Shown here piece by piece: positions 1 through 36,231 of a stretch of DNA of 36,231 bases (position 1 is its first letter; each line of letters starts with the position of its first letter). The stretch is taken from assembly GCA_021782915.1 (NCBI GenBank), contig JAJXUK010000021.1, positions 1-36,231 of the forward strand, given 5' to 3'. The position numbers and the translations under genes were made by a program. The notes below the pieces were generated by a model. It made no database searches and was not told where the DNA came from. It saw nothing but the letters and a program-made list of their open reading frames with translations. This stretch comes from Actinomycetes bacterium (GTDB lineage: Bacteria; Actinomycetota; Acidimicrobiia; Acidimicrobiales; RAAP-2).

Positions 1-1
1 C

Positions 2-106
2 AACGCCGAACGCCTCGCGGCGCTCGAGTCCTTCCTCATCGACTACAACTATGAGCGAACCCATTCATCAATCGGCAACCGACCACCAGCGAGCAGGCTC
101 CCGTGA
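2..106 (+). CDS. IS481-family transposase, C-terminal fragment
   Basis: An open frame enters from the left edge and gives 34 residues before a TGA at 104-106. The tail contains DYNYERTHSSIGNRPPASRL, which matches the C-terminal end of the integrase-core (rve) domain of IS481/IS3-type transposases, where a YN-x-x-R-x-H-x-(S/A)-(L/I)-G-x-x-P-x-x-R pattern follows the last catalytic glutamate. The catalytic D, D and E residues are upstream of the window. The gene runs towards argH and the two stop codons are 22 bases apart. The family call is firm; whether the transposase is intact cannot be known from here. Confidence 0.8.
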   Translation, partial: NAERLAALESFLIDYNYERTHSSIGNRPPASRLP

Positions 107-111
107 ACAAC

Positions 112-127
112 GGTCCTGGGAATTACA
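112..127 (+). repeat. Putative terminal inverted repeat of the IS (right copy)
   Basis: GGTCCTGGGAATTACA follows the transposase stop codon and ends exactly before the CCTAGG target motif. Its reverse complement, TGTAATTCCCAGGACC, would be the outer end of the element. The matching left copy is not in the window, so repeat status is inferred from position and from the TGT end. Confidence 0.6.
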
Positions 128-133
128 CCTAGG
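128..133. other. Putative IS481 target site (NCTAGN) containing the argH stop codon
   Basis: CCTAGG lies at the IS boundary and agrees with the NCTAGN preference described for IS481. On the minus strand its TAG (129-131) is the argH stop codon. Insertion here with target duplication would leave the ArgH reading frame intact. Confidence 0.6.
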
Positions 134-1505
134 CGCTCACGCGTGAGTGGGCTCTGGCTAGCGCCGCGTCGAGGCGCTCACGCTGAGCCGCCACGGCGGC
201 CGGCCCGCTCGCGCCGGGCGACGTGCGCAGGTCCAGGGCGCTGCCCGCCTCGAAGAGCTCGCCGTAGAGCGCCAGGTCCTCACTCTCAGCCACCACCGTG
301 GCCAGACCTACTCCGCGGCGCACCGCATCGCCCACGGCGCGCCCGACGCGCTCATGCGCTCGCCGGAAGGGCATTCCCGCCTCAACCAGTCGCTCGGCGA
401 TGTCAATGGCCACGAGGAACTCGTCATCAGCGGCCCGCGCGGCAACGGGCGCGTTGAAGCTCAGTGAGCGATACGCGCCGGCCAGGGCCCGCAGCACCAG
501 CTCGACCTGACGCACCGAGTCAAAGAGCGGCTCCTTGTCCTCCTGAAGGTCTCGGTTGTACGTCAAGGGCAGACCCTTCAACGTCACCAGCAGTGACGTC
601 AGGTTGCCCACCAGGCGGCCACTCTTGCCACGGGCCAACTCGGCCACGTCGCTGTTCTTCTTCTGGGGCAGCATGGAGGATCCGGTCGTGAAGTCATCAC
701 CCAGGGCCGCGAAGCCGAACTCGGCACTCGTCCACAGGACGAGCTCTTCACCCATGCGTGAGAGGTGCACGCCGAGCAGGGCGATGTCAAAGAGGGTCTC
801 GGCAACGAAGTCTCGATCGCTCACCGCATCCATCGAGTTGGCGAAGGCCTCGCGGAATCCCAGCAGGCGTGCCGTGCGATCAGGGTCAATCGGCAAGGAC
901 GTGCCCGCCACCGCTCCCGCACCCAGCGGCGACACGTTGGCCCTCTCGCGCGTGTCGACGAGGCGCTCGACGTCGCGCACCAGCGCCCAGGCGTGCGCGT
1001 AGAGGTGATGAGCCAGCAGAACGGGCTGGGCGCGCTGCAGGTGCGTGTAGCCCGGCAGGTAGGCCGTCGCGTTCGAGTCGGCCAGCTCGCGCAAGGCCGC
1101 CACCAGGTCGAGCACCCGCGTGGCGATGCCCGTTAGCGCGTCGCGAGTGAAGAGCCGCAGTGCGGTGGCCACCTGGTCGTTGCGGCTGCGCGCGGTATGA
1201 ATCTTGGCCCCGACGGGACCCGCTAGCTCGGTGGCTCGCCGCTCGATCGCCATGTGGATGTCCTCATCCGAGTCGTGTCGCACGAACTCCCCGCGAGCGA
1301 TCTCCTCGCGCACGGCCTCCAGCGTGCTGCGCAGAAGCCGGGCCTCGTCATCACTGAGCAGCCCGGCGCTGCGCAAGCCTTCGACGTGAGCGTGCGAGCC
1401 GCGGATGTCGTGCTCGTAGAGGGTGACGTCAAATGAGTAGCTCTCCGACAGATCCCACAGGGCCTGGGCCATGGGGGTCTCGAATCGACCTGCCCAGAGC
1501 GTCAT
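129..1505 (-). CDS. argH: Argininosuccinate lyase
   Basis: ArgH cleaves argininosuccinate to arginine and fumarate, the last step of arginine synthesis, in the cytoplasm. The 458-residue product starts MTLWAGRFE, as expected for the family. It has HTARSRNDQ near residue 103, GYTHLQRAQP near 152 (catalytic His), and the fumarase/lyase signature GSSMLPQKKNSD near 275. An open frame continues upstream to 1904, but that part is antisense-like sequence inside argG. The ATG at 1503-1505 overlaps the argG stop in an ATGA junction, so translational coupling to argG is likely. It is the last gene of the arginine operon. Its TAG stop lies inside the CTAG target of the neighbouring insertion sequence, with no room for a separate terminator before the IS. 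Confidence 0.97.
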   Translation of the reverse strand: MTLWAGRFETPMAQALWDLSESYSFDVTLYEHDIRGSHAHVEGLRSAGLLSDDEARLLRSTLEAVREEIARGEFVRHDSDEDIHMAIERRATELAGPVGAKIHTARSRNDQVATALRLFTRDALTGIATRVLDLVAALRELADSNATAYLPGYTHLQRAQPVLLAHHLYAHAWALVRDVERLVDTRERANVSPLGAGAVAGTSLPIDPDRTARLLGFREAFANSMDAVSDRDFVAETLFDIALLGVHLSRMGEELVLWTSAEFGFAALGDDFTTGSSMLPQKKNSDVAELARGKSGRLVGNLTSLLVTLKGLPLTYNRDLQEDKEPLFDSVRQVELVLRALAGAYRSLSFNAPVAARAADDEFLVAIDIAERLVEAGMPFRRAHERVGRAVGDAVRRGVGLATVVAESEDLALYGELFEAGSALDLRTSPGASGPAAVAAQRERLDAALARAHSRVSA

Positions 1506-2722
1506 GACTGGGGCGTGGCGTTCTTGGCGCCCTGACGGGCCGCCCACGTCTTGAGCCCGAGACCGTAGATCTTGACGAACCCCTCGGAGTCGAAGTGATT
1601 GAAGCTGTCGGCCGCCTCGTACGTCGCCAGACCCAGGTCGTAGAGCGCCTCTGGCGAGCGTCGACCCGTGACCCGCCCGACGCCCGGAGCCTCGAAGCGC
1701 ATACGCACGTCGCCGCTCACGTGGCGCTGGGTCTCCTGGAAGAACGCGTCCAGCGCCTCCTTGAGCGGCGAGAACCACATGCCGTCGTACACCAACTCGG
1801 CCCAGCGGATCTGGAGGCGGGCCTTCTCGTGGTGCAGCTCTCGCTCGAGCACCAGGTCCTCGAGATCCGCGTGCGCCGTGATCAGCGCCAGGGCGGCCGG
1901 GCACTCGTAGACCTCACGGCTCTTGATGCCCACGCGACGGTTCTCCACCATGTCTAAGCGCCCGAACCCAGTGGGTCCGACGCGGTCCGTCAGGGCCTTG
2001 AGCAGGTCCGCGAGGCCCATCGCCTCACCATCCAGGGCCACCGGCACGCCCTGGCGAAACGAGATGGTCAGCTCCACCGGCACGTCAGTGCGAATCCGCG
2101 TGAGCGTGTAGGGCTCTTCGGGCGGGGGCGCCCACGGATCCTCAATCTCCCCGCACTCGATCGCCCGACCCCAGAGGTTCTCGTCAATCGAGTAGATCTT
2201 CTCCTTCGTCGCCTTGATTGGGATGCCCCACTTCTCAGCGAAGTCCACCGAGTCGGCCCGAGACATCCCCCAGAGGCGCACCGGGGCGAGCACGTCCAGA
2301 TCTGGGGCCAGGGCGTGCACACCCACCTCGAAGCGCACCTGATCGTTGCCCTTGCCGGTGGAGCCGTGCGCGACGGCGTCGGCACCGAACGTGCGGGCCT
2401 GGTCCACCAGGTGACGCACGATGACGGGGCGCGACAGAGCCGACACCAACGGGTACTTTCCCTCGTAGAGGGCGTTGGCCGCGATCGCGGGGCCGCAGAA
2501 GTACCGGGCCATCTCCTCACGAGCGTCCACCACCACGAAGTCCATCGCACCGGCGGCTAGGGCGCGAGATCGAATGCTCTCGAAGCTCTCCGAAGAGTCC
2601 GGATCCTGGCCCACGTCCACCAGCACGCAGACGACCTCCACGCCCCATTGCTCGATCATCCAGCGCACGGCTACCGACGTGTCGAGGCCGCCACTGTAGG
2701 CCAGTACCACCTTCTTCGCCAT
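1502..2722 (-). CDS. argG: Argininosuccinate synthase
   Basis: ArgG joins citrulline and aspartate using ATP to form argininosuccinate. The 406-residue length is normal for the family. The N-terminal ATP-pyrophosphatase P-loop is LAYSGGLDTS (residues 8-17), followed by the synthetase signature AHGSTGKGNDQVRFE near residue 118 and YSIDENLWGR near 178, where citrulline and aspartate contacts lie in known structures. The start ATG follows the argR stop after a single base, and the stop overlaps the argH start. No truncation or odd residue was seen. Confidence 0.97.
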   Translation of the reverse strand: MAKKVVLAYSGGLDTSVAVRWMIEQWGVEVVCVLVDVGQDPDSSESFESIRSRALAAGAMDFVVVDAREEMARYFCGPAIAANALYEGKYPLVSALSRPVIVRHLVDQARTFGADAVAHGSTGKGNDQVRFEVGVHALAPDLDVLAPVRLWGMSRADSVDFAEKWGIPIKATKEKIYSIDENLWGRAIECGEIEDPWAPPPEEPYTLTRIRTDVPVELTISFRQGVPVALDGEAMGLADLLKALTDRVGPTGFGRLDMVENRRVGIKSREVYECPAALALITAHADLEDLVLERELHHEKARLQIRWAELVYDGMWFSPLKEALDAFFQETQRHVSGDVRMRFEAPGVGRVTGRRSPEALYDLGLATYEAADSFNHFDSEGFVKIYGLGLKTWAARQGAKNATPQS

Positions 2723-2723
2723 C

Positions 2724-3215
2724 TCAGCTTCCCTTCGCCACTCCGCTGATCACCTCAACGCCCGCCAGCTGACGGAACTCCTCGGCCAGACGCTCGCCAC
2801 CGTACTCCTCGCGCGCCACGACGAGGATCGTGTCGTCTCCCGCCACGCTGCCCACCACCCCGGACAAGGCGCTGCGATCTAGGGCGGACGCCACGACGTG
2901 CGCACAGCCCGGTGGGGTGCGGACCACGATGAGATTGCCGGAGTTCTCGACCGAGACGACCCACTCGCCCATCATCCGGCGTAGGTGCTCGATCGGCGCC
3001 GAGCTGAGCTTCGGGCTCGCCGCGATGACGATGCGCCGTGAGCCGTGCTCATCTCGCATCTTGATGGTGCCGAGCTCCTGGAGGTCCCGCGTCACCGTTG
3101 CCTGCGTGGCGGCGAAGCCCTCTGCCTGCAGGCGCGCTACGAGCTGGGCCGCGGTCGAGACCACCTCGTGCTCGATGATTTCGGCAATGCGGTGCTGGCG
3201 CTGGGCCTTGGTCAC
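2724..3215 (-). CDS. argR: Arginine repressor ArgR
   Basis: ArgR is a hexameric arginine-responsive repressor of arginine genes. The chosen GTG start (3213-3215) overlaps the argF stop as GTGA and gives a 163-residue protein beginning MTKAQRQHRIAEII, matching the family N terminus; the open frame extends further upstream inside argF but without family similarity. The N-terminal winged-helix DNA-binding domain includes ATQATVTRDLQELG near residues 43-56. The C-terminal oligomerisation and arginine-binding domain has GNLIVVRTPPGCAHVVASAL and GDDTILVVA; the GDD aspartates contact arginine in homologues. Lying inside the operon, it probably controls its own operon through the site near the argC start. 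Confidence 0.95.
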   Translation of the reverse strand: MTKAQRQHRIAEIIEHEVVSTAAQLVARLQAEGFAATQATVTRDLQELGTIKMRDEHGSRRIVIAASPKLSSAPIEHLRRMMGEWVVSVENSGNLIVVRTPPGCAHVVASALDRSALSGVVGSVAGDDTILVVAREEYGGERLAEEFRQLAGVEVISGVAKGS

Positions 3216-4126
3216 TGATCTTCCTCCTTGATCCAGCGCAGTGCGCCGCGCATCGCTGAGCGTCGATGAAAGACCTGGCGCCACACGACCGACTGGGGAC
3301 CATCCAAGACGTCGTCGGTGATCTCCTCGCCACGGTGCGCGGGCAGACAGTGCATCACGATGGCGCCGGGCGAGGCGAGGGCCAGGGTCGCGTCGTTGAC
3401 CTGGAACGCGCCGAGGTCCTGGCGCCGTCGAGCCGCCTCGGCCTCCAGGCCCATGGAGATCCAGGTGTCGGTGTAGACCACGTCTGCTCCCTCGAGCGCC
3501 TCGGGAATCGACTCGGTCAGCGTTAGTTCCCCTGAGATCGCCCGCGGGTCCTCTACCGCCGAGTCGGCCAACTGGTAGGGCGCGGGAGCCGCCAGACTCA
3601 CCGAGGCGCCGAGGAGCAGCAGGGCCACGGCCAGGGATCGAGCCACGTTCGTCACGTCCCCGAGGTAGGCCACGCGCACGCCCGCCAGTCCCGTGACGTC
3701 CCCGTCGGCCAGGTAGTCCGCGATGGTGAGCACGTCAGCGAGTGCCTGCGTGGGATGGGCGCGCTCACTCATCAGGTTGATCAGGGCCAACGAGTCTTGG
3801 GTGGCCCGACGAATTCTCTCGAAGTCAGCGTGGCGACGAAGTCGCATCGCGGCCACCGAGTACATCTGAGCCAGGGTGCGACCGATGTCCTCGGCGCTCT
3901 CGCGCGAGTCAAGACCGATCTCGTCGTCGCCGAAGAAGGTGACGCGCCCACCTAGATCGTGCACGGCGGTAGCCGCCGCCGCGCGCGTGCGAAGGCTCGG
4001 GCGCTCGAAGACGAGGGCGATCTCGTCGTGTTCGAGCACGCTCGCATCGACTTCGCGCGCGGCGGCGCAGATGGCGACCAGCTGCTCGCGACTCAATGCG
4101 TCGATGGTGATGAAGTGTCGGGTCAC
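3212..4126 (-). CDS. argF: Ornithine carbamoyltransferase with an atypical carbamoyl-phosphate loop
   Basis: It is expected to carbamoylate ornithine to citrulline, using carbamoyl phosphate made by CarAB. The 304-residue product begins at a GTG overlapping the argB stop (GTGA). Conserved elements include the ornithine-binding SMG loop (TDTWISMGLEAE, near 224-226), HCLPAHRGEE (near 259) and the link YLGDVTNVARS. Two motifs differ from classic OTCase: the carbamoyl-phosphate loop reads SLRTR (44-48) rather than STRTR, and HPTQ (124-127) replaces HPCQ. SLRTR-like loops are remembered from N-acylornithine transcarbamylases, but the intact SMG loop and the short length favour true ornithine carbamoyltransferase. 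The operon position between argB and argR supports the call. Confidence 0.92.
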   Translation of the reverse strand: MTRHFITIDALSREQLVAICAAAREVDASVLEHDEIALVFERPSLRTRAAAATAVHDLGGRVTFFGDDEIGLDSRESAEDIGRTLAQMYSVAAMRLRRHADFERIRRATQDSLALINLMSERAHPTQALADVLTIADYLADGDVTGLAGVRVAYLGDVTNVARSLAVALLLLGASVSLAAPAPYQLADSAVEDPRAISGELTLTESIPEALEGADVVYTDTWISMGLEAEAARRRQDLGAFQVNDATLALASPGAIVMHCLPAHRGEEITDDVLDGPQSVVWRQVFHRRSAMRGALRWIKEEDQ

Positions 4127-4911
4127 GCGTGCACCTCCGTGGTGGGGATCTCGCCGGCCAGGGCGCGTCGCAGAGCGTGGGCGCGCGTGCCGTTGGCCAC
4201 CAGGACCGAGGCGGCACCCTCGTCCAGCGCGGCGAGAGCGGCGAGGGCCTTCGGACGCATGCCCTCACGGACCGCACCCGAGTCGACGAGCTCGCGCAGA
4301 GCCCCGACGCTCAGTCTCGACTGAGCCGTCGTGGGGTCATCGGGATCTCTGCGAATCTGGTCCACGTCGCTGAGCAAGACCAGGCTCTGCGCGTCCAGGG
4401 CGCGCGCGAGTGCCCCCGCAGCCGCGTCGGCGTTGCAGTTGAGCAGATCGCCGTTCTCATCCACGCTCACGGAGCTGACCACCGGCACGTAGCCCGCGTC
4501 CAGCAGGGCCCCCACAACGTCCGCACGCACGCGCGGTGCGCCGGCCGCGCGATCCCACGGAGGTCCGAGCGACGTGGCCGCAAAGAGAGTGGCGTCGGCG
4601 CCGTTGAGTCCGACGCAGGGCACACCAGCGTGACTGAGCGCAGCCACCACCGCAGTGTTGACCTCCGCCATGGCCATGACCACGACACGCATCGTCTCCT
4701 GATCGGTCACCCTCAGACCGTCCACGAATCGACTCGCCATGCCGAGGCGACCGAGCAGCTCAGCGATCTGGGGCCCGCCGCCGTGCACGAGCACCACGCG
4801 CTCGCCACGCGCGAGCATCTCGCCCAGGTCTTGGGCGAGCTCGCCCAGCACGGCGCTGCGCGGACGAAGGTCGTCCAACGCGTGACCTCCCACCTTGACG
4901 ACGAGGGTCAC
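4123..4911 (-). CDS. argB: Acetylglutamate kinase
   Basis: ArgB phosphorylates N-acetylglutamate, the usual feedback-controlled step of arginine synthesis. The 262-residue protein starts MTLVVKVGGHA with the amino-acid-kinase lysine and glycine loop, then HGGGPQI near residue 43, FVDGLRVTD near 62, LLNCNADAAAG near 158 (substrate Asn) and GMRPK near 217 (nucleotide Lys). The N terminus is short: there is no leading helix of the kind used by arginine-inhibited hexameric kinases, so inhibition may be weak or absent (inference). The GTG start overlaps the argC stop as GTGA. In Mycobacterium argJ sits between argC and argB; there is no space for it here. Confidence 0.95.
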   Translation of the reverse strand: MTLVVKVGGHALDDLRPRSAVLGELAQDLGEMLARGERVVLVHGGGPQIAELLGRLGMASRFVDGLRVTDQETMRVVVMAMAEVNTAVVAALSHAGVPCVGLNGADATLFAATSLGPPWDRAAGAPRVRADVVGALLDAGYVPVVSSVSVDENGDLLNCNADAAAGALARALDAQSLVLLSDVDQIRRDPDDPTTAQSRLSVGALRELVDSGAVREGMRPKALAALAALDEGAASVLVANGTRAHALRRALAGEIPTTEVHA

Positions 4912-5924
4912 GGGGTGACTCCCGCGCGTGGCAGACCGAGGGTCTCCTCGAAACCCAGAGCGACGTTGAAGGCCTGCACCGCCTGGCCCGCGGCGCCCTT
5001 GAGCAGGTTGTCAATCGAACTCATCGCAACCAGCCACCCGGTGCGCTCATCCACGCGTGCGCTGACGAAGCACAGGTTGGAGCCGACCGGATCCTTGAGG
5101 GTCGGTGGCGTCTCAGTGACGACCACGAAGGGCTCGGGCGCGTACGCGGCCCGCAACACCTCCAGGGCCCTCTCAGTAGTCAGTTCGGCGTCGCGCACCC
5201 GCGCGTAGGCGCTGACCAGCATGCCGCGCGCGACCGGCACCAGGTGCGGAGTGAAGAGCAGCTCCACGCCCAGTTCCTGCTGCATTTCCGGGGTGTGACG
5301 GTGCCGCAGCAGCGAGTAGGCCTCCGCGTTCGAGGCGAGTCGCGAGAAGTGGAGCCGCTCGTTCAGACCACGTCCGGCCCCGGAGGCGCCGCTGAGGGCG
5401 TTCACCACGATTCCCTGGGCCTCGATGAGCCCGGCGTCCACGAAGGGCCCCAGAGCGAGGACGCTCGCGGTGGGATAGCACCCGGGCACGGCCACCAGCC
5501 GAGCGCCGGCCAACTCGCCGCGATGGCGCTCCACGAGCCCGTAGACGGCCGGTGCGAGCAGCACCGGTGCGCTGTGGGTCGATCCGTACCACTCGGCGTA
5601 CACCAACGGGTCTCGCAGGCGAAAGTCGGCCCCGAGGTCGAACACGGCGACGCCCGCCTCGACCAGTTCCGGAACCCAGCGCTGGCTCTGGCCGTGCGGC
5701 AGTGCGAGAAAGACCGCGTCGAGCTGGTGCTCGAGGACCTCGCTGGTCGGCGCAAAGGTCTCGCTCGGGTAGAGCGCGGCGAGCGCCGGGGCGTGCTCGG
5801 CGATGGACGTGCCGGCGGCGCTCTCTCCCGTGGCGAGCACCACCTCCATCTCGGGATGCGTGGCGAGCAGGCGCAGCAGCTCCTGACCCGCGTACCCCGA
5901 CGCCCCCACGACCGCCACTCTCAT
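4908..5924 (-). CDS. argC: N-acetyl-gamma-glutamyl-phosphate reductase
   Basis: ArgC reduces acetylglutamyl phosphate to the semialdehyde with NADPH. The Rossmann start MRVAVVGASGYAGQELLRLL and the active-site cysteine motif VPGCYPTA (near residue 144) identify it. The C-terminal domain has the dimer and catalytic segment FTPHLVPVARGML, including the conserved His. I chose the ATG at 5922-5924 (338 residues) because a TAAAAT hexamer ends 7 bases upstream and no Shine-Dalgarno sequence is present, suggesting a leaderless mRNA; an in-frame ATG at 5931-5933 would add three residues. It is the first gene of the arg operon, divergent from the transporter at 5992. Confidence 0.95.
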   Translation of the reverse strand: MRVAVVGASGYAGQELLRLLATHPEMEVVLATGESAAGTSIAEHAPALAALYPSETFAPTSEVLEHQLDAVFLALPHGQSQRWVPELVEAGVAVFDLGADFRLRDPLVYAEWYGSTHSAPVLLAPAVYGLVERHRGELAGARLVAVPGCYPTASVLALGPFVDAGLIEAQGIVVNALSGASGAGRGLNERLHFSRLASNAEAYSLLRHRHTPEMQQELGVELLFTPHLVPVARGMLVSAYARVRDAELTTERALEVLRAAYAPEPFVVVTETPPTLKDPVGSNLCFVSARVDERTGWLVAMSSIDNLLKGAAGQAVQAFNVALGFEETLGLPRAGVTP

Positions 5925-5927
5925 GGT

Positions 5928-5941
5928 TGCCATTTTATGCA
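5928..5941 (-). promoter_or_regulatory. argC -10 element overlapped by an ARG-box-like site
   Basis: On the minus strand TAAAAT (5932-5937) is a good -10 hexamer, placing transcription start at about the argC ATG. It lies inside TGCATAAAATGGCA. Read on the plus strand (TGCCATTTTATGCA), this matches the E. coli ARG-box core TGNATWWWWATNCA at 10 of its 12 specified positions. ArgR bound here would block RNA polymerase, which fits an argR gene in the same operon. A weak -35 (TTGCGC, about 19 bases upstream) is possible. The actinobacterial operator is variable, so the operator call is inference. Confidence 0.45.
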
Positions 5942-5979
5942 CAAGTAGTGACAAAAGCGCAAGAGAGGGCCCCGGCCGC

Positions 5980-5985
5980 TAGGCT
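5980..5985 (+). promoter_or_regulatory. Leaderless -10 element of the EamA transporter gene
   Basis: TAGGCT is followed by exactly six bases and then the GTG start codon at 5992, so transcription would begin at the start codon. No Shine-Dalgarno sequence lies in between. TANNNT-N6-start is the usual layout of leaderless actinobacterial genes. No convincing -35 was seen. Confidence 0.45.
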
Positions 5986-5991
5986 GGGCCC

Positions 5992-6888
5992 GTGAGTCGG
6001 CGCGGCTGGACCCTCTTCCTCGTGATGGTCGTGCTCTGGGGCATCCCCTACCTGCTCATCCGCGTCGCGGTGCGCCAGCTCGACCCCGGTGTGCTCGTGC
6101 TGAGCCGCACGGGCCCCGTCGCGGTACTCCTGCTGCCCCTGGTCCTGCGGCGCGGCCAGCTGGACCTGCTTCGGCGCCACCTCGGCTGGATCAGCACCTT
6201 CGGCGTCGTCGAGTTCGGCATTCCCTGGTACCTGATGTCCACGAGCGAGCGCCACATCGACAGCTCCTTGACCAGCCTGCTCATCTGTGCGGTGCCCATG
6301 TTCTCGGTCCTCGCCCAGCGCCTGCGAGGCTCTCGCGAGCACATCGGAGCCCGCCGACTGACCGGCCTCGTAGTCGGCGCCGTGGGTGTGGCCTTCCTGG
6401 TAGGCCTAAGCATCACCAGCGGCTCCTTTCAGTGGATCGGCCTCATGCTCGTGGTCTGCCTGGGCTACACCATCGGGCCGATCATCTTGGCGACGCGCCT
6501 GAGCCACGTGCCCGGCCCGGTGGTCGTGGCCGGGGCGACGGCGGTGGTCGCCGTCGCCTGGATCCCGTGGTCGATCATGCATTGGCCCGTGCGCGTGGAC
6601 GCCGAGACGTGGGCGTCGATCGGGGTGCTCTCCGTCTTCTGCACCGCCGGGGCCTTCCTCACCTTCTTCGAGCTGGTCAAGGAAGTCGGAGCCACGCGCA
6701 GCGTGGTCGTGACGTACTTGAACACCGCCCTGGCCGTCGTGCTCGGCGTGATGCTGCTCGGAGAGCCGCTGACCACTGGCATCATGCTGGGCTTCCCGCT
6801 CGTGCTGCTCGGCAGCGTCCTGGCGACGTCGCGCCCCCGCCTAGACCTCGAAGTCGCCGGCGACGCGAACCGCACCGTCCACCAGTAG
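5992..6888 (+). CDS. EamA/DMT-superfamily transporter
   Basis: A 298-residue, very hydrophobic protein with about ten predicted membrane segments in two similar halves, as in EamA (drug/metabolite transporter) permeases. The first half opens WTLFLVMVVLWGIPYLLIRV and the second half contains TYLNTALAVVLGVMLLGEPL, resembling the characteristic late-repeat motif (P-x-x-A-x-x-x-G/L-x-x-x-L-G-E-x-L). The GTG start was chosen because of the TAGGCT-N6 leaderless promoter. It is a single plus-strand gene divergent from argC; its last 48 bases overlap the end of the thioesterase gene on the other strand. The substrate cannot be told; members export amino acids, nucleotides or metabolites. A link to arginine is suggested only by the shared intergenic region. 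Confidence 0.85.
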   Translation: MSRRGWTLFLVMVVLWGIPYLLIRVAVRQLDPGVLVLSRTGPVAVLLLPLVLRRGQLDLLRRHLGWISTFGVVEFGIPWYLMSTSERHIDSSLTSLLICAVPMFSVLAQRLRGSREHIGARRLTGLVVGAVGVAFLVGLSITSGSFQWIGLMLVVCLGYTIGPIILATRLSHVPGPVVVAGATAVVAVAWIPWSIMHWPVRVDAETWASIGVLSVFCTAGAFLTFFELVKEVGATRSVVVTYLNTALAVVLGVMLLGEPLTTGIMLGFPLVLLGSVLATSRPRLDLEVAGDANRTVHQ

Positions 6889-7545
6889 CCAGAGCCGTCC
6901 GGGGGCTGTGGCCAGCGTGACGGCATCATCGCTCTCGAGTGAAGCGTGGTGCACGACGCTCGCCGCGCGCACGCCCGAGGGGGCGACCTCACTCAGCGCC
7001 TCCCACACGGCCGCGTTGTTCACGTGGCCCACGACGTCGAGGTCAGCCCGGCGAAGCGCCCAGGGGCGCCGCAGCGCGTGGCTGGGAGGCTCACTCAGTT
7101 CGACGCGGCTCGATACGCGCCGGCGGGCCGCCTCGCCGTAGATCGCAAAGAAACTGTCGCGCAGACGACGCGGCAGACCCGTGGTCCGGTCCACCGGGAC
7201 CCAGATGGCGCGGGCGCGCACCAGCAGCTGAGCGTCGACGCTCACGTCGGTGCGCCGTTCGGCCCAGGCCGCTCCTGATCCGGCGCACCACGTAGCCAGC
7301 TCGACCGACTCGCCCAGGCGTGGCCAGCGTCCGTCCGATGTGAGGGCCACGCTCGTGCGCCGCACGACCCACACATCCTCGTCTGGCCCGGCCGCGTCAT
7401 CCCAGTCGTCGCCGGCTACGTCCTGGAGCATGCGCGCCAGCGCATCCGGGCGCGCCACGCCGTCGGAGCCGACGTCGCCCAGATAGACGCGGCGTGAGTT
7501 CGCGAAGACACGGCCCGTCTCGGGCCTCGGCGCGAACTCGCTCAC
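6841..7545 (-). CDS. Acyl-ACP thioesterase (FatA/FatB-like, double hotdog)
   Basis: It probably hydrolyses acyl-ACP to free fatty acid. The 234-residue protein has two hotdog folds in tandem: the first with DALARMLQDVAGDDW (near 34-48), VWVVRRTSVAL and TWCAGSGAAWAERRT (near 85-99); the second with LRRADLDVVGHVNNAAVWE (near 164-182), in which HVNN carries the catalytic Asn and His of the plant FatA/B and bacterial TesA-like group. I chose the GTG at 7543-7545, which overlaps the pheT stop as GTGA; a GTG at 7566 would add seven residues. It follows pheT and ends convergently, overlapping the EamA gene by 48 bases. Its role next to translation genes is unclear. Confidence 0.8.
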   Translation of the reverse strand: MSEFAPRPETGRVFANSRRVYLGDVGSDGVARPDALARMLQDVAGDDWDDAAGPDEDVWVVRRTSVALTSDGRWPRLGESVELATWCAGSGAAWAERRTDVSVDAQLLVRARAIWVPVDRTTGLPRRLRDSFFAIYGEAARRRVSSRVELSEPPSHALRRPWALRRADLDVVGHVNNAAVWEALSEVAPSGVRAASVVHHASLESDDAVTLATAPGRLWLLVDGAVRVAGDFEV

Positions 7546-10013
7546 GCGCGCAGACTCGCTCTCCACGACGTGGCTGTCTGGATGAGGCCGTCGCGCACGA
7601 CGGCTATCTCGGCCTCGCCCAGCGTGCGATCGGGTGCCGAGAGCGACACCGCGTAGGCCACGCTGCGAGCCGCTCCAAGGATCTCGTTGCGATAGACGTC
7701 GAACACCCTCACCGACTCGACCAGCTCGTCCGAGCTCGCCAGAGCGTGCGCCAGGTCAGCGGCATTCACGTCCCCGGGCACCACGAAAGCCAGGTCCATG
7801 CGCGCCGAGGGATAGCGGCTCGGAACGTGCGCCAGCGACGAGCGCCGCGTCGCGCGCTGCGGGTCACCAAGAGCGTCGAGGTCGAGGTCGAGCACCCCCA
7901 CCCGGCGACTCGCGAACTTAGGGGCCACCGACTCGACCAGTCGCGGATCCACTTCACCGAGTACGCCCAGCACCGCACCGCTGGAGCGATCGACCAGCTC
8001 GGCCCCACGCGTGACGTGCAGTCCAGGGGCGAGCGCGTCACGCGAGCGCACAACGACGTCGGCCAAGCCGAGTCGATCCACGATCACGCCCCACAGGGCA
8101 ACGGCGTGACGCGCGTCGTCATCCACGCGGCCCAGGAGCACCGTCAGACGCTCGTTCTCGGCGGGCAAGTCGACTTCGAGGGCCCCGCCCGCCCCGCCGC
8201 GCGTACGGCGTGACACGCCGGCCAGGTCCGGGTGCGCGAAGACGGTGCCAAATTCGGCCAAGACGACGTCGCCACTCTGGCGTTCGAGGTTGCGCGACCA
8301 CGCCCGCAGGAGGCCCACGATGAGGCTGGCGCGCATCACCGACTCCTCAGCCGAGAGAGGATTGGTGATCCGCACGCGCTTCGCGCCCGGGTGCAGCAAG
8401 TCAAAGTCCTCATCGCTGCCCAACGTGGGCGTCCAGACTTCGAGCGCCCCGAGGTCGACCACCGTGTCGCGCAGGCGTCGGCGCAGGCGCTGGCGATCGC
8501 TGAGAACGCCCGGCTCCGCCCAGGTGGGCGTGCGCCGTTGCAGCGCACGGTAGCTGTGGATTCGCGCGACCTCCTCGATGACGTCGGCCCGCCCCGCCGC
8601 GGCCTCTCGCACGTCGCCGCGCGCGCTCGGCGCGGTGACCTCGAGCGTCCCAGTGGCGTCGAGCACGCTGAAGTTCAACGCCTCCAGGATGCGACGGACC
8701 TCGCTGGACTCGATGCGCGTGCCCAGGGCGCGCTCTACATCGTCTTCGCGCAGATGGATCGTCGGCCTCGAGGGCATGACGCCGCGCTCGTCGAGCGGCG
8801 CGGGCAGCCACTGCAGATCTGGGCAGCTCTGCGAGAGCACGGCCACGAAGCGCGCCACCGCGACCAGTGCGAGTTCCGGGTCGACGCCACGCTCGAAGCG
8901 GTGCGAGGCCTCCGAGCGCAGGCCGTGGCGCTTCGCGGATCGCGCGATCGTCATCGGGTCGAAGGCCGCCGCCTCCAGCAAGACCTCACTCGTGGCGTCG
9001 CTGATCTCGCTCGCGGCGCCGCCCATGATGCCAGCGAGGCCGAGGACTCGATCGCGCCCATCGACGATGACGCAGTCCACGCCCGTGTCGCCCAGACCCC
9101 GACCAGCGCGAGCCAGCTCGCGCGCGACGCCGTCGAGAGTCACCAGGCTCTCGCCCGCTCTCGCCGCGCGTACGCGCAAGGTCCGACCGGCCACGTGATC
9201 GGCGTCGTACGGGTGCGTTGGCTGACCGAGTTCCAGCATCACCAGGTTCGAGGCGTCGACCACGTTGGAGATGGGCCGCATGCCCGCCGCGCTGAGACGC
9301 TGGGCGACCCAGGTGGGCGACGGGCCCACGCGGACGCCGCGCAAGAGCGACACCGTCAGTCGTTGGCAGAGCTCCGGTGAGTCGATGCCGGCCCCGGCGA
9401 CCTCGGCCGTCGCCCGATCCCCGCTCGGGCTGCCCAGCAGGGGCACGCGCAGCGCTCGCCCGTAGCGAGCCGCCAGATCGCGCGCGACGCCCTGGATGGA
9501 CCACGCGTCCGGTCGGTTGCCTTCGACGGAGATGTCGAAGACGACGTCGGGCGTAACCTGAAGGGCCTCCAGCAGTGTGACGCCCGTGGGGGCCGGCACA
9601 TCGTTGAGGATCATCAGCCCAACGTGATCGTCGCTCAGTCCCAGCTCCCGAGCTGAGCAGAGCATGCCATTGCTCACGACACCGCGCAGGGATCGGCGTT
9701 CGATCGCGAAGCCGCCGGGCAGCACGGCACCCACCGGCGCGAGGGGCACGCGGTCGCCCACCTCGAAGTTGCTCGCGCCGCACACGATCTCGAGGGGCCC
9801 CCCACCCGCCTCGACCACGACGAGGCGGATTCGATCTGCCCCCGGGATCGCGCGAATCTCGTTGACGCGAGCCACGACGACGTCCTCCAGACCCTCGCCC
9901 ACGTGCGTGATGCCCTCGACGACGAGGCCCAGGTCATCCAGCGTGTCGCGCAGCTCCTCGAGTGACTCGGGAAGATCGACGAACTCGCGCAGCCAGTTGA
10001 GTGAGACCTTCAC
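7542..10013 (-). CDS. pheT: Phenylalanine-tRNA ligase beta subunit
   Basis: PheT is the larger subunit of the alpha2-beta2 enzyme that charges tRNA-Phe. At 823 residues it has the full bacterial layout: N-terminal MKVSLNWLREFVDLP, an EMAP/tRNA-binding OB domain (about 40-150, with the SNGMLCSARELGL signature), the B3/B4 editing domain (about 210-380, with ASNLVMLELGQPTHPYDAD and SEVLLEAAAFDPMTIARSAK), a B5 DNA-binding-like domain, the core lacking catalytic motifs, and a C-terminal ferredoxin-like anticodon-binding domain (about 728-822, from YPSARMDLAFVV). The GTG start overlaps the pheS stop as GTGA, ensuring balanced subunit synthesis. Nothing is truncated. Confidence 0.96.
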   Translation of the reverse strand: MKVSLNWLREFVDLPESLEELRDTLDDLGLVVEGITHVGEGLEDVVVARVNEIRAIPGADRIRLVVVEAGGGPLEIVCGASNFEVGDRVPLAPVGAVLPGGFAIERRSLRGVVSNGMLCSARELGLSDDHVGLMILNDVPAPTGVTLLEALQVTPDVVFDISVEGNRPDAWSIQGVARDLAARYGRALRVPLLGSPSGDRATAEVAGAGIDSPELCQRLTVSLLRGVRVGPSPTWVAQRLSAAGMRPISNVVDASNLVMLELGQPTHPYDADHVAGRTLRVRAARAGESLVTLDGVARELARAGRGLGDTGVDCVIVDGRDRVLGLAGIMGGAASEISDATSEVLLEAAAFDPMTIARSAKRHGLRSEASHRFERGVDPELALVAVARFVAVLSQSCPDLQWLPAPLDERGVMPSRPTIHLREDDVERALGTRIESSEVRRILEALNFSVLDATGTLEVTAPSARGDVREAAAGRADVIEEVARIHSYRALQRRTPTWAEPGVLSDRQRLRRRLRDTVVDLGALEVWTPTLGSDEDFDLLHPGAKRVRITNPLSAEESVMRASLIVGLLRAWSRNLERQSGDVVLAEFGTVFAHPDLAGVSRRTRGGAGGALEVDLPAENERLTVLLGRVDDDARHAVALWGVIVDRLGLADVVVRSRDALAPGLHVTRGAELVDRSSGAVLGVLGEVDPRLVESVAPKFASRRVGVLDLDLDALGDPQRATRRSSLAHVPSRYPSARMDLAFVVPGDVNAADLAHALASSDELVESVRVFDVYRNEILGAARSVAYAVSLSAPDRTLGEAEIAVVRDGLIQTATSWRASLRA

Positions 10014-11083
10014 GAGAACTGCTCCAAGAATCTCACGTCATTCTCGGTCAGCGCGCGCATGTCGGCGATCTGGTGACGCATCTGAGCGCACCGGTCAATG
10101 CCGAAGCCGAAGGCGAAGCCGCTCCAAACCTCAGGGTCCAGCCCGACGGCCTCGAACACGGCCGGGTCGAGCATCCCGCAGCCTCCGAGCTCGATCCAGC
10201 CCGTCTGCGAGCAGGTTCGACAGCCCGCTCCGCGACAGATCGTGCACGTGATCTCGAACTCGGCCGATGGCTCGGTGAAGGGAAAGTAGGCCGGGCGGAG
10301 TCGGGCCTCGATGTCATCGCCGAAGTACGCGCGGGTGAAGGTCTCGATCACACCCGCGAGGTCCGCGAAGGCAATCCCGCGGTCCACCACCAGGCCCTCA
10401 ACCTGATGGAACGCCGCGAGGTGACGGGCGTCGGGCGTGTCGCGCCGATAGCAGCGCCCGGGCATCACTGAGTGGATCGGCAGGGTCCCACTCGCCAGAG
10501 CCTCCTCCATCAGGTGTATCTGGGTGGGCGAGGTGTGCGTGCGCAAGACAACCGTCTCGGGCTCGCCCATCTCAACGTAGAACGTGTCCCACATCCCGCG
10601 CGCCGGATGCGCCGGCGGTATGTTCAGGGCCTCGAAGTTGTACCAGTCACTCTCCACCTCCGGACCCTCGGCGACGGAAAAGCCCATGGCCACGAACACG
10701 TCCTCGAGCTCTCGCTGGGTGATCGCCACCAGGCCCGGGTGCCCGGCACGCGGTGACCACACGACGCGCTCGGCGATCACGTCGCCCAGGTCGAGTCGAT
10801 CCTCCCGCATGCGCCTCTCCCAGGCCCCGCTGTCCAGCACGCGCCGACGCTCCTCGAAGGCGTCTTCGACCCGACGGCGGGCCTCCTGGAGCGCGGCACC
10901 CGCCCGGGCCCGATCTTCGGGTGCCAGTGCCCCCAGGGACTTCTGCAGGCTCGTGAAGGCGGAGCGACGTCCGATGAGGCTCGCCTCAGCCCCATTCAGA
11001 TCCGCCAGGTCATCGATCGCGGCCAGTTGGCCCAGGGCGTCTCTGACGACGTGATCGAGACTCTCCAGCGGGTTCGGCTTCAT
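10010..11083 (-). CDS. pheS: Phenylalanine-tRNA ligase alpha subunit
   Basis: PheS is the catalytic class II subunit. The 357-residue protein has an N-terminal coiled coil (about 1-95) that contacts tRNA, then the catalytic core with THTSPTQIHLM (near 182), motif 2 in GRCYRRDTPDARH (near 209) and motif 3 FGFGIDR (near 325-331), where Asp replaces the more usual Glu before the invariant Arg. A cysteine cluster (CTICRGAGCRTC, 280-291) resembles the zinc-binding-like insert found in many bacterial PheS proteins. The ATG start overlaps the stop of the upstream rRNA methyltransferase gene (ATGA). Confidence 0.96.
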   Translation of the reverse strand: MKPNPLESLDHVVRDALGQLAAIDDLADLNGAEASLIGRRSAFTSLQKSLGALAPEDRARAGAALQEARRRVEDAFEERRRVLDSGAWERRMREDRLDLGDVIAERVVWSPRAGHPGLVAITQRELEDVFVAMGFSVAEGPEVESDWYNFEALNIPPAHPARGMWDTFYVEMGEPETVVLRTHTSPTQIHLMEEALASGTLPIHSVMPGRCYRRDTPDARHLAAFHQVEGLVVDRGIAFADLAGVIETFTRAYFGDDIEARLRPAYFPFTEPSAEFEITCTICRGAGCRTCSQTGWIELGGCGMLDPAVFEAVGLDPEVWSGFAFGFGIDRCAQMRHQIADMRALTENDVRFLEQFS

Positions 11084-11880
11084 GATCCACCTAGGCTACG
11101 GCCTCTCGTCACCCGCTCCGCGTCTTGACGTTGCCAGCGCGCGGCGAAGGCGACGAGCGACGCGGCCACTCCGGCGTTGAGGCTCTCGACGCCCGGCGCC
11201 ATGTCGATGCGCAGTGAGCCCTGGCAGGCTGACAGTGCGGCGTCGTCCAGCCCGTTGGCCTCCGAGCCGATCAGTACGGCGCACGGACCACTCAGGTCGA
11301 CCTCACGCAACTCCGTCGGTGCGCCCAGCACCGCAGCCCACGTCGCACGGCCTTGGGCGGCCAGGTACTCCATCACCGAGGTGAGCTCGCTCACGACCAC
11401 GGGAATCGCAAAGATCGCCCCGGCGCTGGCGCGCAGGCACTTGGGGTTGACCGGATCGACCGAATGCCCCGTGAAGACCACCCCGTCGGCCCCCGCGGCG
11501 GCGGCCGAGCGAATGATGGTTCCCGCGTTGCCGGGATCCTGCAGCCCGTGCGCCACCACGATGAGACCTCGCCCGTCGATCTGCCCGAGATCTGCTAGCG
11601 GCAGACGAATCGATGCCATCGCCCCCTGGGGCGTGACGGCATCGGAGACGCGAGCGAACACCTCGGGAGCCAACGCGAACACGCGCACCCCCAGATCGTG
11701 CGCGCGCCGAGTCAGCTCACCGACTCGCCCGCTCTCGGCCTGCACGACGTCCACGTAGAGCGCCTCGAAGTGGGCCGAGGCGCTCAGCGCGGCCTCGACC
11801 AGGTCGGGGCCCTCGATCACGCAGGCGCCCTCGCTCCAGCGCAGCGTGCGCTTGCTCAACAGTCGGCGAAGCCGACGCAC
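11080..11880 (-). CDS. tsnR: SpoU/TrmH-family RNA 2'-O-methyltransferase (TsnR-like)
   Basis: A SAM-dependent SPOUT enzyme that probably methylates a ribose in rRNA. It has an N-terminal substrate-binding domain (CVIEGPDLVEAAL) and the three SpoU motifs: AHGLQDPGNAGTIIRSAAAA (about 110-129), VLIGSEANGL (about 200) and ESLNAGVAAS (about 224). The position between rplT and pheS is where Mycobacterium carries tsnR. The start is uncertain: the GTG at 11878-11880 is the only usual start codon, yet family-like sequence (GASHQRVRRLRRLL) continues upstream in frame until the rplT stop, with only CTG, ATC or GTC codons available. The true start may therefore be non-standard, around 11901-11910. Exact RNA target unknown. 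Confidence 0.88.
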   Translation of the reverse strand: MRRLRRLLSKRTLRWSEGACVIEGPDLVEAALSASAHFEALYVDVVQAESGRVGELTRRAHDLGVRVFALAPEVFARVSDAVTPQGAMASIRLPLADLGQIDGRGLIVVAHGLQDPGNAGTIIRSAAAAGADGVVFTGHSVDPVNPKCLRASAGAIFAIPVVVSELTSVMEYLAAQGRATWAAVLGAPTELREVDLSGPCAVLIGSEANGLDDAALSACQGSLRIDMAPGVESLNAGVAASLVAFAARWQRQDAERVTRGRSLGGS

Positions 11881-11916
11881 GCGCTGGTGCGAGGCGCCCA
11901 GCGTCTCGATGGCGAC

Positions 11917-12276
11917 CTACTTCGCGAGGGCCTCAGAGGCCCGGACCACCAGGGCCGAGAAGGCGGACGCGTCGCTGACGGCTAGATCGGCCAGCATCCG
12001 CCGGTCCACCTCGACGCCTGCGGCGTTGAGACCGGCGATGAAGCGGCTGTAGCTCATGCCATTAGCTCGCGTTCCCGCGTTGATGCGCTGAATCCAGAGC
12101 TTGCGAAACTCGCCCTTGCGTGCGCGTCGGTCGCGGAACGCGTAGACGCCCGCGTGCTGGACGGCTTGGTTGGCCGCGCGGAACGTGCGGCTGCGGTCCC
12201 CGTAGTAGCCCTTGGCCTCTTCGAGTACTGCCTTGTGGTGCTTCTTGGCGTTGACCGCCCTCTTAACTCGAGCCAT
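11917..12276 (-). CDS. rplT: 50S ribosomal protein L20
   Basis: A 119-residue basic protein with the L20 start [15 protein letters not shown] and the typical segments [17 protein letters not shown] and [17 protein letters not shown]20 is an early 23S rRNA assembly protein and in several bacteria represses its own infC-rpmI-rplT operon. A good Shine-Dalgarno sequence (AAGGAGA) precedes the ATG in the 20-base gap after rpmI. Confidence 0.98.
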
Positions 12277-12296
12277 GACGTGTCTCCTTCGATCCC

Positions 12297-12491
12297 TTAG
12301 AGGCCCAGCATCCGCTTGACGTTCTTCTCAATGCCCGGCGCGATGTCGGTCTCGCGACCGAGGCGACGAGAGCGGGCCGAGGACTTCTTCTCCATGATGT
12401 GACCACGGAAGGCCTTGCGGCGCCGAAGCCTCCCACTGCCCGTGATCTTGACGCGCTTCTTCGCGCCCGTGTCCGTCTTCATCTTCGGCAT
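12297..12491 (-). CDS. rpmI: 50S ribosomal protein L35
   Basis: A 64-residue, lysine- and arginine-rich protein starting [15 protein letters not shown] and containing [15 protein letters not shown], both standard for L35. It begins one base after the infC stop codon and ends 20 bases before rplT, the universal infC-rpmI-rplT order. Confidence 0.98.
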
Positions 12492-12492
12492 C

Positions 12493-13101
12493 TCAGCCCT
12501 CCTCTAGCAACGGTGCCGCCGAACCTGCCGGCGCGACCTCTGATCGTTCTTCTGTCTTGGCCTCGGCGACCTTCGCCTTGGCCTTGCGCTCGGGCCCGAG
12601 GACCATGATCATGTTGCGTCCGTCCAGCTTGGCCGCCGACTCCACGCGCGCCGCGTCGCCGAGCTTTTCGACGATGCGGTCCAGAATCTTCTTGCCCAGC
12701 TCCGGGTGGGCCGACTCGCGGCCCCGGAACATGATCGTGATCTTGACCTTGTGACCTTCGAGAAGGAACTTCTCCACGAGTCGCGTCTTGGTCTCGAAGT
12801 CGCCCGGGCCAATCTTCGGGCGGTACTTCATCTCCTTGACTCCGACGTTCTGGGACTTGCGACGCGACTCCTTCGCCTTCTGGGCCTCGTCAAACTTGAA
12901 CTTGCCGTAGTCCATGATCCGGCACACCGGCGGAGTCGCGGTCGGCGCGATCTCCACGAGATCCAGATCCAGACTCCGGGCCAACGTCAGCGCCTCGCGA
13001 GTTGGCATCACCCCACGTTGGTTTCCCTCGTGGTCGATGAGCCGTACGCTGTCGACGCGGATCCGTTCGTTGACGCGGTGGTCACCCGGGCCTGTTGCGA
13101 T
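12493..13101 (-). CDS. infC: Translation initiation factor IF-3, probable AUC start
   Basis: IF-3 checks start codon and initiator tRNA on the 30S subunit. The N domain has HRVNERIRVDSVRLID and VCRIMDYGKFKFDE; the C domain starts near KEMKYRPKIGPGDFETK and includes VKITIMFRGRE, followed by an alanine/lysine/glutamate-rich tail of about 30 residues. I place the start at ATC (13099-13101): a strong Shine-Dalgarno AAGGAG (13108-13113) stands six bases before it, no ATG or GTG lies near, and family similarity begins just after. This gives 202 residues. The other in-frame candidate, TTG at 13158, would add 19 unconserved residues. Rare AUU/AUC/AUA starts on infC are known and let IF-3 limit its own synthesis. 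Confidence 0.93.
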   Translation of the reverse strand: MATGPGDHRVNERIRVDSVRLIDHEGNQRGVMPTREALTLARSLDLDLVEIAPTATPPVCRIMDYGKFKFDEAQKAKESRRKSQNVGVKEMKYRPKIGPGDFETKTRLVEKFLLEGHKVKITIMFRGRESAHPELGKKILDRIVEKLGDAARVESAAKLDGRNMIMVLGPERKAKAKVAEAKTEERSEVAPAGSAAPLLEEG

Positions 13102-13260
13102 AACTCTCTCCTTGCACTCTGCGACGTCCTTGACGTCGCCACGGCAAGCAGGGCGCAAACTCCTCTATACCCGGCACGCCGCGCGCACCCAGGTGGACGT
13201 TGGACTTGCCAACCTCACTTGCTGTGAAACTCGCTCCAGGCTAGCAGATGCGTCACGCCA
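13102..13260 (-). promoter_or_regulatory. infC leader with two hairpins and candidate promoters
   Basis: The infC upstream region holds a perfect 8-base-pair hairpin, GCGACGTC-AAG-GACGTCGC (13121-13139), seven bases upstream of the AAGGAG ribosome-binding site, and a smaller one, GTTGG-N5-CCAAC (13199-13213). Possible -10 hexamers are TAGCCT (13238-13243) and TATAGA (13164-13169), which would give leaders of about 130 or 55 bases. Leader structure in front of infC is a common site of L20 or IF-3 autocontrol; whether that applies here is inference. The rest of the gap up to 13386 shows no further convincing signal. Confidence 0.4.
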
Positions 13261-13386
13261 TGACTCTTAGGTAGGCCTTAGCCTCCCCCGGAACCCCCCT
13301 TAGACACCCTGCGTAGCGTTCTTCTCAGAGCGTCGGCTCGGCGGCGGTGGAACTCTCCCAGCGCCGCCGCCGAGTCCGCTCGCCAC

Positions 13387-13392
13387 TACGGT
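13387..13392 (+). promoter_or_regulatory. Leaderless -10 element of the DUF1844 gene
   Basis: TACGGT is followed by exactly six bases (AGTCGC) and then the GTG start at 13399. No Shine-Dalgarno sequence is present. The layout matches that of the EamA gene at 5980-5992. Confidence 0.45.
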
Positions 13393-13398
13393 AGTCGC

Positions 13399-13665
13399 GT
13401 GAGCGACGAGCCGGTCGACGACATCAGCGCACTGCGCAACGCCGCCGTGACGGACGTACTGGGCGCGCACCTCTTCGGGCTGATTCAGCTGGCCGCCGTG
13501 CGCCTTGGCGAGTCTCCCCCACGGCTTGAAGACGCCGCCCTCGTCATCGACGTGGCCGCGGCCCTCGTCGCCGCGGGCGGAGAGCGCCTGGGCGAGCACC
13601 GCGAGCTCTACCGCAACGCCCTGGCCGAGATTCAACAGGTCTACGTGCGCGCCAGCGCCCCGTAA
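13399..13665 (+). CDS. DUF1844 domain protein
   Basis: An 88-residue acidic, helical protein of unknown function. It matches the DUF1844 pattern: a first helix (ALRNAAVTDVLGAHLFGLIQLAAVRL), a middle section LEDAALVIDVAAALVAAGGERL, and a third helix in which HRELYRNALAEIQQVYV corresponds to the family's L-x-x-x-L-x-x-L-(Q/R)-x-x-(Y/F)-V ending. DUF1844 genes lie beside infC in many Actinomycetota, which supports the assignment; here it is divergent from infC. The GTG start is set by the TACGGT-N6 promoter. No membrane segment or signal peptide. A link to translation is suggested only by neighbourhood. Confidence 0.8.
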   Translation: MSDEPVDDISALRNAAVTDVLGAHLFGLIQLAAVRLGESPPRLEDAALVIDVAAALVAAGGERLGEHRELYRNALAEIQQVYVRASAP

Positions 13666-13667
13666 CG

Positions 13668-13703
13668 GCCCCGCCCCGCCACCCGAGGGCGGCGGGGCGG
13701 GGC
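13668..13703. terminator. Bidirectional GC-rich hairpin between convergent genes
   Basis: GCCCCGCCCCGCC (13668-13680) and GGCGGGGCGGGGC (13691-13703) form a perfect 13-base-pair stem with a 10-base loop. It begins 2 bases after the DUF1844 stop and ends 16 bases from the livK stop on the other strand, so it could end both transcripts. There is no T-run on either side, so it would be an I-shaped terminator of the kind proposed for high-GC Actinomycetota. Confidence 0.7.
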
Positions 13704-13719
13704 GTGACGGGGAAGGCGA

Positions 13720-15096
13720 CTACTTCAGGTAGCCCGGAATCGGCAGGACCTGCTGCTTCCTGACGATGATCGGCTGGTTGGCGGAGTCACCCGTGGTGTA
13801 CTCCGCGTTGCCCAGCAGGACCGCGGCGCGCGGTGCTTGGGTGGGGTCGGTGTTGGCCACGATGCGCGCCAGCGAGCCACCCTGCAGACCCTGGTGATTG
13901 GTCTTCGAGTAACTCAGCGGCGTCAGCGACGGCGTCGCGAAGTGCGTGTTCATCATCGCCTTGACGATGCCCGCGCGAGTGACGCCATTACGTCCCAGGC
14001 CGTGCAGCGCCTCCACGAAGGCCGCCCCAATGCTGGCACCGTAGATCATGTTGCCGTCCAGGATGTTGCTGAAGGGGCCCTTGAAGTAGTTCGGGAACCA
14101 CGTCTTGGAGTTCTTGTCCGCAGCGATCAGCCTGCGCAGCCACTGGTTCCAGACATTGACCGTGGTCGGCACCGGATACGGGTCCAGGGTGATGGCCCCC
14201 GCCTCGAGAGGGTTGTTCACCGAGGAGGGGTCCGAGCCGACCTGGGAGATGACCCACTGTGGCGCGAAGCTCATCTTGTTCGCTGCGGCCAGGATGTAGC
14301 TGGTGAGCGGCGGGATCGAGTCCAGCACCACGACCGTGGCGTTGTCGCTCTTCAGCGTGGTCAGCGCCTGGGTGATGTCGGCGAAGTTGCCGGTCACCCC
14401 GTCCAGCGGCGAGTAGGTCAACTGGTCCTGGGTGGCGATCTTCAAGCCTCCGGCGAGCAGGCCGGCCAAGCCGTTGGCTCCGAAGTCGTCGCCCTGGCCA
14501 ATGACCCCGACCGTCGCGCCGGGCTTGTTGGCCTTGATCCAGCGCGCCAGAATCTTGCCCTCAGCCTGGTAACTCGCCTGGTAGCCGAAGAGCAGCGGGT
14601 ACTGAGCCGGCTGGTTCCAGTCCGAGGAGCCCGAGCAGACGAACAGGTCGGGAACCTTGTTCTGGTTCAGGTACTTGATCACCGAGTCCTGCGCCGCGGT
14701 GCCCAGCGAGCCCACCTCGGCGAACTCTCTCACCTGGGTCACCAGAGTCTGAGTCTGAGTCAGAGTCGGGGTGTTGCCCACGCCGGCGGTGCAGCCCAGG
14801 GCGTTGATGTTGTAGCAGTCGTCCTTGCGCACGTAGATGATGCGCCGACCGTTCACTCCGCCGTGGGCGTTGACGTAGTCGAACACGACCGCGATGGCCG
14901 CGGACACCTCGGCGTAGTTAGCGGCGATGCCGGACAAGGGAACCGTGGCGCCGACCGTGATCGTCTTCGCGGTCACACCGGGCGTCGCGACTGCGGCCCC
15001 CGACGAGCCGACGGCCACCGTGCCGGTCACGACGCTGAGCGCGAGTGCCGACGCTGAGGCCAGCGCCACCATTCGGCGGGAACGTACACCTACCAT
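13720..15096 (-). CDS. livK: ABC transporter substrate-binding protein, branched-chain amino acid type
   Basis: A 458-residue exported type I periplasmic-binding-fold protein (Peripla_BP_6/LivK group) that should deliver ligand to the LivHMGF importer next to it. Residues 1-37 form a signal peptide (RSRR, a hydrophobic core, then AVA-TPG). Mature sequence starts near KTITVGATVPLSG, typical for the family. No lipobox cysteine is present, so it is not an obvious lipoprotein, unlike most Gram-positive binding proteins. Cysteines at KDDCYN, ALGCTAG and LFVCSGS could form disulfides. A strong Shine-Dalgarno (GGGGGAGG) precedes the ATG. Ligand unknown: amino acids, amides, urea or small aromatic acids are all possible for this family. 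It is last in the operon. Confidence 0.88.
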   Translation of the reverse strand: MVGVRSRRMVALASASALALSVVTGTVAVGSSGAAVATPGVTAKTITVGATVPLSGIAANYAEVSAAIAVVFDYVNAHGGVNGRRIIYVRKDDCYNINALGCTAGVGNTPTLTQTQTLVTQVREFAEVGSLGTAAQDSVIKYLNQNKVPDLFVCSGSSDWNQPAQYPLLFGYQASYQAEGKILARWIKANKPGATVGVIGQGDDFGANGLAGLLAGGLKIATQDQLTYSPLDGVTGNFADITQALTTLKSDNATVVVLDSIPPLTSYILAAANKMSFAPQWVISQVGSDPSSVNNPLEAGAITLDPYPVPTTVNVWNQWLRRLIAADKNSKTWFPNYFKGPFSNILDGNMIYGASIGAAFVEALHGLGRNGVTRAGIVKAMMNTHFATPSLTPLSYSKTNHQGLQGGSLARIVANTDPTQAPRAAVLLGNAEYTTGDSANQPIIVRKQQVLPIPGYLK

Positions 15097-15160
15097 TGAC
15101 TACCTCCCCCTCAGGCCCTTGCGGACCGGCGCGCCACAACGGCGCACCAAACATGCACTA

Positions 15161-15176
15161 TCACACTTTTCACACT
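15161..15176 (-). repeat. Paired direct repeat upstream of livK
   Basis: TCACACT occurs at 15161-15167 and again at 15170-15176 (AGTGTGA twice on the minus strand), with a 2-base gap, in the 87-base space between livM and livK. It overlaps a possible weak promoter (GATAGT -10-like). It might bind a regulator or be chance. Confidence 0.3.
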
Positions 15177-15183
15177 CGCAGAG

Positions 15184-16215
15184 TCAGCGTCGTGCGGCAC
15201 GGCGCAGCCAGGCGCCCGCGCCCACGAGTCCGCGCGGCGCGAGCATCATCGTCAGGATGAGCAGAACGCCGAAGACGATGCCCTTCAGGTTCGCGCCCAG
15301 CGTCGAGGTGGGATTGATCCCGCTCACCTTGTTGACCAACGACACCAAGTTGTCCGAGTACGAGTAGATCAGCCCGCCCAGGATGGCGCCGCTGAGGGTC
15401 CCGATCCCCCCGAGCACCATGAGCGTGAGCAGGAGGATCGACAGGGTGAGCCCATAGGTCTGGGGCGTGACGCTGCCGGAGAGCAGCGTCATCACGGAGC
15501 CTCCGAGACCGGCGTAGGCCGCCGAGATGACGAAGGCCAGCGTACGCGCACGCTGGAGGTTGACCCCGGAGAGCTCGGCCGCGACCTCGTTGTCGCGCAC
15601 CAGGCGCATTGCTCGTCCCACGCGCGAGTGGAAGAGATTGGCCATGAAGTAGAAGGCCACCGCCGCCACGACCAGCGTCACGTCGGCCGGCCACTGGGCG
15701 TTCGCGCGGATGAGCGCGTCCGGGCCGGAGAACAGTCCGCCGAACCAGGCCGGCGTCGAGAGGAAGTTAATGAAGAGCCCGCCCGAGCCACCGGTGAAGC
15801 CGCGCCAGTTGAGGGCCAGCGGCGTGACGGCGAAGGAGAACGCCAGGGTCATGCCCGCCAGGTACGGTCCGCGCAACCTCGTAGCGGGAAGAGCGAGGAC
15901 GAGTCCGCTCAAACCGCCGATCACGGTCGACAACACGAGGGACCACACGATGGGACTCGTCGCGTGATGATTAGCCCAGATCGCGGTGACGTACGCCCCA
16001 ATCGCCATGAAGCCGGCGTTGCCCAGCGAGACCTGCCCGCTCCAGCCGATCAGCCAGCTCAAGCCCAGGATGACGATGGAGATCGCCGCGCCACCGGCCA
16101 GCTTTGAGTCATCCAGGGGGCTGAGCACGAAGCTCAGCGCCACGGCCAGAACGAGCAGGAGCAGTGTGGCCACGAGACGCCACGCGCTGGGGAATCGCTG
16201 ACGCAACGAGGACAT
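15184..16215 (-). CDS. livM: ABC transporter permease LivM-like
   Basis: One of two inner-membrane permeases of the importer. The 343-residue protein has about nine to ten hydrophobic segments. LSWLIGWSGQVSLGNAGFMA (about 50-69) is the LivM hallmark, and the coupling-loop region GRAMRLVRDNEVAAELSGVN (about 212-231) resembles the EAA-type motif that contacts the ATPases. A long open frame continues upstream inside livH, but the family start and the TGATG junction with the livH stop fix the ATG at 16213-16215. It is followed, after 87 bases, by livK. Confidence 0.92.
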   Translation of the reverse strand: MSSLRQRFPSAWRLVATLLLLVLAVALSFVLSPLDDSKLAGGAAISIVILGLSWLIGWSGQVSLGNAGFMAIGAYVTAIWANHHATSPIVWSLVLSTVIGGLSGLVLALPATRLRGPYLAGMTLAFSFAVTPLALNWRGFTGGSGGLFINFLSTPAWFGGLFSGPDALIRANAQWPADVTLVVAAVAFYFMANLFHSRVGRAMRLVRDNEVAAELSGVNLQRARTLAFVISAAYAGLGGSVMTLLSGSVTPQTYGLTLSILLLTLMVLGGIGTLSGAILGGLIYSYSDNLVSLVNKVSGINPTSTLGANLKGIVFGVLLILTMMLAPRGLVGAGAWLRRAARR

Positions 16216-17108
16216 CACACCCTCCGCGACACCTGGCGCGTGAAGAGTCCCTGCGGGCGTATGGCCAGCCCGATGACCAACACGATCACCCCGGACAGCG
16301 GCGCCACGCTCGTGGACCAGAAGTCCAGGATGAACTGCTCGACCAGACCGATGGAAACGCCGGCGATGATCGCGCCGGTCGGTGACTCCAGGCCACCGAC
16401 CGCCGCGGCGATGAAGGCGCTGACGAAGATGCCGTCCATGTTGGTTGGCGCCAGCACCTGGCCGGTCGAGACGATCACCGCCGCGAGGGTGCCCACCCCA
16501 GTAGACAGGGCCCAGCCGAAGGTCAACAGGCGCCCGACCCGCACGCCGAGCAGCCGGGAGACTTCGGGCGACAGGGCGGCCGCGCGCATCTGCAAGCCCA
16601 GGTTGGTGCGACGAAAGAGCAGGGCGATGCCACTGAGCACGAGCGCGACCACAATCACCTCGTAGATCACGAAGGGCGACACCAGGATCGTGCGCCGGCC
16701 CGCCTCGTAGTAGATCTCCGAGAAGGGCGAGGGCAGCATCGAGATGTTCGTCGTCCAGATCGAGGCGATGATCGCCTCGAGGACGCCGAGGAAGCCGATC
16801 ATCACCACGATCGGATTGATCTCGGGCTTGCCGTAGAGCGGACGGATCAGGACCCTCTCGGTCAGTGCGCCCAGCGCCATGCCCGTCACGACCGAGAGCG
16901 CGAGACACCACCAGTAGTTCAGTCCGTGAAAGACCAGGTTCATACCCACGAAGGTCGCGAACATTCCCATGGCGCCCTGGGCGAAGTTCAACACGTGAGT
17001 GGACTGCCAGATGATCACGAGACTCAGGGCGATCAGTGCGATGACGGTCCCGGTGGCGAGGCCGCCGAAGATATCGGTCATGAGTCGTGAGGCGAGGAAC
17101 GAGCCCAT
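16215..17108 (-). CDS. livH: ABC transporter permease LivH-like
   Basis: Partner permease of LivM. The 297-residue protein has about eight membrane segments. GLATGTVIALIALSLVIIWQ and STHVLNFAQGAMGMFATFVG near the N terminus are the LivH signature (consensus NFAHGxxxMxGAY). FRRTNLGLQMRAAALSPEVS (about 185-204) is the ATPase-contact loop, and AAAVGGLESPTGAIIAG is the conserved late segment. The start ATG overlaps the livF stop by one base (TGATG), so the four transporter genes are probably translated in coupled fashion. Confidence 0.92.
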   Translation of the reverse strand: MGSFLASRLMTDIFGGLATGTVIALIALSLVIIWQSTHVLNFAQGAMGMFATFVGMNLVFHGLNYWWCLALSVVTGMALGALTERVLIRPLYGKPEINPIVVMIGFLGVLEAIIASIWTTNISMLPSPFSEIYYEAGRRTILVSPFVIYEVIVVALVLSGIALLFRRTNLGLQMRAAALSPEVSRLLGVRVGRLLTFGWALSTGVGTLAAVIVSTGQVLAPTNMDGIFVSAFIAAAVGGLESPTGAIIAGVSIGLVEQFILDFWSTSVAPLSGVIVLVIGLAIRPQGLFTRQVSRRV

Positions 17109-17812
17109 CAGCTGGCCACTCCTAGGTAGTAGCGACGCAGCTCCGGATCGGCCGCGATCTCACGGGAGGGCCCGGCAGCGGCCACTTGGCCCAGGTGCAA
17201 CACCACCGCGTCGTGGGCGATACGCAGAGCGCTCTTGGCGTTCTGCTCGACCAGGATCACGGTCAGACTCTCGGACGCGCAGAGCTGGGCGATGGTGCGC
17301 ATCGTCTCGGCGGTCACCTGGGGTGCCAGGCCGAGAGACGGCTCGTCCAGCAGCAGCACGCTGGGCCGGGCAATGAGGGCGCGGGCCATGGCCAGCATCT
17401 GGCGCTCGCCGCCGGAGAGCGTGGCGGCGTAATTGCGTCGGCGCCTCTCCAGGGCCGGGAACTGGGCGTACTGGCTCGCCAGCGACTCGGCCAGGGGAAC
17501 CTTGCTCGCCAGCGTGCCCAGGCGCAGGTTCTCCTCCACCGTTAGCTCGGCGATCACCCCTCGTCCTTCCGGCACATGCGCCACGCCCAGTCGCGCGACG
17601 TCCTCGGTGGCCATGCCCAGCAGCTCACGCTCGTCGAGTCGGATCGAGCCCTCAGCGCGCGCCAGGCCCGAGATGCTGCGCAGCAACGTCGTCTTACCCG
17701 CGCCGTTGGCACCGATGACCGTCGTGATCTGTCCCGTGGGGGCTTCGAAGGACACGTCGCGCAGCGCCCTCACCGCCCCGTAGGTGACACTGAGACCCGC
17801 CACGCGGATCAT
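17108..17812 (-). CDS. livF: ABC transporter ATP-binding protein LivF-like
   Basis: A 234-residue cytoplasmic ATPase. Walker A is GANGAGKTT (about 34-42), the signature is LSGGERQMLAMARAL (about 133-147), Walker B is LLLDEPSLGLAP, and the H-loop is in VILVEQN, where Gln replaces His as is usual in LivF. VPEGRGVIAELTVEENL is typical of LivF. The ATG overlaps the livG stop (ATGA). Confidence 0.93.
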   Translation of the reverse strand: MIRVAGLSVTYGAVRALRDVSFEAPTGQITTVIGANGAGKTTLLRSISGLARAEGSIRLDERELLGMATEDVARLGVAHVPEGRGVIAELTVEENLRLGTLASKVPLAESLASQYAQFPALERRRRNYAATLSGGERQMLAMARALIARPSVLLLDEPSLGLAPQVTAETMRTIAQLCASESLTVILVEQNAKSALRIAHDAVVLHLGQVAAAGPSREIAADPELRRYYLGVAS

Positions 17813-18582
17813 TCGCCAACCCCGAGATACGCGGCCAGCACCGTCTCGTTGTGACTGACGTCGTGCGGTGTGCCGGCGGCAATCACCTCGCCAAAGTCCA
17901 GCACCACGACCCGATGCACGAGGGGCATCACGAAGTCCATGTTGTGCTCGACCAGCAGCACACTCATCGATTCACCCAGGGTGCTGATGAGATCGGCGAA
18001 CTCCCCCAACTCCCTCTCGTCGAGCCCCGAGGCCGGTTCGTCCAGCAGGAGCAGCGCGGGGCGCGCCATCAGCGCACGAGCCACCGCGACCTTCTTCGCG
18101 ATGCCGTACGGTATGGCTCCCGGCAGGGCCCCGGCGTACTGACGTGCGCCGACACGCTCGAGCATGGCCGCAGCCTCCTGGCGCAGTTCGCGCTCGCCAC
18201 GTGCGGACGCCGGCAGGCCGAACAGACCCACACCGAGTCCGCCCCCGGATCGGCTCTGCGCGCCCGCCATGACGTTCTCGAGCACGCTCAATCGATCAAA
18301 GAGGCCCACGCCCTGCAGGGTGCGGGCCACGCCCGCGCGGGCCAACTGATGCGGACGCAGGTTCTCGCGTCCGAGCACCGGGAACCTCACGACCCCCGTC
18401 TGGGGCCGCAGGAAGCCGCAGATCACGTTAAAGGCGGTGGTCTTGCCGGCCCCGTTGGGTCCGATGAGGCCCACGATCTCATTGACGGCGACGTCAAAGG
18501 AGACATTGGTCAGGGCGTACAGGCCACCGAAGTGAACCGAGACGTCCTCCACGCTCAGACTGAGCGCTCGATCCGTGGCCAT
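17809..18582 (-). CDS. livG: ABC transporter ATP-binding protein LivG-like
   Basis: A 257-residue ATPase, first gene of the importer operon. Walker A is GPNGAGKTT (about 41-49), followed by FNVICGFLRPQTG and the LivG-typical GVARTLQGVGLFDRLSVLENV. The ABC signature region reads PYGIAKKVAVARAL rather than LSGGQ; the YG-x-x-(K/R)(K/R) form is normal for LivG, though the usual Gln is Ala here. Walker B is LLLLDEPASGLD and the H-loop is VLLVEHNMDFV. It lies 56 bases downstream of ribH on the same strand, with no good Shine-Dalgarno; a TAAGTT hexamer 10 bases before the ATG may be its -10. Confidence 0.92.
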   Translation of the reverse strand: MATDRALSLSVEDVSVHFGGLYALTNVSFDVAVNEIVGLIGPNGAGKTTAFNVICGFLRPQTGVVRFPVLGRENLRPHQLARAGVARTLQGVGLFDRLSVLENVMAGAQSRSGGGLGVGLFGLPASARGERELRQEAAAMLERVGARQYAGALPGAIPYGIAKKVAVARALMARPALLLLDEPASGLDERELGEFADLISTLGESMSVLLVEHNMDFVMPLVHRVVVLDFGEVIAAGTPHDVSHNETVLAAYLGVGE

Positions 18583-18638
18583 AACAGCCCCAAACTTATC
18601 GCCGACGCTCTGCTCCGGCGCGATGCCGAGTGAATCAG

Positions 18639-19181
18639 CTAGGAACGAGGGGCCAACGCCCCGCTCAGCAGCGACACCATCTCCAAGGCAGTGAAGGCGG
18701 CCTCACGGCCCTTGTTCGTCGAGTCCGGCCGGGACCGCTCGAGCGCCTGCTCGACGTTCTCCGTGGTGAGCACGCCAAAGACGACGGGCACGCCACTGCG
18801 CAACTGGACGTCCTGCAGGCCCCGCGCGCACTCGCCCGCGACGAGGTCGTAGTGCGTGGTCTCGCCGCGCACCACGGCCCCCAGGGCGATGACCGCGTCC
18901 ACGTGAGCCGACGAGCGGATCAGGCCCTGGGCCAGCATCGGCAGCTCATAGGCGCCGGGGGCCCAGGCCAGGGTGATGTCGTGTCGGGCCACGCCCGCCT
19001 CGCCAAGAGCCGCGAGCGCGCCTCCGAGCAGGCGCAGGGTGATCGAGCCATTGAAGCGCGCACACGCCACACCGACGCGACGGCCGCGCCCATCGTGGGC
19101 TCCCTCGAGGAGGGTGCCGAAGGACGTCGCTAGGCCCGCCAGGGCCGAGGCGTCGAAGTCGAGGCTACTGATCTTGTCCAT
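18639..19181 (-). CDS. ribH: 6,7-dimethyl-8-ribityllumazine synthase
   Basis: RibH condenses dihydroxybutanone phosphate with the ribitylaminouracil to make lumazine, the riboflavin precursor. The 180-residue protein has [13 protein letters not shown] (substrate ring contact), WAPGAYELP (ribityl contact), [14 protein letters not shown] with the catalytic His, and [15 protein letters not shown]. The N terminus carries about 40 residues before the core, more than minimal lumazine synthases. I chose the ATG at 19179-19181 because GGAGG stands six bases upstream; an in-frame TTG at 19205 is also open. It overlaps ribBA by 17 bases and ends the long operon. Riboflavin synthase (ribE), the next enzyme, is not in the cluster. 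Confidence 0.95.
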
Positions 19182-20385
19182 CAAGACCCTCCAACAGGTG
19201 TCCAAGACGCTCGCGCTTGGTGCGCAGGTAGTCGATGTTGAACGGATTCGGCGGACTATCTATGGCCACGCGCTCCACGATGTTCAGGCCGAAGCCCTCC
19301 AGTCCACCGTACTTGGACGGGTTGTTCGTCATCAGTCGCATGTTCGTGACGCCCAGGTCGACCAGGATCTGAGATCCGATGCCGTACTCACGTGAGTCCA
19401 CCGGCAGGCCCAGGTCGAGGTTGGCGTCCACGGTGTCGCGGCCTTGCTCCTGGAGCGCGTAGGCACGAATCTTGTGGCCCAGCCCGATCCCGCGGCCCTC
19501 GTGCCCACGCAGGTACACCACCACCCCGGCGCCCTCCGCGGCAATCTTGGCCAAGGCCGTCTCCAGCTGGGGGCCGCAGTCACAGCGCAGCGAGCCCAAC
19601 ACGTCGCCGGTGAGACACTCCGAGTGCACACGCACCAGCACGTCACGCTCGGCGATGTCACCGAGCACCAGAGCCAGGTGCTGCTCGCCGTCGAGCACGT
19701 TCTCGTACACGTAGGCCTGGAAAGTCCCGTACTCGGTGGGCAGGGTGGCCTCGGCGAGTCGCCGCACGAGCTTCTCGTGGTGGCGCCGGTACCTGATCAG
19801 GTCGGCGATCGTCACGATCGGCAGGGCGTGTTGGGCCGCGAAGCGCTCCAGCTCGGGCAGGCGCGCCATGTCCGACTTGTCCGCCGAGACGATCTCACAG
19901 AGCACGCCCGACGGGTACTTGCCGGCCAGTCGGCACAGGTCGACGGTCGCCTCCGTGTGCCCGGCGCGCTTGAGCACGCCACCCGTGCGATAGCGCAGGG
20001 GGAAGATGTGACCGGGTCGGCTGAGATCGGTCGGCGTGGTCGCCGGGTCGATCAACGCTCGGATCGTCGCGGCGCGATCCGACGCCGAGATCCCGGTGGT
20101 GGTGCCGTGTCGGTAGTCCACGGTCACCGTGAAGGCCGTCCGCTGGGCCTCCGTGTTGGCCACGACCATGAGAGGCAGGTCCAGCTCATCGGCCCGTGTC
20201 GACTCCAGGGGCACGCAGAACACGCCCGACGTGTACTCCAAGAAGAACGCCATCGACTCCGCGGTGACGTCCTCGGCGGCCATGATGAGGTCACCCTCGT
20301 TCTCGCGATCCTCGTCGTCGACGACAACCACCATGCCGCCCGCGCGCAGTGCGGCCACGGCCTCTTCAATGGTTGACAGCGCCAT
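19165..20385 (-). CDS. ribBA: Bifunctional 3,4-dihydroxy-2-butanone-4-phosphate synthase / GTP cyclohydrolase II
   Basis: One protein supplies both branches of riboflavin synthesis. Residues 1-200 are the DHBP synthase (RibB): [17 protein letters not shown] near 22-38 with the metal and catalytic acids, and RPGHIFPL and RAGHTEA further on. Residues 205-406 are GTP cyclohydrolase II (RibA): the zinc site [18 protein letters not shown] near 258-275, and [10 protein letters not shown] near 297. The length of 406 is standard. The open frame extends upstream to 20670, but the ATG at 20383-20385 matches the family start and overlaps the ribD stop by one base (TGATG). Confidence 0.96.
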
Positions 20386-21365
20386 CAGACCTCCACGTCC
20401 AGACGTACATCTTCGCCGATCTGTCGCACCCTGACCACTCGACCTCGCCGCAAGCTCGCGATGCTCGCCGTGCTCAGCGCGCCAAGGGCGCCATGGGTGC
20501 CGCGCGCGCCCGCCACGGCTGGTGCGATGTACCAGACGAACTGGTTGACCAGGCCCGCCTCGACGAACTGGCTGGTCGTGCGCGGGCCGCCCTCCACCAG
20601 CACCTGGAGAACGCCCCGTCGACCCAGCTCGTCCAGCAGATCTGCCACGTCCCCGCGATACTCCAGGCACGGGTGCACCCGAGCCCCCGGGGGCGCATCT
20701 CCTAGGACCACGCGCAGGGGCTCGAGGGTTCTGCCCGCCAGTCGAGCCGTCAGGCGCGGATCGTCACGACGCACGGTACCCGCCCCGACGACGATGGCCT
20801 GGCTCTGGGCTCGCAGTTCGTGCGCGTCCTCACGAGCCGCGTCGCCCGTGATCCACTGACTCGACCCGTCAGCCATGGCGACGATTCCGTCCAGCGTGGC
20901 CGCCACCTTGGCCACCACGAACGGCCGACCGTGACGCCGGTGCCACAGGTACGGCGCCAACTGCGCGCTGACCTGCTCGGCCAACACTCCCTCGGCGACC
21001 TCGACGCCGGCCGCGCGCAGTCGCGCCGCGCCGCGACCCGCCACCAGCACGTCCGGGTCCCGCACGCCCAGCACCACGCGCGCGATCCCCGCGGCCAGGA
21101 TGGCCTCCGTGCACGGCCCGGTGCGCCCGGAGTGAGCGCAGGGCTCGAGAGTCACGACCAGCGTGGCTCCCCGGGCCGCGTCACCGGCCCGCGCCAGGGC
21201 CACGACCTCGGCGTGCGGGCCACCGGGCTCACGAGTGAAGCCCTCACCCACGACCTGCCCGTCACGCACCACCACCGCGCCCACCCAGGGATTCGGTGGA
21301 GCGAGGTGACGCGCGGCGTCGGCCAGCTCGAGTGCCCGGGCCATCAGCGTCGCGTCGGTGCTCAT
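20385..21365 (-). CDS. ribD: Bifunctional riboflavin biosynthesis deaminase/reductase RibD
   Basis: RibD deaminates and then reduces the pyrimidine intermediate of riboflavin synthesis. Residues 1-145 form the zinc cytidine-deaminase-like domain: [10 protein letters not shown] and [13 protein letters not shown] supply the His and two Cys ligands and the catalytic Glu. Residues 148-326 form the NADPH-dependent reductase: [39 protein letters not shown] and [12 protein letters not shown]. At 326 residues it is slightly short, through a compact C-terminal domain, with no motif missing. The ATG overlaps the rpe stop (ATGA). Confidence 0.95.
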
Positions 21366-22045
21366 CTCCCGGAGGCCGCCGCGCGCAGGGCGCGAGCCGC
21401 GCCGAGCTGATCGGCCCGACTAAAGATTGCCGAGCCCGCCACCAGCACGTTGGCCCCCGCGGCCACGGCGATCGGCGCGGTGACCTCGTCGATTCCGCCA
21501 TCGACCTCGATGTCGAGGCGCAGCGAACTGGCCCCGACTTCGCGGCGAGCCTGGCCCACCTTGTCCATGACTTCAGGCATGAACGCCTGGCCGCCGAAGC
21601 CGGGAAAGACCGTCATCAGCAGCAGGAGGTCGATCTGGTCAAGAAAGGGCGCCACGCGCTCAAAGGGCGTATCGGGATTGGCCGCGAGGCCCACTCGAAG
21701 GCCCCGCGCGCGCGCCTCGGCCAAGAGTGCCGCCGTGTCGCCCACCTCCACGTGCACCGTACAGCCGTCGGCACCGGCCTGAGCAAAAGCCTCCAGGTAG
21801 CGACCCGGCTGGCTCATCATGAGATGACAGTCAAAGAAGCGTGCGCTGTACCGGCGCAGCGACGCGACGACCGGAGGTCCGATCGAGACGTTGGGCACGA
21901 AATGTCCGTCCATGACGTCTACGTGCAGCCAGTCCGTCTCGGCGTCAACCGCAGCGATGGCCTGGCCCAGCGCACCGAAGTCCGCTGCCAGAATCGACGG
22001 GGCGATGCGCAGCGCGCCGGGCGGGCCCGCGTCCAATGCCGTCAC
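21362..22045 (-). CDS. rpe: Ribulose-phosphate 3-epimerase
   Basis: Rpe interconverts ribulose 5-phosphate, the substrate of RibB, and xylulose 5-phosphate. The 227-residue TIM barrel has APSILAADF, HVDVMDGHFVPN (metal and catalytic Asp), FFDCHLMMSQP, MTVFPGFGGQAF (phosphate loop) and DIEVDGGI. The GTG start was chosen because it directly precedes the conserved N terminus; it lies 10 bases after the fmt stop. In Mycobacterium rsmB (fmu) stands between fmt and rpe; it is absent here. Grouping with rib genes fits supply of ribulose 5-phosphate. Confidence 0.95.
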   Translation of the reverse strand: MTALDAGPPGALRIAPSILAADFGALGQAIAAVDAETDWLHVDVMDGHFVPNVSIGPPVVASLRRYSARFFDCHLMMSQPGRYLEAFAQAGADGCTVHVEVGDTAALLAEARARGLRVGLAANPDTPFERVAPFLDQIDLLLLMTVFPGFGGQAFMPEVMDKVGQARREVGASSLRLDIEVDGGIDEVTAPIAVAAGANVLVAGSAIFSRADQLGAARALRAAASGR

Positions 22046-22055
22046 GCGAGCGAGC

Positions 22056-22949
22056 CTACTGCTTCGCCCCGCTCATCAGGCCCTCCCATCGAGTGGGCTC
22101 GCTCAGTCGGGCACCGGCCCACCACGACAGAGCGTCCATTGCACGACCCGAGTCGGGCTGGAGGCGCTCGAGACTGAGCGCCCCGTCGGCACAGTTGAGC
22201 AGGAGCCCGTCACTGGCGCGCCTGACCGTGCCGGGCGGGCCGCTCGCGTCCCGCACCCGGGCCCGCACGACCCGCACGGTACGCCCACCGATGCGCACCC
22301 GACTGCGCTCGAGGCGCGCGACGCGCCACGCTGCGAGCGTGCTCTGCTCGGGCGAGATCACGTAGTCCGCCGCCCCGAGCTTGGCCGCGTAGGTCACCTC
22401 GCCGCGCTGGGCACGTGGCGAGGCGCGCCGGGCGGGATCGCTCAGCACCTCGACGAGCAGGTCCGCGCCCAGTCGAGCCAGCTCGTCGGTCAACTCGCTC
22501 AGCGTCTGGTCCCGGATGCTCACGCGAGCCTCCGCGTGCACGGGTCCCGTGTCCAGGCCCTCCTCCAGGCTCATGATGCCGACGCCCGTTTCCTCGTCGC
22601 CGGCGAGAATGGCGCGGGCCACCGGGGCCGCACCGCGCCAACGCGGCAGTAGCGAGAAGTGCACGTTGAGCATGGGTACGCGCTCCAGCACCCGGGGCGG
22701 AATGATCGCCCCATAGGCGACCACCACGCCAAGCTCGACCTCGAACTCGTCGAGGGCGCCGAGCTCGTGACGAACGTCGAGTCCCAGATCCGCGGCCGCC
22801 GCGGCGACCGGGCTCGGCACGAGTGCCGCGCCCCGGCCCCGTCGCCGGTCCGGACGCGTGATGACCACGCACACCTCATGGCCGGCCCCCACCAGGGCCC
22901 CCAGACACACCACCGCCGGCGTCGGCGTGCCCAGGAACGCGAGGCGCAC
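22056..22949 (-). CDS. fmt: Methionyl-tRNA formyltransferase
   Basis: Fmt formylates initiator Met-tRNA using 10-formyl-tetrahydrofolate. The 297-residue protein has the N-terminal fold MRLAFLGTPTPAVVCL, the catalytic Asn/His segment LNVHFSLLPRWRGAAPV (about 94-110), the folate-site Asp in MSLEEGLDTGPV (about 125-136), and a C-terminal OB-like tRNA-binding domain from about residue 200. The GTG start overlaps the def stop by one base (TAGTG). Pairing with def, which removes the formyl group later, is the common bacterial arrangement. Confidence 0.95.
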   Translation of the reverse strand: MRLAFLGTPTPAVVCLGALVGAGHEVCVVITRPDRRRGRGAALVPSPVAAAAADLGLDVRHELGALDEFEVELGVVVAYGAIIPPRVLERVPMLNVHFSLLPRWRGAAPVARAILAGDEETGVGIMSLEEGLDTGPVHAEARVSIRDQTLSELTDELARLGADLLVEVLSDPARRASPRAQRGEVTYAAKLGAADYVISPEQSTLAAWRVARLERSRVRIGGRTVRVVRARVRDASGPPGTVRRASDGLLLNCADGALSLERLQPDSGRAMDALSWWAGARLSEPTRWEGLMSGAKQ

Positions 22950-23482
22950 TACTCGCCCAGCAGCTGGGCGAGCCCGTCCGGATCACCCGGGCGAAGATTG
23001 ACCCGCATGGCGCGCAGCAGCTTCTTGGCTTCGCGACGCTGATCGACGTCCAGGCGCTCCACCAGCAGGATCCCGTTGAGATGATCCATCTCGTGCTGAA
23101 AGATGCGACCTTCGAACTCGTCAGTCTCAATGGAGATCTCTCGGCCGTCCAGGTCGAAGCCGATGAGGTGCACGGCGTTCGGACGCGTGATCTCCCAGCT
23201 CAGGCCGGGCACAGAGAGACAGCCCTCCTCGTAGGTCCACTCCCCGTCCGACTCAACGATCACGGGATTGATGACGACCTGGGGCCCCTCGCCCTTGTCG
23301 TAGACGAAGAGGCGCTTCTGGACGCCAATCTGGTTGGCCGCCAGGCCCACGCCCGGCGCCTCGTACATCGTCTCGATCATGGTCTCGGCCAGCGAGGCGA
23401 TTCGCCCATCGATGTCATCGACCTCGCGCGTCACCTCATTGAGGACCGGGTCGCCGTAAACACGGATGGGCAGAGTCACCAT
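22949..23482 (-). CDS. def: Peptide deformylase
   Basis: Def removes the formyl group from new proteins, using a metal ion. All three motifs are present in the 177-residue protein: GVGLAANQIG (residues 46-55), EEGCLSVP (near 86, metal-binding Cys) and QHEMDHLNG (near 129, two metal His and catalytic Glu). The start MVTLPIRVYGDPVL is typical. It sits 12 bases after the priA stop and overlaps fmt by one base. Confidence 0.97.
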   Translation of the reverse strand: MVTLPIRVYGDPVLNEVTREVDDIDGRIASLAETMIETMYEAPGVGLAANQIGVQKRLFVYDKGEGPQVVINPVIVESDGEWTYEEGCLSVPGLSWEITRPNAVHLIGFDLDGREISIETDEFEGRIFQHEMDHLNGILLVERLDVDQRREAKKLLRAMRVNLRPGDPDGLAQLLGE

Positions 23483-23494
23483 TCCACGCTACCG

Positions 23495-25189
23495 TCAGCG
23501 CATCTTGACCCGCACGCTCGTGCCACGGGCGCGAACCCGCAGGGCACGACCCAGGGCGAGCGGATCCGCACCGCTCACGCGCCAGCCCTCGGCGCTGGCG
23601 CGCACCAGCAGACCCTCAGCCTCGAGGCCGACGACGAGCTCGTCGGCCCCCTCGCCGAAGACCTCGGCGCTGTAGGCGTACGGGGCGAGGCCGAGCTCAC
23701 GCGCGTCGGAGTCATCGGCCGCCATGACCTCTGCGAAGTCCCGTGAGCGCAGCGCGCGCAGCACCATGTCCTCGCCCCGACGCGTCTGCACCATGATCGA
23801 CCCACGAGCCTGATCAGCCGCGCCCACGAGCCGACCGGCCCGGCCCACGGCCGTGATGGCCTCGCGCCGTGCGGTGGCTCGGGGCGCCAAGAGGTACTGA
23901 TCGAAGTCGGCAAAGACCACCAACGCGCAGCGGTGCACTCGAGAGAAGACCGCCTCGGTACCCACGACGACACGCTCCAGGCTCGCTGAGGAGCTCGAGC
24001 GCGTGAGCTCGCTCACTGGCCGGCCCAGTTGCGCGCCCACGTCGCGCGCCAGGGTGCTCACGCCCGCGCGCACCCGCTTCAGGCGAGTCGCGCCGCAGTC
24101 GCGACAGAACACCGGACGCGGAGCATGTCCCTCGGCGCAGGCCAGACCCTCGGGGACCTCACGTTCGGCCTGCGCGCAGACCTCACAGCGTGCCAGTGCG
24201 CCACATCGTGCACAGGCCATGAGCCGACCGGTGCCGAGTCGCTGCAGGATCACGGCGACGGCCACCTCCTCGTCGCCCCCGAGCGCCCGATGAGCTGCCT
24301 CGAGTACCGGCGCCGCCAGTACTCCCTCGTGCGGATCGCGCGAGCGTCGGTCCACCACCCGCACGACGGGCCAGGACCGCACCAGTGACGGATCGCGCCG
24401 AAGCTCGCCCCGCGCGCGCAACGCGGGCGAGGGCAGCATCGAGGTGGCCCAGAGCGGACTCGCGTCGCGCCGACAACGCTCGGCGACGATGCTGGTGGCG
24501 TCCCAGGTTGGCGTGGCCTGACTGATGAAGCTCTCGTCGTCGGCGTCGACGACGACCGCACCGCTCAGGAGCGGAATCGAGGCGAGTGCGCCCCCACGAG
24601 AGGCGACCACCATGGGCCAACCCGCGCGTGCCTCGGCCCACTCCTCACCCGCTGCGACGTGCAGTCCCCGGTGACGAAGTCGCTGGACCAGGCGCTGCGC
24701 CCGCGCCACCGTGGGAACCAGGACGAGCAGGGTGCCCGGTCGTGATCCGACGGCCTCGTGCGCGGCGAGCACGACGTCGAGGGGGTCGCTCGTGGGCCCC
24801 AGATGTATGGGACCGGGCGCCCACGGGTACGCGGCGCGCTCGGTGGCCGCTCTGTCGAGGGGGGCCACCGGCAGCACGCGGACCAGGCCCGAGGGTGACA
24901 TGCCCACGAGCACGCGGGCCAGCGGCGCACACCAGCGTTCGGCCACCCACTCGGCGAGATCGAGCAGTCGCGGGGGCGGCCCGTACCCGAGCCACTTGGC
25001 CACCGGGCGCAACGTCTCTGGATCCTCCGTGGCCTGCGCCCACACCCAGGCGCGCACGGTGCGTGCCTGCAGCGGCACTCGCACTCGATCCCCGAGTCCA
25101 ACGTCCCCCACGGCCTCGTCGAGGCGGTAGCTCAACTCACGGTCCAGCGCCGCCACCTCGGTGACGACCGCGACCGCGCGCGGGTTCAC
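23495..25189 (-). CDS. priA: PriA-like primosomal protein N' without helicase motifs
   Basis: Homologue of the replication-restart protein PriA. The 564-residue protein keeps the N-terminal 3'-DNA-binding domain ([35 protein letters not shown]) and the zinc-binding cysteine cluster ([13 protein letters not shown] and a later CRDCG). It lacks a Walker A GxxGSGKT, and the DEEH-type Walker B is replaced by DADDESF, so it cannot be an active ATP-driven helicase. Loss of these motifs is usual for actinobacterial PriA, which is about 150-200 residues shorter than the E. coli form. The GTG start overlaps the metK stop (GTGA). It may act as a structural loader of the replisome; that role is inference. 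Confidence 0.88.
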
Positions 25190-26385
25190 TCGCTCAGAGA
25201 GAGCTCCCGGCGCAGATCATCCACGCGCGGCGTCTGCTCCCACGTGAAGCCCTGGTCAGAGCGGCCGAAGTGCCCGTAGGCGGCCGTGCGCGCGTAGACG
25301 GGTCGCCGCAGGTCCAGGTCCCGAATGATGGCCGCGGGGCGCAGATCGAAGATCGCATCGACCGCCTTGACGATCTTGGCGCGGTCCACTCGCTCAGTGC
25401 CGAAGGTCTCCACCAGCACTGAGACGGGTCGTGCCATGCCGATGGCGTACGCCACCTGCACTTCGCAGCGCCGTGCGGCGCCGGCCGCCACGACGTGCTT
25501 GGCGACCCAGCGCGCCGCGTAGGCCGCAGAACGGTCGACCTTGGACGGATCCTTTCCGGAGAACGCTCCGCCCCCGTGGCGGGCCATGCCGCCATAGGTG
25601 TCGACGATGATCTTGCGTCCGGTCAGGCCGGCGTCGGCGTGCGGGCCGCCGAGCACGAACTTGCCCGAGGGATTCACGATGACGTTCAGCGAGCTGGCGT
25701 CCAGGGTCCCCGGCAGCATCGGACGGATCACGTGCTCGAGCACGTCGGCGCGGATCGTCGAGTGGTCGTAGCCGTCCTCGTGCTGAGTGGAAACGAGCAC
25801 CGTGTCGATTCCCACGGGCTCACCGTTCTCGTAGGCGATCGTGACCTGGGTCTTGCCATCGGGGCGAAGGTAGGGCACCTCGCCCGAACGGCGCACCTGG
25901 CTGAGGCGCATCGCGAGCCGGTGCGCCATCCAGATGGGCAGCGGCATGAAGTCTTCGTTGTCGTCACAGGCGTAGCCGAACATCATTCCCTGGTCACCGG
26001 CGCCCAGGGCATTCAACTCGTCCTCACCGCCCAGACCACTGCGCAGCTCCAGGGCCTCGTCGACACCGGAGGCGATGTCCGCGCTCTGCTGGTCGAGTGA
26101 CACGAGCACCGCGCAGTTGCGCCCGTCGAAGCCCTTGGCGCCGTCGTCGTAGCCGATGTCCAGGATCGTCTGGCGAGCGATGGAGGTGATGTCCACGCTG
26201 GCCGAGGTCGTGATCTCGCCAGCCACGACGCACAGACCGGTCGTCAAGAGGGTCTCGCAGGCCACGCGCGCAAACGGATCCTGCGCCAGGATCGCGTCGA
26301 GAACGGCGTCCGAGACCTGGTCGGCGATCTTGTCGGGATGTCCCTCAGTCACCGACTCCGACGTAAAGAGGGTCCGGTCGCTCAT
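25186..26385 (-). CDS. metK: S-adenosylmethionine synthetase
   Basis: MetK makes SAM from methionine and ATP. The 399-residue protein starts [20 protein letters not shown] (after four residues), with the ATP/Mg site; [12 protein letters not shown] (near 128-139) is the methionine-adenosyl signature, and [20 protein letters not shown] (near 271-290) is the P-loop-like signature. Length and motifs are standard. The ATG overlaps the coaBC stop (ATGA). Its product serves, among others, the SpoU methyltransferase at 11080. Confidence 0.98.
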
Positions 26386-27614
26386 GCGGCTCCTTGGGCT
26401 AACAATGACGCCACCCTAGTCAAGATCTCGTACGCAACGGCTTCTTTCGAGCGTCGTGACAGCTCGTGCACGCTGCCGTCAGCACCCAGAATGACGACCT
26501 CATTGGTGGGCCCCTCGAAGCCCGCCCCGACGGCGCTGACGTCGTTGGCCACCAACATGTCAACCCTTTTGCGTGCGAGCTTCTGCCTGGCGTTGTCCAG
26601 CACGTCCTGGGTTTCAGCGGCGAAGCCGACGATGACCTGGTGGGGCCGACGCGCGGCAACCAGGGCCTCTAAGACGTCCGGCGCGGCGTCCAGGGAGAGT
26701 TCGAGCCTGGACGAGGATCGCTTGATCTTCTGGGCGGCGGGCACGAGGCTGTAGTCGGACACGGCCGCAGCCATGACAATCGCGTCAGCGCTCGGTGCGG
26801 CCTCGAGCATGGCCTCGCGCATCTGCGCCGCGCTCTCCACGCGACGCACACTCACCCCGCGCGCCACGTCCAGGGCGAGGCCACGCTCGGCGGCGCTGAC
26901 CAGCGTCACCCGGGCTCCGAGACGATAGGCCACCTCCGCCAGAGCGTAACCCTGATGCCCGGAGGAGCGGTTCGTGATGACTCGCACCGGATCGATCGGC
27001 TCACGCGTGCCCCCGGCGCTGACCAGCACGTGTCGCCCGCTCAGTGCTCCGCGGTAGCCGGCCACAATGCGTTCGACCATCTCGACGATGCTCTCGGGCT
27101 CCACGAGACGTCCGGCCCCCTCATCGCCACCCGCGAGGCGGCCGCTGACCGGCTCAAGGACCATCACCCCGCGCCGGCGCAGCGTCGCCAGGTTCTCCTG
27201 GACCGAGGGCTGCTCCCACATCTCGGTATGCATCGCCGGACACAGCAGGATCGGCGCTCGGCTCGCCAGAAGCGTCGCGCTCAGCAGATCGTCGGCCAGT
27301 CCCGCGGCCATGCGTGCGATCAGGTGAGCGGTGGCCGGCACGACGACGATCAGCTCGGCGCTCTGGCCGAGGTGGGTGTGAGGGATGGGATGATCAGTGG
27401 AGTCGAAGAGATCGATGCGCACCGGCTCGCTCGCGAGCGCGCTGAAGGTGGTCGGGCCCACGAAGCGCGTCGCTTCGCGCGTCATGAGCGGCGTCACGTG
27501 GAAACCGACGTCCATGAGACGTCGCAGAACTTCGACGGCCTTGTAGGCGGCGATGCCGCCCGCGACCCCTAGGACGATGCGTGAACCAGATGGACTAGGC
27601 GTCGCGGAGGGCAT
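26382..27614 (-). CDS. coaBC: Phosphopantothenoylcysteine decarboxylase / phosphopantothenate-cysteine ligase
   Basis: A bifunctional coenzyme A enzyme. Residues 1-185 form the FMN-dependent decarboxylase (CoaC): [18 protein letters not shown], the catalytic His in [19 protein letters not shown], and CPAMHTEMW, where the family's PAMN Asn is His, as I recall from mycobacterial CoaBC too. Residues 195-410 form the CTP-dependent ligase (CoaB): [29 protein letters not shown], the KIKR lysine and [10 protein letters not shown]. The ATG lies within the last 20 bases of rpoZ, so the genes are coupled. Confidence 0.96.
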
Positions 27615-27948
27615 CAGTGAAGGCGTCCAAGTCGCTCATCGCGTCCTGGCGGGCCTGCTCCTGAGCCTCGCGCGCGGCCTGCTCGGCCTCGAGCTCCTCG
27701 GGGGTCGGCCGGTGGAACTCCAGCTTGCCCTCGTAGAGCTCCTCGAGGGCCAGTGACAGCGACTTGTTCGAGAGACTGGTCACCTGGGGCGGGATCAGGG
27801 CCCCGTGGCCCCCGCCGAGACCGTTGTAGTACTCGTTGATCTCTCGAGCCCTCACCGCCGAGACGGCCACCAGCGTGAACTTTGAGCCGCCGACCTTGTC
27901 GAGCAGGTCCTCGATGGGCGGGTCTACCAGAGTCGGGCGCTCAGCCAT
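27595..27948 (-). CDS. rpoZ: RNA polymerase omega subunit
   Basis: Omega helps assemble RNA polymerase. The 117-residue protein holds the core motif SKFTLVAVSAVRAREINEYY, with the usual A-x-x-R-A-R-x-I-N element, and LALEELYEGKLEF towards the end of the conserved part. A glutamate- and alanine-rich tail of about 35 residues follows, probably disordered or helical. The ATG at 27946-27948 overlaps the end of gmk by 8 bases; gmk-rpoZ-coaBC is a widely conserved order. Confidence 0.95.
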   Translation of the reverse strand: MAERPTLVDPPIEDLLDKVGGSKFTLVAVSAVRAREINEYYNGLGGGHGALIPPQVTSLSNKSLSLALEELYEGKLEFHRPTPEELEAEQAAREAQEQARQDAMSDLDAFTDALRDA

Positions 27949-28534
27949 GGGTCGTTTCCTTCGTCGAGGGGGTCCGCGGGCTCCTGCGGAGTCCCTCCAG
28001 TATAGAGAGGATTTGCCTCGTCGCCCGCTCCAGATCGTCATTGATGATCACGTAGTCGGCCAGTGCGCGCCCGCGGGCGAGTTCACTCGGCGTGCTGGCC
28101 AGGCGCCGCTGCACGTGTTCGTCGCCGTCACCGCGCCCGCGCAGGCGCTGCTCGAGCTGCTCCATGGACGGCGCCAGGACCAGGAAGATCGCCGCGTCGG
28201 GGTGCTCCCGACGCACCTGCTCGGCGCCCTGGACCTCGATCTCGAGCAGCACGTCTCGCACGACGTGCGGGTCGGGCCGCGGTGTGCCGTACAGGTTGCC
28301 CTGGAATTGAGCCCACTCCAGGAAGAAGCCGTCGTCGATCGCGGCCTCGAAGGCCTCGCGCGTGACGAAGACGTACTCGTCGCCGTGCTCGCCCGCGCGC
28401 GGGGCTCGCGTCGTCCACGATCGGCTCAGCGACAAGCGATCGTCCTCGGCCACCAGGCGCGAGGCGATCGTCCCCTTGCCCACGCCGCCCGGGCCAATCA
28501 AGACCGCGACGAGTGGGGCGGCCTCAGCGCACAA
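27941..28534 (-). CDS. gmk: Guanylate kinase
   Basis: Gmk phosphorylates GMP/dGMP. The 197-residue protein has P-loop IGPGGVGKGT (about 13-22; Gly replaces the common Ser), the GMP-binding SRSWTTRAPRAGEHGDEYVF and FLEWAQFQGNLYGTP, and the lid with RLRGRGDGDEHVQRRL. The start is a TTG (28532-28534) overlapping the mihF stop by 11 bases; no ATG or GTG lies between it and the P-loop, so TTG is the only reasonable start. Confidence 0.95.
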   Translation of the reverse strand: MCAEAAPLVAVLIGPGGVGKGTIASRLVAEDDRLSLSRSWTTRAPRAGEHGDEYVFVTREAFEAAIDDGFFLEWAQFQGNLYGTPRPDPHVVRDVLLEIEVQGAEQVRREHPDAAIFLVLAPSMEQLEQRLRGRGDGDEHVQRRLASTPSELARGRALADYVIINDDLERATRQILSILEGLRRSPRTPSTKETTHG

Positions 28535-28844
28535 GGGCGCGGTAGAGCTCGGCGCGCTGCTTGGGTCCCAGGCCGCGGATGCGACGGGTCTTGGCGATGG
28601 CCGCCTTGGCCATGATGCGCTCGGCCTTGACTTCGCCGATCGCCGGCAGCGAGCTGATGAGGTCGTACGCGCGCATCTGCGCCACGCACTCCTCGTTCTC
28701 AGCGAGCTCGAAGATCTCCTCGAGGGACATCTCGCCCGACTTCACGAGGCGCTTGACCTCCGCTCGGCGACGACGATTCGCCACCGCGAGACGCGAGGCC
28801 TGCACCCGCTGTTCCTGCGTCAATGAGGGAGGGGTGGGGGTCAT
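28524..28844 (-). CDS. mihF: Actinobacterial integration host factor (MihF)
   Basis: A 106-residue nucleoid DNA-binding protein found in Actinomycetota, unrelated in fold to E. coli IHF. Recognisable parts are LTQEQRVQASRLAVANRRRR, EVKRLVKSGEMSLEEIF, the core MRAYDLISSLPAIGEVKAER with a helix-two turns-helix DNA-binding element, and RRIRGLGPKQRAELYRAL. The ATG at 28842-28844 is preceded by TATCCT-N6, implying a leaderless transcript from a promoter inside the operon; a longer open frame extends upstream inside pyrF without family similarity. Position next to gmk matches Mycobacterium and Streptomyces. Confidence 0.95.
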   Translation of the reverse strand: MTPTPPSLTQEQRVQASRLAVANRRRRAEVKRLVKSGEMSLEEIFELAENEECVAQMRAYDLISSLPAIGEVKAERIMAKAAIAKTRRIRGLGPKQRAELYRALVR

Positions 28845-28850
28845 GTCCCC

Positions 28851-28856
28851 AGGATA
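28851..28856 (-). promoter_or_regulatory. Leaderless -10 element of mihF
   Basis: On the minus strand TATCCT is followed by six bases (GGGGAC) and the mihF ATG. This sits in the 31-base gap after pyrF, one of the few gaps in the long operon, so mihF-gmk-rpoZ and the genes after them could be transcribed apart from the pyrimidine genes. GGGG might instead serve as a weak ribosome-binding site. Confidence 0.45.
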
Positions 28857-28875
28857 TCCCCACTCGCCAGGGCCT

Positions 28876-29709
28876 TCAGAGAAGTTCTCTGGCCAGCTCG
28901 TCACGCCAGTGCCGGGCCTCGGCGGCCAGGCCGGCCACGGAGGGTCCCCGGGCCAGGATGGCCCGGCTGAGGCTGGGCAGTACCGAGGCACGCGCGCAGC
29001 CGCGCGTGAGTCGCGCGACGTCGCTGGCGCCGGCTCCCTGGGCCCCGACGCCCGGCACGAGGACCGGTCCGCCCAGGCTCGCCAGGTCCATCTGCGGGAC
29101 CTCGCGCGTGGCACCGATGACGGCGCCCAGCACCCCACGCCCGTCGCTCCGCGCGTTGCGCGCGGCGAGCTCCTCCAGCACCGCGTCACTGACCCGCCGA
29201 CCCGACTCGACGCGCGCGCCCTGGATCGCACCGCCCTCGGGGTTCGACGTCGCAGCCAGCACGAAGAGGCCCCGACCCGCGCGCTGGGCCCGGAGCACAA
29301 AGGGCTCGAGGGAACCGACACCCGTGTACGGGCTCACCGTCAGTGCGTGCGCGCCCAGGGGCCCGTCGCCGAGCCAGGCGTCGGCGTAGGCCTCGTTGGT
29401 CGAGCCGATGTCCCCACGCTTCGCGTCGGCCAAGACGAGCAGCGACGCCTCACGTGCCGCGTCCATCACGTGCTCCAGGGCGACGAAGCCCGCCGCCCCG
29501 AAGCGCTCGAAGAACGCCACCTGGATCTTGATTGCCGGCACGTGAGGGGCGACCGCCTCGATCACGGTCAGGCCCAGGTACGCCGCACCATCCGCGTCGT
29601 CACTCACACCCCAGTCGGCCAGGACCCGTGCGGAGGGGTCCACCCCCACCGCGAGCGGGCCGAACGCCTCGATGCGCGCCGCCAGGGTCTCGCCGAAACT
29701 CTCAGGCAT
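28876..29709 (-). CDS. pyrF: Orotidine 5'-phosphate decarboxylase (type 2)
   Basis: PyrF decarboxylates OMP to UMP, the last step of de novo pyrimidine synthesis. The 277-residue length and the motif LADAKRGDIGSTN (near 95-107), with the catalytic Lys-Asp pair, place it in the larger type 2 group found in Actinomycetota. GVDPSARVLADWG near the start and VLVPGVGAQGA near residue 218 (phosphate site) agree. An open frame continues upstream to 29808 inside pyrD; the ATG at 29707-29709 fits the family start and overlaps the pyrD stop by 8 bases. Confidence 0.96.
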   Translation of the reverse strand: MPESFGETLAARIEAFGPLAVGVDPSARVLADWGVSDDADGAAYLGLTVIEAVAPHVPAIKIQVAFFERFGAAGFVALEHVMDAAREASLLVLADAKRGDIGSTNEAYADAWLGDGPLGAHALTVSPYTGVGSLEPFVLRAQRAGRGLFVLAATSNPEGGAIQGARVESGRRVSDAVLEELAARNARSDGRGVLGAVIGATREVPQMDLASLGGPVLVPGVGAQGAGASDVARLTRGCARASVLPSLSRAILARGPSVAGLAAEARHWRDELARELL

Positions 29710-30610
29710 GTGCCGCGCCCCAGATGTCGCTGAGGCCCTCGTGCGCGTGCCGGTCCAGCCAGGCCGCCAGCTCGCGCTGGATGCGCCAGGGCGCGCGCGG
29801 GTCGGCAAACGTAGCGGTGCCCACCTCCACGGCGTTGGCCCCGGCCATCACCAGAGCCACGGCGTCGACCCCGGAGCTCACCCCGCCGACGCCGACGATG
29901 GGCACCGACGGCAGAGCCGCCCGACACTCGTAGACCGCGCGCAGAGCCACCGGGTGCAGTCCCGGCCCGGAGAGGCCGCCGCCGCCACCGCCCAGGGCCG
30001 CGCGCGCCGTCTCGACGTCGATGGCCATGCCCAGCACGGTGTTGACCAGCACGAGGGCCTCGGCCCCCGCGTCCAGGGCCGCCTCGGCCACCTCGATCAA
30101 GTCGGGCGTGTTCGGGCTGAGCTTGACCCACAGCGGCACCTCAGCCCCACGACAGGCCGCCACGACCTGTGCGGTGGCCCGAGCCGAGTGGGCAAACATC
30201 CGCGAGCGGTCCTCGAGGTTAGGACAGCTCACGTTGACCTCGAGGGCGCTGATGGCCGCTCCGGACATCTGGGCCACGGCCAGCGCGTAGTCCTCCACGC
30301 GCCGGCCCCAGACCGAGGCGACCACCGTGGCGCCCGTGCTGAGCAGACGCGGCAGCTCCTCGCGCCGCCAGGCCTCCACGCCCGGCCCCGACAGGCCGAC
30401 GGAGTTGAGCATGTGCTCGCCCCAGGCCGCCACTCGTGGCGCGGGATTGCCGGCCCACGGGTAGGCCGTCAGGGACTTGACGACCACTGCGCCCAGGGCC
30501 GCGAGGTCGCCGTAGCCACCAAGCTCGTCGCCGTAGCCCGACGTGCCGGCCGCCGTCAGCACGCAAGAGCCCAGGCTCACCGTGCCGACGTGCACTGACA
30601 GGTCACTCAC
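29702..30610 (-). CDS. pyrD: Dihydroorotate dehydrogenase, class 1
   Basis: PyrD oxidises dihydroorotate to orotate using FMN. The 302-residue cytosolic protein has [15 protein letters not shown] (FMN-contact Lys), [18 protein letters not shown], and LEVNVSCPN (near 124-132), in which Cys is the class 1 catalytic base (class 2 enzymes have Ser). There is no N-terminal membrane helix, which also argues against class 2. Sequence most resembles class 1B, whose partner PyrK passes electrons to NAD; pyrK, usually next door, is absent. The GTG start overlaps the carB stop (GTGA); the long upstream open frame is a shadow of carB. Confidence 0.93.
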
Positions 30611-33600
30611 CGGTGCAGCTCCTGCAGCGAGGCCACGCGCCAGCCGTGCTGGCGCGAGTCCGCGATTCCCCGGGCCGCGGCCGAGCCGGCGGCCAACGTC
30701 GTCAGGCAGGGCACCGAGTACGCGACGCTGGCCGCGCGAATCTGCGCGCCGTCCAGGCGCGCTCCCTGACCCGACGGTGTGTTCAGAACGAGCTGGACCT
30801 CGCCCGAGGCCATCAGGCTCACCGCGTCCGCGCCCAGGTCGGCGAGGCCCACCTTGCCCACCAGGGTGTCGACTCTGACGCCGTGTGCGCGCAGGAAGCC
30901 CGCCGTGCCAACGGTGGCCGCCAGGCGGAAACCGAGCTCGGCGAACTGTCGGGCCACCTCGAGGCCCGCGGGCTTGTCCCGGTCGGCCAGGGAGAGAAAG
31001 ATACAGCCGGTATCGGGCAGTCGCGTGCCCGCGGCCAGTTGGGCCTTGGCGAAGGCGATGCCGAAGCTCTCCCCGATCCCCATCACCTCGCCGGTCGAGC
31101 GCATCTCCGGGCCCAGCACGGTGTCCACCCCCGGAAAGCGGCTGAAGGGCAGCACGGCCTCCTTGACCGAGACGTACGAGGGGTTCGGCCGCGTCGTTGG
31201 GACCTCGCCCATCTCTCGCAACTCGGCCAGGCTCTGGCCCATCATCACGCGCACGGCGATTTGGGCGACCGAGACGCCCGTGGCCTTGGCCACGAAGGGA
31301 ACCGTGCGACTGGCTCGCGGGTTCGCCTCCAGGACGAAGACCGCGCCGTCTTTGACCGCGTACTGCACGTTGATCGGGCCCACCACCCCCAGCTCGTCGG
31401 CGATGAGCTCGGTGGCGCGCTCGATCTCCGTCACGACCTGCGGCGCCAGGCTCTGGGGCGGCAGGGCACACGCCGAGTCCCCGGAGTGCACTCCGGCCTC
31501 CTCCACGTGCTCCATCACGCCGGCGATGTAGAGCTCACCGCGCTGGTCGCGCACGGCGTCCACGTCGACCTCGATGGCGTCCTCCAGGAAGCTGTCGATC
31601 AGGATGGGCCGCGTCGCCGAGACGCCACCTTCGCGGGCCAGGGCGCCGTGGGCTCCGGTCAGGTTGGCCATCGCTCGGTCCAGGCCCGCGTCGTCGTAGA
31701 CGATCTCCATGGCCCGTCCACCGAGGACGTAGCTCGGGCGCACGAGCACCGGATACCCGATGCGTGCGGCAACCTCGCGCGCCTCGCTGAGGGTCAACGC
31801 CACGTCCCCGGGCGGCTGACGCAGCCCGAGACGACGACAGATGCCCGACCACAGCTCGCGGTCCTCGGCGGCGTCGATCGAGGCCACTGGCGTGCCCAGC
31901 ACGAGAGCCGGGTCCAAGGAGTGCGACAACTTGAGCGGCGTCTGACCGCCCAGGGACACGATCACGCCGGCCAGGCGCGCACCGTCACGGCACGCGCCCT
32001 GCTCGGCTTCGATGACGGCGGCCACGTCCTCGTCGGTGAGGGGCTCGAAGTAGAGCCGGTCGGAGGTCGAGTAGTCCGTCGAGACCGTCTCGGGGTTGCA
32101 GTTCACCATGACTGTCTCCACGCCCATGGCGCGCAGGGCCAACGACGCGTGCACGCAGCAGTAGTCGAACTCGATTCCCTGGCCGATGCGGTTCGGCCCC
32201 GAGCCCAGGATGATGACGCGGTCGCGCGAGGAGGGCGCCACCTCGCTGGTGTCATCGAACGTGCTGTAGTGATACGGCGTGGTCGCCTCGAACTCGGCCG
32301 CGCAGGTGTCCACGGTCTTAAAGACGGTCCTCACCCCGACTGCGCTGCGCCAGCGCGCGACGTCCGCGCGCGTCTCACCGGCCAGCGCGGCGAGCTGGGT
32401 GTCCGAGAAGCCCAGACGCTTCAGGCCGAGCCACTCACGTCGCGTGAGCCGCTCGAGCTCGAGTCCGTCCAGCACCGCGCGCTCGGCCCGGACGATCTCT
32501 TCCATCTGGGCCAGGAACCACGCGTCGATGCGCGTCTCGCGAGCCAGCTCCTCCACGCTGACGCCGCGCAGAAGCGCCTCGTGCAGCGCGAAGAGCCGAT
32601 CTGGTGTGGCAAGGGCGCAGCGCGCGAGCAGCGCCGCCGAGCTCAGTGAGGAGAACTCGTCGTCGCGACCCAGCGCGAAGCCGATGCGGCCCCGCTCGAG
32701 GGAGCGCACCGCCTTCTGGAGCGACTCGGCAAAGTTTCGCCCGATCGCCATGACCTCTCCGACGGACTGCATGCGCGTGCCCAAGCGCTCGCTGGCCCCG
32801 GGGAGCTTCTCGAAGGCCCAACGAGGGATCTTGGTGACGACGTAGTCGATGACCGGCTCAAAGCTCGCCGGCGTCACGCGCGTGATGTCGTTGCGAATCT
32901 CGTCCAGGGTGTAGCCCACCGCGAGGCGCGCCGCGATCTTGGCGATGGGAAAGCCGGTGGCCTTCGAGGCCAGCGCGCTGGACCGCGACACCCGGGGATT
33001 CATCTCGATCACCAGGCGTTCGCCAGTGGCCGGATCAACCGCGAACTGCACGTTCGACCCGCCCGTCTCCACTCCCACCCGTCGCAGCACCGCGAAGGCA
33101 TCATCACGCATTGCCTGGTACTCGACGTCCGAGAGCGTCTGGGCCGGGGCCACCGTGATCGAGTCACCGGTGTGCACGCCCATGGGGTCGACGTTCTCAA
33201 TCGAGCAGACGATGACGCAGTTGTCGGCTCGATCGCGCATGACTTCGAGCTCGTACTCCTTCCAACCAGCGATCGAGCGCTCGACGAGGATCTCGTGGAT
33301 GGGCGAGGCGGTGAGGCCTTCGCCGGCCAGGCGCTGGAACTCCACGGCGTTCTCGGCGATGCCGGTGCCGGCGCCGCCCAGGATGAAGCTCGGGCGTACC
33401 ATGATCGGCCAGCCAATGCGCTCGGCGATGCCCAGCGCCTCCTCGACGTCGTGTGCGAAACCCGACTCGGGCACCTTCAGACCGATGTCGGCCATCGCCG
33501 ACTTGAACAGCTCGCGATTCTCGGCTGTCTCGATCGCCTCGGGGCGAGCCCCGATGACCTCGATGCCGAGACGGTCCAGGACTCCGCGCTCGACCAGCTG

Positions 33601-33900
33601 CATGGTCAGGTTCAGGGCGGTCTGGCCGCCCAAGGTCGGCAGCAGCGCGTCGGGACGCTCGCGCTCCAGGATGTCGGTCACCACGCCCACCTCCAGCGGC
33701 TCGACGTAGGTCACGTCAGCGGTCGCCGGATCCGTCATGATCGTGGCCGGATTCGAGTTCACTAGGACGACGCGGTAGCCCTCCTCGCGCAGGACCTGGC
33801 AGGCCTGGGTGCCGGAGTAGTCGAACTCGCAGGCCTGACCGATCACGATCGGGCCCGAGCCGATGACCATGATCGTCCTGAGGTCGTCGCGACGAGGCAT
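30607..33900 (-). CDS. carB: Carbamoyl-phosphate synthase large subunit
   Basis: CarB makes carbamoyl phosphate, for both ArgF and aspartate transcarbamylase, from bicarbonate, two ATP and ammonia from CarA. The 1097-residue protein shows the expected duplicated design: first ATP-grasp half ([17 protein letters not shown] near 13, [17 protein letters not shown] near 296), an oligomerisation middle region, second half ([18 protein letters not shown] near 555, [18 protein letters not shown] near 825) and a C-terminal MGS-like allosteric domain from about 945, where UMP or ornithine bind in E. coli. The start ATG overlaps the carA stop by one base (TGATG). Confidence 0.97.
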
Positions 33901-34973
33901 CAGCGCTCCATCATCTCCTCGAAGCGCTCGAACAGGTAGCGAGCGTCGTGTGGTCCGGGTCCGGCTTCAGGGTGATACTGCACCGAGAAGCATCGTCTCG
34001 CCGGCGAGGCGATGCCCTCGACCACCCCGTCATTCAGATTGAGGTGGCTGATCTCGACTCCCTCCAGCGACTCAGCCGCGAGGGCGTAGTTGTGGTTCTG
34101 GGCCGTGATCTCGATCTTGCCGCTCGCGAGGTCCTTGACGGGGTGATTGGCTCCGTGATGTCCGAAGGCCAGTTTGAACGTCCGGCCGCCGAGGGCCAGG
34201 CCGAGCAGCTGATGCCCCAGGCAGATGCCGAAGATCGGCACGACGCCCAGCAGCTGGCGAATCTGATCGACCAGCTCGCCCAGGGCGGCCGGGTCACCCG
34301 GGCCGTTGGAGAGCATCACGCCGTCTGGCGAGAGAGCCAGGACCTCGGCGGCGCTGGTGTGAGAGGGCACCACCGTGACCCGGAAGCGCTGCGCCAGTTG
34401 CTCGACCATCGTGGTCTTGATGCCGAAGTCGAAGGCGACGACGTGACGTGCGCCCGCGCCCGCCTCGTAGGGCGTGCGCGTGCTGACCTGCGAGACCAAG
34501 TCGGTGTCGTCGGTGCCGCGCGCCTCTCGGGCCGCCGCCAGCACCGAGGGTGCGTCCGTGACGCCGAAGGCGCCAGCCAACGCGCCGTGGGTGCGCAGGT
34601 GACGCGTCAGGCGACGCGTGTCCACCCCGATGATCGCCGGGATCTGCTGGTCGATGAGGAACTCCTCGAGGCCCGACTGCGCGCGCCAGTTCGAGGCGAC
34701 CGGTGACAGGTCGCGCACCACCACGCCCTGGCAGAACGCGCGCCGCGCCTCGTCGTCCTCGGGCGTGACGCCGTAGTTGCCGATGTGCGGATACGTGAAG
34801 ACGATGACCTGTCCGGCGTAGCTGGGATCCGTGATGATCTCCTGATAGCCGGCCAGGGCCGTGTTGAAGACGAACTCGCCCTGCGTGATCCCCCCGGGCG
34901 GGCGGTAGCCCGCGGCGGAGCCCTCGAAGAGGCTCCCGTCACTCAGGGCCAGGAGCGCCGGCTCACGGGTCAC
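33900..34973 (-). CDS. carA: Carbamoyl-phosphate synthase small (glutaminase) subunit
   Basis: CarA releases ammonia from glutamine and channels it to CarB. The 357-residue protein has the N-terminal CarA domain ([37 protein letters not shown]) and a class I glutamine amidotransferase domain with nucleophile Cys in [16 protein letters not shown] (near 244), GHHGANHPV, and the His-Glu pair in [18 protein letters not shown]. The GTG start overlaps the pyrC stop (GTGA). Confidence 0.97.
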
Positions 34974-36231
34974 AGAACGCTCCCCTCGCGGGCCACGAGA
35001 CGCCCGGCGACGATGGTCGCGCGAGCCCGGCCCCGCAGTTCCCGACCGTGATAGGGGGTGTTGCGAGCCCGGCTCTGCAGCGAGTCACGGTCCCCGACCC
35101 AGCGCAGCGCGGGGTCGAAGACCACCACGTTGGCGTCCTCGCCGGGCGTCATCGCACCACCGTGAGCCGTGTGACGCACCGGTGCATCCCCGGCGCGCAG
35201 CTGGGCGATGGCGGCGGGTCGGCGCGAGAGAAGCGAGAAGAACCTCCGCGGATCCGCGTCCTCGCCGAGCGCCTCCAGCGTGAGCGAGGCCGCGTGCTCC
35301 AGACCGAGCATCCCGGCGGGGGCCTCGTCGAAGACCAGATCCTTGGACTCGGGAAGGTGGGGCGCGTGGTCCGTGGCCACGGCGTCGATCTCCCCGCGGC
35401 GCAGCGCCTCGCGCAGGCCCGCGACGTCGCCCGCGCCTCGCAGCGGTGGATTCACCTTGTACAGGGGGTCGTATCCCTCACAGGCCGACTCGTCGAGACT
35501 CAGGTGATGGGGCGCGACTTCGCAGGTCACGTCCAGGCCCTGCCGACGCGCGGCCCACACCAGCTCCACCGAGCGCGCCGTCGACAGGTGCAGGAAGTGC
35601 AGGCACGCCCCCGTGTCACGCACCAGTTCGAGGTCGCGCGCGACCAGAAGCTCCTCGGCGAGCGCGGGGCGTCCGATCAGTCCCAGACGACCCGCGAGGG
35701 GACCCTCGTTCATCGAGCCCGCGTTCGCCAGCGTCGGCTCCTCGCAGTGCTGGGCGAGGCGCACCCCGAGCGGCCGGGCGTAGGCCAGAGCGCGGCGCAT
35801 CACCTGGGCACTGGCCACCGCCGCGCCGTCATCAGTGAACAGGCGTACCCCGAGGCGCGCCATCTCGGCCAGGGGCGCCAGCTTCTCGCCCCGGCGGCCC
35901 TGGGTGATGGCCCCGGCGACCGCCACGTCCACGAGCGCGCGCGACCCTTGCGCGAGCACGTGCTCGACGAGGGCCACGTTGTCCAGGGCGGGCTCGGTGT
36001 TGGGCATGGCGAGCACGGCGCTGTAGCCACCAACGGCCGCGGCGCGCGCACCGCTCTCGATGGTCTCGGCCGCCTCGAGGCCCGGCTCGCGCAGGTGCGT
36101 GTGCAGGTCCACGAAGCCCGGCCCAACCCAGCAGTCCGACGCGTCGATCTCCTCGACGCCGGGCGGGGCGTCGATCGTGCCGACCTGCGCGATGCGTCCG
36201 TCGACGATCAATACGTCGGCAAGCTCGACAG
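34970..36231 (-). CDS. pyrC: Dihydroorotase (5' end outside window)
   Basis: PyrC closes carbamoyl aspartate to dihydroorotate. The frame stays open to the right edge, reading ELADVLIVDGRIAQVG, so the true start lies beyond 36231; the TTG at 36209-36211 is internal. The visible 420 or so residues include the metal site DLHTHLREPG, AVLAMPNTEP, the substrate motif CLHFLHLSTA, and the conserved ATDHAPH near the C-terminal third (metal Asp). It is a class I dihydroorotase of the amidohydrolase superfamily. pyrB and pyrR would be expected just upstream by analogy with Mycobacterium. Confidence 0.95.
   Translation of the reverse strand, partial: VELADVLIVDGRIAQVGTIDAPPGVEEIDASDCWVGPGFVDLHTHLREPGLEAAETIESGARAAAVGGYSAVLAMPNTEPALDNVALVEHVLAQGSRALVDVAVAGAITQGRRGEKLAPLAEMARLGVRLFTDDGAAVASAQVMRRALAYARPLGVRLAQHCEEPTLANAGSMNEGPLAGRLGLIGRPALAEELLVARDLELVRDTGACLHFLHLSTARSVELVWAARRQGLDVTCEVAPHHLSLDESACEGYDPLYKVNPPLRGAGDVAGLREALRRGEIDAVATDHAPHLPESKDLVFDEAPAGMLGLEHAASLTLEALGEDADPRRFFSLLSRRPAAIAQLRAGDAPVRHTAHGGAMTPGEDANVVVFDPALRWVGDRDSLQSRARNTPYHGRELRGRARATIVAGRLVAREGSVL

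Follow-up and report, generated by a model that had tools for sequence, protein, structure and literature searches.

An IS481-type element ends directly against the stop codon of argH near the start of the window, by which we mean the whole 36,231-nucleotide stretch analyzed here, and this locus raises the question of whether such a position is peculiar to one insertion or reflects a wider rule, and what could produce it. IS481 family elements, for example IS481 of Bordetella pertussis, are about 1 kb long. The window is the entire contig C4 of a 2.15 Mb genome in 84 contigs, and the element is incomplete in it because the contig starts inside the element. Read on the minus strand, bases 108–127 are TGTAATTCCCAGGACCGTTG, and CCTAGG follows directly (Table 1); none of 100 shuffles of the window produced a match to this 20-base element end. 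A complete copy is located at C12:1–1044. It is 1044 bp long, contains a single 311-aa ORF, begins with TG, finishes with CA, and carries both inverted repeats (22 bases, one mismatch between the two ends). Its transposase matches NF033577 (transpos_IS481; E = 4.4e-98, 328 bits against a cut-off of 224), Pfam LZ_Tnp_IS481 (62.4 against a cut-off of 22.2), rve, and rve_3, and motifs that may be the DDE residues are visible in the protein itself. One transposase ORF, putatively of the DDE type, a length of ~1 kb, TG...CA ends, and NCTAGN duplication are common to the family and to this element, and we found no structural difference between them. With these features and the match to the family model, the element is, as judged from its sequence, an ordinary IS481 family member. 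The first-pass annotation had proposed an IS481-like identity and an element boundary at base 127 abutting an NCTAGN target, and both proposals were borne out by these matches and by the C12 copy. The matching left inverted repeat that it predicted is present in the C12 copy and at C45, and the predicted second CCTAGG lies, identical, on C45, a contig joined to C4 by synteny in relatives. Four near-identical copies in this genome suggest that the element may have been active recently.

Table 1. Features at the argH junction of the window and the gene context of element ends in the same genome.
Feature	Position	Strand	Description
IS481-type transposase gene, 3' part	1..106	+	Own stop TGA at 104–106; Pfam rve_3 on 2–103
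Right terminal inverted repeat	106..127	-	Minus-strand reading TGTAATTCCCAGGACCGTTGTT; element boundary at base 127
TAA in element end	123..125	-	In argH frame, one codon past TAG (TAG GTG TAA)
Target duplication CCTAGG (NCTAGN)	128..133	.	Second copy on contig C45
argH stop TAG	129..131	-	In frame; formed within the duplicated CTAG
argH, argininosuccinate lyase, intact	129..1505	-	ORF of 458 aa; Pfam Lyase_1 and ASL_C2; same start from gene caller
Element end on C4			TAG stop of argH
Element end on C25			TAG stop of redoxin-like gene
Element end on C30			TAG stop of F420-type PPOX gene
Element end on C12			TAG stop of gene without Pfam or NCBIfam match
Element end on C37			TAG stop of ABC-2 permease gene
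Element end on C44			Thiamine-diphosphate-enzyme gene, own TAG 22 bp before element
Element end on C45			RecB-like TM0106-type nuclease/helicase gene begins 51 bp from element

The minus-strand TAG had been read as the argH stop, and it is indeed the in-frame end of an ORF with both lyase domains. The accompanying claim that the insertion left the protein unchanged also holds: the reading frame and stop are intact, and the target is duplicated on C4 and C45. The claim that the native argH 3' end had been removed is wrong, however, and we rejected it; argH ends as it did before the insertion because the six duplicated bases contain the entire stop codon and keep the 3' end whole. Of the same-genus relatives considered (the best 29 of 88–94 matching genomes), 24 have a match to the C45 protein downstream of argH and co-oriented with it; in the three closest it starts ~50 bp away. 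A CTAG ends argH in 10 of the 29. The next gene in relatives thus follows on the argH strand, and the element interrupts the link to it. A second argH-like gene is present at G000:C61:1769–3136 (L340) on a 3.5-kb contig; its protein is 66% identical, and it is either a paralogue or contamination from a related genome.

A search for further copies, as the first-pass annotation had advised together with a tally of TAG stops, found seven CTAG-flanked element ends genome-wide (three right and four left), whereas a reversed control pattern gave none. Five of these ends lie against an ORF that runs toward the element and has the TAG as its in-frame stop (Table 1). Synteny in same-genus relatives, in each case the best 29 among the 90, 88, and 94 further genomes with a match, pairs contig C4 with C45, C30 with C12, and C25 with C37, and the three paired insertions carry exact 6-bp duplications (CCTAGG, CCTAGT, and CCTAGT); the partner flank of the C44 insertion was not found in the genome's contigs. 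From the matching duplications and synteny, the seven ends resolve into four insertions, of which two sit at double stops, one at a tandem stop, and one between genes. Stops thus account for three of the four insertions, which is not significant against the CTAG sites of the genome (p = 0.06), and double stops for two of the four (p = 0.012). When the nearest copies, in genomes G133 and G127, are added, the counts become 5/6 for stops (p = 0.006) and 3/6 for double stops (p = 0.002), figures that treat the G127 site, by interpretation, as a double stop before mutation. The convergent arrangement at the two double stops is widespread among relatives (the best 29 of 88–94 matching genomes in each case): 24 of 29 have the PPOX gene facing the C12 gene convergently, and 27 of 29 have the redoxin gene in the same arrangement with the C37 permease gene, the latter two lying no more than 60 bp apart in 25. 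A double-stop CTAG free of the element is found in 5 of the 29 for the PPOX/C12-gene pair (L343–L371) and in 8 of the 29 for the redoxin/ABC-2 permease pair (L373–L401). The C12 gene itself (G000:C12:1046–1525, L023) is conserved; a search with its longer reading frame gave no match in Pfam or NCBIfam at 0.001.

CTAG is scarce in this host. The window contains 21 sites, about half the mean of 41 seen when its sequence is shuffled. In a 435-kb sample of the genome, TAG makes up 164 of 388 complete stops, and of the 303 CTAG sites, 81 are located at TAG stops, including 14 double stops, 126 lie between genes, and 96 lie inside them.

The survey of the wider family started from 187 loci with transposase relatives, collected in three retrieval rounds (80 + 17 + 90). 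We dropped 4 loci without a transposase match, 34 without ends, 24 with one-sided CTAG, 10 with differing duplicates, and 4 repeated sites. This left 111 insertions, of which 108 had sufficient flank after three short-flank loci were removed; the 6-bp duplication is perfect in 92 of the 108. Named genome records supplied 43 insertions, including L068 (labelled Chloroflexi) and L089 (Acidobacteria), and the other 65 come mostly from genomes of the window's genus, family, order, class, or phylum. The four insertions of the window's own genome stand outside this set because each is split between contigs; the G133 copy (L027) is inside it, and the G127 copy was left out because one of its duplicates is mutated. 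Genes were called with a home-made codon-usage dynamic-programming script, and the remaining CTAG sites of these joined flanks served as background (n = 372).

TAG stops received 65 of the 108 insertions (60%), compared with 73 of the 372 background CTAG sites (20%; Fisher p = 4e-15). The insertions divide into 53 at single stops, 12 at double stops, 35 intergenic, and 8 interior, and the background sites into 71, 2, 192, and 107, respectively. The excess is seen when interior sites are excluded (odds ratio, OR, 4.9; p = 1e-10) and in a test matched per locus, in which 57 of 99 insertions lie at stops against 34.8 expected (p = 5e-5, the smallest attainable value). These counts and the matched test support the conjecture of the first-pass annotation that a TAG stop with a C before it offers CTAG-targeting elements a safe harbour. 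An earlier, smaller count (27 of 45 insertions on stops against 23 of 101 background sites) is superseded by the present set and is not independent of it because most loci are common to both. By gene arrangement, the ratio of insertions to background falls from 1.43 at convergent stops (43/30) through 0.53 at tandem stops (21/40), 0.45 in convergent intergenic regions (15/33), and 0.18 in tandem intergenic regions (15/83) to 0.075 in gene interiors (8/107) and 0.07 in divergent intergenic regions (4/56). Insertions are scarce in divergent regions, where promoters lie, and concentrate at the ends of convergent genes. Some intergenic targets (L057, L217, and others) are long CTAG-centred palindromes, e.g., GACAGGCCCTAGGGCCTGTC, which may be terminators or repeats serving as targets. 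Palindromy is higher at intergenic insertion sites (4.0 matches of 10) than in the background (2.6; p = 3e-4). Hairpin or terminator targeting was rejected as the main rule, with palindromes of at least 8/10 at only 2 of the 108 sites.

Our preferred reading, to which we give a probability of about 0.77, is that a CTAG-cutting IS481 element entered the argH stop and that the family-wide excess at stops comes mainly from purifying selection on insertions. At the argH site, the DDE transposase of a recent IS481-family copy would have cut at NCTAGN and duplicated six bases, placing the element at the argH-stop CTAG, between argH and the co-directional RecB-like nuclease/helicase gene; what is established for the window is where the element ends, that its target is duplicated, that the site is empty in relatives, and that the reading frames are intact. 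Across the family, many CTAG sites would be hit with a mild preference for G or C at −3, insertions that break genes or promoters would be removed by selection, and the survivors would gather at TAG stops, foremost between convergent genes and at a shared CTAG, where an insertion would be favoured most because the stops of both genes are restored. The gradient from convergent stops to divergent regions follows the order of expected host harm, which fits selection. TnRErm46, a young IS481-family transposon of Rhodococcus equi, entered the end of parB and also aadA9, sul1, and orf5 (PMC6794481); gene interiors can thus be hit, which speaks for selection and against active targeting, i.e., a preference of the transposase complex for TAG stops or gene ends acting via transcription or translation termination or via DNA shape. 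Some of the data nevertheless point toward targeting. Stops are preferred over intergenic CTAG sites within convergent (p = 0.003) and within tandem regions (p = 0.006), so that selection against broken genes and promoters is insufficient by itself, and in a joint logistic model of 480 sites that includes motif, GC, and context, a stop OR of 2.1 (p = 0.016) remains, which leaves room for targeting. Neither the interior term (p = 0.10) nor the divergent term (p = 0.43) reaches significance in that model, a further point against the selection reading. Insertions in genomes with at least four fetched copies are probably younger and, if selection were the cause, should show fewer stops, yet 22 of 39 are on stops, compared with 43 of 69 in the remaining genomes; the copies taken to be younger thus show no clear drop in concentration, which favours some targeting or else fast selection. 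On the other hand, the joint model gives more weight to the flank motif (p = 6e-9) and to convergent context (p = 0.001) than to the stop term, and the element lies in either orientation to the stop gene without bias (27 vs. 26). We regard targeting as unlikely to be the main cause.

The excess might instead be nothing more than a by-product of a flank preference, whereby the transposase would like the G or C that precedes stops at −3; stops in GC-rich genomes carry G or C there because it is a third codon position. Indeed, A or T at −3 occurs in only 22 of 216 insertion halves, compared with 243 of 744 background halves (p = 4e-12), and in 12% of background stop-side halves. All seven element ends in the window's genome read G[AC]CTAG[GT] into the element, and GMCTAGKC is matched by only 10 of 302 background sites there, 6 of them at stops. 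As the only cause, however, this preference is largely refuted by the stop OR of 3.75 (p = 6e-7) that remains given motif and local GC alone, and the motif does not account for the avoidance of divergent regions, which makes this explanation quite improbable. An artefact of gene calling or locus choice seems very remote. The gene caller was home-made rather than a standard gene finder, and 72 of the 187 loci were dropped for want of a transposase match or clean ends, in addition to the four duplicates and three short flanks. The same caller was nonetheless applied to insertions and background, and of three gene-score cut-offs (10, 20, and 30), the stricter ones gave similar counts (61/108 vs. 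70/372, and 60/108 vs. 61/372). A Pfam match at 1e-5 was found in 24 of 30 genes drawn at random from the 77 stop genes (one of the 30 being a transposase), and the result is upheld by the matched test and by a mean of 62% on stops over 73 genomes, in our own grouping, when one insertion is taken per genome.

The element ends themselves also bear on the relation to stop codons. The TAA at 123–125 could serve as a backup stop for argH. Of the 66 distinct left and 76 distinct right ends in the set of 111 insertions, 39 and 33, respectively, have a stop within three codons inside the element in the frame of the host TAG, compared with 1/66 left and 1/76 right in one of the other two frames and 1/66 left and 0/76 right in the other, although a T at repeat position 3 by itself favours stops in the host-TAG frame. 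At the G127 copy (L182, G127:C117, 1098–1117), GAG stands at the target in place of the host TAG, and the gene call continues one codon further, to the TAA in the repeat; the backup stop thus appears to be in use there after an apparent TAG-to-GAG change. Because element ends are related to each other, such in-frame second stops are a lead and not a test. IS481-type elements may even be fitted to stop codons, with TAG stops as a dedicated niche, a doubtful but conceivable reading suggested by three features: the palindromic target restores both convergent stops, the −3 preference matches the codons before TAG in GC-rich genomes, and the ends often carry second stops.

Known systems resemble this one in part. 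IS481-type transposases whose stops lie within the duplicated target have been reported in Leifsonia xyli; in the part of that report available to us, ISLxc2 and ISLxx4 are IS481 family elements that duplicate NCTAGN and take a stop codon from the target, but the stop supplied is that of the element's own transposase and not that of a host gene (PMC2516522). TnRErm46/ISRe46 of R. equi likewise combines an IS481-family transposase with a CTAG target, and TnRErm46 is a single published case in which the target of an IS481-family element supplies a stop (PMC6794481, available in part). It is 6.9 kb long with resistance cargo, whereas the element studied here is 1044 bp with a transposase only, and its right TAG doubles as the end of the transposase gene, whereas the element at argH has its own TGA. 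The available part of that account gives no count against a background and no double-stop sites (PMC6794481). In our searches of the open-access literature, we found no genome-scale measurement of stops against a background and no convergent double-stop case. What is new here is the measured concentration on TAG stops, together with the finding that conserved pairs of convergent genes with a common CTAG serve as insertion sites.

Taken together, these results turn a case remark from the literature into a general rule that can be tested. A common transposon would multiply cheaply in compact genomes by using a four-base target that is rare within genes and common at gene ends, and stop codon usage would yield a simple prediction of its insertion sites. 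The rule also offers a sequence-level reason why insertions collect at convergent genes with a shared CTAG, and what most deserves to be pursued is the measured preference for stops, above all for those that two convergent genes have in common.
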